Shown piece after piece: positions 1 to 64,000 of a stretch of DNA of 64,000 nt. A model generated the notes under the pieces. It searched no databases and was not told the origin of the DNA. It saw nothing but the letters and a program-made list of their open reading frames with translations. A program made the position numbers and the translations under genes. Location of the stretch: contig NZ_JAATWC010000004.1 of the NCBI RefSeq assembly GCF_012979235.1, positions 1 through 64,000 on the forward strand, read 5' to 3'. The DNA comes from Dissulfurirhabdus thermomarina. Its GTDB lineage: Bacteria > Desulfobacterota > Dissulfuribacteria > Dissulfuribacterales > Dissulfurirhabdaceae. Position 1 is the stretch's first letter. Every line of letters starts with the position of its first letter.

Positions 1-492
1 TACGACCCGGCGGCGGGGCGGTACCTGACGCCGGATCCGATTGGACTGGCTGGGGGGATCAATCGGTATGCGTATGTCCAGAATGATCCTTTACGGTTTA
101 TCGATCCATTAGGCCTGGCGTATTTCGCAAAACGACCGCTTTCTGGAATGTCTTGGATGGGTCCGGGTTCGTGTAATTCGATCGATGATTTCTTCAATAC
201 TGAGATTTCACACGAACAGCTATTTTTTGAGGACGGAAAAAGCCCATCGAATATCGGCTTCTTTGACGATGGCACTTTGAAGTCGGAACCTAACCCAACT
301 GGTTACCGCTGCCGCTCCGGGAAATACAACGATTGCATTATGCGCAAGGCGTTTGCTAATGTGGGACCACTTCCGTCGTATTGCCTTATCGGGAGAAACT
401 GCCAGACGTGGGCGGAACGTGTGAGAGAGGAATACGCGCGCCTCGCACAAGACCCGCAAGTTCAGAAGGAATGCCAGGAGTGTAAACAATGA
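1..492 (+). CDS. Orphan Rhs C-terminal module A (5' end outside window): core end plus toxin tip
   Basis: The frame is open from base 1. It begins with the Rhs core end ([19 protein letters not shown], then a YAYVQNDP block and DPLGL near residue 39), which in this family marks the autoproteolytic boundary. After that the sequence becomes AT-rich and unrelated to the other modules. The tip of about 120 residues carries a His ([10 protein letters not shown], with NIGFF shortly after) followed by [13 protein letters not shown], an order that recalls permuted papain-like (NlpC/P60 or LRAT-type) folds with H before C. That assignment is an inference. The tip is Cys-rich and ends in ECKQ. Its stop overlaps the next gene by 4 bp (ATGA), the usual toxin-immunity arrangement. 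The upstream Rhs shell is not in the window, so I cannot say whether this is the expressed tip of a complete Rhs protein or a displaced orphan. Confidence 0.75.
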
Positions 493-716
493 TTGTCTCG
501 TATATTATTTTTTTCGCTCTTGGCGTTGTTGCGTTTTTTTTGATGGCGAAATTTGGTCTGAAGATAAGGCTCGCGGTTGCTCTTGCTGTTTTTTTGATCC
601 CATCAGTTGTTCTGACGGTATGGGTTGTTAGGACGGGGGACAAGTCACCGCCAGATGCGGTGACGATCGTTCCAAAACATTCCGAGTCATCTGGCGAGAC
701 TGATTCGAAGGATTAA
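489..716 (+). CDS. Small two-helix membrane protein, putative immunity for tip A
   Basis: A 75-residue protein whose ATG overlaps the stop of tip A. Two hydrophobic segments (about residues 2-19 and 27-47) are separated by a short Lys/Arg-containing loop, and a hydrophilic Ser/Glu/Asp-rich tail follows. No family is recognised. Immunity is inferred from translational coupling to the Rhs tip, AT-rich composition matching the tip, and the same arrangement in the neighbouring modules. A membrane-located immunity protein would suggest that tip A acts at the inner membrane or in the periplasm. Confidence 0.6.
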
Positions 717-792
717 AATCAGCGAGCTGTCGGCGCCCCCCTATATTGGGGCCTTAGGGGACGCGTAGTTTTACGATCTTGACACAGCGGGA

Positions 793-860
793 GGCATGGC
801 ATCAGGAACCTGTGAGCGGTTGAAAATCCATTCACAGGAGGTCGCCCGGGATGCCATGCC
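793..860. repeat. Nested inverted repeat ahead of module B
   Basis: Outer arms GGCATGGCATC (793-803) and GATGCCATGCC (850-860) are perfect 11-bp complements. Inside them CCTGTGA (809-815) and TCACAGG (832-838) are a second perfect 7-bp pair. The inner right arm overlaps an AGGAGG ribosome-binding sequence and the outer right arm contains the ATG at 851, so the structure could hide the start of module B. It could equally be the end of a lost mobile element. Confidence 0.5.
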
Positions 861-1504
861 GCCTGCAGAAGGAGGAGATCGTGACACTGCAAGTCCTTGA
901 CGCAAAAGGGAAATCCAAGGCGGAGTACGAGGCCTTCGGCCGGGCGCACGTGGCCCCGGCCGCCCGGGCAACTTGCAACCTGCGCTTTCCCGGCCAGTAC
1001 TTTGACCAGGAGACGGGCCTCCACTACAACTGGCACAGGTATTATGATCCGAGTACGGGGAGGTACCTCACACCCGACCCTATCGGCTTAAACGGAGGTA
1101 TGAATTTATTCCTCTATGCAGAGGCCAACCCGATTAACTTCACCGATCCAGAATGGTTAAGAAAATTTGAGCCTCAAAATCCTTCAGGCTGTGAGTATTA
1201 CAAGAAGCGTTGTGAAGAGGGAGACGATTGCTCAAGAGACGAATACGCTTGTAAAGCATATGACTGTTGTAAGTCTTTTGGAGAGAACCCAACTTCTAAC
1301 TGTATAAGAGGATGCTTGATTGCTTTTGACAAAAGAAACTGTGCCCACCTTGAAGGAGAGGCGAGGAAGCGATGCCGAAGGCTTGCGCACTGGGACTGTT
1401 ATGATAGGTGCTTAGGTCATGGAAAAGGCTTAAAAGGTCTAATAACAGGCCCCCCGACACAATGTCTTGATGCCATGGATGAAGTAGGGGGCATGGGTTT
1501 CTGA
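851..1504 (+). CDS. Orphan Rhs module B: core fragment plus cysteine-rich tip
   Basis: 217 residues from an ATG with AGGAGG about 9 nt upstream, so this fragment may be translated on its own. Residues about 17-95 are Rhs core ([35 protein letters not shown], then a diverged N-P-I-N-F-TDP block). The cleavage-region DPxGL is altered to DPEWL. The tip (about residues 100-217) has roughly 14 cysteines, several in CC or CxxxC spacing, which suggests a disulfide-stabilised or metal-binding small domain. No toxin family is recognised. The partner gene starts 1 bp after the stop. Unlike most other tips in the island it does not end with a cysteine just before the stop. Confidence 0.7.
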   Translation: MPCRLQKEEIVTLQVLDAKGKSKAEYEAFGRAHVAPAARATCNLRFPGQYFDQETGLHYNWHRYYDPSTGRYLTPDPIGLNGGMNLFLYAEANPINFTDPEWLRKFEPQNPSGCEYYKKRCEEGDDCSRDEYACKAYDCCKSFGENPTSNCIRGCLIAFDKRNCAHLEGEARKRCRRLAHWDCYDRCLGHGKGLKGLITGPPTQCLDAMDEVGGMGF

Positions 1505-1505
1505 T

Positions 1506-1793
1506 ATGAAAAGTATTTTACTCATTGTTACCATCCTTTTGGTTTGTGGCTTCGTATTTCTTTGTAATCGCGCTCAAAAATCTGACTTAAAAATAGGAGC
1601 CTTCTCATTCCTTGTCATTGGCATGTTGATTGGCCTTCTTGGTGGTTTTCAGATTTTTTGGGGGTTAGACAATACTAAAGGCTGGAATCCATATGGATGG
1701 TGGCTACTTGCATCATTCGCCACGACAGTCATAGGTGGGCTTGTAGGAGTTGTAATTTTTGGGAAAATAGCGAAGAAAAAAGCAATTAAATAG
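1506..1793 (+). CDS. Small membrane protein, putative immunity for tip B
   Basis: 95 residues with three likely membrane segments (about 3-20, 31-50 and 65-86), a Trp-rich stretch between the second and third (GWNPYGWW) and a basic C-terminal end (KIAKKKAIK). It starts immediately after the module B stop and is AT-rich like the tip. A rho-independent-type hairpin follows it. The immunity role comes from position only; no family was recognised. Confidence 0.6.
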   Translation: MKSILLIVTILLVCGFVFLCNRAQKSDLKIGAFSFLVIGMLIGLLGGFQIFWGLDNTKGWNPYGWWLLASFATTVIGGLVGVVIFGKIAKKKAIK

Positions 1794-1818
1794 TGCAGCT
1801 GTTCGGTTTTGATGTTTT

Positions 1819-1850
1819 AGGCGGTCGAGGAATTTTTCTTCAACCGCCTT
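1819..1850 (+). terminator. Hairpin after module B immunity gene
   Basis: GGCGGT (1820-1825) pairs with ACCGCC (1843-1848), with partial further pairing inside and a T-rich loop. It closely resembles the hairpins after modules C and F. The T-run after the stem is short because a transposase remnant begins there. Confidence 0.5.
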
Positions 1851-2514
1851 GCAGTATCTCAAGTACACCTACAACCTCAGCGATGACGATGTGGTTGTAG
1901 GATGGGTGGAAAATCCCTACTGGCAGTATTTGAGCGGCATGCAGTATTTCGAATACGAAGCGCCGATACACCCCTCGAGCATGAGCCGCTGGCGCAAACG
2001 CATTGGTGAGGCAGGTGCAGAACAGCTGCTGAAGGAAACCATCGCGGCCGGGCTTAAGCTCAAAGTCGTAAGACCCCATCAGCTCAAACGTGTCAACGTG
2101 GACACGACGGTGCAGGAAAAGGACATCCGTTTTCCCACCGATGCCAGGCTGTATCACCGTGCCCGGCGGCGCCTGGTCGATGCAGCCAAGAAGCGGAAGA
2201 TTCCCCTACGCCAAAACTACAACCGAATTGGCAGAGGTCTTTTTTTTCAGCAAAGCCGTTATGCCCATGCCCGCCAGATGAAACGGGCCGCAAAGTGCAT
2301 CCGCAAACTGAGAACAATCCTGGGACGTGTCATTCGAGATATCGAAAGAAAATGTTCGCATCCGGATGAACAGCTTCGGTTACTGTTGGACATTGCCAGA
2401 AGGATTTTTAACCAGCAGCGGAATGACAAAAACAAGATCTACCTGAAGGAGAAGCGCAAGGCCGGGCTCGTCACCAAACCCCTCACCCCTCCCGAGGCCA
2501 AAGGAGGCAAGTGA
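1849..2514 (+). pseudogene. Truncated IS5-family transposase remnant
   Basis: The reading frame matches the N-terminal half of IS5-family transposases: a helical DUF772-type segment (MSRWRKRIGEAG) followed by a DDE-type first catalytic segment (VNVDTTVQEKDIRFPTDARL). The first residues of the family are missing (it begins at MQYLKYTYNLSDD), and after about residue 200 the frame leaves the family and runs into an unrelated Lys/Pro-rich tail before a stop. The rest of the catalytic domain is absent, so the element cannot make an active enzyme. It separates modules B and C. Confidence 0.75.
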
Positions 2515-2525
2515 CCCGATTCACC

Positions 2526-2590
2526 GGCCTGGTCAGCCGAGCGAAGAACCATCGTTGGAAACCGGACATCTCAAATCGGCGTTGACACGA
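2526..2590 (+). repeat. 57-bp segment repeated in inverted orientation at 10251-10307
   Basis: The stretch containing GGTCAGCCGAGCGAAGAACC and GGACATCTCAAATCGG reappears in reverse complement near 10251-10307 with about two mismatches. The 16-mer GGACATCTCAAATCGG also occurs at 4022-4037 and 10202-10217. It looks like a recombination or insertion boundary shared by several breakpoints of the island. Confidence 0.6.
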
Positions 2591-3264
2591 TTCCGCTTTA
2601 CTTCCGGGAGGGCGGGGCGTATCATTTCATCCAGGCGGACCAGCTTGGGACGCCGCGGATGCTGGTGGATGCCACGGGGGTGGTGACGTGGCGGGCGGAG
2701 TACGAGGCCTTCGGCCTGGCGCAGATTGAGATTGAGGTGGTCGGGAATAATCTTCGGTTTCCGGGCCAGTACTTTGACCAGGAGACGGGCCTCCACTACA
2801 ACTGGCACCGCTACTACGACCCGGCGGCGGGGCGGTACCTGACGCCGGATCCGATTGGACTGGCTGGGGGCATTAACCTCTTTGCTTACGTCCAAAATAA
2901 TCCGGTTAATTTTACTGATCCTTATGGGTTGTGGCCTTTCGGTTTGCCTGGCAAAAGCGATGCCTTAAAAAATGGTTCATCTTGGGTAGATTACTATCTG
3001 CCTGGAATGGATAAGACACAGCAACAAAAAATCGTTAATGAAGTGGTGGATGAACTTGGCTGGAAGGATGTTAAAAATGGATTGAATAAATTTGGTAAAG
3101 ACTTTCAACCACCGACACCAGACCAACTGAAAGATTTAACATCTGATCAGAAGAAAATCATAGACGATTTTTTTAATAGAATCGATGTGCCTGGCGATAT
3201 CAAAAATCGTATTCATGATTTACTTTATCCAGAAATTAACGACCAAGGAACTTGTCCGAACTGA
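2581..3264 (+). CDS. Orphan Rhs module C: core fragment plus toxin tip
   Basis: An open frame of about 227 residues with no obvious start; the first in-frame ATG is 2659. It opens inside an Rhs repeat (YHFIQADQLGTPRMLVD), continues through EYEAFG and the core ([30 protein letters not shown]) and reaches a DPYGL boundary near residue 118. The tip is charged and helical (TQQQKIVNEVVDELG, then a Pro-rich turn and SDQKKIIDDFFNRID) and ends TCPN. No family recognised. The stop overlaps the ATG of the next gene by 1 bp. Upstream sequence is a repeat boundary and an IS remnant, so this is a displaced cassette and not a complete Rhs gene. Confidence 0.7.
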   Translation, partial: VDTIPLYFREGGAYHFIQADQLGTPRMLVDATGVVTWRAEYEAFGLAQIEIEVVGNNLRFPGQYFDQETGLHYNWHRYYDPAAGRYLTPDPIGLAGGINLFAYVQNNPVNFTDPYGLWPFGLPGKSDALKNGSSWVDYYLPGMDKTQQQKIVNEVVDELGWKDVKNGLNKFGKDFQPPTPDQLKDLTSDQKKIIDDFFNRIDVPGDIKNRIHDLLYPEINDQGTCPN

Positions 3265-3725
3265 TGAAACACAATCTGAAAGTATTATTATTGATGTTTA
3301 TGGCAACGTTCATTGTTGGGTGTGCCATTAGTGAAGATGGAACTTTGCGTGATAGCAAAGGTGTTATTGTGTCCTCTTCTAAAGAGGAGATATCGCAAAC
3401 GCAAAGAACGCTACTGAATGAGGAGATACCAAACAATCTTCCTGCATCGGCAGAAGGTGGCGTGATCTTTGATGGAAAAGTCATATCTGTTGACATAAAT
3501 CCTTCGGGCTTATATACGACCTTGTTTGAAGTTGATAGGGTTTTATTCGGTGATTTAAAGGGAGAAAAAAAAGTTGTTGTTCGCTCTCCTTCACCTAATA
3601 AGACGGGTATTGACTTCAAAAAAGGTGAAACCTATAGGGTCTTCGCTGTTTATCTTGATGGCTCTTATAGAACATGGGATTGGCTAGGTTCTGTCAAAAT
3701 TGATAATGGAAATCTGGCTAAATAA
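3264..3725 (+). CDS. Putative lipoprotein, immunity candidate for tip C
   Basis: 153 residues from the ATG overlapping the tip stop (TGATG). The N-terminus is a lipoprotein signal: MKHNLK, a hydrophobic core, then the lipobox IVGC with Cys near residue 20. The mature part is soluble and rich in Gly, Val and Lys, with a probable beta-rich domain (VISVDINPSGLYTTLFEVDR, DFKKGETYRVFAVYLDG). No named family is certain. A lipoprotein partner fits a toxin that acts in the periplasm. A near-identical but frameshifted copy lies at 9564-9905. Confidence 0.65.
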   Translation: MKHNLKVLLLMFMATFIVGCAISEDGTLRDSKGVIVSSSKEEISQTQRTLLNEEIPNNLPASAEGGVIFDGKVISVDINPSGLYTTLFEVDRVLFGDLKGEKKVVVRSPSPNKTGIDFKKGETYRVFAVYLDGSYRTWDWLGSVKIDNGNLAK

Positions 3726-4069
3726 AACGTGATGTTTTGGGTTCATCTGGCGGCTAAGATTTCCCATCTTAACCGCCTTTTCTGTTTGGGGAGCCCTTGA
3801 GGGCGGAAGGGTTGGTCGGGCGGGTGCTGTAATCAGATAGTGGTTGGCGGATTTTGTGCTTCGCTATGTTGCATAAAATTCCTTATGCTTGAATGCGGCG
3901 GCGGTAGCCGTACCGAGCTTACTATCGCATTAAACATATTTTGTGCGCCCGACAGGGGCGGCATCCGATGCGCAGCCGCCGGACATAGCCTGCATAAAAG
4001 GATGCCCCAGCTTGATCGGGAGGACATCTCAAATCGGTGTTTTGGGGACAAATAGCATCGGTGCTGACA
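3383..4069 (+). repeat. 687-bp direct repeat, copy 1 (copy 2 at 9564-10249)
   Basis: It starts inside the lipoprotein gene at AGAGGAGATATCGC and runs through its stop, the terminator and a non-coding stretch to GTGCTGACA at 4069. Copy 2 has only about ten substitutions plus a one-base deletion in an A-run. Copy 1 leads straight into Rhs module D; copy 2 leads into the inverted copy of the 2526-2590 repeat. Confidence 0.9.
3749..3782 (+). terminator. Rho-independent terminator after module C immunity gene
   Basis: GGCGGCTAAGAT (3749-3760) pairs with ATCTTAACCGCC (3766-3777) around a 5-nt loop, with one internal mismatch, followed by TTTTC. An identical copy lies at 9929-9962. The stretch from here to 4069 shows no convincing gene; a 71-codon frame there is conserved in both repeat copies but looks like chance. 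Confidence 0.75.
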
Positions 4070-4094
4070 CACGGACGCGGAGGGGAGGCAGGCG

Positions 4095-4598
4095 GTGCGG
4101 TACGACTACGCGGCCTTCGGCGCCCGCCGCCGGCACGGGGGCCGGGTGCGCCAGGCCCTGGTCTTTCCGGGGCAGTACCTGGACGAGGAGACGGGCCTCC
4201 ACTACAACTGGCACCGCTACTACGACCCGGCGGCGGGGCGGTACCTGACGCCGGATCCGCTGGGGCTGGCCGGGGGGATCAACCTGTATGCGTATGCCCA
4301 GAATAATCCGGTCAACTTTGTGGATCCAAGCGGTGAATTCATCGCCACCGGAACAGTAGCTTTTCTTTATTATGTGGCCGTGCCAGTCGCTGTAAGATAT
4401 GGGCCAACACTATATCGTGTGGCCCAAAGCGCTTACTTGCAATATGCTCCTAACATAAATTTGTTTGCAAAACGTTTATATGACTTAGAAGGTCCAGAAG
4501 GACCATCATTCCTTTCTCGATCTTATGAATTAATCAAGGAAGCTGAAGAAAAAGTAAACAAATGGATATCAAGCGAATCGGAATGCTCCCAAAAATAA
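4095..4598 (+). CDS. Orphan Rhs module D: core fragment plus short toxin tip
   Basis: 167 residues from a GTG; Rhs homology in this frame begins at about 4070. The core ([60 protein letters not shown]) is almost identical in DNA to module F. The tip of about 90 residues has one hydrophobic segment (FIATGTVAFLYYVAVPVAV), then a helical region and a Glu/Lys-rich end that finishes ECSQK. No toxin family is recognised. A CPBP-family membrane protease gene follows after 17 bp and is the likely partner. Confidence 0.65.
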   Translation: MRYDYAAFGARRRHGGRVRQALVFPGQYLDEETGLHYNWHRYYDPAAGRYLTPDPLGLAGGINLYAYAQNNPVNFVDPSGEFIATGTVAFLYYVAVPVAVRYGPTLYRVAQSAYLQYAPNINLFAKRLYDLEGPEGPSFLSRSYELIKEAEEKVNKWISSESECSQK

Positions 4599-4615
4599 TA
4601 GCCTAAAAATATCCC

Positions 4616-5311
4616 ATGCAAAATAATGTAAAAAAGCAAAAGAAACCAGGGAAAGTGATTGTTGATATATTACTGGCATTATTGATTTATTTTTTTTGTA
4701 TGTTCGGTTTGGTTGTAACGACTATAAAGATTGTACAGCAATGTATTGTTTTGGAACCTATTTATCAAAGGTTGGTTGATTCTCTAAGCTTAAGTCTAGC
4801 ATCATTTTTTCTAATTAAGCGTTATCCTTTAGAAGAAAAAATTTGTCTATTCGACAAATATCGGATCAAAATATTGATTAAATATGGACTACCTTTTGGT
4901 TTGTCGGTGGCAGTTTTAAATTTCCCATATTCATATGTCTACAATGGTGGCACAATTAGTCCTAAAGCGTTTATTGATCCTCAGCAGCATTATGTTTTTA
5001 TTTTATTTTTCTTGTTTTTTGCTGTTTTTGTGAGTCCCATCATGGAGGAATTATTTATTAGGGGCTGCCTTTTTCGTATATTAAGAACAAAATTTAGCTT
5101 TTTTGTGTCTACGCTTGCTTCTACGTGTCTATTTGTTTTTCTGCATAATATATCAAGCCAATATCAATTTATTAGATTGTTTATAATTTCCTTGATGCTT
5201 ACTTTTTGTTACGAATTTTCCAAAACACTTACGGCAAGCATGATAGCTCATTCTATTGGAAATGGAATTTGGTATGTAATGATATATGGTCATATGTACG
5301 GCATAATTTAG
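4616..5311 (+). CDS. CPBP-family intramembrane glutamic endopeptidase (CAAX protease homologue)
   Basis: 231 residues, very hydrophobic, with about six to eight membrane segments and a basic N-terminal tail. The family's catalytic signatures are visible: motif 1 EELFIRGCLFRIL (EExxxR, about residue 148), motif 2 FVFLHN (FxxxH) and a C-terminal HSIGNG with a His/Asn pair. CPBP proteins cleave substrates within the membrane, and many are linked to bacteriocin self-immunity. Directly behind Rhs tip D, and AT-rich like it, the gene is best read as the immunity partner, acting either by proteolysis or by binding. An accidental passenger is also possible. Confidence 0.75.
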   Translation: MQNNVKKQKKPGKVIVDILLALLIYFFCMFGLVVTTIKIVQQCIVLEPIYQRLVDSLSLSLASFFLIKRYPLEEKICLFDKYRIKILIKYGLPFGLSVAVLNFPYSYVYNGGTISPKAFIDPQQHYVFILFFLFFAVFVSPIMEELFIRGCLFRILRTKFSFFVSTLASTCLFVFLHNISSQYQFIRLFIISLMLTFCYEFSKTLTASMIAHSIGNGIWYVMIYGHMYGII

Positions 5312-5385
5312 ATATCTGTTCCTGTTCAATTGATCAGACCAAGCATGTCCATAGAATAGAACTCAAACTGTTCGGTCCCGGATGA

Positions 5386-5955
5386 TTGCGCGCATTTTTG
5401 ACAAAGATATCGGGCAGTTTCGTCTGGCACCGGTACTACGACCCGCAGACGGGGCGGTACCTGACGCCGGATCCGCTGGGGCTGGCCGGGGGGATCAATC
5501 GGTATGCGTATGTCCAGAATGATCCGGTTAACGTCATTGATCCACTGGGACTATGGACATTTACATATAGTGCAGACGGTCATGCTCCGACTGGCCCTTG
5601 GCCAGTTGCAGCAGGTGGGACCGCAAGTTCTAAGTTGGTGAATCCGTTAGACGCCTCAGGCAAACTTGAAAGCAGAGGAGTCACTCCAGAGGCGACTGCT
5701 GGAGTTTGGGCGGACATCGGTGTTAGTGCCGGTGTGGGAGATTTGAGTGGCACCGGAAATCAAGCTGGACCAACTGTAGGAATAGGTGCTGGCCGATATG
5801 GAGGTATTCAATTCACGTTGAGACGGGAATTTGATGAATCAAGATCATGGTATGATCCGTTGAGATATCTTGATGGGGTAAGTGTCGGTCTTGGCATCGG
5901 CTTAGGGCTGCCTGTTAACGTTACTGTACCACTTGAATCTAATTGCCTCAAGTAA
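5386..5955 (+). CDS. Orphan Rhs module E: very short core remnant plus glycine-rich tip
   Basis: Rhs homology begins abruptly at [13 protein letters not shown] (about 5424) and runs to DPLGL near residue 55. The 38 bases before it in the frame are not Rhs, so the start at a TTG is doubtful. The tip (about residues 56-189) begins WTFTYS and is rich in Gly and small residues ([39 protein letters not shown]), a pattern typical of beta-structured or membrane-inserting proteins. It ends SNCLK. Tips F and G share the Trp-Thr/Ser start, the Gly-rich middle and the Cys-Lys end. A membrane protein gene follows after 10 bp. Confidence 0.65.
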
Positions 5956-5965
5956 GGATAAAACA

Positions 5966-6364
5966 ATGGGCGAACAATCAGGAGGCTTTTTCGTTATCAA
6001 CATTGTATTTTCTTTTGCTCTTGTCGTGGTAGGATTGATGTTCCTTGAAGGAATTTGGCAAGGTAAGGGGTCAGTTGTAAAGTCTTTTTTCAACATTGAT
6101 AATTGGTTGTTTTCGAAAATTAGTGACAAGAGAATCTTGAAAGCAGGAGATCGGCTAGCATTTATAGTTTGTGTCTTAATGGCTTTGTTTACATTTGCTA
6201 ACGGTTTGCTATCCATATTTTTGCCTCAAGTCCCTAATGTCAGTGTCGTCTTTCTTTTTATAGGGATCCTGTTAAGCTGGCCAATAAGAATATTTTTTGT
6301 CTCCTTGTACAAAAACAAAGAGTACGGGGAAGTCCCGAGAATCTGGCCATTCCCTAAAAAATAA
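5966..6364 (+). CDS. Small polytopic membrane protein, putative immunity for tip E
   Basis: 132 residues from an ATG preceded by TAAGGA; an in-frame TTG further upstream overlaps the tip and is less likely. Three to four membrane segments are visible (about residues 9-27, 61-82 and 90-110), with a charged stretch between the first and second. No family recognised. The next Rhs core fragment (module F) continues in the same frame straight after this gene's TAA, which shows how tightly the cassettes are joined. Confidence 0.6.
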   Translation: MGEQSGGFFVINIVFSFALVVVGLMFLEGIWQGKGSVVKSFFNIDNWLFSKISDKRILKAGDRLAFIVCVLMALFTFANGLLSIFLPQVPNVSVVFLFIGILLSWPIRIFFVSLYKNKEYGEVPRIWPFPKK

Positions 6365-6445
6365 AAAGGGGGCCGGGCGTATTTCTACCACCTGGACGGT
6401 CTCGGGACGCCGCTGGCGCTCACGGACGCGGAGGGGAGGCAGGCG

Positions 6446-7081
6446 GTGCGGTACGACTACGCGGCCTTCGGCGCCCGCCGCCGGCACGGGGGCCGGGTGC
6501 GCCAGGCCCTGGTCTTTCCGGGGCAGTACCTGGACGAGGAGACGGGCCTCCACTACAACTGGCACCGGTACTACGACCCGGCGACGGGGCGGTACCTGAC
6601 CCCGGATCCGGTGGGGCTGGCCGGGGGGATCAACCTGTATGCGTATGTCCAGAATGATCCGGTTAATGCGGTTGATCCGATGGGATTGGCAACATGGACG
6701 GGATATTTACACGTAGTCGCTGGTGGTGAAGTTTTTGGTGGGGGACTATTGACGGGTGGTCTGAAATCCGTGTCTCCGGATGGCAAGGTAACAACTGTAG
6801 CTATAATTGCGCCCTTGGTTGGTGTCACGGCTGGGCTTCCTGCATCAACTACAGGAGGGAAGGTTACATTTGAGACTCCGGGTACAGCAAATCCAAATGA
6901 TTTTTCTGGATATGTATCTTTCCTATCAGCAAATGCGGGTTTGGTAACTACAGGTGGCATGTCCTCAATCATGATTGGCAATGCAATTAGTGATGGACCA
7001 TTTTCGTTTCAATTTGGGTTTGATGCCAGCACTAGTGGCTTTATGGGCTGGTCTTTCCCAATTAGTGGAGGTTGTAAATGA
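6446..7081 (+). CDS. Orphan Rhs module F: core fragment plus glycine-rich tip
   Basis: 211 residues from a GTG; recognisable Rhs sequence in the same frame starts earlier, at about 6377 (AYFYHLDGLGTPLALTDAEG). The core is nearly identical in DNA to module D. After DPMGL (about residue 80) the tip begins ATWTGYLHV and is Gly/Ser/Thr-rich with alternating hydrophobic residues (GGEVFGGGLLTGG, AIIAPLVGVTAGL, FSFQFGFDASTSG), ending SGGCK. This matches tips E and G in style and suggests one toxin class, perhaps membrane-active. The function is not established. The stop overlaps the next ATG by 4 bp. Confidence 0.65.
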   Translation: MRYDYAAFGARRRHGGRVRQALVFPGQYLDEETGLHYNWHRYYDPATGRYLTPDPVGLAGGINLYAYVQNDPVNAVDPMGLATWTGYLHVVAGGEVFGGGLLTGGLKSVSPDGKVTTVAIIAPLVGVTAGLPASTTGGKVTFETPGTANPNDFSGYVSFLSANAGLVTTGGMSSIMIGNAISDGPFSFQFGFDASTSGFMGWSFPISGGCK

Positions 7082-7287
7082 AGCTTGGTTTAGCTCAGGC
7101 ATTAATGCCATTATTAGTTGGTATTTTCTTTGTAGTTAGTTATTTCCTTTCGGATAAACATTTCTTCTTCGAGTTTATCGCATACCTTCCAATGAAGAGA
7201 AAAGGTAGTGTCAAAATAGGATCATTAATTTTCGGTATTATATTTATTCTTATTTCAATTTATAATTTTTATAAATGGTCAAAGTAA
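7078..7287 (+). CDS. Small two-helix membrane protein, putative immunity for tip F
   Basis: 69 residues with two hydrophobic helices (about 5-23 and 46-63) separated by a basic loop (PMKRKGSVK). It is translationally coupled to tip F through an ATGA overlap and followed by a terminator hairpin. No family recognised; immunity is inferred from position and membrane location, as for the partners of tips A, B and E. Confidence 0.6.
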   Translation: MKLGLAQALMPLLVGIFFVVSYFLSDKHFFFEFIAYLPMKRKGSVKIGSLIFGIIFILISIYNFYKWSK

Positions 7288-7338
7288 GTCTGAGGAAAAC
7301 CTACAAAGGTTGCCTGGCTTAACAAATGGGTATTTTGA

Positions 7339-7370
7339 GGCGGTTGAAATTTTTCTCTTTAACCGCCTTT
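7339..7370 (+). terminator. Terminator-like hairpin after module F immunity gene
   Basis: GGCGGTT (7339-7345) pairs perfectly with AACCGCC (7361-7367) around a T-rich loop, followed by TTT. It is the same design as the hairpins at 1819 and 3749. Confidence 0.65.
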
Positions 7371-7435
7371 ACTTTACGGTTGCGATTCTGCGACCAATAG
7401 ACGAAAAACAAACCTTTTGCGGCCAGAATTCAACC

Positions 7436-8507
7436 AATAAGTGCAACACCACCTAGTTTGGTGTCCTGCCACTATGCACTATCACAGAACACCTCAATGG
7501 GTGCCTGATAGCCGAGGCACTTCCTGGGGCGCATGTTCAGCTTCCGTTCCACCTCGGCAACCTCCTCATCTGTCACCTGATCGAAATTGGTTCCCTTCGG
7601 GAAGTACTGCCGGATCAGGCCGTTCATGTTCTCGTTCGCTCCCCGCTCCCAACTGTGGTAAGGACGGGCAAAGTACACCTTGCAATCCAGCGCCTCAGCA
7701 ACCCGGGCGTGATAGGCGAACTCCTTGCCATTGTCGAAGGTGATCGTCTCGACCTGGCTGGCCACCGCTGACAGTCGGTCGATGATAGCGGCTGCCGTCT
7801 GCTCCGCCGTCGCCCGATTCACTTTCTGGATCACCACCTGACGGCTTTTGCGTTCCACCAGCGTTACCAGGGATGATTGCCTCTTGCCACGGACTGTATC
7901 GCCCTCCCAGTCGCCAATACGAGCTCGCTCCTCGACGACCGCTGGCCGTTCCTCAATGCCGACCCGGTCAATGATCCGTCCACGTCGCTCCGGGCTGCCA
8001 TAGCGCTTGCGGTAGCGTTTGCGCTGGTGCCGAAGGTGCTTGTACAGGTCGCCTCCCGCCTCTTGGTCGCGCTGAATATGACGATAGATCCATTCATGGC
8101 TGACCAACGGATAGCCCGCTGCTCTGGCGTATCCTGCGATCTGCTCTGGACTCCAGTCTTCTCTCAGCCGAGCCTCGATCCACGCGATCAGTTCCGGTAT
8201 CCGCTTGTGGCGCTTGCGCGCCTCCTGTCGCCTTTGATCGGACAGCCGCTGTGCCGCCTCGGCCTGATAACCGTCGAGCCCTTGATTGCGCCTCAGCTCA
8301 CGGCTGATGGTACTCGGGGATCGACCGACCTCCCGGGCTATCTGCCCCTGCGTGTAGCCTAGCTGCTTCAAAGCCGAAATCTGGTATCGTTCCTCTTGAG
8401 TCAGTTGCCTGTAGTGCCTCATGTGCATGCCTGTCTGGTCTAGGGGTCAGAGCCGGCCATTCTAGGCGGCAACTGACTCCTCTTCGAGTCCAAGCGTTGC
8501 ACTTATT
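7436..8507 (-). mobile_element. IS30-family insertion sequence, apparently intact
   Basis: The ends carry a perfect 12-bp inverted repeat, AATAAGTGCAAC (7436-7447) and GTTGCACTTATT (8496-8507), enclosing one full-length IS30-type transposase gene. The element sits between module F's terminator and module G. The exact ends are a judgement: the repeat is shorter than usual for the family and no clear target duplication was found. Confidence 0.7.
7472..8428 (-). CDS. IS30-family transposase
   Basis: 318 residues, full length for the family. An N-terminal helix-turn-helix (LTQEERYQISALKQLG, IAREVGRSPSTISRELRRN) is followed by a linker and a DDE integrase core: D in IGDWEGDTV, D in ITFDNGKEF, and E in the SWERGANENMNGL motif, with the usual GLIRQYFPKG afterwards. 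All catalytic positions are intact. The start could also be the Met two codons later. It moves the surrounding IS30 element and is transcribed against the Rhs array. Confidence 0.93.
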   Translation of the reverse strand: MHMRHYRQLTQEERYQISALKQLGYTQGQIAREVGRSPSTISRELRRNQGLDGYQAEAAQRLSDQRRQEARKRHKRIPELIAWIEARLREDWSPEQIAGYARAAGYPLVSHEWIYRHIQRDQEAGGDLYKHLRHQRKRYRKRYGSPERRGRIIDRVGIEERPAVVEERARIGDWEGDTVRGKRQSSLVTLVERKSRQVVIQKVNRATAEQTAAAIIDRLSAVASQVETITFDNGKEFAYHARVAEALDCKVYFARPYHSWERGANENMNGLIRQYFPKGTNFDQVTDEEVAEVERKLNMRPRKCLGYQAPIEVFCDSA

Positions 8508-8582
8508 CTATGAATTCGCGCGGTTAAAAGAAAAAGCTGATAACCTCTTGAACTAACAACTGAAACGACCTGATATCGGGAA

Positions 8583-9056
8583 GTGCTCAACCGGATTGAT
8601 GTCCAAAATAATCCGGTTGATTTTGTTGATCCGTTGGGGCTTCGCACCTGGAGCCTTGGAATTAGTCTGACAGGAGGTCTTGGCTTAGGCGGTGGAGGGG
8701 GGATCTTCTTGAATATCGGCCATAATCCGAACAAAGGATTACTGGAAGGCTGGTCTGCGTCACTAACTGGAACCGCAGAAGCTGGCGCTTTTGGTGGTAT
8801 TGGCGGAGGAACTCAATTTCAATTCACCACAACTGACGCCTGTGATGTCTCGCAACTAACAGGAGAAGGGATGGCCTTCGGACAGGCTGCTGGTGCCGGT
8901 ATTCAAGGTGGTGTGGAGTATGTAACAAATATGGGCGGCTCAGTAAAAGGGGCAAGCTATTATTTGGGCTTTTGTATGAAGTCAACTGTGACGGTTGACC
9001 GAGAAAACCGAAAAACTGGGTTCGAGCAGGGGGAAAACGCCCATGATCAGCGCTAA
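8583..9056 (+). pseudogene. Rhs module G: tip with truncated core, disrupted at its 3' end
   Basis: Only the last codons of the core remain (VQNNPVDFVDPLGL, about residues 7-20). The glycine-rich tip that follows begins RTWSLGISLTGG and contains long Gly/Ala runs. It is of the same style as tips E and F. Native sequence seems to stop near FCMK (base about 8980), after which the frame runs into the end of an inverted transposase remnant, adding about 25 foreign residues. No immunity gene remains. The GTG start is arbitrary, as the upstream core has been lost between the IS30 element and 8600. Confidence 0.6.
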
Positions 9057-9325
9057 AAGTTGCAAAAACATCCGGCCAAGGGCGTCGGCCAGCCCTTTCG
9101 GGATTCCGTGGCCGAAAAGCGAACGTATTACCAGACCAAGGTTGTAGGCAGCGGCATGGATCAGATAACGTTTGGTGACATTTTCCAGGCCCCGCAAGGT
9201 CATCCTCGCCAGGTTGCCGCTGCGCTTGAACAATGCGAAACTCCGCTCGACCAGTTCGGCCCGCAACCGCCCCAGCCGTTTGCCTTCATTGCTTCGGGTG
9301 TGACGTGTACAGCTAACCTTCTTTC
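8982..9325 (-). pseudogene. C-terminal remnant of an IS1182-type DDE transposase
   Basis: On the minus strand the frame encodes the terminal part of a DDE transposase of the IS5/IS1182 group: RAELVERSFALFKRSGN, then TLRGLENVTKRYLIHAAAYNLGL, with the conserved Glu in the first block and the conserved N-KR-H/A pattern in the second. The N-terminal two thirds are absent. It terminates module G. Confidence 0.7.
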
Positions 9326-9385
9326 CAAACAAAAGGATATGGGATAGATTGACCCTGTAGAGAACATTTGGAAAGGAGGCATTTC

Positions 9386-9563
9386 ATGAACGAAGCAGCT
9401 GAGGTTAAACTGGCGAAACAGCGGTTAAGCGCCCTGCAACTTGCCGAGGCCCTGGGGAACGTTTCCGAGGCATGCAGACGGCGTGGCATATCCAGGACCC
9501 AATTCTACGAGTACAAGCGACGCTTTCAAACCCATGGCCTGGAGGGGCTCAAAGACCTTCCGC
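9386..9563 (+). pseudogene. N-terminal remnant of a helix-turn-helix transposase (IS481-like)
   Basis: ATG at 9386 with AAAGGAGG in front is followed by about 59 residues of a helix-turn-helix domain (LQLAEALGNVSEACRRRG, ISRTQFYEYKRRFQ, GLEGLKDLP), typical of the start of IS481-type transposases. The frame is cut at 9564, where the 686-bp direct repeat begins; the catalytic domain is missing. Confidence 0.65.
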
Positions 9564-9905
9564 AGAGGAGATATCGCAAACGCAAAGAACGCTACTGAAT
9601 GAGAAGATACCAGACAATCTTCCTACATCGGCAGAAGGTGGCGTGCTCTTTGATGGAAAAGTCATATCTGTTGACATAAATCCTTCGGGCTTATATACGA
9701 CCTTGTTTGAAGTTGATAGGGTTTTATTCGGTGATTTAAAGGGAGAAAAAAAGTTGTTGTTCGCTCTCCTTCACCTAATAAGACGGGTATTGACTTCAAA
9801 AAAGGTGAAACCTATAGGGTCTTCGCTGTTTATCTTGATGGCTCTTATAGAACATGGGATTGGCTAGGTTCTGTCAAAATTGATAATGGAAATCTGGCTA
9901 AATAA
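9564..9905 (+). pseudogene. Truncated and frameshifted copy of the module C lipoprotein gene
   Basis: It lacks the signal peptide and first part of the gene. Compared with the copy at 3264-3725 it has lost one A in the run near 9755 (GGAGAAAAAAAG instead of one more A), which shifts the reading frame so that the tail of the protein is not made. It is not a functional immunity gene. Confidence 0.8.
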
Positions 9906-9928
9906 AACGTGATGTTTTGGGTTCATCT

Positions 9929-9962
9929 GGCGGCTAAGATTTCCCATCTTAACCGCCTTTTC
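9929..9962 (+). terminator. Second copy of the module C terminator
   Basis: Identical to 3749-3782 and part of repeat copy 2: GGCGGCTAAGAT, 5-nt loop, ATCTTAACCGCC, then TTTTC. It follows the broken lipoprotein copy. Confidence 0.7.
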
Positions 9963-10201
9963 TGTTTGGGGAGCCCTTGAGGGCGGAAGGGTTGGTCGGG
10001 CGGGTGCTGTAATCAGATAGTGGTTGGCGGATTTTGTGCTTCGCTATGTTGCATAAAATTCCTTATGCTTGAATGCGGCGGCGGTAGCCGTACCGAGCTT
10101 ACTATCGCATTAAACATATTTCGTGCGCCCGACAGAGGCGGCATCCGATGCGCAGCCGCCAGGCATAGCCTGCATAAAAGGATGCCCCAGCTTGATCGGG
10201 A

Positions 10202-10307
10202 GGACATCTCAAATCGGTGTTTTGGGGACAAATAGCATCGGTGCTGACAGCTGTCAACGCCGATTTGAGATGTCCGGTTTCCAACGATGATTCCTCGCTC
10301 GGCTGAC
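10202..10307. repeat. Inverted repeat at the right edge of the island
   Basis: GGACATCTCAAATCGG (10202-10217) and CCGATTTGAGATGTCC (10260-10275) are perfect 16-bp inverted copies 42 bp apart. The right arm belongs to the inverted copy of the 2526-2590 segment (to about 10307). GC-rich chromosomal sequence starts just beyond, so this may mark the right junction of the accessory island. Confidence 0.65.
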
Positions 10308-10375
10308 CGGAGAGAGAAATCCAGGCCTTCGCCGCCCTCGATGGCGTTGCAATAAAGCCGCCCGTGGAGCAGGGG

Positions 10376-11941
10376 TCAGGCCCCCTCGGGCAACCGGAAG
10401 ACCTCGAGTTCCGCCTCGAGCCGCTCCGAGACCCCGCGGAGGGTGGCGGCCACCTCGCGCATCGCCTCCGCGTTCCGGGTCATCCTCGCGCTGGCCTCCG
10501 CGATGGATTCCGTCATCCTGGCCATCTCCTGGACCTCCCCGTCCGCCTCCTGGGTCCGCCGGCTCACTTCCTGGACCGTGGCCGTCTGTTCCTCCACGGC
10601 CGCAGCCACGCTGCCGGCGAGTTCGGCCACGTGGCGCACCTCGCCCACGATCCTTTCCACCGCCTCGGTGCTGGCCCGGGAGTCGGCCTGCAGCTCGTCG
10701 ACCACCGTCTCGATCTCCTCCACGGATCGGCCGGTCTGCTTGGCGAGTTCCTTCACCTCGTTGGCCACCACGGCGAACCCCTTGCCCATTTCCCCGGCAC
10801 GTGCCGCCTCGATGGTGGCGTTCAGGGCCAGGAGGTTCGTCTGCTCGGCGATGGCGCCGATGAGTGTGCTCGCCTCCCCGATCTTGACGGCCGACCGGGC
10901 CAGTTTCCGGATGATGGCCTCGGCCTCTTCGGCGCCCTGGTCGGCCCGCTGCGAGGCGTCCCGGACCTCTTGGGTATGCCGGGCGATCTCCGTCACCGTG
11001 GCGGTCATCTCTTCCATGGCGGCGGCCACCCCGGAGACGCTGGCGCTGGCTTGCTCCGAGGACCCGCGCACCTGCCGGGCCTGGTCCGCAGCCTCGGCGG
11101 CGGCCGCCGCCACCTCGGCCGCCGCGTCATGGACACCGCCTCCCTGCCGGGCCACGTCACCGGATGCGGCCTTGATGGCCGAGAAGAAGCGCCGGAGGGA
11201 CTCCAGTGCATGGTTGACGGCCCGTGCCACCTGGGCCATCTCGTCACGGCCGCCCGCGGGGAGGTCCCGGCTGAAATCCCCCTCGGCGACCTGCTCCAGG
11301 CCGACCAGGATGTCGTGAATGGGCCGGGAGACCGCCCGCGCCACCCAGAGACCGAAGGCCACCGCCATCACCAGGGCCGCGCCGTTGGCTGCCAGGCCGA
11401 AGGCCTTCAGGTGGGATACCTGCCGGCGGGCGTCGCCCTGGAGGGCCAGGGCCCGGCGCGAGTAGAAGTCGTCCAGGCGGCCGAGGCGGGCCAGCACCTC
11501 CCTGGAGGGCCGGTGCACCGCCTCGTTGTAAACCTCGGCCACGTCGTCGGCATCCACTTCTCCGCCGCCGGCGAAGAGCCGTCGCAGTCCGGCGGCCCCC
11601 CGGTGCATGGCCGCGTGGTGCCGCCGGATGCCGTCCAGGAGCTCACGTTCCTCTCCGTCCCGGGCCTGGACAGAGGCGAGGAAACGGCCCAGCGGGCACG
11701 CCGCCGGGTCGAGCTCCACCTCCGGCGCGGACTCGTTCAACAAGTCCGCCAGGACGTTCACCTTCCAGCGGATGAGGGCCGAGACGGCCTCCTTCTCCGC
11801 CTCCAGCAGGCGCCGCGCCGTCGCGGCCCGCTCGCCGTAGGCGTCGGCACGGTGCTGGAGGACATACATGACACCGAGGTTCAGGAGGTTGACGAGGCTG
11901 ACCGCCGCAAACCCGATGCCGATCTTCTGCCAGATCTTCAT
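10376..11941 (-). CDS. Methyl-accepting chemotaxis protein
   Basis: 521 residues. An N-terminal membrane segment (about 6-28) and a second one (about 186-205) bracket a helical sensor domain. HAMP follows ([20 protein letters not shown]), then a long helical signalling domain with the conserved hairpin tip ([33 protein letters not shown]). The sensor region holds W, C-PLG and HH-xx-MH spaced like the zinc-binding CZB fold, but the first His ligand position is not His, so metal binding is uncertain. No chemotaxis genes are adjacent. It probably signals to the CheA/CheW array from the inner membrane. Confidence 0.92.
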
Positions 11942-12056
11942 GCCGCCGCCCTCCTCTGGTCTTGTCCCGGAACGAAACGGGCCCGGGCGGGACCCGAGAA
12001 CACGGTCCCCGGCGCCGTACCCGCCCCGTCCCGTTCTCTTTTCGGCAGCCGGCGGA

Positions 12057-12084
12057 ATAAAGTTAACTAGATGAAATCTTGCAA
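12057..12084 (-). promoter_or_regulatory. Candidate sigma70-type promoter for the chemotaxis receptor gene
   Basis: On the minus strand TTGCAA is followed 16 nt later by TTTATT inside an AT-rich island that contrasts with the GC-rich surroundings. It lies about 115 bp upstream of the ATG at 11941. The match to consensus is only moderate. Confidence 0.3.
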
Positions 12085-12127
12085 ATTTTTTCTTCCAGAA
12101 AGAAGAGCGGCCAGGCGACGGGCGGCC

Positions 12128-13396
12128 TCACCCGGCCCCGTGCCGCGCCTGGCCGGACGAGGCCACCACGGCGGCATCGGCAACCTCCGGGCCGGGGAAG
12201 TCCTGCTCGGCGGCCTGGGGATGCACCTCGCACCCCGCCCCCACGCGGCAGCCCTTCGGGATCCTCGCCCTCGCGCCCACCACGGTGAGTGCTCCGCCGG
12301 TGCGACCCGCCACGGACCCCGGCCCGAAGACGGCCGCCTTGTCCGCGATGACCCTTTCGAGGCGGGCGCCCTCCCCCACCCGCACGTCGAAGAAGAGGAT
12401 GGAGTCCCGAACGATGGCTCCCTTCTCCACGTGGACCCCCGGGAAAAGCACGGAACCTTCCACCCGCCCCTCCACCCGGACCCCGTTGTGGAGCACGGCG
12501 GAGGCGACCTCGGCCCCCGGGCCGAGGAAGGCCGGCCCGCGTTCGGCGATCCGTTCGTGCTGGAGGTTGGTGCGGACCTCCCAGTCCTCCAGGGGAGGCG
12601 CCGGTTCCGGGCCGAGGAGCGCCATGTTGGCCCGCCAGTACTCCTCGAGGGTCCGCAGGTAGCCCCAGTACCCGGCATGCCGGTAGCCGAAGACCCGGTA
12701 CCGGCCGATCATGCCCGGCAGGATGTCCCGTCCGAACTCGTGGGAGGAGGCCTTCGCGTTCTCGTCGAGCACGGCCTCCAGGACCTCCCGGCGGAAGAGG
12801 TAGATCGTCATGGAGGCCCAGTTGGAGATGGGACGGGCCGGCTTCTCCCGGTAGGCCTCGAGGGGCCCGCCCCGGGGGTCCGACCCGCCGATCCGGCCGA
12901 GCCCGAATCGGGAGGCCTCTCCGGGCGGCACCTCCACGAAGGCCGCGGTCATGTCGGCGCCCGCCTCCCTGTGGAAGGCGACGAGTTCGCCGTAGTCCAT
13001 CCGGTAGACGTGGTCACCGGAGAGCACCAGCACCAGGTCCGGGTCGTGGGCGGCGATGAAGTCGAGGTTCTGGTGCACGGCGTTGGCCGTCCCCCGGTAC
13101 CAGTCCCAGGCGTGAAGCCCCTGGAAGGGCGGAAGAAGCGCGATGCCCCGGCGCCGGCCCGCGAGGTCCCAGGAGGCGCCGTCGCCGATGTGCGAGATGA
13201 GGGAGGCGGACCGGTACTGGCCCAGGACTCCCACCCGCTCGATCCCCGAGTGCATGATGTTGCTCAGGGGGAAGTCGATCACCCGGTAGAGCCCCCCGAA
13301 GGGGACGGTGGACTTCGGCCGCCGGTGGGTGAGGACGCCCAGCTCGTCCACCCGTCCCCCGGCCAGCACCATGGCGAGCACGCCCCGCACGGCCAT
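12128..13396 (-). CDS. glgC: Glucose-1-phosphate adenylyltransferase-like nucleotidyltransferase
   Basis: 422 residues, usual length. The N-terminal nucleotidyltransferase domain has the pyrophosphorylase region (MVLAGG, RRPKSTVPFGG), then VIDFPLSN, the sugar-binding WYRGTANAV and the metal-site LSGDHVYRMDYGEL. The C-terminal third forms hexapeptide-repeat beta-helix sequence (VLHNGVRVEGRVEGSVLFPG). It makes ADP-glucose from ATP and glucose-1-phosphate for glycogen synthesis. The normal GxGxRL of the P-loop reads GGRVDEL here, a variant also known in related bacteria. No other glycogen gene is adjacent. Confidence 0.88.
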   Translation of the reverse strand: MAVRGVLAMVLAGGRVDELGVLTHRRPKSTVPFGGLYRVIDFPLSNIMHSGIERVGVLGQYRSASLISHIGDGASWDLAGRRRGIALLPPFQGLHAWDWYRGTANAVHQNLDFIAAHDPDLVLVLSGDHVYRMDYGELVAFHREAGADMTAAFVEVPPGEASRFGLGRIGGSDPRGGPLEAYREKPARPISNWASMTIYLFRREVLEAVLDENAKASSHEFGRDILPGMIGRYRVFGYRHAGYWGYLRTLEEYWRANMALLGPEPAPPLEDWEVRTNLQHERIAERGPAFLGPGAEVASAVLHNGVRVEGRVEGSVLFPGVHVEKGAIVRDSILFFDVRVGEGARLERVIADKAAVFGPGSVAGRTGGALTVVGARARIPKGCRVGAGCEVHPQAAEQDFPGPEVADAAVVASSGQARHGAG

Positions 13397-13514
13397 GCCT
13401 CCTTTCGCGGCGAGGCGGGGGCCGTCTCCTTGCCGGTGGCCCGCCGCCTATGACGAGGTTACGCCGCGGCGCCGCACCGGGCAACAGAAAAGAGGGGGCC
13501 GGGATCGGGCCCGG

Positions 13515-14591
13515 TCACGAGGAGATGTGCTTGACCGTGAGGCGCTGGAGGACCTGGGACGAAAAGTTCTCCACCAGTGCGGGGTCCAGGTTCTGGAGCG
13601 GGACCTCGGCCCGGGCGCTCTGGCGGTGTCCGCCGGCGGAGCCCACCTTGCCGAAGGACTTCACCGCCAGGCGCCCCGCGTTCTTCTTGTAGCCGTCGCA
13701 GCGGAAGATGACCACCAGGCGCTCCCCGTAGAAGCCGGAGACGATGACCCAGCCGATGTCGTGGATGTGGGTGAAGAAGTCGGCCACCACCACCAGGATG
13801 TCGGGGTTGGCCACCTTCCCCACGTGGGTGTAGATGCGCTTCTTGCTGATGATCATCTGCTCGAAGGCGGCCCGGAAGAACTTCAGCTCGGAGCGCCGGA
13901 TGTCGGAGGTCTCGATCTTGCGGAGGAGGTTCTGGTTGATGCGCTTGAAGAGGTACTGGAAGCTCAGGACGTCCCCGTAGGAGGCCTTCTTGGCGAAGTT
14001 GTGGGTGTCGGTCTTGATGCCGTAGAAAAGGGCCGTGGCGAGCGCCACCGAGGGCTTGATCCCCGCCGCGCGGAGATACTCCGTCATCTGGGTGGAGACC
14101 GCCCCGTAGTCCTCCCGGATGTCCACGAAGGGGGCGTCCCAGCCCTTGGTGAGCGGGTGGTGGTCGATCACGGCGTCGTAGGAGATCCGCTCGAGGTCCG
14201 GGTGGTGGGACGGCTGGGAATCCACCAGGACGAACTTGGTATAATCGTCCTTCTTGAAGGTCCGCAGCCGCTGGATGGGGATCTTGAGCAGCTCCACCAT
14301 GGCGAGGTTGTTCACCCGCTTGATCTCGTTGGGATGGGCGATGGTCACCTCCTCGACCCGCCGGGCCAACAGGCGGCGCACGGCCAGGGCGCTGGCCAGG
14401 GCGTCGGGATCGGCCACGATGAGGACCAGTACGCGGTCCTCCCGCTTGAAGAGGTCGAGGAAGGCCTTGAGCCGCTCCCGGTTGGAGAGCCGGCGGCTGG
14501 CCTTGGCGGAACCGGCGGCGGAGACACTGGGGTCCAGTGCCGGGTGGACCACCTTTCCATTGCGGGCCTTGGTGTTCTTCACCGTTCCCAT
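13515..14591 (-). CDS. DHH-family phosphoesterase (NrnA-like oligoribonuclease/PAP phosphatase)
   Basis: 358 residues from an ATG with AGGG about 6 nt upstream; a longer in-frame start exists but reads through non-coding sequence. DHH-superfamily motifs are visible: ADPDALASAL (motif I without the usual leading His), VDSQPSHH (motif II), VIDHHP (the DHH motif) and GIKTDTHNF (motif IV). The C-terminal DHHA1 domain has SAGGHRQSARAEVP. Such enzymes are manganese-dependent and degrade short RNA oligonucleotides or pAp. The central Lys/Arg-rich segment (KKASYGDVLSFQYLFKRIN) separates the two domains. It stands alone between glgC and a long intergenic region. Confidence 0.82.
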   Translation of the reverse strand: MGTVKNTKARNGKVVHPALDPSVSAAGSAKASRRLSNRERLKAFLDLFKREDRVLVLIVADPDALASALAVRRLLARRVEEVTIAHPNEIKRVNNLAMVELLKIPIQRLRTFKKDDYTKFVLVDSQPSHHPDLERISYDAVIDHHPLTKGWDAPFVDIREDYGAVSTQMTEYLRAAGIKPSVALATALFYGIKTDTHNFAKKASYGDVLSFQYLFKRINQNLLRKIETSDIRRSELKFFRAAFEQMIISKKRIYTHVGKVANPDILVVVADFFTHIHDIGWVIVSGFYGERLVVIFRCDGYKKNAGRLAVKSFGKVGSAGGHRQSARAEVPLQNLDPALVENFSSQVLQRLTVKHISS

Positions 14592-15162
14592 GCGCACCCT
14601 TGACGGTCTCCATGGATCCGTGGGCGCTCGAGAACGGGCCAGATGCAAGGCGGCGACGATGTCGACAATACGTGGAGTATATCGACGAATCGCCAAAACG
14701 CCGCAGGTGGCCCGTTATCGGGCGCCCCGAAGGGCGGCGTGTCCGCCGCCGGGGGGGACCATGCTCCGTCCATGGCTTGAGGGCCTCGTTCGCAAAAGGT
14801 CTCTGGAGCGACGATGGGATGGGACGCAACGCCGCCAAGCGTCCCGCTCGGTGATCTCCGCGACGCCATCATAACCTGAAGTTCCATGCGACTCGCGGCC
14901 CGATGCCTCCTGAAAGCCGCCACGGATCCAGGGGCTCGCGAACAGGCCCCCGAAAGGACCGGCATCGGCCGAAACAGGATATGGGAGGCTGGGGACGTCA
15001 TGGGGAGGAAGGGATGGCGTTTCCGGGGAGGGCCGCCGTGGGCCGTGTCGCCATGGATGCCCCGCCTTCACGGCGGGATGCGCCCCGCCGGCCTGCAGGC
15101 GGGTCGCCGGCCCGGTCCATTTTGGCGCCACCTTAGCAAATGATGCCGGGCGGGACAAGACC
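14592..15162. other. 571-bp intergenic region with GC-rich hairpins, no gene seen
   Basis: No frame here shows coding character. Near 15060-15110 there are two adjacent hairpins (CCCGCCTTCACGGCGGG and CCCGCCGGCCTGCAGGCGGG), which lie just downstream of polX and could be repeat-type or transcription-ending structures. They lack a T-run on either strand. Nothing resembling a tRNA was found. Confidence 0.5.
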
Positions 15163-16893
15163 TCAGGCGCCCTTCCCCTTCCGGGCGGCCCAGGCCTCGA
15201 GGGCCTCGGCCGAAAGGGTGTTGAGGCATTGGTCGGGCCCCAGCCAGGCCCGCCGCGCGATCCCCACCCCCCACTCCATCTGGTCCATCTGCTCCAGGGC
15301 ATGGGCGTCGGTTCCCAGCATGAGGCGGCAGCCGGCGGCGGCCGCCGCCCGGGCCTGGAGGTCGTCGAGGTCGAGCCGGCGCCAGGAGGCGTTGATCTCG
15401 AGGGCCGTTCCGTGGCGTGCCGCCGCCTCGAAGACCGCCGGGGCGTCATAGGGCATGGGATCCCGTTCCCCGAGGAGCCGGCCGCTCGGGTGAGCCAGGC
15501 AGTGGACCCGGGGATGGGACACGGCGGCGATCATGCGGTCCGTGACCCTGGCCCGGTCCTGCCCGAATCCGGTGTGCACCGCGGCCAGGACCCAGTCCAC
15601 CTCGTCCAGGACGGGGTCGGGGTAGTCCAGGCCCCCGTCCGGCAGGATCTCCACCTCCACCCCGCAGAAGAGCACCGGGTCGCCGGGGGACCGTGACCGG
15701 TTGAGGCGGCGGATCTCGGCGGTCTTCTCCCGGAGCCGCTCCTCGCTGAGTCCGCCGGCGATCCGGAGGGACCGGGAGTGGTCGCAGACGATCACCCACT
15801 CGAGCCCCCGGGCCGCGGCCGCCGCCCGGATCTCCTCGAGGGTGGCGGCCCCGTCGCTGTAGCGGGAGTGGACGTGCCCGTCGCCCCGGATGTCGGCCGG
15901 CGTCACCAGCCTTGGAAGCCGGTGCGCCTGGGCCGCCTCGATCTCCCCCCGGTCCTCCCGGAGTTCGGGAGGGATCCAGTCGAGCCCCAGGGCGGCGTAG
16001 ACATCCTCCTCCCGCTCGCCTCCCAGCGTGACCCCCGCCCGGCTCACCCCGTACTCGTTGACCTTGAGCCCCTTTCGGACCGCCAGCTCCCGCAGGCGGA
16101 CGTTGTGGGCCTGGGACCCGGTGAAATAGCAGAGGGCCGCGCCGTAGGACGCCCGCGGGACGAAGCGGAGGTCCACCTGGAGCCCGTCCTCCAGGCGGAT
16201 GCTGGTCCGGGTGGGGCCGGAGAGCAGCACCTCCGCGACCCCGGGCAACCTCGCCAGGGCCGCCGAGACCGCCTCGGGCGCCTCCGCCTCGGCCAGGAGG
16301 TCGACGTCCTTCACCGTCTCGCGGCAGCGGCGGAGGCTTCCGGCGACGGTCACCCGGTGCACCCCCGGAACGGCCCGGAGGGCGCCGGCCAGGGCCCGGG
16401 CCACGGGCATGACCGTGCCGATGGGCCGCCGTGCCATGCCGGCCCGGACCAGGGCGATCCCCTTCAGGATCCGCTCCTCGGTCCGCGCCCCCACCCCCGG
16501 CAGCTCCCGGAGCCGCCCCTCCCGGGCGGCCGCCTCCAGGGCCTCGAGGGAGGCCACCCCCAGGCGATCGAAGAAGAGCCGCGCCTTCCTGGGGCCGACC
16601 CCCGGGACGGCCAGCACCTGGAGAAGTCCTGCGGGCACCCGCCGGGCGAGCTCGTCGTATTCCCGGATCCGCCCCGTCTCGAGCGCCTCCCGGACCTTGG
16701 CGGCCAGGTCCCGCCCGATGCCGGGGATCTCGGTGAGGCCGCCCGCCTCGACCACCCGGGGAAGGTCGGGGCCCAGTTCCTCCAGGGCGTCCGCGGCCCG
16801 CTGGTAGGCCCGGACGCGGAAGGGGTTGGCGCCCTCCACCTCGAGGAGCCGGGCCATGTCCCGGAAGGTCTTGGCGATGTCTCGGCTATCCAT
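15163..16893 (-). CDS. polX: DNA polymerase/3'-5' exonuclease PolX
   Basis: 576 residues, standard for bacterial PolX. The N-terminal helix-hairpin-helix region (LLEVEGANPFRVRAYQRAA, EIPGIGRDLAAKV, VPGVGPRKARLF) is followed by the polymerase X palm (VAGSLRRCRETVKDVDLLAE, with the catalytic Asp pair in DVDLL) and a C-terminal PHP phosphoesterase (GDGHVHSRYSDGAATLEEI, VIVCDHSRSL, HPSGRLLGERDPM, GTDAHALEQM). The enzyme fills short gaps in base-excision repair. It is transcribed away from the NIL-ferredoxin gene across an AT-rich divergent spacer. Confidence 0.95.
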   Translation of the reverse strand: MDSRDIAKTFRDMARLLEVEGANPFRVRAYQRAADALEELGPDLPRVVEAGGLTEIPGIGRDLAAKVREALETGRIREYDELARRVPAGLLQVLAVPGVGPRKARLFFDRLGVASLEALEAAAREGRLRELPGVGARTEERILKGIALVRAGMARRPIGTVMPVARALAGALRAVPGVHRVTVAGSLRRCRETVKDVDLLAEAEAPEAVSAALARLPGVAEVLLSGPTRTSIRLEDGLQVDLRFVPRASYGAALCYFTGSQAHNVRLRELAVRKGLKVNEYGVSRAGVTLGGEREEDVYAALGLDWIPPELREDRGEIEAAQAHRLPRLVTPADIRGDGHVHSRYSDGAATLEEIRAAAAARGLEWVIVCDHSRSLRIAGGLSEERLREKTAEIRRLNRSRSPGDPVLFCGVEVEILPDGGLDYPDPVLDEVDWVLAAVHTGFGQDRARVTDRMIAAVSHPRVHCLAHPSGRLLGERDPMPYDAPAVFEAAARHGTALEINASWRRLDLDDLQARAAAAAGCRLMLGTDAHALEQMDQMEWGVGIARRAWLGPDQCLNTLSAEALEAWAARKGKGA

Positions 16894-17052
16894 GGCGGCC
16901 TCCTGACACCTTCAGGATAGGACGGCCGGGCGGAAACCGCCACGGGGCCCGGGCACCGGGTGCAGGATCCCGGAAAAGGGTTTAATTTAAAAATATGTTG
17001 ACCACGCGGCCGGTTTGACATCGGGGGCGCCGGTCCGGAACGGAGGTTCGCC

Positions 17053-17481
17053 ATGTACACGCGGATGCTGGTGCTTCGCTTCCCCAGGGAGATCACGGAC
17101 CAGCCCCTGGTCTGCAACCTGAGCCGGGACTACGATCTCTGTTTCAACATCCTCAAGGCCACCGTCCTGCCCGGCCAGGACGGCCTCATGGTCATCGAGA
17201 TCTCCGGCCACAAGAAGAACGTCAGCCAGGGCCTCAAGTACCTCCGCTCCCGCGGGGTGAACGTGAAGTCCGTGGCCCAGCAGATCCGGCGCCGCACCGA
17301 GACCTGCATCCAGTGCGGGGCCTGCACGGGCATCTGCCCCACCCATGCCCTCTTTCTCGACCCGGCCACCATGGAGGTCGGCTTCGATCCCAAGCGGTGC
17401 TCAGGGTGCGAGCTCTGCGTGAGCGTCTGCCCCGTCCGCGCCATGGAGATCCGCCTGGACAAGGAGTCCGTCCTGGCCTGA
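17053..17481 (+). CDS. NIL-domain 4Fe-4S ferredoxin
   Basis: 142 residues. The N-terminal NIL domain (about 1-78; MYTRMLVLRFPREITDQPLV...) is the small ligand-binding fold also found behind methionine ABC ATPases. It is followed by two 4Fe-4S clusters: CIQCGACTGICPTHALF and CSGCELCVSVCPVRAM. Related proteins occur in anaerobic bacteria and archaea and are sometimes linked to sulfur-transfer steps in homocysteine synthesis. GGAGG sits 7 nt upstream of the ATG. mnmA, which needs sulfur transfer, follows 22 bp later, so the two may be co-transcribed and this ferredoxin may serve sulfur chemistry; that link is an inference. Confidence 0.9.
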   Translation: MYTRMLVLRFPREITDQPLVCNLSRDYDLCFNILKATVLPGQDGLMVIEISGHKKNVSQGLKYLRSRGVNVKSVAQQIRRRTETCIQCGACTGICPTHALFLDPATMEVGFDPKRCSGCELCVSVCPVRAMEIRLDKESVLA

Positions 17482-17503
17482 GCGCCGCCCTCCCTTCGTC
17501 GAG

Positions 17504-18547
17504 GTGTCCGTGCCCGAACCCGAGAGCGTCCTCGTCGCCCTGAGCGGCGGGGTGGACAGCGCGGTGGCCGCCTGGCGGCTCCTCGAGGCCGGCCGACGGG
17601 TGGAGGGGTTCCACCTCCGGCTCGCGGACACGCCCGCCGCCCGGGCGTCGCGCGAAGCGGCCCGGGCCGTGGCGGCCCGCCTCGGCATCCCCCTCCACGA
17701 AAGCGACCTCACCGAGCGCTTCGCCCGCGAGGTGATCGATCCCTTCGTGGCGGCCTACCGCTCCGGCCGCACCCCGAACCCCTGCGTGCTGTGCAACCCG
17801 AGGATCAAGGTGGCCGCGGGCCTCGAGGCCGCGGACCGGCTGGGCCTCGGCGCCTTCGCCACCGGGCACTACGCCCGGGTCGAACGCCGCGAAGGCGTCT
17901 CCCGGCTCCTCGAGGGCCGGGACCGGGCCAAGGACCAGTCCTACTTCCTCCACGCCGTCGCCCCGGGCGCCCTCCCGCGCCTGTGCCTTCCCCTCGGCGA
18001 CCTCGCCAAGACCGAGGTCCGGGCCCTCGCCCGCCGGGCCGGCCTCGCCCGTTACACCGCCCCCGAGAGCCAGGAGATCTGCTTCCTCCGGGGCGACTAC
18101 CGGGACTTCCTCCGGGAACGGGTCCCGGACATCGCCCGCCCCGGCCCCGTGGTGGACGTGCGGGGCCGGGTGCTCGGGCGCCACGACGGCCTCTACCGCT
18201 TCACCGTGGGCCAGCGGCGGGGGATCGGCCTCCCGGACGCCACCCCCTACTACGTGGTCCGCCTGGAGCCGGCGGCGCACCGACTGGTGGTGGGAAAGGC
18301 CGAGGACCTCCTGTGCCGGGAGCTCACGGCCCGGGGCGTGAACTGGCTCGCACCGCCCCGGCCCGGGGCCCCGGCCCGGGTCCGGATCCGCTCCCGGCAC
18401 GGGGGGCTGCCCGCGCGGCTCCACCCGGAGGCGGGGGGGCGCGTCCGGGTCCGGTTCCTCGCTCCGGCGCGGGCTGTCACGCCCGGCCAGTTTGCGGTAT
18501 TTTACGAGGACGACATGGTGCTCGGCGGCGGTGAAATATGCGGGTAG
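17504..18547 (+). CDS. mnmA: tRNA-specific 2-thiouridylase MnmA
   Basis: 347 residues from a GTG. The PP-loop VALSGGVDSAVAAW opens the protein, and the two catalytic cysteines sit in NPCVLCNPRIK and ESQEICFLRG. TGHYARVER, KDQSYFLHAV and FTVGQRRGIGL are family signatures, and a C-terminal beta-barrel follows. It thiolates U34 of Glu, Gln and Lys tRNAs using ATP and a persulfide donor. The family normally starts with a Met close to the PP-loop, so this short N-terminus is plausible. Its end overlaps mtaB by 10 bp. Confidence 0.95.
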   Translation: MSVPEPESVLVALSGGVDSAVAAWRLLEAGRRVEGFHLRLADTPAARASREAARAVAARLGIPLHESDLTERFAREVIDPFVAAYRSGRTPNPCVLCNPRIKVAAGLEAADRLGLGAFATGHYARVERREGVSRLLEGRDRAKDQSYFLHAVAPGALPRLCLPLGDLAKTEVRALARRAGLARYTAPESQEICFLRGDYRDFLRERVPDIARPGPVVDVRGRVLGRHDGLYRFTVGQRRGIGLPDATPYYVVRLEPAAHRLVVGKAEDLLCRELTARGVNWLAPPRPGAPARVRIRSRHGGLPARLHPEAGGRVRVRFLAPARAVTPGQFAVFYEDDMVLGGGEICG

Positions 18548-19845
18548 CGATCTTCACCCTAGGTTGCAAGGTGAACCAGTACGAGTCCGCCGCCATCGCG
18601 GAGGCCTTCGAAGACCGGGGTGCCCTCGTGGTCCCCTTCCGGGAGGCCGCCGATCTCTACGTGGTCAACACCTGCGCGGTCACGGCCAGGGCCGCCGCCC
18701 AGGGACGCCAGGCCCTTCGAGCGGCCCGGCGCCGGAACCCCGCGGCCCGGGTGGTGGCCACGGGCTGCCAGGTCCAGGTGGACGCCCAGCGGATCCTCGA
18801 CGAGGTCCCGGGGGCCATCTGCCTCGTGGGCAACGACTTCAAGGCCCAGCTCGCCGAGCTGGCCTCGGCCTCCGAGGACTGCCTCGAGTTCTACGTGGGG
18901 GAGATCGGCCGGATCCGCGAGATTCCCCGGCGCCTCCTCCGGCGCCCGCCCGCGCGGACCCGGGCCTTCGTCCGCGTCCAGGACGGTTGCGACGCCTTCT
19001 GCTCCTACTGCATCGTCCCCTTCGCCCGCGGACACAGCCGGAGTCTCCCGCCGGAACTGGTCCACCGCCAGGTGGAGAGCTTCGCCCGGGCCGGGGTACG
19101 GGAGGTGGTCCTCACCGGCATCCACCTGGGGGCCTACGGCCAGGACCTCTCCCCCCGCCGGGTCCTCCTGGATCTCCTCCGGGAGCTGGCGCCGGCCTTC
19201 CCGGAGGTCCTCTTCCGCCTGAGCAGCCTGGAACCCCTGGAGATCACCGACACCCTGGTCCACTGGGCCGCCGGGACCCCGAACCTGGCCCCCCACTGGC
19301 ACGTCCCGCTCCAGAGCGGCAGCGCCCGGATCCTGGCTCGGATGAACCGGCGCTACACCCCCGGGGAATACGCCGAGCGCCTCCACCGCCTCCGGGAGGC
19401 CATGCCCCGGGCGGCCATCGGCGCCGACGTCCTGGTGGGGTTCCCCGGCGAAGAGGACGCCGACTTTCTGGAGACCCTCTCCTTCCTCGAGGGGCTGCCC
19501 GTCACCTACGTGCACGCCTTCCCCTACTCGGCCCGCCCGGGCACCCTGGCGGCCGCTCTGCCGGGGCAGGTCCCGTCGGCGGTCAAGAAGGCCCGGGTCC
19601 GGGCGGTCCGGGCCCTGGGCGAGACGAAGCGGACCGCCTTCCACGAGGCCCAGGTGGGCCGCACCACCTCCTGCCTGGTGGAGGACGTGGACCCCGCCAC
19701 GGGCCTCTGGCGCGGGACGACACCCAACTACGTCCGGGTGCACCTTTCCGGGCTCGCCGCCGGCACGGACCACGGCGGGCGCCGTCTCCGGGTACGCATC
19801 ACCGGTCAGTCCGGCGGGCGGGTCTTCGCCGAGGCCGTCTCCTGA
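18538..19845 (+). CDS. mtaB: tRNA (t6A37) methylthiotransferase MtaB
   Basis: 435 residues. An N-terminal UPF0004 domain provides the auxiliary-cluster cysteines (FTLGCKVNQYES, VVNTCAVTARA, VATGCQVQ). A radical SAM domain follows with CDAFCSYCIVPFARG and the SAM-binding VVLTGIHLGAYGQD, and there is a C-terminal TRAM-like segment. It converts t6A37 to ms2t6A37 in tRNAs that decode ANN codons. It overlaps mnmA, and tsaD, which makes its t6A substrate, follows 47 bp later, so the run is a tRNA anticodon-loop modification operon. Confidence 0.94.
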   Translation: MRVAIFTLGCKVNQYESAAIAEAFEDRGALVVPFREAADLYVVNTCAVTARAAAQGRQALRAARRRNPAARVVATGCQVQVDAQRILDEVPGAICLVGNDFKAQLAELASASEDCLEFYVGEIGRIREIPRRLLRRPPARTRAFVRVQDGCDAFCSYCIVPFARGHSRSLPPELVHRQVESFARAGVREVVLTGIHLGAYGQDLSPRRVLLDLLRELAPAFPEVLFRLSSLEPLEITDTLVHWAAGTPNLAPHWHVPLQSGSARILARMNRRYTPGEYAERLHRLREAMPRAAIGADVLVGFPGEEDADFLETLSFLEGLPVTYVHAFPYSARPGTLAAALPGQVPSAVKKARVRAVRALGETKRTAFHEAQVGRTTSCLVEDVDPATGLWRGTTPNYVRVHLSGLAAGTDHGGRRLRVRITGQSGGRVFAEAVS

Positions 19846-19892
19846 AGCCCTCCCGCCCCCTCTGCTTGCACCGCCCGGCGCCACCCGGCAAT

Positions 19893-20915
19893 ATGGGCGC
19901 CATGGCCCCTCCCCCGGAACACCTCATTCTCGCCCTCGAAAGCTCCTGTGACGAGACCGCCGCCGCGGTCCTCCTCGAGGGCCGGCGGCTGCTCGCCTCC
20001 GTGGTGGCCTCCCAGGTGGAGGTCCACCGGCCCTACGGCGGGATCGTCCCGGAGCTCGCCTCGCGGCGTCACCTCGAGGCCCTGGTCCCGGTGGTCTCGG
20101 AGACCCTCCGGGGCGCCGGGGTGGACATCGGCGACATCACGGGCCTCGCGGTCACCCAGGGCCCCGGCCTCATCGGCTCCCTGGTGGTGACCCTCTCCTT
20201 CGCCAAGGCCCTCGCCCGTGCCCGGCGCCTGCCCCTCGTGGGCGTCAACCACGTCCAGGGCCACCTGGCCGCCGTCCACCTCGGGGATCCCCGGCCCGGA
20301 TGGCCCCACGTGGGCCTCGTGGTCTCGGGGGGCCACACCAGCCTCTACCTGGTCCGGGGCCCGGCCTCGGCGGAGCTGCTGGGCCACACCCGGGACGACG
20401 CCGCCGGCGAGGCCTTCGACAAGGTGGCCAAGCTCCTCGGGCTCGGCTATCCCGGCGGCCCCGAGATCGCGAAACGGGCCGAGGGGGGCGACCCGGCCGC
20501 CTTCGACTTCCCCCGGGCGCGCCTCCCCGAAAGCCCCTTCGACTTCAGCTTCAGCGGCCTGAAGACGGCGGTCCGGACCCGGGTGGAGGGCCTCCGGGAC
20601 CGGGCGGCCGCCGTGGCCGACGTCTGCGCCTCCTTCCAGGAGGCCGTGGTGGACGTCCTGGTGGAGAAGACCCTGGCCGCCGCCCGTCGCCACGGTGTGA
20701 AAAATCTGGTAGTCTGCGGGGGCGTGGCCGCCAACCGGAGGCTCCGGGCGGCCTTCCGCGAGCGGGCCGCCCCGGAGGGGTTCACCGTCTTCTTCCCGCC
20801 GGAGGCCCTGTGTACAGACAACGCCGCCATGATCGCCATGGCCGGATACCACCGGTTCCGGGAGGGCCCGGCGCCGGAGGCCGACATCGACGCCTTCTCT
20901 CGGTTGCCTCGGTGA
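19893..20915 (+). CDS. tsaD: tRNA threonylcarbamoyladenosine synthase subunit TsaD
   Basis: 340 residues from ATG at 19893; a second in-frame ATG lies three codons on. The metal site HxxxH is in VNHVQGHLAAVHL, the ATP-binding LVVSGGHTSLYLV follows, and GGVAANRRLRAAF and LCTDNAAMIAMAG complete the ASKHA fold signatures. With TsaB/TsaE it transfers threonylcarbamoyl to A37 of tRNA. Placed behind mtaB, its natural downstream partner in ms2t6A formation. Confidence 0.96.
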   Translation: MGAMAPPPEHLILALESSCDETAAAVLLEGRRLLASVVASQVEVHRPYGGIVPELASRRHLEALVPVVSETLRGAGVDIGDITGLAVTQGPGLIGSLVVTLSFAKALARARRLPLVGVNHVQGHLAAVHLGDPRPGWPHVGLVVSGGHTSLYLVRGPASAELLGHTRDDAAGEAFDKVAKLLGLGYPGGPEIAKRAEGGDPAAFDFPRARLPESPFDFSFSGLKTAVRTRVEGLRDRAAAVADVCASFQEAVVDVLVEKTLAAARRHGVKNLVVCGGVAANRRLRAAFRERAAPEGFTVFFPPEALCTDNAAMIAMAGYHRFREGPAPEADIDAFSRLPR

Positions 20916-21084
20916 CGGCCTCGCAACGCCTTCGGACAGCGTGGATGGCGAAACGAAAATCGCCCGTTCAGGGCGCGAGCACCGCAGGAAACGCAGCGTA
21001 CCCGAAATCCGCCGCGGAGAGGGGGACATCCGGCGCCTGCGGTCCTTCGTGACGCCATCGCCGCTGAGACCCGGCTCCGCGCAC

Positions 21085-21666
21085 ATGGATCACCCGGACG
21101 ACACCCCGCCGAAGCCAACGCCGCCTCCCACCCGGCTGGCACCGACCCGATTCCTCCGTTACTACTGGCTCCGCCTGCTCCGGCTCCAGGGCGACCCGTG
21201 TTTCCTGGCCCGGGGGGTCGCCGTGGGCATCGCCGTGGCCCTCACCCCCACCATCCCCTTCCACACCGTGCTGATCGTGGTGCTCTGCGGCCTCCTGGGC
21301 GGCAACCTCATCGCCGCGGTCATCGCCAGCTGGCTGGTGAGCAACCCGGTGACCATCCCCTTCCAGTACCTGGCCGCCTGGAAGATCGGCGCCGTGCTCA
21401 CCGGGGCCCGGTTCGACGCCTCGGAGGCCCGGCTCCTGGCGGCGGCCGTGGAATCCGCCGACGTCGTGACCGCCGCCTCGGCCTTCTTCCACGCCGGCGG
21501 CACCCTGATCCGCTGCATGATGGTCGGGGGCGTGGCCATGGCGCTGCCGGGCGGTGCGGTGGGCTACGCGGGCTTCCTCTGGGTCTACCGGGCCTACCGG
21601 AGGCACCGGAACCGGCGGGTCTCCGGCGCCGGGCCGCCCTCCCTCCCGCCCGGCCGCCGCGGATGA
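21085..21666 (+). CDS. DUF2062 membrane protein
   Basis: 193 residues from the ATG preceding a Pro-rich cytoplasmic tail (TPPKPTPPPTRLAP). The DUF2062 core is recognisable: YWLRLLRLQGDPCFLARGVAVG, IAVALTPTIPFHT, and NLIAAVIASWLVSNPVTIPFQ, with three hydrophobic segments and a C-terminal basic tail. The function of DUF2062 is not established; the family is often found near glycosyltransferases or, as here, in housekeeping clusters. Its stop overlaps the ksgA start by 4 bp (ATGA), so the two are translationally coupled. Confidence 0.8.
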   Translation: MDHPDDTPPKPTPPPTRLAPTRFLRYYWLRLLRLQGDPCFLARGVAVGIAVALTPTIPFHTVLIVVLCGLLGGNLIAAVIASWLVSNPVTIPFQYLAAWKIGAVLTGARFDASEARLLAAAVESADVVTAASAFFHAGGTLIRCMMVGGVAMALPGGAVGYAGFLWVYRAYRRHRNRRVSGAGPPSLPPGRRG

Positions 21667-22475
21667 CTTCCCCCCGTCCGCCGCTTCCGCGCCGCGCCCT
21701 GGGCCAGAACTTCCTGGTCCACGGCCACACCGTCCGGGCCATCGTGGAGCGCTCCGGGCTCCGGCCCGGGGAGACCGTGGTGGAGATCGGGGTGGGCCTC
21801 GGGGCGCTGACCCGGGAACTGGCCCGGGTGGCCGGGCGTGTCGTGGGAATCGAGGTGGACCGCCGGCTCGTGGAGTGGCTCGCGGCCGAGGGCGATCTTC
21901 CCGCCAACGTGGAGGTCCGCCACGCCGACATCCTCGAGGCGGACCTCCCCGGCCTGGCCGAAGAACTCGGCGGGCCCCTCCGCCTCTTCGGCAACCTCCC
22001 CTACAACATCTCCACACAGGTGCTGTTCCGGCTCTGGGAATCGCGCCGGGTGGTCCGGCGGGCCACCCTCATGTTCCAGAAGGAGGTGGCCGACCGCCTC
22101 CTCGCCGCCCCGGGAGGCAAGGACTACGGCATCCTCACCGTGCTGCTCGGTCTCTCCTGCCGCCTCGCCCGGCTCATGGAACTGCCGCCGGAGGCCTTCC
22201 GGCCCCGCCCGAAGGTCCGCTCCACGGTCCTGGACATCGACTTCCGGGATCCGCCCTTCCAGGTCCGCCACCCCGACCGCCTCCGGCGTCTCGTCCGGGC
22301 GGCCTTCCAGAAGCGGCGAAAGACCCTCCGGAACGCCCTCGCCGGCATCGACGGGATCCCGGGGGACAGGCTCGAGCGCTGCCTCGCCGCCTGCGGCCTC
22401 GACCCGGGCCAGCGCCCGGAAACGGTGCCGCCGGAGGGGTACCTGTGCCTCTGCGAGGCCATGGCGGCCCTGTGA
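21663..22475 (+). CDS. rsmA: 16S rRNA (adenine1518/1519-N6)-dimethyltransferase RsmA/KsgA
   Basis: 270 residues. LGQNFLVHGHTV is the family's N-terminal signature, VVEIGVGLGALTREL is the SAM-binding motif I, and GNLPYNISTQVLF is the catalytic motif IV (NLPY). The C-terminal helical domain has FRPRPKVRSTVLDI and FQKRRKTLRNAL. It dimethylates the two adjacent adenines in helix 45 of 16S rRNA late in 30S assembly. Translationally coupled to the DUF2062 gene. Confidence 0.96.
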   Translation: MTSPRPPLPRRALGQNFLVHGHTVRAIVERSGLRPGETVVEIGVGLGALTRELARVAGRVVGIEVDRRLVEWLAAEGDLPANVEVRHADILEADLPGLAEELGGPLRLFGNLPYNISTQVLFRLWESRRVVRRATLMFQKEVADRLLAAPGGKDYGILTVLLGLSCRLARLMELPPEAFRPRPKVRSTVLDIDFRDPPFQVRHPDRLRRLVRAAFQKRRKTLRNALAGIDGIPGDRLERCLAACGLDPGQRPETVPPEGYLCLCEAMAAL

Positions 22476-22504
22476 ACGCCCCGCGGCCGTCCCCGCCTAA
22501 GCCG

Positions 22505-22533
22505 TTGCCAAAACGTGACAAACTTGGCATGAT
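22505..22533 (+). promoter_or_regulatory. Candidate sigma70-type promoter
   Basis: TTGCCA and CATGAT are separated by 17 nt, matching 5/6 and 4/6 consensus positions, in a locally AT-richer patch. GCCAA and TTGGC within it form a 5-bp inverted repeat that could be an operator. It would serve the gene at 22725 with a leader of about 190 nt in which nothing else was seen. Confidence 0.35.
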
Positions 22534-22724
22534 GCGCCGGAGGCTCGGGGCATCGCGGCGGGCCGCCGCCGCGGAGGCCCCGACGCCGCCCGGGGCCGGC
22601 GGCCCCGGAGAATCCACATCGTCCGAGGTCGCTTCCATGATCCAAGGCTCCCACCGCGCCGCCCCCCGGAAGGCACCCTGCCCGGCCCCGGGGGCCGCCG
22701 CTGCGGCGGCCCGCCGCCGTTCCC

Positions 22725-23273
22725 ATGGCGCGTAAGGGCGACATCACCGGCGGCGGCCCCCGGCCCGCCGCCGGCCTCGGGCCCGACCTGGCATCGGAAG
22801 ATCCCAACCGGCTGGCCGAAACGGTCTTCCGCACGGCCGCCGGTTGCACGGAAGCCGTCCTCGCCGCCGCGGACCCCTTCCCCGAACCCCTCCGCCAACG
22901 CCTGCTCCTGGCCCTGGTCCACGCGGCCCTCCACCTCGTCCACCGGCGCCTCGCCCTCCAAATGACCATGGAGGCGGCCGACGACCGGGTACTGGAGATA
23001 GGTTCTTACCTTGCAAGGCTGAGTTATAGAAAATTCTTCAAGCAAGACATCATACCTGCCCCCGCCCACGAGTACTTCTCGACCCACTTCATGACCAACT
23101 ACGAGCTCTTCCGGGACCACTTCGGCCTCTTCCCGCTCCCCGGGCCGGCGCCGGGCGCCCCCATGGAGACCGGGCTGGCCGATTGGCTCGCCGAGGCCCT
23201 CGACGACCGGTCCCTGGCCCAGCGCGCCGCCGCCGCCTTCTTCGAGGCCTGGCGGGAGATCTGTCCCGGGTAG
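22725..23273 (+). CDS. Hypothetical protein of 182 residues
   Basis: Not recognised. The N-terminal 25 residues are Gly/Pro-rich and probably disordered. The rest is mostly alpha-helical and acidic with a central block of aromatic and charged residues (YLARLSYRKFFKQDIIP, HEYFSTHFMTNYELFRDHFG). There is no signal peptide or membrane segment. The bases around 23000-23050 are conspicuously less GC-rich than the flanks. It lies between ksgA and mfd on the same strand, 43 bp before mfd, and may be cotranscribed with it. Coding character (GC at third positions) supports a real gene. Confidence 0.6.
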   Translation: MARKGDITGGGPRPAAGLGPDLASEDPNRLAETVFRTAAGCTEAVLAAADPFPEPLRQRLLLALVHAALHLVHRRLALQMTMEAADDRVLEIGSYLARLSYRKFFKQDIIPAPAHEYFSTHFMTNYELFRDHFGLFPLPGPAPGAPMETGLADWLAEALDDRSLAQRAAAAFFEAWREICPG

Positions 23274-23316
23274 GGCCCCGGCGGCCGCCTCGCAATCTCC
23301 GCCGGGCCGCGGTATC

Positions 23317-26300
23317 ATGCCCGACCCGGCCGGGCCGCTTCCCCTGCACCTTCCCGCGCCCGGCATCACGCCGACCGTGAACACCGATCGCCTCCTGGAC
23401 CACCTGCTCGCCGGCCCCTCGCCGCCCTCCCGGGCGGTGGACGTCACCGGCCTGGCCGGCTCGGCCCCGGCATGGATCCTCTCGCGCCTGGCGGGCCGCC
23501 TCCGCCGCCCCGTGCTCTGGGTGACGGCCGACCCCGCCCGGGCCGAACAGGCGGCGGCGGATCTGGCCTTCTTCACATCGGCCCCGGTCCTGCCCTTCCC
23601 CGCGCCCGAGGCCCTGCCCTTCGTCCCCATGATGCCGGCCCCGGAGATCGCGGCCCGGCGGGTGGGGACCCTCTACCAGGCCGCGACCGGCGAGGGCTTC
23701 CGGGTGGTGATCGCGCCGGTCCAGGCCCTGCTCCGCCGCACCCTGCCACCGGAGGTCCTCCTCGCCGAGGTGGAATACGTGGCCGCCGGCGAGGAAGCGG
23801 ACCGCGACGGGCTCACCGCCTGGTTGGTGGCCCGGGGCTACCAGCGCACCCGCCTGGTCCAGGCCCCGGGCGAGTTCAGCGTGCGCGGCAGCCTCCTGGA
23901 CCTCTTCCCGCCCCTCCACGACCGGCCCATCCGGCTGGACTTCTTCGGGGACCAGGTGGAAGAGATCCGGGCCTTCGATCCCCTCACGCAGCGGACCCTC
24001 CACCACCTCCCGGAGGCGGTGATCCTCCCCGCCGCGGAGGTCTTCCTGCCGGGCTGCCGCGAGGCGGACCTCCAGGCCGTTCAAGACCGGGTGGTCCGGG
24101 TCGCGGGCGACCGCGGCTGGCCGGCCCGGAAGGTCCACGAGCTCCTGCAGCGGATCGAGTCCTGCCGCCTCGCGGAGGGCTCGGAAATCCTCCTCCCCCT
24201 GCTGCACCCCGACCCGCCGCCGCCCCTGGCCTACCTCCCCCCCGGGACCCCCGTCCTCCTGGACGAGCCCGAGGCGGTGGCGGCCGCCGCCGAGGCCTTC
24301 TGGGAGCGGGCCTCCCGGAACCACGACCTGGCGGCGGCGGAGCACCGGGTCCTCTCGGACCTGGAGGCGCTCTTCCTCTCCCCGGCCCAGCTCCACCGAG
24401 CCCTGGAGGCGTCTCCCCGCTGGCGCCTCTCCGGGCTCGGCCCCCGAAGCCGGGAAGACGGCGTCATCGAGATCCGCTCCAGGCTCCCCGAGCCACCCGC
24501 GCCGCCGCCCGCCGGGGCGGCGGCCGACCCGGCGGGCCCGGCCTTCGACCGCCTCCGGTCCTGGATCGAGGCCGGCGACCGGGTGGTGCTGGTGACCCCG
24601 GGGGAGCGGCAGCGGCAGCGGCTGGCGCGGCTCCTGGCCCACCACGGGCTCTCCCCCGCCCCGGAGACGGCGGAGGTGGTGCCGGCCGCCCCAGGACTCC
24701 ACCTGCGCTCGGGCCCCCTCACCTGCGGGTTCATGCTGCCGGGCGAGGCCCTGGTGGTCCTCACCGAGGACGAACTCCTCGGCGGCCGGCGGCCGCGCCG
24801 GGCCCGCCGGCGCGCCGAGGCCGGGGGCGAGACCCTCGCCTTCGAGGACCTCAGGCCCGGCGAGTACGTGGTCCACAGGGACCACGGTATCGCGCGCTTC
24901 CAGGGCCTGGTGCACCTCGAGGCCGGGGGCGTGCCGGGGGAATACCTCCTCCTCGAGTTCCGGGACGAGGACAAGCTCTACCTCCCGGTGGATCGCCTCG
25001 CCCTCATCCAAAAGTACGTCGGCGTGGAGGGACGGGAACCGAGGCTCGACCGCCTCGGCGGCACCCGGTGGCCCGCCGCCCGCGGCCGGGTCCGAAAGGC
25101 CGTCCGCGAGATCGCCCACGAACTGGTGGAGCTCTACGCCGCCCGCCGGGTCCGGAGCGGGACCGCCTTCTCCCCGCCGGACACCCTCTTCCGCCAGTTC
25201 GAGGCCGCCTTCCCCTACGAGGAGACCCCGCACCAGGCGGCCGCCATCGAGGACGTCCTCTCGGACATGACCTCCGAGCGCCCCATGGACCGCCTGGTCT
25301 GCGGCGACGTGGGCTACGGCAAGACCGAGGTGGCCCTCCGGGCCGTGATGAAGGCCGTGGTGGACGGCCGGCAGGCGGCGGTCCTCGTGCCCACCACTCT
25401 CCTGGCCGAGCAGCACGAGCGCACCTTCCGGGACAGGTTCCGCGCCTTCCCGGTGAAGGTGGGCGCCCTCTCCCGGCTCAAGCCCCCCGCCGAACAGCGG
25501 CGGGTCCTGGCGGGCGTGGCCTCGGGCGAGATCGACGTGGTCATCGGAACCCACCGTCTCCTCCAGCCCGATGTCCGGTTCGCCGATCTCGGCCTCGTGG
25601 TCATCGACGAGGAGCACCGCTTCGGCGTCCGCCACAAGGAGCGGCTCAAGCGCCTGCGCGAGACCGTGGACTGCCTCACCCTCACGGCCACCCCCATCCC
25701 CCGGACCCTCCAGCTCTCCTTCCTCGGGCTCCGGGACCTCTCGGTCATCGACACCCCGCCGCGGGACCGGCTCCCGGTGAAGACCTTCCTCGCCGAGGCC
25801 GACGACGCCGTCCTCCGGGAAGCCCTCACCCGGGAACTCGACCGCGGCGGCCAGGTCTACTTCGTCCACAACCGGATCCAGGGCCTGGAACGCCTGGCGG
25901 AGCACCTGGGGCGCCTCGTCCCCGGGGCCCGGATCCGCACCGCCCACGGACGCATGCCCGCCACGCAGCTCGAAGACATCATGCTCGCCTTCCTGAAGGG
26001 CGAGATCGACTGCCTGGTCTGCACCACCATCATCGAGTCGGGCATCGACATCCCCTCGGCCAACACCATCGTCATCAACCGGGCCGACCGCATCGGCCTC
26101 GCCGACCTCTACCAGCTGCGGGGACGGGTGGGCCGCGCCCGGGAGCAGGCCTACGCCTACCTCCTGGTCCCCCGACTGGGAGACCTGGCACCCGAGGCCC
26201 GAAAGCGCCTCCGGGCCATCATGGAACTGTCGGAGCTCGGCGGCGGCTACCGCCTGGCCATGCGCGACCTCCAGATCCGGGGCGCGGGCAACATCCTGGG

Positions 26301-26880
26301 CGTCTCGCAATCGGGCCACGTGGCCGAGGTCGGCTACGAGATGTTCCTGGAGCTTCTCCAGCAGGCGGTGGAAGAGATCCGCGGCGAACCCGCCGGGGAG
26401 CGGATCGACCCGGAGGTGCACCTCCCGGTCCCGGCCTTCATCCCGGAGGACTACGTCCCGGACGTGGAACAGCGCCTGGCCCTCTACCGCCGGATGGCCC
26501 GGCTGGCGGACGAGGCCGACTTCGCGGACCTCGCCGACGAACTGGAGGATCGCTTCGGCGCCCCCCCGCCCGAGGTGACGGCCATGCTCCGGGTCATGGC
26601 CCTCAAGCGGGACCTCGCCGCACGGAACGTGGCGCGCCTCGACTGCACCGAGCCCCGGGACCGGGCCACGCGGCAGCGATGGTCCCACCAGCTCGTCCTC
26701 GCCTTCACCCCGGCGGGCCCACCCGACCCCGACGGGCTCCTCCGGCGGGTCCGCTCCGACGCCTCCCTCCGGCCGCTCCCGGACGGCCGGCTCAAGGTCT
26801 TCTTCCGCCCCGCGCCGGGGGAGGACCTCCTGGCGGCCGCCGCCCGCGCCTTGCAGGCCGTGCCCGAAAAAGCTACATAG
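23317..26880 (+). CDS. mfd: Transcription-repair coupling factor Mfd
   Basis: 1187 residues, full length. The N-terminal UvrB-homology region is followed by the RNA-polymerase-interaction domain (DLRPGEYVVHRDHGIARFQG, LLLEFRDEDKLYLPVDRL) and a RecG-like helicase with Walker A CGDVGYGKTEVALRA, DEEHRFGVRHKE, TATPIPRTLQLSFLGLRDLS and motif VI QLRGRVGRAREQAYAYLL. A C-terminal TRCF domain closes the protein. It removes RNA polymerase stalled at lesions and recruits UvrA. surA follows after 5 bp. Confidence 0.97.
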   Translation: MPDPAGPLPLHLPAPGITPTVNTDRLLDHLLAGPSPPSRAVDVTGLAGSAPAWILSRLAGRLRRPVLWVTADPARAEQAAADLAFFTSAPVLPFPAPEALPFVPMMPAPEIAARRVGTLYQAATGEGFRVVIAPVQALLRRTLPPEVLLAEVEYVAAGEEADRDGLTAWLVARGYQRTRLVQAPGEFSVRGSLLDLFPPLHDRPIRLDFFGDQVEEIRAFDPLTQRTLHHLPEAVILPAAEVFLPGCREADLQAVQDRVVRVAGDRGWPARKVHELLQRIESCRLAEGSEILLPLLHPDPPPPLAYLPPGTPVLLDEPEAVAAAAEAFWERASRNHDLAAAEHRVLSDLEALFLSPAQLHRALEASPRWRLSGLGPRSREDGVIEIRSRLPEPPAPPPAGAAADPAGPAFDRLRSWIEAGDRVVLVTPGERQRQRLARLLAHHGLSPAPETAEVVPAAPGLHLRSGPLTCGFMLPGEALVVLTEDELLGGRRPRRARRRAEAGGETLAFEDLRPGEYVVHRDHGIARFQGLVHLEAGGVPGEYLLLEFRDEDKLYLPVDRLALIQKYVGVEGREPRLDRLGGTRWPAARGRVRKAVREIAHELVELYAARRVRSGTAFSPPDTLFRQFEAAFPYEETPHQAAAIEDVLSDMTSERPMDRLVCGDVGYGKTEVALRAVMKAVVDGRQAAVLVPTTLLAEQHERTFRDRFRAFPVKVGALSRLKPPAEQRRVLAGVASGEIDVVIGTHRLLQPDVRFADLGLVVIDEEHRFGVRHKERLKRLRETVDCLTLTATPIPRTLQLSFLGLRDLSVIDTPPRDRLPVKTFLAEADDAVLREALTRELDRGGQVYFVHNRIQGLERLAEHLGRLVPGARIRTAHGRMPATQLEDIMLAFLKGEIDCLVCTTIIESGIDIPSANTIVINRADRIGLADLYQLRGRVGRAREQAYAYLLVPRLGDLAPEARKRLRAIMELSELGGGYRLAMRDLQIRGAGNILGVSQSGHVAEVGYEMFLELLQQAVEEIRGEPAGERIDPEVHLPVPAFIPEDYVPDVEQRLALYRRMARLADEADFADLADELEDRFGAPPPEVTAMLRVMALKRDLAARNVARLDCTEPRDRATRQRWSHQLVLAFTPAGPPDPDGLLRRVRSDASLRPLPDGRLKVFFRPAPGEDLLAAAARALQAVPEKAT

Positions 26881-26885
26881 TGCGG

Positions 26886-27875
26886 ATGATCCCTCGCATG
26901 CGCCTGCCCGCCCTCCCGACCGGAACCCTCCGCCTCCTGGGCGCCGTCCTCCTCCTGGCCCTGGCCCCGGCCTCCGCCGCCCGCGCCGGCCATACCGTGG
27001 ACCGCATCGTGGCCGTGGTGAACGACCAGGCCATCACCCTCTCGGAGCTGGAGGAGAAGGCCCGGCCCGCCCTGGCGGCCGCCGGCCGCACCGACCGCCG
27101 TCGGGTCCTCGCCGAGGTCCTCGACCGCATGGTGGACGACATCCTGGTGACCGAGGAGGCCAAGCGGCTCCACATCGAGGTCTCCGACGCCGAGGTCCGG
27201 GACACCATGGCCCGGATCGCCAAGAGCAACGGGACCACGGTGGAGGCCATGCTGCAGGAGCTGGCCCGCCAGGGCATCGACCGGGAGCGCTACGAATCGG
27301 AGTTGAAGAACCAGATCCTGCGGGCGCGGGTGGTCAACTTCCGGGTCCGGTCCCAGGTGGTGGTCACCCCCGCCGACGTGGAGGCCGCCATCCGGGAGCT
27401 GCCGCCGGAAAAGACCCCGAAGGCCCCGAAAGGGCCCCAGTACGTGCTGCGCCACATCCTCTTCATGCCCCGGGGCCAAGGACCGGAAGCCGAGGCCGAG
27501 GCCCGCCGCCGCGCCGAGGCGGCCCTGAAGGCCCTGGATGCGGGCGAAGACTTCGCGGCGCTGGCCGCCCGCTACTCCGACGCCCCCACCGGGCAGGACG
27601 GAGGCTATCTCGGAGCCTTTTCCCCGGAGGACCTCTCCCCGGAGATCCGCCGGGTGGTGGAACACCTCCCGGCGGGGGGCCACAGCCCGGTGGTGCTGAC
27701 CCCGTCCGGGTTCCAGATCTTCCAGCTCCAGGAGGTCCTGCGCGGCCCGGAGGCCGCCCGGCGGCTTTTGGAGGAGAAGGTTCGTGCCCGGCTCTACCAG
27801 CGCCAGTTCGAGAGGCGGCTGGAGGAATGGGTCCGGGAGCTTCGAAAGAAGGCGGCCATCCGGATCCTCCTGTGA
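26886..27875 (+). CDS. SurA-type periplasmic peptidyl-prolyl isomerase/chaperone
   Basis: 329 residues. A signal peptide (basic start, hydrophobic core LLGAVLLLALAPASA, cut near AARA-G) precedes the SurA N-domain (VDRIVAVVNDQAITLSELEEKA). One parvulin domain follows at about residues 190-285 (LRHILFMPRGQG, AGEDFAALAARYSD, GGYLGAFSPEDLSPEI). SurA proteins escort outer-membrane proteins through the periplasm. Only one parvulin domain is present, as in many non-enteric homologues. It begins 5 bp after mfd and is followed by recO. Confidence 0.88.
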   Translation: MIPRMRLPALPTGTLRLLGAVLLLALAPASAARAGHTVDRIVAVVNDQAITLSELEEKARPALAAAGRTDRRRVLAEVLDRMVDDILVTEEAKRLHIEVSDAEVRDTMARIAKSNGTTVEAMLQELARQGIDRERYESELKNQILRARVVNFRVRSQVVVTPADVEAAIRELPPEKTPKAPKGPQYVLRHILFMPRGQGPEAEAEARRRAEAALKALDAGEDFAALAARYSDAPTGQDGGYLGAFSPEDLSPEIRRVVEHLPAGGHSPVVLTPSGFQIFQLQEVLRGPEAARRLLEEKVRARLYQRQFERRLEEWVRELRKKAAIRILL

Positions 27876-27908
27876 CCCCCCGGCCGGGCCCGACCCCGCC
27901 ACCGTGCC

Positions 27909-28700
27909 ATGCCTGATCTCCTCGTGCTGTCCGCCATCGTGATCGGGGGCCGCGACCTCGGCGAATCCGACCGCCTGGTCACCCTCTTCACCCTGGAAGC
28001 GGGCAAGACCCGGGTGGTGGCCAAGGGCGCCAAGCGGAGCCGGCGCCGCTTCCTGAACGCCCTGGAGCCCTTCACCCGGATCTGCGCCCGGGTGGCCCCG
28101 CCGCGGACCTCGGGGCTCGGCCGCCTCGACGGGGCCGACGTCCTGGCCTCGCCGCCGGACTTCGCCGCCCGGTTCGAGGCCTACCCCCACGCGGCCCTCT
28201 GCGGCGAGTTGGCGGACCTGTGGTTCCGGGAGGGCGACCCGCAGCCGGGAGCCTACCGGCTCCTGGACGACCTCGTCCGGGCCCTGGCGGCCCCCGGCGC
28301 CGACCCGGCCCGCCTCTCCCTCTGGTTCCAGGCCAGGGTCCTCGCCCTGGCGGGCTACGGTCCCACGTGGGACCGGTGCCCCCGGTGCGGCCGGCCGGCC
28401 GCCGGGGTGGACCTCCCCTTCAGCCTCGAAGGCGGAGGGCCCGTCTGCTGCCGCCCCGGGGAGGACCCGGCCCTCCGGGTGAGCGCCGGCACCCTTCGGA
28501 CCTTATCCCATCTGGCCGCCAAGCCGATGGAGAGACTGGACCGCCTGCGCATCTCGCCGGCCACCCTCGAGGAAGGCCTGCGACTGCTCCGGCGGCTCCA
28601 TTGCCATCATCTCCAGCGGATGCCGGCCTCCTACCGGGTCTTGGCGGAGTTCGCCCGCCCGCCCGCCGGCCGGCCCGCCGGGAACGACGACGCACCATGA
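27909..28700 (+). CDS. recO: DNA repair protein RecO
   Basis: 263 residues. The OB-fold N-terminus (LVLSAIVIGGRDLGESDRLV, TLFTLEAGKTRVVAKGAKR) is typical, and the helical C-domain carries a zinc-finger-like set CPRCGRPA with a later CC pair. RecO works with RecR to load RecA on SSB-coated DNA. The stop overlaps the LOG-family gene by 4 bp (ATGA). Confidence 0.93.
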   Translation: MPDLLVLSAIVIGGRDLGESDRLVTLFTLEAGKTRVVAKGAKRSRRRFLNALEPFTRICARVAPPRTSGLGRLDGADVLASPPDFAARFEAYPHAALCGELADLWFREGDPQPGAYRLLDDLVRALAAPGADPARLSLWFQARVLALAGYGPTWDRCPRCGRPAAGVDLPFSLEGGGPVCCRPGEDPALRVSAGTLRTLSHLAAKPMERLDRLRISPATLEEGLRLLRRLHCHHLQRMPASYRVLAEFARPPAGRPAGNDDAP

Positions 28701-29389
28701 GCACCGAGCACGACAACCAGCAGAACCAGTACGTCCTGAACGGATTGAGCGCCACGGAGAGCTGGCGGCTCTTCCGGATCCTGGCGGAGTTCGTGGACGG
28801 TTTCGAGGCCCTCTGCCGGATCTACCCCGCGGTCTCCATCTTCGGCTCGGCCCGGGCCAAGCCCGACAGCACCTGCTACCAGACGGCGGAAACCATCGCG
28901 CGGGAGTTGGCCAAGGCGGGCTACTCGGTGGTCACCGGGGGCGGCCCCGGCGTCATGGAGGCCGCCAACAAGGGGGCCGCCGAGGCCGGGGGCCGCTCCA
29001 TCGGCCTCAACATCCGGCTCCCCCACGAGCAGCGGCCCAACCCCTACGCCACCATGCACCTGGACTTCCGCTACTTCTTCGTGCGCAAGGTCATGCTGGT
29101 GAAGTACGCCGTGGCCTTCGTCTGCCTGCCGGGCGGATTCGGCACCCTGGACGAGTTCTTCGAGGCGGTCACCCTGGTCCAGACGCGGAAGATCAAGCCC
29201 TTCCCCATCATCCTCGTGGGCAGCGACTACTGGAAGGGCCTCCTGAAGTGGATGGAAACGGAGATGCGGGCGCGGGGCATGATCTCCCCGGGAGACCTGT
29301 CGCTCTTCCAGATCCTGGACGACCCCGGGCAGATCGTGGAGACCATCCGCCGGGAGGCCCCGAGGCAGGCCGAGTCCTGCCCCATCTAG
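28697..29389 (+). CDS. LOG-family (TIGR00730) Rossmann-fold protein
   Basis: 230 residues with the family's signatures VVTGGGPGVMEAANKGAAE and the phosphate-binding LPGGFGTLDEFFEAVTLVQ. LOG-family enzymes are cytokinin-riboside 5'-monophosphate phosphoribohydrolases, or in many bacteria nucleotide 5'-monophosphate nucleosidases. Both PGGxGTxxE and the preceding Arg (FFVRKVMLVKYA) are intact. Translationally coupled to recO. It ends convergent with cobI, 10 bp away. Confidence 0.9.
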   Translation: MSTEHDNQQNQYVLNGLSATESWRLFRILAEFVDGFEALCRIYPAVSIFGSARAKPDSTCYQTAETIARELAKAGYSVVTGGGPGVMEAANKGAAEAGGRSIGLNIRLPHEQRPNPYATMHLDFRYFFVRKVMLVKYAVAFVCLPGGFGTLDEFFEAVTLVQTRKIKPFPIILVGSDYWKGLLKWMETEMRARGMISPGDLSLFQILDDPGQIVETIRREAPRQAESCPI

Positions 29390-29399
29390 CCCCGCCCCC

Positions 29400-30143
29400 T
29401 CAGGCCAGCGGCCACTCCCGCCGGCGCCGGTTCTTGGCGATGACCAGGGTATAGTAGGAATCGCTTCCGGCGGTCAGGGCATCGAGGCCCCGGTGCACCC
29501 GCTCCCCCGGGAGCCCGCACCGGCTCACCACCACCCCCTCGAGTTCGCTCCCCTCCCGGAGCGCCCGGGCGACCTCCTCGGCCCGCCGGTAGACCTTGAG
29601 GACCACGAGGTTGTCGGCCAGGGCCCGGAAGCGCTCCACCTGGGCCCCGCCCTTGGCGCCGGAGACGATCACCAGGGATTCCTCCCCCTCGGCCAGGGGC
29701 TCGCCGGCCTGGGCGGCGGCGGCCTGGTAGGAGGTGATCCCCGGCACCACCTCCGCCTCGAGACCCGGTGCCAGGGCCGAAAGGCGCCGCCACAGGTAGG
29801 TGAATGTGGAAAAGGTGCTGGGATCGCCCAGGGTGATGAAGGCGGCGTCGGCCGGGGCCTCGAGGACGCCGAGCACCCGGCGGGCGTTTTCGTCCCAGGC
29901 CGCCTCCACCTCGCGCCGGTTCCGGGTCATGGGAAAATGGAGCGGCACCACCCGGGCGGAGGGCGCCAGGTACGGCTCGGCGATCCGCCGGGCCAGGCTC
30001 TCGCCGTCCCCGTGAGCGCAGGCGCTGAAGACCACGTCCACCCGGCCCAGGACCCGGGCGGCCCGGACGGTGATGAGCTCGGGGTCGCCGGGGCCCACGC
30101 CCACCCCGTAGAAGCGGCCGTATCCCGCGGGGCCTGGGCTCAC
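29400..30143 (-). CDS. cobI: Precorrin-2/cobalt-factor-II C20-methyltransferase
   Basis: 247 residues from a GTG that overlaps the btuF stop by 4 bp (GTGA). The uroporphyrin methyltransferase fold is clear: YGVGVGPGDPELITVRAA (glycine-rich SAM-binding start), FITLGDPSTFSTFTYL and VVPGITSYQAAAA. The C-terminal block ALREGSELEGVVVSRCGLPG fits the C20-methyltransferase subfamily. It adds the C20 methyl group in anaerobic cobalamin synthesis (CbiL role). It is the second gene of a riboswitch-controlled pair. Whether it takes the cobalt-bearing or metal-free substrate cannot be told here. Confidence 0.85.
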   Translation of the reverse strand: MSPGPAGYGRFYGVGVGPGDPELITVRAARVLGRVDVVFSACAHGDGESLARRIAEPYLAPSARVVPLHFPMTRNRREVEAAWDENARRVLGVLEAPADAAFITLGDPSTFSTFTYLWRRLSALAPGLEAEVVPGITSYQAAAAQAGEPLAEGEESLVIVSGAKGGAQVERFRALADNLVVLKVYRRAEEVARALREGSELEGVVVSRCGLPGERVHRGLDALTAGSDSYYTLVIAKNRRRREWPLA

Positions 30144-31081
30144 GGCGCCACCTCGGCCGCCCGGGGGTAGAGGAAGGCGTGGAGGAGCTCCACGGCCTGC
30201 ACGGACCGGGGCCCCGGCCGCGAGAAGAGGGCCTCGTCCACCCGGAGGATCCGGCCGGCCCGGACCGCAGGCAGGAGGGCGAAGTTCGGCCGCCGCCGGG
30301 GATCCGACGGAGCCGGGTTCATGACCCCCTCCTGGATCACGTAGACGTCCGGCGCCGCGGCCAGCAGGAACTCGAGGTCGCACCGCACCAGGCGCTTGGG
30401 GACGCGGACCACGTTCCGCCCGCCCGCCTGCTCGATGACGGCGTCCACGATGCTCCGGGCCCCCGCGGCGATGAGGGAGGTCTCGTTGACCTCGAAGAAG
30501 ACCTTCGGGCGCGGGGCGCCCCGGGGCACCAAGGCCCGGACCGCCTGGAGCCGCCGCTCCATGTCGGCCACCAGGCGCCGGGCGGCGGCCGGCCGGCCGG
30601 TGAGCACGCCGATGCGCCGGATGGTGGAGAAGAGGCCCTCGAAGTCGGCCGGGTTGAAGACGGCCGCCGGGATCCCCCGGGCCCGGAGCCGGGCCACGGT
30701 CACGGCGGCCTCGGCCCGGCCGCCGCCCTGGAGCACGAGGTCGGGCGCCAGCCCCAGGATCAGCTCGAGGTTGGGCCGCAGGTGGGTGCCGACCCGGGGC
30801 TTCGCCCGGACCGAGGGCGGGTAGGTCTCGCCCCGGGTGCAGCCGACCAAGGCCCCGTCGAGGCCGAGGGCGCAGACGATCTCGGTGAGCCCGCCGTAGA
30901 GGCACACGATGCGCCCGGCGGGCCGCTCGAGGACCACATCGGTGCCGAGGTCGTCCACCACCCGAACCGCCGCGGCGGACCCGGCCGCCGGGGCGAGCCC
31001 GGCCAGGCATGCCAGGCATGCCAGGCATGCCTGGACGCCCCACGGCAGGCGCCGTCTCCCCATGCGCAGCCACCGTCCCAT
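30140..31081 (-). CDS. btuF: Cobalamin (corrinoid) ABC transporter substrate-binding protein
   Basis: 313 residues. It has an N-terminal signal sequence with basic start and an unusual ACLACLACLAGL core encoded by a 9-bp tandem repeat (31012-31035), then a class III periplasmic binding fold: GRIVCLYGGLTEIVCALGL, GTHLRPNLELILGLAPDLVL and VFFEVNETSLIAAG. BtuF-type proteins deliver vitamin B12 or precursors to BtuCD. Assignment to corrinoid rather than haem or siderophore rests on the cobalamin riboswitch in front and cobI behind. No permease or ATPase gene is next to it. Confidence 0.82.
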   Translation of the reverse strand: MGRWLRMGRRRLPWGVQACLACLACLAGLAPAAGSAAAVRVVDDLGTDVVLERPAGRIVCLYGGLTEIVCALGLDGALVGCTRGETYPPSVRAKPRVGTHLRPNLELILGLAPDLVLQGGGRAEAAVTVARLRARGIPAAVFNPADFEGLFSTIRRIGVLTGRPAAARRLVADMERRLQAVRALVPRGAPRPKVFFEVNETSLIAAGARSIVDAVIEQAGGRNVVRVPKRLVRCDLEFLLAAAPDVYVIQEGVMNPAPSDPRRRPNFALLPAVRAGRILRVDEALFSRPGPRSVQAVELLHAFLYPRAAEVAP

Positions 31082-31101
31082 GATCGTTCACCCCCAGGAA
31101 C

Positions 31102-31136
31102 AAAAAAAGGGCCCTTGGTGCCCCGGCCAAGCGCCC
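31102..31136 (-). terminator. Intrinsic terminator, expression platform of the cobalamin riboswitch
   Basis: On the minus strand GGGCGCTTGG, a CCGGGGCA loop and CCAAGGGCCC form a stem followed by seven T residues. It lies between the aptamer and the btuF start, so it can stop transcription when the aptamer is occupied. Confidence 0.75.
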
Positions 31137-31204
31137 GCGTTCTGTCCAGGCGGCCCCGTTCCGGGACCACGCGGAACGGAACCCATATGTCGGTTTCGGC
31201 TCCC

Positions 31205-31355
31205 CGGGGTCTCCTGGCTCGTGGATCGTCCTCCGGCTGCGCCTTCCCGCCCCGCCGGCCGGCCGGGCAGTGGCTCGAGGCAGCCTTCGTCCCCACATAC
31301 AGTGGCGGGCCCGCTCCGGCTTCGCACCGGATTCCCCCGGGAAGCGGCCCGTCGG
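31205..31355 (-). ncRNA. Cobalamin (AdoCbl-type) riboswitch aptamer
   Basis: Read on the minus strand it shows the conserved cobalamin riboswitch blocks in order: GGAATCCGGTGCGAAGCCGG, GGGCCCGCCACTGT, the B12-box core GCCACTG (31268-31274), GGCGGGAAGGC (about 31242-31252) and the closing GAGCCAGGAGACC (31208-31220). Spacing is normal. It controls btuF and cobI. Confidence 0.92.
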
Positions 31356-31416
31356 TCCGTCTGGAGCTCCATGGCGGACCAGAGATTCGAACAGTTACCG
31401 GAAAACGCCGTTCCTG

Positions 31417-33210
31417 TCAATCGGCCTCGAGGCCCACGAGGAGGGCGGTGACGAAGCGGCCGTCCGGGGCCGTCTCCCAGGCGAGGCCCTCCCAGTCCGA
31501 AGCGAGGCGGCCCATGGCCTCGGCCACCATCTCCGGGAGCGGGATCCCTTCCGGAACCGCCCCTCCGGCGGCGACCCGGAAGCGACCGGCCAGATCCGCC
31601 GCCAGCCCGGGTCGGAGACGCACCGGCCCCGCGGGCGCGGATTCGAACCAGGCCCGCCGCAGCTCGGCCAGCCGTTCCTCGGGCACGGGGCGGACCTCGG
31701 CGATGCCCTCCAGTTCCAGGACGGCCAGGGCGGTGAGGAGGCCCCGCGGCCAGGTCAGCTCCCGGAGCCCCGCCAGGTTCACCCCTGCGGCGGGCAGGAC
31801 CTCCGGCCATCGGCGCCAGTGGGGGGAGAGGACCTCCGCGAGCCCGAACCAGGCCGCCGCTCGGTCGGAGGCCCGAGCGGCGGCGGAGACCTCGGCGAGG
31901 TCCTGGAAGGGGCGGTGCGTCCCGGCCCCGGCGTCGTAGTAGAGGGGCGGCGTGCGGAAGAGACCCGACACCGCCTGGGCCAGATCGTCCTCGAGGAGGC
32001 GCAATCCCTCCGGGAAGACCCCGGCCTGGTGCAGGCGCCGGACTCCCGCCACGGCCTCCCGGACCCGGGTGAGGGCCACGCGGATCACGTCCTCCACCGT
32101 GGCCGAGGCCAGGACCTCCGGGGGGGCCTGGCCCCAAGCCTCGGAGAGGATCTCGAGACCCAGGTTCACGTGGGCGGTGACGCGCCGCAGAGCCTCCTCC
32201 AGGGCGGCCGGGTCGTCGAGGTCCACGTCGTCCACCACGAGGAGCTTGTTGGCCGCCCATACCCACTCGTGGAGCACCCGCTCCATGGCCGGCGTACCGG
32301 CGATCCCCTCCACGGCCCGGCGCACCGCCTCCATGGGCCCGAGGTAGAGGGTGGGGACGAAGGACGGCACGGCGGGGGTCCCGGACGCCGCGGCCCGCGC
32401 CTCGAGGGCGGTCAGGCGGTGGACCCGGGCGGGAGACAGGCGCGCGTAGATGTCCAGGGCCTCGCCGTGCTCGGGCACGCCGAAGTCCACGAGGCGGGCA
32501 GCCCGCCACCGGTAGGCCGCCTCGAGGTTCTCCGTGGGGAGCCCCGAGACCAGCTCTTCCATCACCGCCCGGTAGGCGGGCGGGTCGAACTGGAGGAGCA
32601 GGTCCAGGTAACGGGCCAGGAGCGGCTGCCACTCCTGGCGGTGGAAGGCCACGAAGTAGAGGTCGTCCAGGGTGAAGGGCGGGAGCCGATCGCGGGCCTC
32701 CATGAAGTCCATGTCGTCCGGCCGGCGTTCCACGCGGGCGAAGAGGCGGAAAAGCGCCGCCAGCAGCTCCAGGTCCCGCGCCGCGATCCACCTCAGCCAG
32801 GCCGCCGCCGCATCCTCCCCGGCCTCCAGGAGGAGGATCAGCCAGGCCGCCACCTTCTCGGGCCGAAGCGTGTCCTTGTGCCACCAGTCGAGGTCGAAGA
32901 TGAACTGGAGCTGGGCCGGGGCGGCCAGGCGCAGGAGCGGCAGCGCGTCCCTCGGCCCCACGGCCTTCACGGTCCAGAAGAACTCCTCCACCGGAAGGCC
33001 CGGGACCAGTTCCCCCGATCTGGCGGAGAGGAGGAGGAGTTCCTGCCGCCTCGACCAGGGAGCCAGCAACACCAGGCTGGCCTGGTCCTCCGGGGAGAGC
33101 GCGTTCATGAGCCGCTCCGCCTCGGCCGGGGGCAGCCGGAGGAGCCGCTCCGGATCCGCGGCAAGCCGTTCGAGGGTGGGCTCGGGAGAGGTCGAGGGAG
33201 AACGCGTCAT
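31417..33210 (-). CDS. DUF6178-type protein, 597 residues
   Basis: A long, soluble, almost entirely helical protein rich in Leu, Ala and Glu, starting at ATG 33210. It resembles the DUF6178 family, which is nearly confined to Desulfobacterota and has no known function. Recognisable blocks are LPPAEAERLMNALSPEDQAS, WWHKDTLRPEKVAAWLILL and NKLLVVDDVDLDDPAALEEA. No catalytic motif, signal peptide or membrane segment was seen. It is transcribed away from the response-regulator operon and has no obvious partner. Confidence 0.65.
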   Translation of the reverse strand: MTRSPSTSPEPTLERLAADPERLLRLPPAEAERLMNALSPEDQASLVLLAPWSRRQELLLLSARSGELVPGLPVEEFFWTVKAVGPRDALPLLRLAAPAQLQFIFDLDWWHKDTLRPEKVAAWLILLLEAGEDAAAAWLRWIAARDLELLAALFRLFARVERRPDDMDFMEARDRLPPFTLDDLYFVAFHRQEWQPLLARYLDLLLQFDPPAYRAVMEELVSGLPTENLEAAYRWRAARLVDFGVPEHGEALDIYARLSPARVHRLTALEARAAASGTPAVPSFVPTLYLGPMEAVRRAVEGIAGTPAMERVLHEWVWAANKLLVVDDVDLDDPAALEEALRRVTAHVNLGLEILSEAWGQAPPEVLASATVEDVIRVALTRVREAVAGVRRLHQAGVFPEGLRLLEDDLAQAVSGLFRTPPLYYDAGAGTHRPFQDLAEVSAAARASDRAAAWFGLAEVLSPHWRRWPEVLPAAGVNLAGLRELTWPRGLLTALAVLELEGIAEVRPVPEERLAELRRAWFESAPAGPVRLRPGLAADLAGRFRVAAGGAVPEGIPLPEMVAEAMGRLASDWEGLAWETAPDGRFVTALLVGLEAD

Positions 33211-33581
33211 GGTCGTCGGCCGCCGCCGGGTGCCGGGAAGGTCGGCCGGCGCGGGGCCTCCGGCCCCGGGTGTCTTTTCGTCAAGTTCCGGCCCCCCGGG
33301 GCCGATAGGTATGGAGAGAAACCGGTCATCGGACGCCCCGGCGCCGCGAAAGGAACATAACCATTCCACCCGTCGAGCACAACCTGGATCCGTGACGAAA
33401 CCCGGCCACCATGATACCCTGATGGACCTCGACGAGCCGGAGACGAGGCTGCGCGCCCCGGTCCCGGCCATCCGGGCGGGATCGCCTCCCCTTAGTGCAT
33501 TCGTGGAGACTCGTGGATAAAGACCGTCTGTCCACCGGGCCCGCCGCGGCCCATGGAACCGGGCCCCAGGAAGACCGCCCC
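33211..33581. other. 371-bp divergent intergenic region, no gene seen
   Basis: It lies between a minus-strand DUF6178 gene and a plus-strand response regulator, so it should hold promoters for both. No convincing -35/-10 pair or -24/-12 element was found, and the overlapping reading frames do not look coding. Confidence 0.4.
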
Positions 33582-34259
33582 ATGAACAAGGCCCCCACCG
33601 ACCTCCCCGCCGGCGAGATCCGCATCCTCATCGCGGAGGACGACAAGAACATCGGGGATCTCATCACCGAGCTCCTCTCCGGGGAGGGCCGCGAACTCAC
33701 GGTGGTCCACGACGGGGCCGAGGCCCTGCGCCTCCTCAAGCAGCGGCCCTACGACCTCCTCATCACAGACCTCATGATGCCCGGGGTGGACGGCATGGAG
33801 GTGCTGCACCAGGCCCGCCGGCTCCATCCCCAGATCCTGGTGATCATCATCACGGGCTACGCCTCCCTGGAGACCGCCATCCAGGCCGTGAAGGAGGGGG
33901 CCTACGACTACCTCCGCAAGCCCTTCCGCCTGGACGAGCTCAAGATCAGCGTGGACAACGCCTGCGAGCGCATCCAGCTGCTCCGGGAGAACCGCTACCT
34001 CCTGGAACGCCTCCGGGGGGCCCCGGAGACCCCCGGCGAGCCCGGCGGCGGAAAGGCCCCGGAGGCGGGCCGGCACCCCGCGCCGCCGAGCTACTTCGGC
34101 ACCGAGTGGCTCCCGCCCGCCTACTTCCAGGCGGAAAAGATCGCCCCGGACGAGGCCCTGTCCGAGCTCGAACGGCTGGGACGGCTCCTCCAGCAGGGGC
34201 TCATCGACGAAAACGAGTTCGCCGCCCTGAAGAAGCGGCTCATCGGGCGGCTGGTCTGA
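33582..34259 (+). CDS. Response regulator with receiver domain and SHOCT-like C-terminus
   Basis: 225 residues. The receiver domain (about 12-130) has the acidic pair in IAEDDKNIGD, the phospho-acceptor Asp in LLITDLMMPGVDG, the Thr/Ser switch in IIITGYAS and the Lys in YLRKPFRLDEL. It has no DNA-binding output. A Pro/Gly-rich linker follows and the last 30 residues (LSELERLGRLLQQGLIDENE then FAALKKRL) look like a SHOCT helical motif, seen in oligomerisation or membrane-association contexts. It is followed by an HD-GYP regulator and a degenerate kinase, so it is probably part of one relay. Confidence 0.88.
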   Translation: MNKAPTDLPAGEIRILIAEDDKNIGDLITELLSGEGRELTVVHDGAEALRLLKQRPYDLLITDLMMPGVDGMEVLHQARRLHPQILVIIITGYASLETAIQAVKEGAYDYLRKPFRLDELKISVDNACERIQLLRENRYLLERLRGAPETPGEPGGGKAPEAGRHPAPPSYFGTEWLPPAYFQAEKIAPDEALSELERLGRLLQQGLIDENEFAALKKRLIGRLV

Positions 34260-34339
34260 ACGACGCCACGGGCCCCCGCCCTTGAAGGGGAGGGACCCCG
34301 CGGTTATTTTGCACGCCGGTACGAGGTCGACTCCATCCC

Positions 34340-35914
34340 GTGAAGGACGCCCGCGACAACCGGGAAACACAACCTCCGATCGCCACCGGCGCCGGGGGGC
34401 CCCTGCGCCTCCTGGTGGTGGACGACGACGAGGCCGTCCGCGCCAGCCTCGGCTCGTGCCTCCGTTCCATGGGGTGCGAGGTGATCGAGGCCGCCGACGG
34501 TCACCAGGGCCTCGAGCGGCTGCGCTCTATCCCCGGGATCGATGCCATTCTCTCCGACGTGATGATGCCCGGCATGAACGGCGTTGAGTTCGTCCGCCGG
34601 GTCAAGGAATTGGATCGCTCCATCGTGGCGGTGGTCATCACGGCCTACCCCTCGGTGGGCGTCACCGTGGAGGCCATGCGGGCCGGGGCCTCGGACTTCC
34701 TCACCAAGCCCTTCCGCCTGGACCAGCTCCGCCTCGCCGTCCAGAGGGCGGCCCTCGAGCGCCGGGTCCTCCTGGAGCAGAAGAGCCTCCGGGCCGAGGT
34801 GGAGATGCACAAGGCCCTCGAGCACGTCAACCGCCAGCTCGAGCTCACCCTCAAGGAACAGGCCGTCCTCTTCACCATCAGCGAGACCCTGGGCAAGGTC
34901 CAGCACCTGGAGGAACTCTACCGCGAGGTGACCAACCTCGCTTGCGCGGCCACCGGCAGCGACCGGGCGCGGCTGTGGACCCTCGACGAGGCGGGCACCC
35001 ACCTCGACATGGTGGCCGCCCGGGGGGACTTCCGCCCGGAGCTGGTCCGGGTCGACCTGGCCAGCTCCATGGCGCCCTGCGCCAGCGTGGCCCGGTTCGG
35101 CCACCCCGTGGCCCTCCAAGACACCGGCCCCGGCCGGTCCCCGTCCCTGTCCGAGTGGGACGACCGCCTCATCGTGCCCCTCAGGTGCCGGCAAAAGGTG
35201 GCCGGGGTCCTCTCGGTGGCGGCGCCCACCCACCCGGAACCCTTCCCCGAGGGGGCGCTGGCCACCCTCCAGTTCCTGGCCGAGCGGGCGAGCCTGGCCT
35301 ACGAGAACCTGGTCCTCTACCAGAACCTCCACCTCAACCACCACGCCACCCTCGAGGCCCTCATCCGCTCCCTCGAAGCCCGGGACCCGTACACCAAGAG
35401 CCACTCCCAGCGGGTCACCCGGATGGCGGTGCGCCTGGCGGAGCTCATGGGAAGCTCCAGCCAGCGGTGCAACGCCATCCTCTACGCCGGGCACCTCCAC
35501 GACATCGGAAAGATCGGGATCCGGGACAGCATCCTCACCAAGCCCGGGAAGCTGACCCCGGAGGAATACCGGGTCATCCAGCGCCACCCCGTCATCGGCG
35601 AGCAGATCGTGGCCCGGCTCGATCTCGAACCCGAGGGCCTGGCCCTCATCCGGCACCACCACGAGCGCTGGGACGGGACGGGCTACCCGGATCGCCTGGG
35701 CGGACGGGAGATCCCCGCCGCGGCGCGGATCCTCTCGGTGGCCGACGCCTACGACGCGGTGACATCCGACCGGCCCTACCACCGGGCCCTCGAGTCGGAG
35801 GACGCCCTGGCGGAGATCCGGGCCAACGCCGGAACGCAGTTCGACCCCCGGGTGGTGGAGGCCCTGGGGGACCTCCTGGCCGCCGGCCCGGCCGCGGGGG
35901 GACCGGATGCCTGA
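34340..35914 (+). CDS. Response regulator with GAF and HD-GYP domains (cyclic-di-GMP phosphodiesterase)
   Basis: 524 residues from a GTG. A receiver domain (about 20-135; VVDDDEAVRAS, ILSDVMMPGMNG, FLTKPFRLDQL), a coiled-coil linker (about 140-170), a GAF domain (about 180-310) and an HD-GYP domain follow in order. The HD-GYP signatures are intact: HSQRVTRMAVRLAELMG, GHLHDIGKIGI, HHHERWDGTGYPDRLGG. HD-GYP enzymes hydrolyse cyclic di-GMP. It lies 80 bp after the SHOCT response regulator and 24 bp before a kinase-like gene. Confidence 0.92.
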   Translation: MKDARDNRETQPPIATGAGGPLRLLVVDDDEAVRASLGSCLRSMGCEVIEAADGHQGLERLRSIPGIDAILSDVMMPGMNGVEFVRRVKELDRSIVAVVITAYPSVGVTVEAMRAGASDFLTKPFRLDQLRLAVQRAALERRVLLEQKSLRAEVEMHKALEHVNRQLELTLKEQAVLFTISETLGKVQHLEELYREVTNLACAATGSDRARLWTLDEAGTHLDMVAARGDFRPELVRVDLASSMAPCASVARFGHPVALQDTGPGRSPSLSEWDDRLIVPLRCRQKVAGVLSVAAPTHPEPFPEGALATLQFLAERASLAYENLVLYQNLHLNHHATLEALIRSLEARDPYTKSHSQRVTRMAVRLAELMGSSSQRCNAILYAGHLHDIGKIGIRDSILTKPGKLTPEEYRVIQRHPVIGEQIVARLDLEPEGLALIRHHHERWDGTGYPDRLGGREIPAAARILSVADAYDAVTSDRPYHRALESEDALAEIRANAGTQFDPRVVEALGDLLAAGPAAGGPDA

Positions 35915-35938
35915 GGAGTCAAGGGGAGGGAGACGCCC

Positions 35939-36709
35939 GTGAACAGGCCCAGCCGCGCCGACGAGAGGGATTTCTTCTGCCAGCGGTTCCAGGATCTGCT
36001 GACCGGCCGGTTCGTCAAGGGGATCGTCCACAACATGAACGGCCCCATGCAGATCCTGTCCATGCAGATCGAGCTCTTCAAGCGGGACGCCGGCCAGGAG
36101 CTGGCGGCCATCGAGGCCCTGGCCGAATCGGAGGACCCGGCCGGGGCCATCCGGGCCCTGGTCGACCGCGCCAAGGGCCGAATGGCCAAGCTGGCCCAGA
36201 TGGAGGAATCCCTCCGGCGGCTCGAGGACATGATCAACGTCATCGGGAAGCGGAGCCAGGACATGGAAGACGGCGTCCGCCCCTCCCTCCTGAACCAGAT
36301 CCTCCAGGACGAGCTCCTCTTCTGGCAAGGGGACCTCTTCTTCAAGCACCAGGTGGAGAAGGAAGTGGTGCTCGGCCCGGACGTGCCGGCGGTGGTGGCC
36401 GAGGAGCGGGCCATACGGAACCTCGTGGACGCACTCCTGGCCTGCTGCGCCGAGCTCCTCCGGGAGGCCCAGGAGCGGAAGCTCCACCTCGAGAGCGCCT
36501 GCGACGGGGGCTGCACCCACCTCACCGTCCGCCACACCGGCCCCCCCTTCCCCGCCGGGGACGAGGCGGAGGCCGAAGACGGGGACGAGCCGCCCTCCAT
36601 CCCGTCCATGGCCATCCGCCTGGCCCGGCGCTGGGCGGAGCTGGCCGGGGCCACCCTGGAGATCACCCCCCGGGAGATCCGCTGCACCTTCCCCCCGGCG
36701 GAGGGCTGA
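35939..36709 (+). CDS. Degenerate histidine-kinase-like protein
   Basis: 256 residues from a GTG in a GGAGGGAGA context. Near residue 30 there is an HN box (FVKGIVHNMNGPMQILSMQI), which in this kinase type combines the His with an Asn-rich phosphoacceptor region. The C-terminal half resembles a HATPase_c fold but is weak: an N-like EERAIRNLVDALL block is present, the glycine-rich G1/G2 loops are not clear, and an acidic insert (DEAEAEDGDEPPSI) sits where the ATP lid would be. No sensor or membrane segment is present. It probably partners the two response regulators upstream, either as a weak kinase or as a phosphotransfer scaffold. Confidence 0.65.
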   Translation: MNRPSRADERDFFCQRFQDLLTGRFVKGIVHNMNGPMQILSMQIELFKRDAGQELAAIEALAESEDPAGAIRALVDRAKGRMAKLAQMEESLRRLEDMINVIGKRSQDMEDGVRPSLLNQILQDELLFWQGDLFFKHQVEKEVVLGPDVPAVVAEERAIRNLVDALLACCAELLREAQERKLHLESACDGGCTHLTVRHTGPPFPAGDEAEAEDGDEPPSIPSMAIRLARRWAELAGATLEITPREIRCTFPPAEG

Positions 36710-36898
36710 ACCGCCGCCGGCCGCCCTCGGCCCGGCTCCCGCCCACGGACCCGCCCGGCCCGGACAGGGTTCCCCCCGATCTCCGGATCGCCCTACGGCG
36801 GACCTACCGCCACAGCCACCACAGGATGCCGAGCCCGACGAGCACGGCCACGGCCAGGGGGATTCAGCGGCAGGACCCGCGCGTCCCCGAGTCCCGGT

Positions 36899-37081
36899 TC
36901 ACTCGGTCTTCCCGGCGCAGCAGTCGGCCAGCTGCCGCATCTTGTCGAGGATGGGCTGGCAGTGCTCGTGGGCGCGCCTGGGGCCGAGGAAGATCCCGAA
37001 GACGATGAGGCAGAGGATGTAGGCCAGCACGAGGAAGGCCGCGGTGAGCCACCAAACCAGGCAACAAAGAAATCGTTTCAT
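36899..37081 (-). CDS. 60-residue cysteine-containing membrane protein
   Basis: ATG at 37081 with GGAGGTGG about 7 nt upstream gives a clear start. One long hydrophobic segment or a tight pair (FLCCLVWWLTAAFLVLAYIL) is followed by a soluble tail with His, three Cys (EHCQPILDKMRQLADCCAGK) and a charged end. No family recognised. It sits downstream of the fdhA terminator on the same strand but is separated from it by about 240 bp, so it probably has its own promoter. Confidence 0.6.
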   Translation of the reverse strand: MKRFLCCLVWWLTAAFLVLAYILCLIVFGIFLGPRRAHEHCQPILDKMRQLADCCAGKTE

Positions 37082-37144
37082 GGGACCACCTCCTGCCGTG
37101 GAAACCTCTCGAGGGAGCGGCCCCATCCGGGGGCGGGGCCGACG

Positions 37145-37175
37145 AAAAAGGGCGCCGATCACGCGATCGACGCCC
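37145..37175 (-). terminator. Terminator downstream of the Wood-Ljungdahl operon
   Basis: On the minus strand a stem GGGCGTC-GATC / GATC-GGCGCCC with two internal mismatches is followed by TTTTT. It lies about 150 bp past the fdhA stop and is the first intrinsic-terminator-like structure seen after the gene. Confidence 0.6.
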
Positions 37176-37323
37176 CTCTTTCTCCGGCGCAGGGCCGGGA
37201 GCTTCCTGGCGAATGGACACCGGACACCTCCTCCATCTCCAATGATCAGAGCCTAGGGGAGACGTCCCCGGATGTCAACGCCTTTCCGCGAGGCACGAAG
37301 CGATCGTGCCCTCTTCCTTTCCC

Positions 37324-40300
37324 TCACGCCCCCGGTTCCAGGCGGACCGCGCAGACCTTGTATTCCGGCGTCAGCGTCTTCGGATCCAACCCGGGGCTGG
37401 TGACGAGGTTCGTCAGGCTGTCCTGGAAGTGGAAGGACATGAAGACCGACCCCGGCCGGCTCCGCCGCGTGACCGACACCACGGCGGGCACCTCGCCCCG
37501 CCGCGAGACCACCCGCACCTCGGCGCCGTCCGTGAGGCCCAGGCGCCCGGCGTCCTCGGGGTGCACCTCCACGGTCTCGCGGGCCGCGAGGCGATCGAAG
37601 CCCTCGCACCGGCGGGTCATGGAGCCGTTGTTGTAGTGGACGAGCCGCCGCCCGGTGACCAGGACCAGGGGATAGTCGTCGTCCGCGTCCTCCTCCGGGA
37701 GGACGTAGGACACCACGGCGAATCGGCCCTTGCCCCGGGGGAAGGACTCCGAGTGGAGGAGCGGCGTCCCCGGGTGATCCGGCGCGGGGCACGGCCAGAC
37801 CTGGCCCGCCGCCCCGAGCCGGTCGTAGGAGATCCCCGCGTAGGACGGCGTGAGGGAGGCGATCTCCCGCATGATGTCCGCAGGATGGTCGTAGTGCATG
37901 GGGAAGCCCATGGCGGTGGCCACGGCGCAGACGATCTCCCAGTCGGCCCGGGCCTCACCGGGCGGCTCCACGGCCTTTCGGACCCGGCGCACGCGCCGCT
38001 CCCCGCTGGTGAAGGTGCCGTCCTTCTCGTAGAAGCAGGCGGCGGGGAGCACCACGTGGGCGAAGCGGGCCGTCTCGGTGAGGAAGAGGTCCTGCACCAC
38101 CACGAACTCCATGGCCTGGAGCGCCCGGTGCACGTGCCCCACGTTGGCCTGCGTCTGGGCCGGATCGTAGCCCACCACGTAAAGCCCCTTGAAACGGCCC
38201 TCGATGGCCGCCTCGTACATCTGGGGCTCGAGGAGCCCGTCCTGGGCGGGGAGCGTCTTCACGCCCCAGGCCTTGGCGAAGCGTTCCAGCACCTCGGCGT
38301 CGTCGGCGGGCTGGTAGCCGGGGTACGCGTAGGGCAGGGTCCCCATGTCGCAGGCGCCCTGGACGTTGTTCTGCCCCCGGAGGGGATTGATCCCGGTGTG
38401 GGGCCGGCCGACGTGACCGGTGGCGAGGACGAGGTTCGCCAGGGCCATGACGCCGGCCGTCCCGCCCTTGTGCTCGGCCACGCCGAGCCCGTAGAGGATG
38501 AGCGCCTTTTCGGCCCCGGCGTAGAGACGGGCCGCCGCCCGGATGTCGTCGGCCGGCACCCCGGTGATCTCGGCGACCTTCTCCGGCGGGTAGTCCGCCA
38601 CGTGGGCGCGGACCGCCTCGAGGTTCTCCGTTCGGGCCTCCACGAAGGCGGTGTCGAGGAGGCCTTCCTCGAGGATGCAGTGGAGCAGCCCGTTCAGGAG
38701 CGGGATGTTGGTGCCCGGCCGCAGCCGCAGCCACAGGCCCCCTTCCTGCGCCTCGGCGATGGCGGCCACCTCCGTGCGCCGGGGGTCGATGACCACGAGG
38801 CGCGTCCCGCGGGCCGCCGCCTCGCGCACCTTGAGGCCCACGATGGGATGGGCCTCCGTGGTGTTGGACCCGCAGACGAGGAGGACGTCCGTCCCGAGGA
38901 TCTGCTCGAAGGGGGTGGTGGCCGCCCCGCTTCCCAGTGTGGCCAGCAGACCGCTGACCGAGGGGGCGTGTCAGACCCGGGCGCAGTTGTCGACGTTGTT
39001 GGTGCCCCAGGCCCCCCTCGCCAGTTTCTGGAGGAGGTAGTTCTCCTCGTTGGTGCAGCGGGACGAGGAGAGCACCCCGAGGGCGTCGGCGCCGTGGCGA
39101 CGGCGGATCTCCCCGAACCGCTCGGCCACCAGCGCCAGGGCCTCGTCCCAGCCGGTCTCCCGGAAGGGCTCGTCGATGCCGTCCCGCACCAGGGGCCGCG
39201 TCAGCCGGTCCGGGTGGCGATAGAAGGTATAGCCGAACCGCCCCTTGACGCAGAGCTGCCCCCAGTTGGGCGGCCCGGCGGCATCCGATCGCACCTCGAC
39301 CAGGGCACCCTGCCGCACCACGAGGTCCAGGTTGCACCCGGTGCCGCAGTAGGTGCAGACGCTCTTGACCACGGAGACCTGGTCCGGGGTCTGCGGCACC
39401 ACGGCGGCCTTCTTGTAGAGGGCGCCGGTGGGGCAGGCGTCCACGCAGGCCCCGCAGGAGACGCAGCGCTCGTTGAGCCGGATGGAGACCTCGGCGAGGG
39501 CCTGGGTCTCCGGGTCCTCCTTCACGGCGAGATCGAGGGCCCCGTAGCGGCAGCTCCGGGCGCAGCGCCCGCAGGCCACGCACTTGTTGGGATCCACGGT
39601 GATGAAGGGGTGATCCGTGTCCACGGGGAAGCGCAGCCGGTCCGGCGCCTTCGCGGTGTTCACCCGGTAGGTGTCGGCCAGCTCCCGGAAGGTGCACTTG
39701 GAAAGCCCCAGGCACCCGCACTGGAGGCACCGCCTGGCCTCGCGGCGGGCCATCTCCTCGGAGAAGCCGAGCTCCGCCTCGTCGAAGTCCGCCACCCGGC
39801 GCTCGGCGGGGCGCGCCGGCATGCTCTCGCTGAGCCGGACGGCGTACCCGTCGAAGTTGTGCATGTCGACGTCCTCGAAGCGCTTGCCGCGGGAGAAGTT
39901 GAAGCGGCTCTCGGCCGGCACGGCCTTCTCGCCGGTGAGGTACTCGTGGATGGCCTCGGCGGCCCGCCGCCCGCCCGCCACGGCCTGGATCACCGTCCGC
40001 GGCCCGGTGGCGACGTCGCCGCCGGCGAAGATGCCGTCCACGCTGGTCTTCATGGTGGAGGGATTGGCCTTGATGGTCTTGCGGGGGGTGAGCTTGAGCT
40101 CCGCCTCGATCTCCCCGAAACTCCGGAAGGCGTCGTCCCCCTCCTGGCCCAGGGCGGCGATGACGGCGTCGCCCTCCCAGATGAGGCGGGAGCCGGGCAT
40201 GGGGACGGGATGCCGGACGCCCCTTTCGTCCGGCTCGTCCAGGATGGTCCGGGCCATCTCCACCACCACCTTGCCGCCCTGCTTCGATATGGACAGCGGG

Positions 40301-41445
40301 GTCGCCATGAGGAAGAACTGGACCCCCTCCTTCTCGGCCTCCTCGATGTCACGCTGGTGGGCGGGGAGTTCCACCCGCGAGCGGGGGTAGATCACGGTCA
40401 CGTCCTCGGCCCCGCTCCGGCGGGCGCTTCTGGCCGCGTCCACGGCGATGTCCCCGCCGCCCACCACCAGCACCCGCTCGCCCACGGGGGCGGGTTCCCC
40501 GCCGGCCACCCGCCGGAGATAGGCGAGGCCGTCGATGGCGTGCTCCGCCCCGGCCACCTGGAGCGGCCGCTGCCGGGGAAGCCCCGTGGCGATGAAGACG
40601 GCCTCGAACCCGCGCCCCCGGAGATCGGCCAGGGTGAAGTCGCGGCCCCAGGCCCGGCCGGTCTTGACGTGGACCCCCATGTTCACGATGCCCTGGATCT
40701 CCTTCTGGAGGGGCTTTATGGGGAGCTTGTACCGCGGCATGGCCCAGCGGAGCAGGCCGCCGAGTTCCCGCTCGGCCTCGAAGAGGGTGACGTCGTGGCC
40801 CAGCTTTCGGAGGTAGTAGGCCGCGGAGAGGCCCGCCGGCCCACCGCCGATGACCGCCACGCGGCGCCCGGTGTCGGGGCCCGGGGCATCCGGTCGGAAC
40901 CCGTGCTCGAGGGCGTAGTCCGCGAGAAACCGCTTGAGGTGGTTGATGGCGATGGGCTCGTCGAGGAGGACCCGGCGGCACCGGGTCTCGCAGAAGCGCG
41001 GGCACACCCGGCCCACGGTGACCGGCAGGGGGTTCTTTTCCTTGATGAGCCGGAGCGCCGCCTCGTACTCCCCCCGGGCCACCAGGTTCACGTACCCCTG
41101 GACGTTGATCCCGCCGGGGCACGTGAGGTTGCAGGGGGCCTTGCAGTCCCCGTAGTGGGTCCCGGCCAGGAGCTGGAGGCGGGCCTTGCGGTGCGCCTCG
41201 AGCTCCGGGGTCCGGGAGGCCACCACCAGCCCCTCTTCCACGGGCGTCCGGCAGGCCCGCACCCGCCCCTTCCCCTCCACCTCCACGAGGCAGAGGAGAC
41301 ACGGGCGGTCCGGCTCATCCGCCCCCGGCAGGTGGCAGAGGGAGGGGATGGGACGCCCCGCCTCCCGGGCCGCCTCGAGCACGGAACGCCCCGGCGCCGA
41401 GGCGACCGGCGTTCCGTCCAGTGTCCAGTTGACTTTCTCGGTCAT
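37324..41445 (-). CDS. fdhA: Selenocysteine formate dehydrogenase fused to a GltD-like NAD(P)H oxidoreductase
   Basis: 1373 residues if the in-frame TGA at 38971-38973 is read as selenocysteine (Sec825). Domains in order: a 2Fe-2S region (about 1-80; CHLPGADEPDRPCLLCLVEV); a GltD/glutamate-synthase-small-subunit-like module with its own Fe-S cysteines (about 85-520; VAVIGGGPAGLSAAYYL for FAD, VLVVGGGDIAVDAARSA for NAD(P)H); two 4Fe-4S clusters (CVACGRCARSCRYGA, CVSCGACVDACPTGA); then the molybdopterin enzyme with CTYCGTGC (about residue 697) and NNVDNCARV-Sec-HAPSVSGL. It should interconvert formate and CO2 with pyridine nucleotide through one chain. It is the last gene of the Wood-Ljungdahl operon, 69 bp after acsE. 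Molybdenum or tungsten cannot be distinguished. Confidence 0.92.
38941..38973 (-). promoter_or_regulatory. UGA selenocysteine codon and SECIS hairpin in fdhA
   Basis: Eleven nt after the TGA (38971-38973) the minus strand reads GGTCAGC, loop GGTCT, GCTGGCC (38941-38959): a 7-bp stem with one G-T pair. The apical GGUCU matches the loop of the classical E. coli fdhF SECIS. Coding resumes in frame with family-conserved sequence immediately after the TGA. Confidence 0.9.
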
Positions 41446-41514
41446 GGTATCGCCATGTGTCCATAGCAAGGGAGGCCCGATCCGGGCCTCCCGGGTGAGA
41501 CCGGGGCGGCCGGC

Positions 41515-42405
41515 TCAGAGCTCCAGCCACGACTCGGAGAAGATGGTCTTCCCCATGAGCACCCGGGTGGTCTTGTAGTACTCGAGCTCCTTCGGGGAAA
41601 GGCCCGCGGGATCGGGGTCCTTGTCGTCCATGATGTCGTGGACGAGCTGGACCAGCTCGGGCCGCTCCCCGTGGGCGAGCTCCATGAGCTCCCGGTCGTA
41701 GGCGTCCACGATGGCGGACCAGATCCCCACCTTCATGAGCATGGCCAGGTAGGCCCGGTTGAGGTAGGGCCGCTTCTCGGTGGAGACGCCGTTGGAGACG
41801 TTGGAGAGCCCCACGGTGGACTTCACCCCGGGGGCGATCTCGGGGAGCATGGCCATGAACTCCAGCCCGCTCATCACCTGGTCGGACCCCAGGGTGATGG
41901 GGGTCGCGATGGGGTCGATGAGGATCCGCTCGTTGGGGATGCCGGCCTCGTTCATGGCCATGGTGAGGTCCACGGTCATGGCCGCCCGCTCGTTGGAGTC
42001 CCGCGGCATGCCGTCGACGCCCCAGAGGAGCCCCACCACGTAGCAGCCGGCCTCGGCGGCCACGGGGATGAGCTTCTGCATCCGCTCCGGCTGGAGCGAG
42101 ATGGAGTTCATGATGTGCCGGCCGGGCTCCTTGGCCGCCCGGATCCCGGCGATGAGGGCGTCGGCGTTGGTGGTGTCGAGGGAGAGCGGACAGTCGGTCA
42201 CCTCCTCGGTGACGCGGACGATCCACGGCATGAGCTCCGGGCCGTCCTTTCGGGCGGGCCCGATGTTGAGGTCGAGGAAGTCGGCCCCGTTGGCCACCTC
42301 CTCGTTGGCCATGAGCTGGATGGGACCGGGATCCCGTTCCCGCATGGCCTTGCCGGTACGGGTCCCCATGATGTTGATGCTTTCGGCGATGCAGCGAACG
42401 TACAT
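41515..42405 (-). CDS. acsE: Methyltetrahydrofolate:corrinoid/iron-sulfur protein methyltransferase
   Basis: 296 residues. The pterin-binding TIM barrel carries EEVANGADFLDLNIGPARKD, the conserved CPLSLDTTNADAL, ILIDPIATPITLGSDQVMSG and TVGLSNVSNGV. All match AcsE, which moves the methyl group from methyl-THF to Co(I) of the corrinoid iron-sulfur protein. It lies 29 bp after acsC and precedes fdhA, which fits its role between MetF and AcsCD. Confidence 0.95.
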   Translation of the reverse strand: MYVRCIAESINIMGTRTGKAMRERDPGPIQLMANEEVANGADFLDLNIGPARKDGPELMPWIVRVTEEVTDCPLSLDTTNADALIAGIRAAKEPGRHIMNSISLQPERMQKLIPVAAEAGCYVVGLLWGVDGMPRDSNERAAMTVDLTMAMNEAGIPNERILIDPIATPITLGSDQVMSGLEFMAMLPEIAPGVKSTVGLSNVSNGVSTEKRPYLNRAYLAMLMKVGIWSAIVDAYDRELMELAHGERPELVQLVHDIMDDKDPDPAGLSPKELEYYKTTRVLMGKTIFSESWLEL

Positions 42406-42434
42406 GTTCTCCCCTCTCGTGGCGTGTCAAGCCG

Positions 42435-43784
42435 TCAGTTGGGCTGCCATTCCCGGAGGAAGGCCGGAAGATGGCTGGCCTCCCGGGGCCCGATCTGGAT
42501 GTTCCAGTCCGGCAGTTCCTCCTCCAGCTCGCCCTTGATGGAGGCGAGGTAACCCGGGATGATGAGGTTCCGGTGCTTGACCTTGTCGGCGATGGCGCTC
42601 TTCTTGACGAAGCCGGCGATGAGGTCGGCGCTGAACTTCCCGGCCGCCCAGGCCGTGAGCACCGAGAGCCCCTCCGTGTCCTTGATGAGGAGCCAGGAGG
42701 GCACCTTGCTGCCCTCCACCTCGCCCGAGACGATGAAGTAGGTGAGGGAGAAGTTGCAGGTGACCAGGACCGGCGAGTTCTCGTCCGGGCCGTTGATGGG
42801 ATAGACGTCCTCCTGGACCACCATGGGCCGCTGGGGGTCGGTGAAGAGGTTGAGCCGCTCGAGGAGGAGCGGGAAGAGCGTGTCGCCCTGGAGGTCCGAG
42901 AGCACCACGATCCCCGCGTACTTGGCCACGAGCACGCTGGCCACCATGGCCTCGACCTCGGGGTCGTCGGTCATCTCGCAGGGGAAGGTGATGGTGGGGA
43001 ACCCGAGGGGCCGGTACTTGGTCCGGATGGCCGAGCGGCGGGCCGCCACCTGGTCCTCGAAGGCGGCCCGCAGCGTCCGGGCGCCGGTGTCCAGCACCAG
43101 GTCCTTCACCTCCGCGGCGAGGCGCTCGGCCAGGGCCGCCGTCTCGCCGATGGTGGCCCCGCGGACCGCCAGGGGGCAGCCGGCGGCCTTGGCCGTCTCG
43201 AGCATCTGGTCGGCGTTTTCGGGGGTGGCCGCGTAGAGGAGCGGGACATGGTCGCCGCAGGCCTTGGCCCCGGCGGCGAGCACCGCGGGCGAATCGCTCA
43301 TGAGGACGAGGGCCGCGTCGGGGCACTCGGAGCGGACCCGCTCCACCAGGGCCGTGAAGGCCGCTTCGTCGCCCCCCGCGTCCTGGACGGCCACGAGGTC
43401 GGCCTTGAGCAGCACCCCCACCCGGTCGTAGCGGAGGGTGCGGAAGCGCTCCAGGCGGCCGGCGATGTCGGCGTCGTCCATGTCGGTGGCGATGCGCACG
43501 GCGATCCCCGTGGGGTGCTCGAAGCGCTTCTCGTGCCGGTACAGGCAGGTCTCGCCCCCCACCTGGAAGACGTGGTCCCCGGAGCCGAGCTTCACGGTGC
43601 GGATGGGCGGCGCCGAGGCCTCCCCCACCTTCTCCTTCACCTCGTCGGAGACGTACGGGCAGTCGCCGATGTCCGCCTGGCCCGCCGCCACCTTCATGGC
43701 AAAGGCCAGACAGGTGGGAACGTTGCACTCCCCGCAGTTCTTCTTGGGGAGCATCTTCATGATCTGGATGCCTGTCAGTGCCAT
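42435..43784 (-). CDS. acsC: Corrinoid iron-sulfur protein large (gamma) subunit
   Basis: 449 residues. The N-terminal 4Fe-4S domain shows the family's C-x2-C-x4-C spacing (NCGECNVPTCLAFAMK) with a fourth Cys at GDCPY. A TIM barrel and a C-terminal corrinoid-binding domain follow (ITFPCEMTDDPEVEAMV, VYPINGPDENSPVLVTCNFS). With AcsD it carries the methyl group from AcsE to the A cluster of AcsB. The AcsD partner here is encoded as the C-terminal part of a fusion upstream. 62 bp behind acsB. Confidence 0.96.
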   Translation of the reverse strand: MALTGIQIMKMLPKKNCGECNVPTCLAFAMKVAAGQADIGDCPYVSDEVKEKVGEASAPPIRTVKLGSGDHVFQVGGETCLYRHEKRFEHPTGIAVRIATDMDDADIAGRLERFRTLRYDRVGVLLKADLVAVQDAGGDEAAFTALVERVRSECPDAALVLMSDSPAVLAAGAKACGDHVPLLYAATPENADQMLETAKAAGCPLAVRGATIGETAALAERLAAEVKDLVLDTGARTLRAAFEDQVAARRSAIRTKYRPLGFPTITFPCEMTDDPEVEAMVASVLVAKYAGIVVLSDLQGDTLFPLLLERLNLFTDPQRPMVVQEDVYPINGPDENSPVLVTCNFSLTYFIVSGEVEGSKVPSWLLIKDTEGLSVLTAWAAGKFSADLIAGFVKKSAIADKVKHRNLIIPGYLASIKGELEEELPDWNIQIGPREASHLPAFLREWQPN

Positions 43785-43846
43785 GGATCGTTCCTCTCTT
43801 TGTCGTCGTCAGTCCCTGCGGCCGGCGTGCCGGCCCGGCGCCGCCG

Positions 43847-46051
43847 CTAGACCGCGGCCTCCATGGAGAGGGCCGGATGGCCCTTCTCCTGGAGGAAGGC
43901 CAGCACCTCCTCCTCGGTGGTACCCACCTCCTCGTCCGCGATCATGTCGAGCAGGTCGGGGATGCCCTCCTCCTTGGCCCGTTCCTCGAGCCGCTCCCGC
44001 AGTTCCTCCTTGAGGGACTTGGGCATCCAGACCACCCGCTTGAGGCCGCCCTCGGCCTTCAGGAACTTCCGGCTCCCGATGTAGTGCTTCGAGACGCCGA
44101 GGAAGCCGGGGGTGACGTTGCCGCCGCCCACCATGCCGGCCAGGGTGGTGAACTTCATGCCGCTGGGGGTCATACCCATGTAGTCGCGGTTGACGATCAT
44201 AATGCCGTTGCACATGGGGAGCATGGTGGCAATGCACTCGAAGCAGCCGCAGGCCGTCATGGGGTCCACCATGAGGCTGTAGGCGCTCACCTGCGAGACC
44301 TTGCCCCGGGAGGCCTTCTGCACGAACTCGTTGATCCCCTTCCACTGGCCGAGGTTCTCGTCGATGCACTCGCCCTTCTCGATGGGCTGGTTGGGGCCGG
44401 TGGGGTTGATCTCGTAGGAGGCCTTGCCGTCGAGCCAGTTGTAGGCGCCGCACATCCCCACCCGCTCGGGAGTGATGACGCAGACGTGGCTCGGGGCGAA
44501 GGACTGGCAGAGGGTGCAGGAGTAGAAGATGTCCTCGGACTCGTCGGTCATGCTGCCCAGCCGCTCGTCGCGGGCGGCGTAGGTGGCCTTGGCGAGCTCC
44601 AGGACCTCCTTCACCTTGTCCTCCACCGTGTAGATCTTCACCTGGACCTTGTCGAGGATGGCTCCGAAGTCCTGGTGGAGCTTGCCGTGGAGGATCCGGC
44701 CGATGTGCTCGAACTTGAAGCCCTTCTCGATGGCGGCCTTGCCCACGCGGAGCCACATGATGTTCCGCTGCCCGATGTGCATGATGCCCTGGGCGTAGTT
44801 GATGAGGTGGTGGAACTGGCGCTCCAGGATGGGCTCGAAGTCGGACTGCATCTGGCGTCCCGCCACCTCCACCAGGATGGCCAGGGGGAGCTTCGCCCCC
44901 TCCTCCACGTCGGTCATCTCGGGCCCTTCCACGGTGACGAGGCCGTCCTGGACCTCCTCCATCTCCTTCGAGACCAGGAGCTCCACGCCGAGGGTCCGGC
45001 CGCCGCCGCACTCCAGGAAGAGGTCGTCCTTCCGGACGCGCTCCCCCTCGAAGGCGGGCCCGTAGGCCACGGGGATGTCGATCTTGGAGACCGTGACCTT
45101 GAGCCCCCGCACCTCGATGGACTTCTGGACGATCTCGTCGTGGGGTACGCGGCTGACCACGTGCTCGTAGGTGCAGATCCCGGTGGGGAGCACCTCGGGG
45201 ATGTCCCAGTCGGAGATGGTGGGGAAGCCCCAGTTGATGGCGCCGGCGGCGTTGGCGTACCACTCGTCGGAGACCGGGCCGAAGGCCATGACGAAGGCGA
45301 AGGTCCGGTCCTTGTTGTAGAGGAGGTTCCCCTTGTAGTCGCCCGGCTTGATGCCGCCGAAGGCCAGCGCCACGCGGCAGGCGAAGCCGATGGCGAAGAC
45401 CGCCGAGGTGTAGGTGGGCCCGAAGGGAACGAGCCGGGTGGACCAGCCGATCTGGTTCCCCTGCTTGAGGAGCTGCTCCGGCATGTTGAGGCCGTCGGTC
45501 TGGTCGTGCATGAAGATGTAGAGGTTCTTTTCCTGGAGCTCCAGGGCGATCTTGCTCGCCGTCTCGGGGTCGGCGGGTGTCCCCAGGATGGCGGCGAAGC
45601 CCGGGGCCGTGCCGTCCACGAACTCCACGCCGCGCTTGCGGAAGATGACGTCGTCGGCGGCCCCCAGCCAGAACCGGTCGTCGGTGGGATCCTCGGTCTT
45701 GGTGTAGAAGTCCGGGTCCTCGATGTAGCGGATGGCCTCGAACATCTCCTCGGCGAAGAAGGTGGCCATGCCGGCGTCCAGGGCCGGTGCGAGGTAGGGC
45801 AGCCAGACGTTCTCGCTCACCGGGGGCGGCAACAGGCGGCGGCACTCCTGGAAGATCTCCTTCATGTCGCCGAGCTGCTTCACCGGCGCCCCCAGCATGC
45901 TGTAGATGATGGGAAGGTAGTAGGCCGTGTTGGGGAAGGCGACCTCGTGCTCCGGGCCGTACTTCTTGAGGGCCTCCTCGTACTTCTCCTCGGCCATGTC
46001 CACGATCTTGTGGGCCCCGCGGATGGCGGCGGAACAGATAATCTTCGACAT
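43847..46051 (-). CDS. acsB: CO-methylating acetyl-CoA synthase (A-cluster subunit)
   Basis: 734 residues, the full bacterial length including the N-terminal CODH-docking domain (KIICSAAIRGAHKIVDMAEE). A-cluster cysteines are visible as YSCTLCQSFAPSHVCVIT, GMCGAYNW and CGCFECIATMLP, with the usual CxxC and CxC spacings. It joins CO from CooS with the methyl group of the corrinoid protein and CoA to give acetyl-CoA. It lies between metF-acsD and acsC. No AcsF/CooC nickel-insertion gene is in the window. Confidence 0.97.
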   Translation of the reverse strand: MSKIICSAAIRGAHKIVDMAEEKYEEALKKYGPEHEVAFPNTAYYLPIIYSMLGAPVKQLGDMKEIFQECRRLLPPPVSENVWLPYLAPALDAGMATFFAEEMFEAIRYIEDPDFYTKTEDPTDDRFWLGAADDVIFRKRGVEFVDGTAPGFAAILGTPADPETASKIALELQEKNLYIFMHDQTDGLNMPEQLLKQGNQIGWSTRLVPFGPTYTSAVFAIGFACRVALAFGGIKPGDYKGNLLYNKDRTFAFVMAFGPVSDEWYANAAGAINWGFPTISDWDIPEVLPTGICTYEHVVSRVPHDEIVQKSIEVRGLKVTVSKIDIPVAYGPAFEGERVRKDDLFLECGGGRTLGVELLVSKEMEEVQDGLVTVEGPEMTDVEEGAKLPLAILVEVAGRQMQSDFEPILERQFHHLINYAQGIMHIGQRNIMWLRVGKAAIEKGFKFEHIGRILHGKLHQDFGAILDKVQVKIYTVEDKVKEVLELAKATYAARDERLGSMTDESEDIFYSCTLCQSFAPSHVCVITPERVGMCGAYNWLDGKASYEINPTGPNQPIEKGECIDENLGQWKGINEFVQKASRGKVSQVSAYSLMVDPMTACGCFECIATMLPMCNGIMIVNRDYMGMTPSGMKFTTLAGMVGGGNVTPGFLGVSKHYIGSRKFLKAEGGLKRVVWMPKSLKEELRERLEERAKEEGIPDLLDMIADEEVGTTEEEVLAFLQEKGHPALSMEAAV

Positions 46052-46092
46052 AGTCAGTCCCTCTTCTTGGAAGAATTTGTCGTCGGTCGGTG

Positions 46093-48972
46093 CTACATGA
46101 GGCCCCGGGCCACTGCCTCGGCGAGGGCCACGGCCTTCGGGTGCCGCATCACCATGAGGTCGCCGCCGGCCAGCATGAGACAGACGGCGGTCATGGCCTC
46201 CATGAGGACCCCCCGGCGCTCCTGGTCACCGAGCATCTCGTCGGAGGGCAGCCGGGTCTCCTTGGCCTTCCAGACCTCGCGCCCGAGGTGGCAGATGAAG
46301 GGTGCCTGGAGCTTGTCGTCCTGCTGGGTGAGCGCGGCGAGACGGATCCGCTCCATCACGGAGTAGGTGTACTCCAGGCCGTAGCCCAGGGCGCCGATGG
46401 ACGGGTCCATCAGGACGTGGTCCAGGGAGAGGCCGAGGTTCTCGAGCAGGATGTTGAGCTGCTTGGCCAGGTTGACGTCGATGGGGGTCGAGGCCACCAC
46501 CGGCAGCTGGAAGGCCATGGCCGTGGCGCCGATGTTGCGGTAGTTGGCGTCGGTCAGCGGCGCCAGGCACACCTTCCGGTCGCCGATGAGGCTGGTGACC
46601 TCCCGGAGGGTCTCGGTGTCCTTCTCGGCGTTGCCGCAGCCCCAGAGGATGACGGGCACGTCCAGGGCCTCCACCACGGCCTTGGCGGTCTGGGCGGCCT
46701 CCGCGGAGGCACGGTTGGTGCCGTTGGGATCGGTGCTCACCAGGGAGAGGCAGACGGCCCGGGCGCCGTAGTCCTGGACGCACTTCCTGGCCCAGGCCAC
46801 GGGGTCCGACAGGACGTCGGCGTAGTGCCGCGCCAGGGACTCCGGCCACTCCTCCGGGGCCTCGTCCAGGACCTCGAGGGCGGTGGCCGGCGGCCGCGAC
46901 ATCTCCCCCTCGAAGAGGTGGAAGGGCAGGGTCGAGACACCGCCCACGGCCACGGCCTTGTCCCCCTCCCCGAGCACCACCTCGCGGATGGTCCCGGTGG
47001 CCGGGTCCTTGTAGCCGTCGGCCGGGATGGCCCCGGCGCGCTCCTCCAGGGAGGCCGTCTCGGAGGCGAGCGGCGGCACCTCGAGCCCGGCGGCCCCGGC
47101 CGGCGCGGGGGCGGCGGCGGGCGCCTTCTTGGGAGCCGGCTTGGGCTTCTCGGCGGCCGGCTTGGGCGGCTCGGGCTTGGGCGTGGGCTCCGCCGGGGCC
47201 GGCTCGACCTCCTTGGCCGCCGGCGCCTCCGGCTTCGGGGGCGCGGCTTCGGGGGCCTTCGGGACCTCGGCCGCCGGCGCGGCCTCGGGCCCCGGCCCCA
47301 CCTCCCCGGCCTCGGCGCGGGCGAGCCCGGCCTTGGCCTTGGCGTCGGCGGGATCCAGCTCCAGGGCGCGGCGGAAGGCCGCCTCGGCCGCCGCGGCGTC
47401 CCCGTTGTGGAGCGCCACGTTGCCCTGGGCGACCAGCCGGATCACCCACTTGCGCCGCCATTCGTCCTCGGTGAACTCCGGGGGGCACGGGGGCAGCCCG
47501 GCGGGCGCCGCCGCGGGGGCCGGTTCGGGTCTTTCGGCCGCCGCCGGCGCGGGGGCGGGGGCGGGGGCCCCGGCGGGCGCCGCCGCGGCTGCCGGCAGCG
47601 TTCCGGCGGCGATCCCCGTGGAGAGGTAGAACTCCGCCTCGATGAAGCGCCGGAGCGCCTCGAACTGTTCCTCGCTGAGTCCCATGACCTTCCGGAGCGC
47701 CTGGAGCCCCTGGCTGAGCGAGGTCAGGGCCCGGCGTTCACGATCCATCTTCTCTGCCATTGATTCGCCTCCCTCGGGGGTCATCGTTGCCGCTCCGGCC
47801 AAAGCGGGAGCCGCCCCGCCGGCCGCCAGGGCCGCCTTGGCGGCCTCCAGCTCCGCGAGCAGCCGGCGTACCTCGGCCTCGCCCTTCTCGGCCCGACCGC
47901 GGGCCGCCTCCAGCTCGGACCGGAGCCCGGAGACCTCCGCGGCGAGCCGGTCCTTTTCCCGCAGGACGTGGACGGAGGCGGCCTCGGCCTCCTGCCGGGC
48001 CTTCTCCGCCGCCTCGAGGGCGGCGGCGCCGCCCAGGACGGCCTCCACCCCCTTGGGCGCCGGCCGGGGATCGAGCCCGGCCCGCTTCACGATCTCGGGC
48101 ACGGCCTGCTCCCACTCGATGGCCATGATGTGGACCCCGGCCACCCCGGGGATCTCCCGGACCTGGCGGATGATGTCCACGCAGATGTCGATGCCCTCTT
48201 CCTGCTTGTCCCGGGCCGCCCGCATCCGCTGGATCACCTCGTCGGTGACGTCGAGCCCGGGGACGAACTTCTTCATGTAGTTGGCCATGCCCACGGACTT
48301 GGGCGGGGTCACCCCGGCCAGGATGTAGACCTTCTCGTGGAGGCCGAGGTCCCGGACCCGTTCCATGAAGCGGGCGAACTTCTCCACGTTGTAGATGATC
48401 TGGGTCTGGATGAAATCGGCGCCGGCGGCCACCTTCTTTCCCAGCCGGATGGGCCGGTACTCGAAGGGGTCGGCGAAGGGGTTGGCGGCCGCCCCCAGGA
48501 AGAGGCGGGGCTCACCCCCCTTGATCTCCTCCCCGCACTGGAACCGGCGCTCGTCGCGCATCCGGCGGACCATCCCGAGGAGCTGGATGGAGTCCATGTC
48601 GAAGACGCCCTTGGCCTGGGGATGGTTGCCGAACTTCTGGTGGTCGCCCGTCAGGCACAGGAGGTTCCGGATCCCGAGGGCCGCGGCCCCGAGGATGTCG
48701 GACTGCATGCCGATGCGGTTGCGGTCGCGGCAGGTCATCTGCATCACGGGCTCGACGCCCTCGGAGAGGGCGATGAGGCCCGCCGTGAGGCTGGACATGC
48801 GGACGATGGCCGTCTGGCAGTCCGTGATGTTCACCGCGTCCACGTGGCCCTTGAGGATCCGGGCCTTCTGCCGGACCACCTCGGGATCGCCGTTCTTGGG
48901 GGGGCCCAGCTCGCCGGTCACCGCGAACTGGCCGGAGGCCAGGACCTGCTCGAGGTTGCTTCCTGCGATCAC
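46093..48972 (-). CDS. MetF-AcsD fusion: methylenetetrahydrofolate reductase joined to corrinoid protein small subunit
   Basis: One frame of 959 residues from a GTG coupled to metV (GTGA). Residues about 1-300 are MetF (FAVTGELGPPKNGDPEVVR, NLLCLTGDHQKFGNHPQAKG, GADFIQTQIIYNVEKFA). About 310-385 is a predicted coiled coil (ALEAAEKARQEAEAASVHVL, LRSELEAARGRAEKGEAEVR). Residues 405-460 are helical, 500-550 resemble one TPR unit (GNVALHNGDAAAAEAAFRRA), 555-630 are an Ala/Pro/Lys linker, and about 650-959 are AcsD (LDVPVILWGCGNAEKDTETL, LDHVLMDPSIGALGYGLEYT). A GGGAGG lies 7 nt before the in-frame ATG at 47760 (residue 405), so a separate AcsD-containing product may also be made. MetF reduces methylene-THF with MetV; AcsD pairs with AcsC. 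Confidence 0.88.
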   Translation of the reverse strand: MIAGSNLEQVLASGQFAVTGELGPPKNGDPEVVRQKARILKGHVDAVNITDCQTAIVRMSSLTAGLIALSEGVEPVMQMTCRDRNRIGMQSDILGAAALGIRNLLCLTGDHQKFGNHPQAKGVFDMDSIQLLGMVRRMRDERRFQCGEEIKGGEPRLFLGAAANPFADPFEYRPIRLGKKVAAGADFIQTQIIYNVEKFARFMERVRDLGLHEKVYILAGVTPPKSVGMANYMKKFVPGLDVTDEVIQRMRAARDKQEEGIDICVDIIRQVREIPGVAGVHIMAIEWEQAVPEIVKRAGLDPRPAPKGVEAVLGGAAALEAAEKARQEAEAASVHVLREKDRLAAEVSGLRSELEAARGRAEKGEAEVRRLLAELEAAKAALAAGGAAPALAGAATMTPEGGESMAEKMDRERRALTSLSQGLQALRKVMGLSEEQFEALRRFIEAEFYLSTGIAAGTLPAAAAAPAGAPAPAPAPAAAERPEPAPAAAPAGLPPCPPEFTEDEWRRKWVIRLVAQGNVALHNGDAAAAEAAFRRALELDPADAKAKAGLARAEAGEVGPGPEAAPAAEVPKAPEAAPPKPEAPAAKEVEPAPAEPTPKPEPPKPAAEKPKPAPKKAPAAAPAPAGAAGLEVPPLASETASLEERAGAIPADGYKDPATGTIREVVLGEGDKAVAVGGVSTLPFHLFEGEMSRPPATALEVLDEAPEEWPESLARHYADVLSDPVAWARKCVQDYGARAVCLSLVSTDPNGTNRASAEAAQTAKAVVEALDVPVILWGCGNAEKDTETLREVTSLIGDRKVCLAPLTDANYRNIGATAMAFQLPVVASTPIDVNLAKQLNILLENLGLSLDHVLMDPSIGALGYGLEYTYSVMERIRLAALTQQDDKLQAPFICHLGREVWKAKETRLPSDEMLGDQERRGVLMEAMTAVCLMLAGGDLMVMRHPKAVALAEAVARGLM

Positions 48973-49637
48973 GGTTTCAAATCCTCCCTCACTCGCCGGC
49001 GCGGCCCGCCGTGGCCCGCCGGCACCCAGTCGCGGATGGGCATGATCTCTTCCATGCGCCGGGACTGGCCGAGCTCCCCGAGTTTCTCGTGGATCTGGTG
49101 CCAGACGCAGGGGACGTCCGGGTGGATCTCGCACCGCCCGCCCACGGAGCCGCCGCAGGGGCCGTTGGAGAGGCTCTTGGCGCACCGGGCCACGGGGCAG
49201 AGGCCCCCGGTGAGATGCAGCACGCAGGCGCCGCAGCCGGCGCACTTTTCCACCCACTCGCCGCTGCTCAGGTTCGCCCCGTAGAAGGTGGTGTTGAGGC
49301 CCGGCAGCACCCGGACCCCCGGGCAGCAATCGGCGATGAAGTTCACCCCCACCCCGCAGGCGATGGAGAGCACCGCGTCGTAGTCCTTCCCGGCGGTCTT
49401 CAACGGCTCGAGGTACTCGGGGTCGCACTGGCGGACGTAGGTCTCCTCCGCCACGGTGATGGTGCCGCCCCGGAGCTTGCGCCCCAGGCGGAGCGCCGCG
49501 GCGAGGACCGCCACTTCCTTGTCCCCCCCGGCGGAGCAGACCGCCACGCAGCCCCGGCAGCCGAGGACGAGGACCTTGGCGGCCCCCTCCAGCATGTCCA
49601 GGATCTCGGACAGGGGTTTACGCTCGGCGATGATCAT
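48969..49637 (-). CDS. metV: MetV-type methylenetetrahydrofolate reductase C-terminal/zinc iron-sulfur subunit
   Basis: 222 residues. N-terminal CRGCVAVCSAGGDKEV and SIACGVGVNFIADCCPG, followed by the cysteine-rich end (CAGCGACVLHLTGGLCPVARC, then GPCGGSVGGRCE) match MetV, which binds MetF and carries Fe-S clusters plus zinc in acetogens. It is coupled by 4-bp overlaps to mvhD2 upstream (ATGA) and to metF-acsD downstream (GTGA), so it should be made in step with both. Likely role: electron delivery to the MetF flavin. Confidence 0.9.
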   Translation of the reverse strand: MIIAERKPLSEILDMLEGAAKVLVLGCRGCVAVCSAGGDKEVAVLAAALRLGRKLRGGTITVAEETYVRQCDPEYLEPLKTAGKDYDAVLSIACGVGVNFIADCCPGVRVLPGLNTTFYGANLSSGEWVEKCAGCGACVLHLTGGLCPVARCAKSLSNGPCGGSVGGRCEIHPDVPCVWHQIHEKLGELGQSRRMEEIMPIRDWVPAGHGGPRRRVREDLKP

Positions 49638-50239
49638 TTGGTCGACTCCTTGGCCTTGGCCTTGCCGGCGGCCTTCTTCGCCCCCGCCTTCCCGGACGCG
49701 GCCTTCTTGGGGGCGGCCTTCTTGGTGGTGGCCTTCCTGGCGGCGGGCTTCTTGGCGGCCGCCTTCTTGGCGGCAGGCTTTTTCGCAGTCGCCTTCCCGG
49801 CGGCCGCCTGCTGGGGCTCGGACGCCTCCGGCCCGGCGGCCGGCGGGAGCACCGGTCCGAGCCGCGCCGCCCGGGCGGCCATCTCCCGGGCGGCCGCCAC
49901 CACGGGCTCGTTCTCGCCGCGGCCCACGAAGAACATCTCGAGACGGTCGGGGCTGATCCCCAGCTCGGAGAGGAGGACCTTCGCCTCCTTCACCCGGCGG
50001 GCGGCCCGCTCGCTGCCGGTCTTGTTGTGGCACTGGTCCAGCCGGCACCCCGCCACGAAGACGGCCTCGGCCCCCGCCTCGAAGGCGGCGAGGATCGCCG
50101 GGACCTCGAGCCGGCCGGTGCAGGGCAGGCGCTCCAGCACTGCGCCGGTGGGAAGGAGCCCCGCATCCCGCAGGGCCTCGCCCGAGACGGAGGCCGTGTA
50201 GTTGCAGCAGAAACCCTGGATCCTACGGTCAGCCGGCAT
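49634..50239 (-). CDS. Second MvhD-like iron-sulfur protein with a histone-like Lys/Ala tail
   Basis: 201 residues from an ATG with GGGAGG 8 nt upstream; a GTG three codons earlier is the alternative. The N-terminal 135 residues are MvhD-like: GFCCNYTASVSGEALRDAG, LPCTGRLEVPAILAAFEAG, VAGCRLDQCHNKTGSERA, with Cys where the other MvhD has Sec. From about residue 143 the chain is a repetitive Lys/Ala tail (KKPAAKKAAAKKPAARK and similar) of nearly 60 residues, like the C-terminal domains of bacterial histone-H1-like proteins. MvhD passes electrons between a 2Fe-2S cluster and HdrA. The tail may dock acidic partners; that is a guess. Overlaps hdrC by 11 bp and metV by 4 bp. Confidence 0.8.
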   Translation of the reverse strand: MPADRRIQGFCCNYTASVSGEALRDAGLLPTGAVLERLPCTGRLEVPAILAAFEAGAEAVFVAGCRLDQCHNKTGSERAARRVKEAKVLLSELGISPDRLEMFFVGRGENEPVVAAAREMAARAARLGPVLPPAAGPEASEPQQAAAGKATAKKPAAKKAAAKKPAARKATTKKAAPKKAASGKAGAKKAAGKAKAKESTK

Positions 50240-50798
50240 GACCCGCACCTCCCTTCATGCCCCGCATCTCCTGCGACGGGGCCAGCTCGATGGCCGTCGC
50301 CGGACACTCGAGGACGCAGATCCCGCAGGCCCGGCACCGGTCCGGGTCGATGAAGGCGTAACCCTCCGGGAGGATCCGCGGGGCGCCGAAGGGACACAGC
50401 CGCACGCAGGTGAGGCAGGCGACGCACTTGCCGCCGTCCACCCGGGCCAGCAGCCCCAGCTCGGCCATGCGGTCGACGTCCACCAGGCCGCGGGCGAGGG
50501 CCTCCTCTCGGAGGCCCCGGATGACGTCGGCCGGGCGGACCTCCTGCGGGCAGACCGGGATGCAGCTCTGGCACTGGGAGCAGGCCCAGATGACGTCCGA
50601 GGCCACGAGTTCCTCCTCCATGCCGAGGGCCACCATGTGCACGATCTTCCTGGGGTCGAACTCCGGCACCACCTTCTCCACCGGGCAGACCCCGCTGCAG
50701 GAGCCGCAGGCGTAGCAGCGGGCCAGGCTGGCACAACCCTCGCGGGCGGCCACCGCGGCGGCGAAGGACGGGTTCAGCTTTGTCTCCTGGATGGTCAT
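50229..50798 (-). CDS. HdrC-like iron-sulfur protein with extra ferredoxin domain
   Basis: 189 residues. The first half resembles HdrC with two clusters (CYACGSCSGVCPVE, CSQCQSCIPVCPQEVRP); the second half adds a 2x4Fe-4S ferredoxin (CVACLTCVRLCPFGAPR, CRACGICVLECPATAIE). In Hdr complexes HdrC links HdrA to HdrB. No HdrB gene (CCG motifs) lies here, so this protein may instead connect HdrA/MvhD with MetV. It sits 19 bp after the selenocysteine mvhD and overlaps mvhD2. Confidence 0.82.
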   Translation of the reverse strand: MTIQETKLNPSFAAAVAAREGCASLARCYACGSCSGVCPVEKVVPEFDPRKIVHMVALGMEEELVASDVIWACSQCQSCIPVCPQEVRPADVIRGLREEALARGLVDVDRMAELGLLARVDGGKCVACLTCVRLCPFGAPRILPEGYAFIDPDRCRACGICVLECPATAIELAPSQEMRGMKGGAGHAG

Positions 50799-50817
50799 CT
50801 CTGCGGTCCTCCGGCGC

Positions 50818-51582
50818 TCAAGCGGCCGTCCACTTGGCGCCCTTCTCCTTCACGCGGCCCAGCTTCGCCAGAGCCGCCAGCCCCTTCTCGATCTCCTCGG
50901 CGGCGGCCCCGGTCTTCTGGACCAGGTGCTTCACGTTGGCCGGCCCCTCGCCGGAGAGCGCCAGCCAGATCTCCTGGGTGACCCGCTCCTGGCGGAAGGC
51001 CGGCGCCACCTTCTGGGCCACCGCCTCCCGGATCCGGTCCGGGGCGTAGTCGCCTTCCTTGTGGAAGGACCGGGCCAGCGTCCCGATGGCCGTCCGGACG
51101 CGCCGGTCGTCGGCGGCCTTCACCGCCGCCGCCAGCCGCCGGACGAGGACATCCTTCGGCGGCTCGCCCTCCGCGCCCCCGAGGGGGCCGAGGCCCTTCA
51201 CCCGGGAGACGAACCCGGTGACGAGCTCCACGAACCGGGGCGCCTCCGCCGCGGAGGCCCAGTCGAGGCCGAACCTGTCGGGGTTCACCCCGGCGTCGGC
51301 CAGTGCCTGCCGTACCGCTTCCGCCATGATCATCGCCTCGTAATTACCAGACTGGTAATGGCATTCCCCGAGGTGTCACCCGCCGGTGAAGACCCCGTCG
51401 GCCCCGCACCGGAAGGCCTCGAGGACGAACCGGCCGTCGATGCGCCCCGTGCACATCACCCGGATCACCCGCACGTTGGGCGGGTACTGGTACCGGGACA
51501 CCCCGGCGGAGTCCGCCGCGGCGTAGCAACACCAGTGGCAGAAGAAGCCCAGAATGCGTGGATCGAAGCTCTCCCGGGTCAT
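50818..51582 (-). CDS. mvhD: Selenocysteine-containing MvhD (hydrogenase delta-type iron-sulfur subunit)
   Basis: 254 residues when the TGA at 51376-51378 is read as Sec69. Before it stands the MvhD N-terminal half ([49 protein letters not shown]), and directly after it [15 protein letters not shown] and the usual MvhD end ([19 protein letters not shown]). Family members have Cys at this GG-C-H position. Both halves are in the same frame, and splitting them would leave a 68-residue fragment. A C-terminal extension of about 85 residues looks like a helical winged domain. The ATG overlaps the hdrA stop (ATGA). MvhD transfers electrons to HdrA. Confidence 0.9.
51343..51378 (-). promoter_or_regulatory. 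UGA selenocysteine codon and SECIS hairpin in mvhD
   Basis: Sixteen nt after the TGA (51376-51378) the minus strand reads ATTACC, loop AGTCT, GGTAAT (51343-51359): a perfect 6-bp stem with a GU-containing apical loop. The AT-rich stem stands out in a region of very high GC, as expected of a constrained RNA element. Confidence 0.82.
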
Positions 51583-54500
51583 TTGTCGTCTCCCTTGCCG
51601 GCCTCGGCCGGGGCGCCGCCTTCCGGCACCTCGGCGAAGGCGTGGATCTGGGCCATGATGGCCTCGTCCGAGAAGCCTCCCATGGAGATGGCCAGCACCG
51701 GGCAGTGGGAGGCGCAGATGCCGCACCCCTTGCAGGAGGCCGTGATGGTCTCGGCCTTGCGCTTGCCGTCCACCTTTCGGACCTCGATGGCCTTGAAGGG
51801 GCAGAGGCTGGCGCAGATGCCGCAGCCGATGCAGGCCTCCGGGTTCACCCGGGAGACGATGGACGCGGCGGCCACCTTCCCCTTGGCCAGGGGGATGGCC
51901 GCCTTGCCGGCGGCGGCCCGGGCCTGGGCGATGCTCTCGTCGAGGGTCTTGGGCCCGTGGGCGAGGCCGCACACGTAGACGCCGTCCACCGCCACCTCCA
52001 CGGGGCGAAGCTTGGCATGGGCCTCGAGGAAGAAGCCGTCGGCGGTGAGCGGCGCCTTGAGGATCCGGGAAAGGGTCTCGTTCTCGCCGGGACGGATCCC
52101 CACGGAGAGGGCGAGGAGGTCCGCCGAAAGCTCGATGTCCTCGCCGAGGAGCCGGTCGAAGACCCGGACCTTGAGCCCCTTGCCCTTCCGGGTGACCTCG
52201 GGCTTGCGGTCGAGCTCGTAGCGCAGGAAGACGACCCCCCGCTCCCGGGCCTCCCGGTAGAGGTCCTCGGCGAAGCCGTAGGTCCGCATGTCGCGGTAGA
52301 GGACGGTGACCCGCGCCTCGGGGGCGAACTCCTTCACCCGGAGGGCGTTGCGGACCGCCTGGCTGCAGCAGAGCCGGCTGCAATGGCCCATGTCGTCGCC
52401 GCGGGAGCCCACGCACTGGATCATGACCACGGACTTCACCCCCCGGAGGCCGGCCTTGCCCTTGGCGAGCCGGGCCTCCAGCTCGAGCTGGGTCAGCACC
52501 CGGTCGCTCTCCCCGTAGAGGTAGGACGAGGGCCGGTACTCCTGGCCGCCCGTGGCGACGACCAGGACGCCGTGGTTGACGATCTCCGTGTGGCCGCCCT
52601 TGGCGATGGAGGAGGTGAAGTTGCCCACGTAGCCGCTCGTCCCCTCCAGGGTGGCATCGGTCATCACCTTGATCTTCTTGTGTTTCTTGACCCGAGCGGT
52701 GAGATCCTTCACGAGGTCCGCGGCCCGGGTCCCGTCCGGCAGCCGGTTGAGGCGGAGAAGGTTCCCGCCCAGGCGGTCGGAGCGTTCCACCAGGACCACC
52801 TGGAAGCCCTGGTCGGCGATGCTCAGCGCCGCGCTCATCCCCGCCGCCCCGCCGCCGAGCACCAGGGCGGCCGGGGTGACGTCCACCGTGGGCTGGTCCA
52901 GGGGCCGCAGGAGCCGCGCCTTGGCCACCGCCATCCGCACCAGGTCCTTGGCCTTCTCGGTGGCGGCCGCCGGCTCCTGGGCGTGGACCCAGGCGCACTG
53001 GTCGCGGATGTTGGCCATCTCCACCAGGGCCGGGTTCACCCCCACGGACTTCAGCGTCTCCTGGAAGAGGGGCTCGTGGGTCCGGGGGGAACAGGCCGCG
53101 ATCACCACCCGGTTGAGCCGGTGGCGGTGGATCTTCTCGGCCAGGGTCCGGAGCGCGTCCTGGGAGCACGAGTACATGTTGTCCTCGTAGAGGACCACGT
53201 TGGGGAGCGTGGCCGCGTAGTCCCGGACGGCGTGGACGTCCACCACGCCGGCGATGTTGACGCCGCAGTGGCAGACGAAGACGCCCACGCGGGGCTCCTC
53301 CTCGGCCAGGGCCCGGTCCTCCTCCGGGTAGGTCACGGTGACGGTCCGGGAGCCGCGGCCGGCGGCGAGCATCTCGGAGGCCCGGGCCGCGGCGCCGGAG
53401 GCCTGGGTCACGCTCTCCGGGATGTCCTTCGGCCCCTGGAAGGCGCCGGCCACGAAGATGCCGGGCCGCGTGGTGTCCAGCGGCAGCGCCGAGCCCGTCT
53501 TCGCGAAGGCGTAACGGTTGAGCTCGATGCCCGTGGTCTCGGCGATCACGTGGGCGTCCTCCGGGGAGTCGAGCCCCACGGAGAGGACCACCATGTCGAA
53601 GAGCTCGGAGTGGGAGGCGCCGTCCTCGGTGGTCCAGGAGAGGGCGAGCTTGCCGTCCACCTGGTCCACCCGGGGCACCCGGGCCCGGACGATGCGGAAA
53701 CCGTACTTCTTCTCCGCGCGCATCCGCGCCTCGTCGAAGCCCTTCCCCTGGGTCCGGACGTCCATGAAGAAGAGGGCGATGTCGAGGTCCGGGTCGTGCT
53801 CCTTGGCCACCGAGGCCTCCTTGAGGGCATACATGCAGCAGACCGAGGAGCAGTAGCCGTTGCCGCAGGTCTCGTCGCGGGAGCCCACGCACTGGAGGAA
53901 GGCGATCTTCTTCGGGTGCGCCTGGTCGGAGGGCCGGACGATCTCGCCCTCGGACGGCCCCGAGGCGCAGGTGAGGCGCTCGAACTCGAGGCTCGTCACC
54001 ACGTCGGGGAACCGGCCGTAGCCGTAGCGCTCGAGCACGGCGGGGTCGATCCGCCCGAAGCCGGGAGCCAGCACCACGGCCCCCACCTCGAGCTCGTGGT
54101 CCTTGGGCCGCTGGCTGAAGTCGATGGCCTGCGCCGTGCACGTCTGGGCGCAGACGTTGCAGGTGTCGTAGTTGACCCGGAGGCAGGCCTTCGGGTCGAT
54201 GGCGTAGCTGGAGGGGATGGCCTGGGCGTAGTCGATGTGGGGGGCCCGGGTCACGTCCAGCCGCTCGTTGTAGGTGTCGGGTATCACCCGTGGGCAGTAC
54301 ATGGTGCAGGTCCCGCAGGCGGTACACTTGTCCTCGTCGATGTAGCGGGGCTCCTGGTGCACCCGGGCCACGAACCGGCCGGGCTCGCCATCAAGGGCCT
54401 CGAGCCGCGCGTTGGTCAGGATTTCGATGTTTGGAGACCGACCGGCCTCAACCAGCTTCGGTGCGAGAATTCACAACGAGCAGTCGTTGGTCGGAAAGGT

Positions 54501-54644
54501 CTTGTCGAGCTGGGCCATCACGCCGCCGATGGAGGCGTTCTTCTCCACCAGGTAGACGTAGAAGCCGAGCTCGGCGAGGTCCAGGGCCGCCTGCACGCCG
54601 GCGATCCCGCCCCCCAGCACCATCACTGCACCTGTCTGTTTCAT
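51579..54644 (-). CDS. hdrA: Selenocysteine-containing HdrA with duplicated flavin module
   Basis: 1021 residues if the TGA at 54471-54473 is Sec58. [20 protein letters not shown] binds [14 protein letters not shown][13 protein letters not shown] is the HdrA motif where most homologues have Cys. [14 protein letters not shown] and [13 protein letters not shown] follow, then [10 protein letters not shown]. Near residue 590 a second Rossmann unit begins ([20 protein letters not shown]) with its own [18 protein letters not shown], so two HdrA units are fused. The C-terminus holds a 2x4Fe-4S ferredoxin ([36 protein letters not shown]). HdrA is the flavin-based electron-bifurcation or confurcation hub of Hdr complexes. 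49 bp after cooS and overlapping mvhD. Confidence 0.93.
54431..54473 (-). promoter_or_regulatory. UGA selenocysteine codon and candidate SECIS hairpin in hdrA
   Basis: Nineteen nt after the TGA (54471-54473) the minus strand can fold TTGAGGCC, loop GGTC, GGTCTCCAA (54431-54451) with one bulged C and one G-T pair. The loop keeps the expected G and U. It is less regular than those in mvhD and fdhA, so the RNA part is less certain than the Sec call itself. Confidence 0.65.
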
Positions 54645-54693
54645 GGTGTCACCTCGAAAAAAGGTCGCCCGTTGGTCGTCATGCCGCCCGGCC

Positions 54694-56688
54694 TCAGGCC
54701 CCGGGGCCGTGGCAGCCCACGTCCTGGAGCCCGGTCTGGAGCTCGCGCCGCATGGCCATGTCGAAGAGGACCCGCTCCTTCTTCTTGTCGAGGCCCAGGG
54801 CCTTGCGCTTGGCGTTGATGTGGTCGAGCATCTTGTTGGCGAACTCGTTGGAGGTCTGGGCCACGTCCCAGTGCGCGCCGTAGAGGTTCTCCATCTCCCG
54901 GAAGCAGTAGTCCGTCACCACCTTGGAGCCGGTGGTGGGGAAGCTGGGCCCGAAGATCACCGAGGCCCCGCTCGAGACGAAGTACTGCCCGATGGCCACC
55001 GCCTTCTCGCTCATCCACTGGGGCGCGCACCCCACGGCGGGAAGATCGCTGATGTCGTTGCCGAGGCCGCCGGTGAGGACCATCTCGGTGGCGGCGATGA
55101 GGATCCGGCTGTTGTCCACGCAGGAACCCATGTGGAGCACCGGGGGGCACCCCACGGCCTCGAGGACCTCCTTGAGCCCGTCGCCCGCCATGGAGAGGGC
55201 CTCGGGGGTGAGCAGCCCGGCCCGGCCCATGCCCGTGGCGGCGCACCCGGTCACCAGCACCAGGACGTCGTTGGCGATGAGCTCCTTGGCCAGCTCGATG
55301 TGGACCTCCTCGAGGACCCGGTAGTTGTCGCAGCCCACGATGGCGGCCACGCCCCGGATACGGCCGTTGGCGATGTTGTCGTTCAGGGGCTTGTAGCTGC
55401 CGCGGAAGCGCCCGCCGAGCATGTAGGTGATGGTCTCGTGGCTGAAGCCGGCCACCACGTCCATCTGGTGGACGGGGATGTAGTGCTTGCCCCGCTCCGG
55501 GTAGGCCGCGATGGCCTGGCGGAGGATCTCCTTGGCGGAATCCAGGGCGCGGTGCTCGTCGAAGGCGATGTGCCGGGCCCCGGGGATCTTGGCCTTCTCG
55601 GAGGTGGTGACGAGCCGGGTGTGGAACTGCCCCGCGGCGGGGGAGACGCCCTGCATGATGCACTGGACGTCCACCACCATGGCCTCCACGGCCCCCGTGG
55701 CCAGGACCACCTCCTGCTGCACGAAGCTGCCCGCGATGGGGAGTCCGCGGCGCATGAGGATCTCGTTCCCGGTGCAGCAGACCCCGGCGAGGTTGACGCC
55801 CTTGGCGCCCACCTTCTTCGCCTCGGCGACGATCTCGGGGTCGTTGGCCGCCATGGCCAGGGCCTCGGCCACCACGGGCTCGTGCCCGTGCACCGTGACG
55901 TTGACCTCGTCCTCCTTGAGGACCCCGATGTTCACCTTGGTGCGGATGGGCACCGGGGTCCCGAACATGACGTCGGAGAGCTCGGTGGCGATCATGGAGG
56001 CCCCCCAGCCGTCGGCCAAGGCGCACCGGGCGGCCTGGAAGAGGAGGTTGGCGGCGTCCTGGTCCACCCCCATGTGGGTCCGGTGCATGAGCTCCACCAC
56101 CTCGCGGTCGATGCCCCGGGGCGCCACCCCGAGCTTGGCCCACACCTCCTGGCGGGCCTTGGGGGCGCGCTTCATGAGGGCGAGCCCGCCCTCCTGCTGG
56201 CCGAACTGGTTCACCAGCAGGGTCCCCACCTCGATGGCGAGGTCGGTGGTCGCCTTGTCGGCCGGGTCGATGCCGAGCCGCTGCGCCGTGGCGCGGAGCT
56301 TGGCGGCGTCCTTGATCTCGTAGGGGGTCTCGCCCCGGGCGGTGGCCAGGAAGGCCAGCGCCATGCCCCGGCCGTGGTCCATGTGGGCGGAAGAGCCCCC
56401 GGCCACGATCCGGGCGAAGTTGCGGGCGGCCACCGTGGCGGCGTCGGCGCCGCAGACCCCGATCATCTGGTCCACGCCCTCGATGATCTGGCAGGGCCCC
56501 ATGTTGCAGTTCCGGCAGCAGGTGCCGCCCTTGCCGAAGAGGCAGGGCTCGGCCGCCCGCTGCGCGACCCGGTGGGCGGCGGTCACCACCCCGGAGGCGC
56601 AGGACTGGCAGAGCACGTCCTGGTTCGTCTCGCACTGGATGCTCGGGCACCCGCCGTTTCCCTTCTCGAAGCGCTTGCTGGTATCCAT
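54694..56688 (-). CDS. cooS: Anaerobic carbon-monoxide dehydrogenase catalytic subunit
   Basis: 664 residues. The N-terminal D/B-cluster cysteines are in [20 protein letters not shown], and further cluster ligands are seen in [40 protein letters not shown]-type sequence (around residue 470) and [17 protein letters not shown]-type sequence ([15 protein letters not shown]) is also present. It is the Ni-Fe enzyme that reduces CO2 to CO for AcsB. It lies between folD and hdrA, 51 and 49 bp apart. No CooC maturation ATPase is next to it. Confidence 0.96.
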
Positions 56689-56739
56689 CTGGTTCTGTCC
56701 CCCTGGCGTCGGATTGCTCCCCTCGAGCCCCCGCCCCGA

Positions 56740-57627
56740 TCAGGCCAGGCCCGCGAACTGCTTGGCGGCCTGGACCGTGTTCTTCATGAGCATGGTGATG
56801 GTCATGGGCCCCACGCCCCCGGGCACGGGGGTGATGGCCGCGGCCTTCTCCTTGACGGCCTCGAAGTCCACGTCGCCGCACAGGATGGCCTTCCCTTCCG
56901 GGGTCTTGCCGATGCGGTTGACCCCGACGTCGATGACCACCGCCCCCTCCTTCACCATGTCGGCGGTGATGACCTTGGGCCGACCGGCGGCCACCACGAG
57001 GATGTCGGCCCGGCGGGTGTGGAAGGCCATGTCCCGGGTCCGGGTGTGGCAGACGGTGACCGTGGCGTTGCCCGCCGCCCGCTTCTGGAGCATGAGATTG
57101 GCGATGGGCTTGCCCACGATGTTGCTCCGGCCCACCACCACCGCCTCGGCGCCGCTGGTCTCCACCCCGGAGCGCTCCAGCATCTCGAGGATGCCGTGGG
57201 GCGTGCAGGGCAGGAAGCACTGTTCCCCGATGACCATCTTGCCCACGTTGACCGGGTGGAAGCCGTCCACGTCCTTGTCGGGGTCGATGGCGTAGAGGAC
57301 CTTGGTCTCGTTGATGTGCTTCGGCAGCGGCAGCTGGACCAGGATGCCGTGGATGGCCGGGTCCTTGTTGTACTTGTCGATGAGCGCCAGGAGGGCCTCC
57401 TCGGTGATATCCTCGGGCTGGTTGTCCTGCACCGAGTGAAAGCCGAGCTCGTGGGCCGTCTTCTGCTTGGCCGTCACGTAGGAGACCGAGGCCGGGTTCT
57501 CGCCCACCAGGATGGTCACGAGCCCCGGGGTGACGCCGTGCTGCTCCTTGAGCCCGGCCACCTCGGCCTTGAGTTCCTCCCGGATCTGCTTGGCGATCTC
57601 GACGCCGCTGATGATCTTTGCCGTCAT
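56740..57627 (-). CDS. folD: Bifunctional methylene-THF dehydrogenase/methenyl-THF cyclohydrolase
   Basis: 295 residues from the ATG at 57627. VTILVGENPASVSYVTAKQK contains the catalytic Lys, VQLPLPKHINETKVL and PCTPHGILEMLERSGV are family signatures, VVVGRSNIVGKPIANLML starts the Rossmann fold, and PVPGGVGPMTITMLM closes the protein. It converts formyl-derived methenyl-THF to methylene-THF. First gene after the intergenic region behind fhs and the probable head of the cooS-hdrA-acs operon. Confidence 0.96.
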   Translation of the reverse strand: MTAKIISGVEIAKQIREELKAEVAGLKEQHGVTPGLVTILVGENPASVSYVTAKQKTAHELGFHSVQDNQPEDITEEALLALIDKYNKDPAIHGILVQLPLPKHINETKVLYAIDPDKDVDGFHPVNVGKMVIGEQCFLPCTPHGILEMLERSGVETSGAEAVVVGRSNIVGKPIANLMLQKRAAGNATVTVCHTRTRDMAFHTRRADILVVAAGRPKVITADMVKEGAVVIDVGVNRIGKTPEGKAILCGDVDFEAVKEKAAAITPVPGGVGPMTITMLMKNTVQAAKQFAGLA

Positions 57628-57938
57628 TGTCCCTGTCTCCTTCCCCTGATGATGGCGTCCCAACAATGCGCCGACTGCTCGAGTTGCCTCGGATGTGCCC
57701 CGGCATTCGGCGCTTGCCGCGCCATCCGATCCGAGGCCCCCTGCCCCCGGCGGGGCCGCCCGTCCTCATCATCGCCGGCCGCCCCCGGGCGGCCGCCACG
57801 CGTGACCCTCCCTGTTGTGCCAGAACCGTGCCGGACCGGGTCGGCGGGGGCGTCCCGAGAAATATTTTCTTCAGTTAACCGTTTTTCCGTATTTTTTCAA
57901 ACCCGACAAGGTGCCACGTTTTTACATTCGGTGGCAAC
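57628..57938 (-). promoter_or_regulatory. Leader and candidate promoter region of the folD-to-fdhA operon
   Basis: It holds a conspicuous AT-rich island at about 57850-57905 in otherwise GC-rich DNA. On the minus strand TTGAAA is followed 17 nt later by TAACTG within it, a weak sigma70-type match, and GTTAAC lies between. No known riboswitch or regulator site was recognised in the remaining leader of about 220 nt. Confidence 0.35.
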
Positions 57939-57970
57939 AAAAAGCCCCTGGGGCGTTTCTCCCCAGGGGC
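57939..57970 (-). terminator. Intrinsic terminator after fhs
   Basis: On the minus strand a perfect 10-bp stem GCCCCTGGGG / CCCCAGGGGC with a 7-nt loop is followed by TTTTTG. It separates fhs from the folD transcription unit. Confidence 0.88.
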
Positions 57971-57992
57971 GGGGTATTCCGCACCAGCGAGG

Positions 57993-59756
57993 CTAGAAGA
58001 GGCCCTTGACCTTGCCGGTTTCCACATCGACGTCGATCCGCCGGTAGGCCGGGTCGGAGCCCGTCCCGGGCATGAGGCTGATGGCCCCGGCCACGGGCAC
58101 CACGAAGCCGGCGCCCTTGTAGGTCAGGATGTCGCGCACGTGGAGGGTCCAGTCCTTGGGCACGCCCTTGAGGTTCGGGTTGTCCGAGAGGCTGAGGTGG
58201 GTCTTCACCATGCAGGTGCCGAGCTTGGCGAGCTCCGGATCCTTCTCCATGGCCTCGGCCTTGGCGGCGGCCTCCGGGCTGTAGGTGACCCCGGCGCCGC
58301 CGTAGACCTCCCGGGTGATCATCTCGATCCGCTTCCGGAGCGGCACGTCCAGCTCGTAGAGGTAGCGGAAGTCGTTGGGCTCCTCGCAGGCATCCACCAC
58401 GGCGTCGGCGAACTCGAGGGCGCCGTCGCCGCCCTTGAGCCAATGCTCCGAGACGGCCACGCGGGCCCCGGCGGCCTCGCAGAGCCGCCGCACGGCGGCG
58501 ATCTCGTCCTTGGTGTCGGTGTAGAAGGCGTTGATGCAGACCACGGGGTTGATGCCCGCCTTCTTCACGGTCTCGATGTGGTGAAGGAGGTTGGCCGTCC
58601 CCTTCTCCACCCACTCCACGTTCTCGCGGGCGTACTCCTCGGGCATGGGGCGGCCGGGCCGCGGGATGGGGGCCCCGCCGTGGCACTTGAGGGCCCGGAT
58701 GGTGGCCACCACCACGGCGCAGTTGGGCTTGAGTCCGCTGAACCGGCACTTCAAGTTCCAGAACTTCTCGAACCCGATGTCCGCGCCGAAGCCGCTCTCG
58801 GTGACGAGGTAGTCGCCCAGCTTGAGGCCGATGCGGTCGGCGATGACCGAGGACTGCCCGATGGCGATGTTGGCGAAAGGCCCGGCGTGGATGAGGCAGG
58901 GCTGGCCCTCGATGGTCTGCATGAGGTTGGGGTTGACGGCCTCCACCATCCAGGCGGTCATGGCCCCGGCCACCTCGAGGTCCTCGGTGGTGACGGGCTT
59001 TCCGGTCTTGTCGTAGGCCACCACGATGCGGCCGATGCGCTCGCGGAGGTCCTTGAGGTCCGTGGCCACGGCCAGGATGGCCATGATCTCGGAACTCACC
59101 GCGATGTTGAAGCCGCTCTGCATGGTGAAGCCGTCCATGCGCCCGCCGAGGCCCAGGGTGATGTTGCGCAGGGCCTGGGCGCAGAAGTCGATGATCCAGC
59201 GGAACTCCACGCTCTTCGGGTGGATGTCGAGACGCTTGAGCCCCCGCTGGGCCAGCTGCTCGTCGGTGTAGTTGGCCTCGTGCTGCATCCGGGCGGTGAG
59301 CGCCACCATCCCCAGGTTGTGGGCGTTCATGATGGCGTTGATGTCGCCGGTGAGCCCCAGGGAGAACTTGGAGAGCGGGATCACCTGGGCCAGGCCGCCG
59401 CCCGCGGCGCTCCCCTTGATGTTGAAGGTGGGGCCGCCGGAGGGCTGCCGGAGGGCGCCCACCACGTTCTTGCCGCGCTTTCCGAGCCCCTCCATGAGAC
59501 CCACGGCGCAGGTGCTCTTGCCCTCCCCGAGGGGAGTCGGGGTGATGGCCGTGACGTCGATGTACTTCCCGTCCGGGCGGTCCTTCAGCCGCTCGAGGGC
59601 CTTGGCGTAGTCGATCTTCGCCACGTAGTGGCCGTAGGGCAGGAGTTCCTCCTTGTCGAGGCCCAGCTCGTCACCGAGCTGGTAGACGGTCTTCATGTGT
59701 TCCTCCGCCGCCTCGGCGATCTGCCAGTCCTTCATCTTGGTGGGGTCGAGCTGCAT
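57993..59756 (-). CDS. fhs: Formate--tetrahydrofolate ligase
   Basis: 587 residues. The P-loop region is [20 protein letters not shown], and other family blocks are [56 protein letters not shown] and [13 protein letters not shown]. It activates formate with ATP to formyl-THF, the second step of the methyl branch. It has its own terminator and lies directly upstream of the folD operon on the same strand, so it may have a separate promoter or provide partial read-through. Confidence 0.97.
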
Positions 59757-59871
59757 GCGATGTCCTCCCTCCGGATCGAGATTGACGGGAACGCGGACGC
59801 CCCCCGCCTGGATCGGCCGCGGGCCGGGTGAATCGGGATTCAGAATTCCTAACCGACCGGGCGCGGGCTTG

Positions 59872-60915
59872 TCAATCCCCGGCCCCCCCGGTCGGGGCCC
59901 CGCCGGGGCCGCCCGAGGCCCCGTCGATGTCCACGATGCGGGTGCGGCCCACGTAGGGCTTGACCTGGTAGCGGCTGATGCCGGCGATGCGGCGGCCGAT
60001 CTCCGCCATGCGTTCCACCTCGGCCTCCAGCTTGTCCACCAGGGCCTGGGCGGGGTGATCCGGTGGGACCTTCCGGCGGAGGAACCAGGCCAGGCCCACG
60101 ATGACCTGGATGGGTTGGTTCATCTCGTGGGCCGCGGCGCCGGCCATCTCGAGGACCCCGGCGAGGCGCTCCCGCTCGAGCCGCTCGGCCTCGGCCCGCC
60201 GCTGTTCCGTGACGTCGAGCAGGACGGCCACGGCGTGCCGGGGCCCGCCATCCCGCCCCGGCGGACACGAGACGTGCCAGGCCACGTCCCGGGCCCGCCC
60301 GAGCCCGTCGGCCATGCGCACCACGAAGTGGGTGCCCGCGGCCCCCAGCCGGAGGCGGTCGATCTCCTCCCGGAGCGCGGCGAGGTCCGCCTCGATCACC
60401 CCCGTCTCCACGGAGCGGCCCACGAACTCGGCGCGGGCCCGCCCCACCAGGGCCAGGGCCGCCCGGTTGGCGTCCGTCCACTCCCCCGCCTCCACCGAAA
60501 AACGCGCGATCCCGATCCCGGGCGGTCCCTCGGCGAGGAAGCGGTACCGGCCGTAGCCCTCCCGCTGGAGGGCCGCCGCACGGGTGAGGAAGGGAAGCAG
60601 CCTCCGGAGCCGGAAAAGCAGCACGAGCAGGAGGACCGTGGAGACCGCCGTGCCGGCGCCGGCGGCGGCGAGCAGCCCGGAAAGGCGCCGCAGCGTCTCC
60701 ACCCGGACCGGGACGGCCGCCCCAGCGGCGGGCCCGGCCGGAACCGCCTCCCCCCCGGCGGCCACGGATCGGGCCACCCTCGCCCGCTCCTCCCCCACCG
60801 CCCGCCGGAGCCCGTGGACCTCCACGAGGATCCAGCCCTCCAGGAGGGAGACGGCCGCCAGGACCAGCACCGCCCAGGCCCAGAAGCGGTCCGCCTTGGA
60901 ACGGGGGCGCTTCAC
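59872..60915 (-). CDS. PAS-HisKA membrane protein lacking a kinase ATPase domain
   Basis: 347 residues from a GTG coupled to the preceding small gene (GTGA). Two membrane segments (about residues 9-30 and 72-96) flank a short periplasmic loop. A PAS domain (about 115-240) follows, then a HisKA-like helical hairpin with the phospho-acceptor His ([20 protein letters not shown]). The protein ends about 80 residues later in a Gly/Pro tail ([17 protein letters not shown]) with no N, G1 or G2 boxes. It therefore cannot autophosphorylate alone; it could be trans-phosphorylated or act as a sensor scaffold. No response regulator is adjacent. Confidence 0.75.
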
Positions 60916-61244
60916 CTCGGCAACTGGCCGGTCAAGTGGAGGAACCCCTCGTGGAGGAACTGGCTGACGGCGAAGAAGGCGGCCAGCCACGCGGCCCACT
61001 TCGCCATCCGGGGCGGGGTCACCTCGTACTTGAACATCTTCCGTGTCAGGCCCACCAGGAGGAACATGGTCCCGACCCCATAGAAGAGGCAGAGGAAGAG
61101 GTTCCAGAGGGTCTGCCGCACGGCGCCGGCCGGCTCCCCGCCCCTCGCCACGAAGAGCAGGGTCAGGCCGACGGTCGCCGCCAGCTGGCGGATGTCCCGC
61201 CGGGTCCAGCCGGCGGGGGGATCGGTGGGGATCTCGGGGCGCAC
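60912..61244 (-). CDS. Small membrane protein, hypothetical
   Basis: 110 residues from a GTG with GGGAGG 5 nt upstream; a longer frame would collide with the start of the divergent radical SAM gene. Two to three hydrophobic segments (LRQLAATVGLTLL-type start, NLFLCLFYGVGTMFLLVGLT, MAKWAAWLAAFFAVSQFLHE). No family recognised. It overlaps the PAS-HisKA gene and is probably cotranscribed with it, so it could be a sensing or anchoring partner. Confidence 0.6.
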   Translation of the reverse strand: MRPEIPTDPPAGWTRRDIRQLAATVGLTLLFVARGGEPAGAVRQTLWNLFLCLFYGVGTMFLLVGLTRKMFKYEVTPPRMAKWAAWLAAFFAVSQFLHEGFLHLTGQLPR

Positions 61245-61308
61245 ACGGACCTCCCGGGGACGCGGGGCGTCCTTGGATTTTGCGGAAACCGCGCTAGAGT
61301 AGCTTGCC

Positions 61309-62259
61309 ATGGAATACTGCTTCGGTCCAGTCCGGTCCCGCCGCCTGGGGCGGTCCCTGGGGGTCGACATCCTCCCGGCCAAGACCTGCAACCTGAACTG
61401 CGTCTACTGCGAGGTGGGCCCCACCACCCGGTTCACCCTGGAGCGGGCCGAGTACCACCCCACCGCCGCCATCCTCGCCGAGCTCGAGGCGGTGCTCCGC
61501 GACCCGCCCGCTCCCTTCGACACCCTCACCTTCACCGCCTCGGGCGAGCCCACCCTCCACTCGGGCCTCGGGGAGCTGGTGGCCCGCGCCAAGGCCCTCA
61601 CCGACCGGCCCGTGGCGCTGCTCACCAACGGGGTCCTCTTCTCCGACCCCGGGGTCCGGCGGGCGGTGCGCGATGTGGACATCCTCATGCCCTCCCTGGA
61701 CGCCGCCCGGGCCGAGGCCTTCCGCGCCGTCAACCGGCCCCCGGCCGCCGTCCGGGTGGAGGACGTGGTGGAAGGCCTGGTCGCCCTCCGGCGGGAACAC
61801 CCGGGGCGGATCTTCCTGGAGGTCCTCCTGGTCGGCGGCATGAACGACGGCCCGGCGGACGTCCAGGCCCTGGCCCGCGCCGTGGACCGGATCCGGCCCG
61901 ACCGGGTGCAACTCAACACCGTGGCCCGGCCGCCGGCGGAGGCCGACGCGCGCCCCGTCCCCCGCGCCCGCCTCGAGGCCGTCCGGGCCGAGCTGGGGGA
62001 CGCGGCCGAGATCATCGCCCCCGGCGAGCTCGTGGCCGAGGGCCGGGGCCGGCCCGTGGCCGTTCGGGAGCTGCTCCGCATCCTGCGGCGCCGGCCCTCC
62101 ACCCCGGAAGACCTCGCCGTGGCCCTGGACCTCGAGCCGGCCGGGGTGCGGGACCTCCTCCACCGGCTGGAGGCCTCCGGGGAGGTGGCCGCGGAACGCC
62201 TCTCCGGCGTGCTCTTCTACCGGGCGGCGGGGGACACCGGCGGGCCGCCCCGCCATTGA
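61309..62259 (+). CDS. Radical SAM protein (COG0731-like)
   Basis: 316 residues. The SAM cluster motif is in KTCNLNCVYCEVGPTT (CxxxCxxC), preceded by the subfamily start FGPVRSRRLGRSLGVDILP. TFTASGEPTLHSGLGEL holds the GEPT-like SAM-contact block. A C-terminal winged-helix-like region (residues about 245-300; STPEDLAVALDLEPAGVRDLL) is also typical. The substrate is unknown for this subfamily. It is divergent from the small membrane protein gene and is followed by RNase G after 64 bp. Confidence 0.88.
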   Translation: MEYCFGPVRSRRLGRSLGVDILPAKTCNLNCVYCEVGPTTRFTLERAEYHPTAAILAELEAVLRDPPAPFDTLTFTASGEPTLHSGLGELVARAKALTDRPVALLTNGVLFSDPGVRRAVRDVDILMPSLDAARAEAFRAVNRPPAAVRVEDVVEGLVALRREHPGRIFLEVLLVGGMNDGPADVQALARAVDRIRPDRVQLNTVARPPAEADARPVPRARLEAVRAELGDAAEIIAPGELVAEGRGRPVAVRELLRILRRRPSTPEDLAVALDLEPAGVRDLLHRLEASGEVAAERLSGVLFYRAAGDTGGPPRH

Positions 62260-62323
62260 CAGCCCCGCCGCGGCCGGGGTAAAGGACCCCCTGGCACCGG
62301 CGCCGCACCGGGCCCCGACACCC

Positions 62324-63844
62324 ATGACGCACCCCACCGCCGCCAAGACCGCCCGCGATCCCGCCGCCGGGGAGCGGGGCCGCCGCCTCATCCTCGTCAA
62401 CACCGAGGCCCCGGAGGAACACCGCGTGGCCCTCGTGGAGGCCGGGCGCCTCGAGGCCTTCGACGTGGAGACCCCGGCCCAGGTCCAGCTCCGGGGCAAC
62501 ATCTACAAGGGCCGCATCGCCAACGTGGAGCCGAGCCTCCGGGCCGCCTTCGTGGAGATGGGCCTCGAGCGCCACGGCTACCTCCCCTTCCAGGACATCC
62601 ACCCCGACTACCTGGGGAACCCGGAAAACGGCCGGCCCGTCCACGAGCTCCTCTCCCGGGGGCAGGAGGTCCTGGTGCAGGTGGTGAAGGAACCCACACA
62701 CCTCAAGGGGGCGGCCGTCACCACCTACCTCTCCATCCCCGGCCGCTTCCTGGTGCTCATGCCCGGCACCGCCCACGTGGGCGTCTCGCGCCGCATCGAA
62801 GACGAGGCGGAGCGCCGGCGCCTCAAGGAGATCCTCGCCGGGGCCGCCCTCCCCGAGGGAACCGGCCTCATCGCCCGGACCGCCTCCGCCGGGGTGCCCA
62901 AGCGCGAGATCCTCAAGGACGGCAAGTACCTCCTCCGCCTCTGGCGGGCCATCCGGCAGAAGGCCCAGAAGGCCAAGGTCCCCGCCCTGGTCCACCGGGA
63001 GCGGGACCTCATCACCCGCTTCCTCCGCGACCACCTGGACGCCGACGTGCAGGAGATCCTGGTGGACCAGCGGGCCACCTTCGACGCGGTCCGGGGCTTC
63101 CTCCGCGTCATCGCCCCCCGCCAGGCCCGGGCCGTCCGCCTCTACCAGGAGAGCGAGCCCCTCTTCTCGCGCTTCCACCTGGAACACCAGATCGAGCAGA
63201 TCTACCAGCCGCGGGTGGAGCTCCCCTCCGGCGGGTTCCTGGTCATCGAGCCCACCGAGGCCCTGGTGGCCGTGGACGTGAACTCGGGCCGCAACGTCCA
63301 GGGGAAGGACCTGGAGGAGACGGCCCTGGTCACCAACCTCGAGGCCGCCGACGAGGCCGCCCGCCAGCTCCGGCTCCGGGACCTCGGGGGGCTCGTGGTC
63401 ATCGACTTCATCGACATGAAGGGCCGGGCCAACCGGGCCCGGGTGGAACGCCGCCTCCGGGAGGGCCTCCGCAAGGACCGCGCCCGCACCGACGTGGGCC
63501 GCATCTCCCGCTTCGGCCTCCTCGAGATGGTCCGCCAGAAGATCCGGGCCCCCCTGGAACTCGGGACGTACCGGCCCTGCCCCACCTGCCGGGGCCGGGG
63601 CCTGGTCCGGTCCGTGGAGACCCTGGCCCTGGTGTATCTTCGCCGGATCCGCTCCCGCCTGGCGGGCATGAAGCCCGGGGAGGTCACCCGGGTGGCCCTC
63701 GAGGTGCCGGGCGCGGTGGCGGGCTACCTCCTCAACCGGAAACGGGCGGAACTCCTCCGCCTCGAGGAGGCCTTCGGCGTCCAGGTCGAGGTGACCGGAA
63801 GCGCCGCCCTCGGACCCGAGGAACACCGGCTGGAGCTGCGCTGA
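62324..63844 (+). CDS. rng: Ribonuclease G/E family endoribonuclease
   Basis: 506 residues, RNase G length without the long RNase E scaffold tail. The S1 domain opens near residue 55 (LRGNIYKGRIANVEPSLRAA, FVEMGLERHGYLPF). The catalytic Asp residues lie in VAVDVNSGRN and VVIDFIDM, and the Zn-link is in CPTCRGRGL. These enzymes process 16S rRNA 5' ends and turn over mRNA. The start chosen is the ATG at 62324, which leaves a 25-residue Arg/Ala-rich extension before the family core. Confidence 0.93.
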   Translation: MTHPTAAKTARDPAAGERGRRLILVNTEAPEEHRVALVEAGRLEAFDVETPAQVQLRGNIYKGRIANVEPSLRAAFVEMGLERHGYLPFQDIHPDYLGNPENGRPVHELLSRGQEVLVQVVKEPTHLKGAAVTTYLSIPGRFLVLMPGTAHVGVSRRIEDEAERRRLKEILAGAALPEGTGLIARTASAGVPKREILKDGKYLLRLWRAIRQKAQKAKVPALVHRERDLITRFLRDHLDADVQEILVDQRATFDAVRGFLRVIAPRQARAVRLYQESEPLFSRFHLEHQIEQIYQPRVELPSGGFLVIEPTEALVAVDVNSGRNVQGKDLEETALVTNLEAADEAARQLRLRDLGGLVVIDFIDMKGRANRARVERRLREGLRKDRARTDVGRISRFGLLEMVRQKIRAPLELGTYRPCPTCRGRGLVRSVETLALVYLRRIRSRLAGMKPGEVTRVALEVPGAVAGYLLNRKRAELLRLEEAFGVQVEVTGSAALGPEEHRLELR

Positions 63845-63872
63845 CCCGGCCGAAACGGAAAGGACCCCCGTC

Positions 63873-64000
63873 ATGAAGGAACTCCGCCTCCACGTCCCGG
63901 CCCACATCGCCGACCTCGTCCCCTACCCGCCCGGGAAACCCCTGGAGGAGCTGGAACGGGAATACGGCATCACGGGCGCCGTCAAGCTCGCCTCCAACGA
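63873..64000 (+). CDS. hisC: Histidinol-phosphate aminotransferase, 5' part only
   Basis: The window ends 43 codons into the gene. The visible start (DLVPYPPGKPLEELEREYG, KLASNE) is the conserved HisC N-terminus. The enzyme is PLP-dependent and acts in histidine synthesis. ATG follows GGAAAGGA by about 9 nt. Confidence 0.85.
   Translation, partial: MKELRLHVPAHIADLVPYPPGKPLEELEREYGITGAVKLASN

Follow-up and report, generated by a model that had tools for sequence, protein, structure and literature searches.

The Wood-Ljungdahl pathway holds a central place in thinking on early carbon fixation, and the handover of methyl-tetrahydrofolate (methyl-THF) from its soluble methyl branch to the corrinoid protein is usually assumed to occur by free diffusion. 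In the 64,000-nucleotide stretch of Dissulfurirhabdus thermomarina DNA analysed here (the window), the two ends of this handover, the methylene-THF reductase MetF and the corrinoid iron-sulfur protein small subunit AcsD, appear in one frame. This raises the questions of whether they form a single gene, how the arrangement arose and whether it yields one protein or two. On balance, sequence comparison leads us to favour, with some reserve, a two-product Wood-Ljungdahl gene.

One reading frame for MetF and AcsD

As the earlier note had proposed from the letters alone, a single MetF-AcsD frame occupies positions 46093-48972 (Table 1). It lies on the minus strand, where our reading of the open frames finds 959 codons with GTG first and no stop; the plus strand across the same positions contains a stop and is not open.

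Table 1. Features of the fusion gene and its operon in the window
Feature	Position	Strand	Basis or detail
metF::acsD fusion gene	46093..48972	-	GTG start at 48972, 959 aa, 101.6 kDa
MetF/MTHFR domain, residues 1-305	48058..48972	-	PF02219, alignment to 1v93, Foldseek
Single long helix, predicted coiled coil, residues 316-381	47830..48027	-	AlphaFold model
Conserved helical hairpin, residues 407-452	47617..47754	-	Model and HMM search
TPR-like three-helix unit, residues 502-555	47308..47469	-	TPR_2 and model
Disordered Ala/Pro/Glu/Lys linker, residues 560-640	47053..47295	-	pLDDT and composition
AcsD/CdhD, corrinoid iron-sulfur protein small subunit, residues 655-959	46096..47010	-	PF03599, 2h9a_B, Foldseek
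Putative internal Shine-Dalgarno GAGGGAGG	47768..47775	-	Duplex energy -11.8 kcal/mol
Putative second product: hairpin, TPR, linker and AcsD	46093..47760	-	ATG codon 405, 555 aa, 58.2 kDa
metV, separate gene	48969..49637	-	PF12225; its stop overlaps the fusion start as GTGA
Acetyl-CoA synthase (CODH/ACS alpha/beta model), directly downstream of the fusion	43847..46051	-	NF040764, 1109 bits
acsC	42435..43784	-	NF003195, 584 bits
acsE-type methyl-THF:corrinoid methyltransferase, separate	41515..42405	-	NF005719 (below cut-off) and PF00809
CO dehydrogenase catalytic subunit	54694..56688	-	TIGR01702, 623 bits
folD (56740-57666) and fhs (57993-59756), remaining methyl branch	56740..59756	-	Transcribed as fhs, folD

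The N-terminal half matches the Pfam MTHFR family over residues 7-299 (1e-39; 137 bits against a cut-off of 24), and a Foldseek comparison of the modelled domain with the Thermus enzyme (7th5) gives a TMt of 0.81. Residues E21, D110 and Q191 align with the Glu, Asp and Gln positions of Thermus MTHFR (1v93) that are catalytic in the family, and all three are unchanged in an alignment of 30 fusions. We assign this half to the MTHFR family, MetFV type, and predict reductase activity. As with other MetF proteins of that type, the operon holds a separate, adjoining metV as well as Hdr/MvhD genes, but the known proteins stop after some 300 residues whereas the fusion chain runs on into AcsD. The C-terminal half matches CdhD/AcsD in Pfam over residues 664-944 (3e-41), with NCBIfam placing AcsD at about 655-959, and it aligns to 2h9a_B with an E-value of 4e-88. 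Foldseek gives a TMt of 0.92 to the small subunit of the corrinoid iron-sulfur protein, with 48% identity to 2h9a_B in the structural alignment. Family and fold are both those of AcsD, the gene for the partner AcsC is present, and a corrinoid-binding dimer is predicted. The AcsD domain resembles that of known AcsCD proteins (2h9a, 4djd, 9fzy), and acsC and acsE both lie in the fusion's operon, but here about 250 additional residues precede the AcsD domain, in the short form discussed below as well.

The coiled coil, TPR-like unit and flexible arm noted earlier between the halves are borne out by Pfam and by the AlphaFold model, which shows two barrels, a long helix, a hairpin, the TPR-like unit and a disordered stretch. 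The helix spans 66 residues, with a heptad-like sequence that is conserved within the window's order. The hairpin consists of helices at 407-430 and 434-452; a 49-column HMM profile of it finds matches in 26 of 395 genomes of the phylum, one in each and all within fusion frames. The TPR-like unit has a single, weak TPR_2 match (E 8e-4, under Pfam's curated cut-off) and is modelled with pLDDT above 90 over most of its length. Beyond it, pLDDT falls below 50 at residues 560-628, and Ala and Pro each make up 31% of residues 560-640, Glu 14% and Lys 11%.

With a GC content of 68% in the window, long open frames are common, so that the fusion might be chance read-through, or else an assembly or sequencing artefact. 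We have ruled these out, their probability being close to nil: across three groups, 53 non-identical sequences keep this frame open, and they come from independent assemblies that include a named isolate strain and genomes with third-position GC (GC3) down to 0.20. Moreover, dN/dS in the junction and linker is 0.03 to 0.43 in close pairs with unsaturated dS, far under 1, and the linker is under purifying selection. MetF and AcsD are thus encoded, as these comparisons show, in one reading frame under selection. Broken fusion frames, due to either sequencing error or true breakage, occur in three assemblies (L062, L074 and L082), the break in L082 (Electrothrix aarhusensis) lying within MetF.

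Distribution and origin of the fusion

The database search that the earlier note had called for did find further MetF-AcsD fusions, in three groups of Desulfobacterota. Within the window's order, all genomes with both halves on one contig have them in one frame, and in the apparent exceptions examined the locus stops at a contig edge; genomes G013, G028 and G044 of the order have no such match. The fusion is also seen in Desulfobulbales, among them the cable bacteria Electronema and Electrothrix gigas, and in Thermodesulfobacteriales (Thermodesulfatator autotrophicus, Thermosulfurimonas, Caldimicrobium). Carriers outside the window's order include isolates. Across the phylum sample of 395 genomes, 254 have AcsD, and among the matches listed 40 of these 254 carry the fusion, in open frames of 722-1174 codons; the other AcsD frames listed are mostly of 313-390 or about 500-550 codons. 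In 201 genomes of Chloroflexota, none of the 35 with AcsD has the fusion.

The fused proteins form a single clade in the AcsD tree (SH-aLRT 99), which, like the MetF tree, was a quick one without bootstraps. In the MetF tree, which is unrooted, one branch divides the separate MetF proteins of other lineages from the rest, with one split pair (L121/L122) as the exception, so that a single origin is possible there too. These trees fit a single fusion event in the three groups' ancestry. Beyond the fused clade, metF and acsD often stand side by side but as separate genes, with no arm, a pattern that points to fusion of two neighbouring genes. The split pair lies inside the fused clade and comes from two genomes whose family groups with Thermodesulfobacteriaceae. 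In both, metF ends after ...YPRP, and acsD has its own ribosome site and begins MQNEKELL, just ahead of a helical segment resembling that of its fused relatives.

The fusion itself is not new to the literature, despite the earlier statement that no described case was known. The genome paper on Desulfurivibrio alkaliphilus AHT2 (Melton et al. 2016; PMC5016858) has 'mthfr/acsD fusion' in its abbreviation list, where it denotes, within an acs cluster, the same joining of methylene-THF reductase to the small subunit of the corrinoid protein; for strain MLMS-1, the paper cites the Moorella thermoacetica genome paper. In the portion of PMC5016858 available, the account is confined to the label, with the arm, spread, origin and internal start unmentioned. 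The literature searched, mostly papers outside subscription, names the fusion nowhere else and yielded no mention of the spread, the arm or the internal start, and the words 'fused' and 'fusion' are absent from the text of a 2026 study of the pathway in Desulfobacterota. The fusion appears, then, to be known, if barely, and the internal acsD start to be undescribed. Gene-by-gene annotation, giving 'MetF' or 'AcsD' alone, will overlook the fusion.

Other AcsD arrangements were also encountered. Two AcsD frames of the common 500-550 codon class (L127:2988-4574 and L128:4130-5719) have a C-terminal extension of about 200 residues that is not MetF and has no Pfam match. A different fusion, in genome G071 (L126:3816-7001), pairs an N-terminal AcsD with a domain of CO dehydrogenase (Prismane), placed at 520-1061; its open frame extends past the end of the stretch examined. 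Genome G001, of the window's order, has an extra unfused AcsD in a 516-codon frame (contig C81:599-1507) besides its fused one.

A probable internal start for AcsD

Long and short products of one frame, from in-frame internal starts, are familiar from infB and cheA. The nested start considered here is of that kind but would lie at the ancient fusion point of two metabolic proteins. In the window, the candidate is codon 405, the ATG at 47760, which GAGGGAGG precedes by 7 nt. GC3, which is 0.955 for the gene, falls to its minimum of 0.53 in the 15 codons from codon 398, and the lowest 15-codon windows all start at codons 398-401 (binomial 1.7e-6 per window, with 945 windows in the gene). In other genes of the 64 kb the GC3 minimum mostly falls close to where the open frame begins, and in a related fusion (L085; GC3 0.89) the lowest value is reached at this same point, where L085 too has an internal ATG. 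The strength of the Shine-Dalgarno (SD) sequence at codon 405 gives p = 0.08 against synonymous shuffles of the window's sequence, and so is not decisive alone. Such shuffles gave no SD excess in the MetF and AcsD domains, while values at the junction lean low.

The comparative evidence is much stronger than this single ribosome-binding site, on which an AcsD-only product had first been proposed. In Desulfobulbales all 14 sequences read ...(E/D)(A/S)GE(H/D)(E/A)MNE... at the junction, and in all 14 the glycine is encoded by GGA, creating GGAGA a few bases ahead of the in-frame ATG. GGA makes up only 2-30% of the glycine codons in these genes, and the product of its shares is 1.3e-16 if the sequences are independent, although such products overstate the odds because the 14 sequences, like the 12 treated below, share ancestry. 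A 13-sequence alignment has just six invariant codons, with this GGA by far the least probable (10^-13.9), and the region around it has the strongest synonymous conservation of the gene, outranking the true gene start.

For the window's order the picture is less uniform. Conservation of the exact ATG at 47760 had to be rejected: most members have Leu there, and many have an SD and ATG at codon 376, some 30 codons earlier. Where Glu-Glu precedes Met376 it is encoded GAG GAG in 12 of 12 members, giving AGGAG(G), compared with three of seven members having Glu-Glu without the Met (Fisher p 0.009, uncorrected for kinship). Synonymous conservation peaks at codons 359-372. Several members (L026, L064, L067, L070, L110 and L112) have no junction Met, and in some of the order the start appears to be missing or shifted.

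The absence of any junction Met from some fused members is what would be expected if the full-length protein alone were made, as a plain bifunctional fusion. The SD-like motifs might then slow ribosomes between domains to aid folding, or be by-products of a Gly/Glu-rich junction; those at Met376 do indeed come from Glu-Glu-Ala codons. This explanation fits poorly, however, with the rare GGA, which never varies in the SD ahead of an equally constant ATG and is the gene's most improbable invariant codon. Nor does it sit well with the AT-ending codons around the ATG, as found at gene starts, or with the split genes, which begin acsD at the corresponding place, and we think it unlikely. GGA invariance, the order's GAG GAG, the GC3 dip in the window, the shuffles and the split-gene start together lead us to regard the internal start as real: very probably so in Desulfobulbales, and probably, with less assurance, in most of the window's order and in the window. 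The same gradation applies to nucleotide-level selection on SD and start codon, for which the codon evidence is firm in Desulfobulbales, good in most of the order and suggestive in the window.

The operon and possible roles of two putative products

Transcribed from the minus strand, the genes run fhs, folD, CO dehydrogenase, HdrA-like, MvhD-like, HdrC-like ferredoxin, MvhD, metV, metF::acsD, acetyl-CoA synthase, acsC, acsE and formate dehydrogenase. The window's genome, which is 99% complete, contains no second AcsD, and its one other MTHFR match is distant and lies inside a 567-codon frame.

If the gene has two products, initiation at GTG48972 would give a chain of MetF, coiled coil, hairpin, TPR-like unit, linker and AcsD of about 102 kDa. 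Initiation at ATG47760 on the same message would give AcsD of about 58 kDa with hairpin, TPR-like unit and linker but without MetF. Each form could pair with the separate AcsC to make a corrinoid protein. The long form would tie MetF, and by way of MetV the adjacent Hdr/MvhD electron carriers as well, to part of the corrinoid protein pool, so that methyl-THF would be produced beside the site of its use by AcsE, while the short form would be the source of the extra AcsD needed by CODH/ACS. The hairpin, common to both, is likely to be a docking or self-association element. Tethering of this kind may channel methyl-THF. Between MetF and the corrinoid the transfer still requires AcsE, which is unfused, so the MetF-AcsD tether by itself does not pass on the methyl group; it can raise local methyl-THF but not replace the methyltransferase.

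The separateness of AcsE would equally suit a fusion that fixes the amounts of MetF and AcsD, or co-localizes them without channelling, with the arm as a passive spacer. The arm does differ greatly in sequence and length between groups, and two genomes have lost the fusion while keeping both proteins. On the other hand, nearly all other sampled members of the three groups have kept it, and the conserved hairpin, seen nowhere but in the fusion, points to a role beyond spacing. We consider a passive role possible, if doubtful. The linker had also been likened to the swinging arms of multienzyme complexes. Flexible, Ala/Pro-rich low-complexity arms do connect folded domains in the E2 proteins of 2-oxo-acid dehydrogenases, and the fusion shares with them a flexible linker between folded domains. 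The likeness goes no further than analogy, because the arm is without a lipoyl- or biotin-type carrier, none appearing in a Pfam scan of the fusion protein, and the substrate here is free methyl-THF.

Selected fusion of the two ends of the handover, in three groups with sulfur disproportionators and cable bacteria among them, implies that closeness of the two ends matters there. With a nested start, the ratio of tethered to free carrier becomes a testable quantity.

Among the operon's other genes, that for the formate dehydrogenase alpha subunit has an in-frame TGA at 38971-38973 (minus strand; NNVDNCARV-TGA-HAPSVSG), at the usual selenocysteine site, and is likely to encode a selenoprotein. 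A second likely selenoprotein is the MvhD-like gene with an in-frame TGA at 51376-51378 (minus strand; GVFTGG-TGA-HLGECHY), the corresponding residue in the paralogue at 49634-50239 being Cys (GCRLDQCHN). That paralogue, the minus-strand MvhD gene adjoining metV, ends in a Lys/Ala-rich tail of about 60 residues with a weak match to a histone H1-like family.
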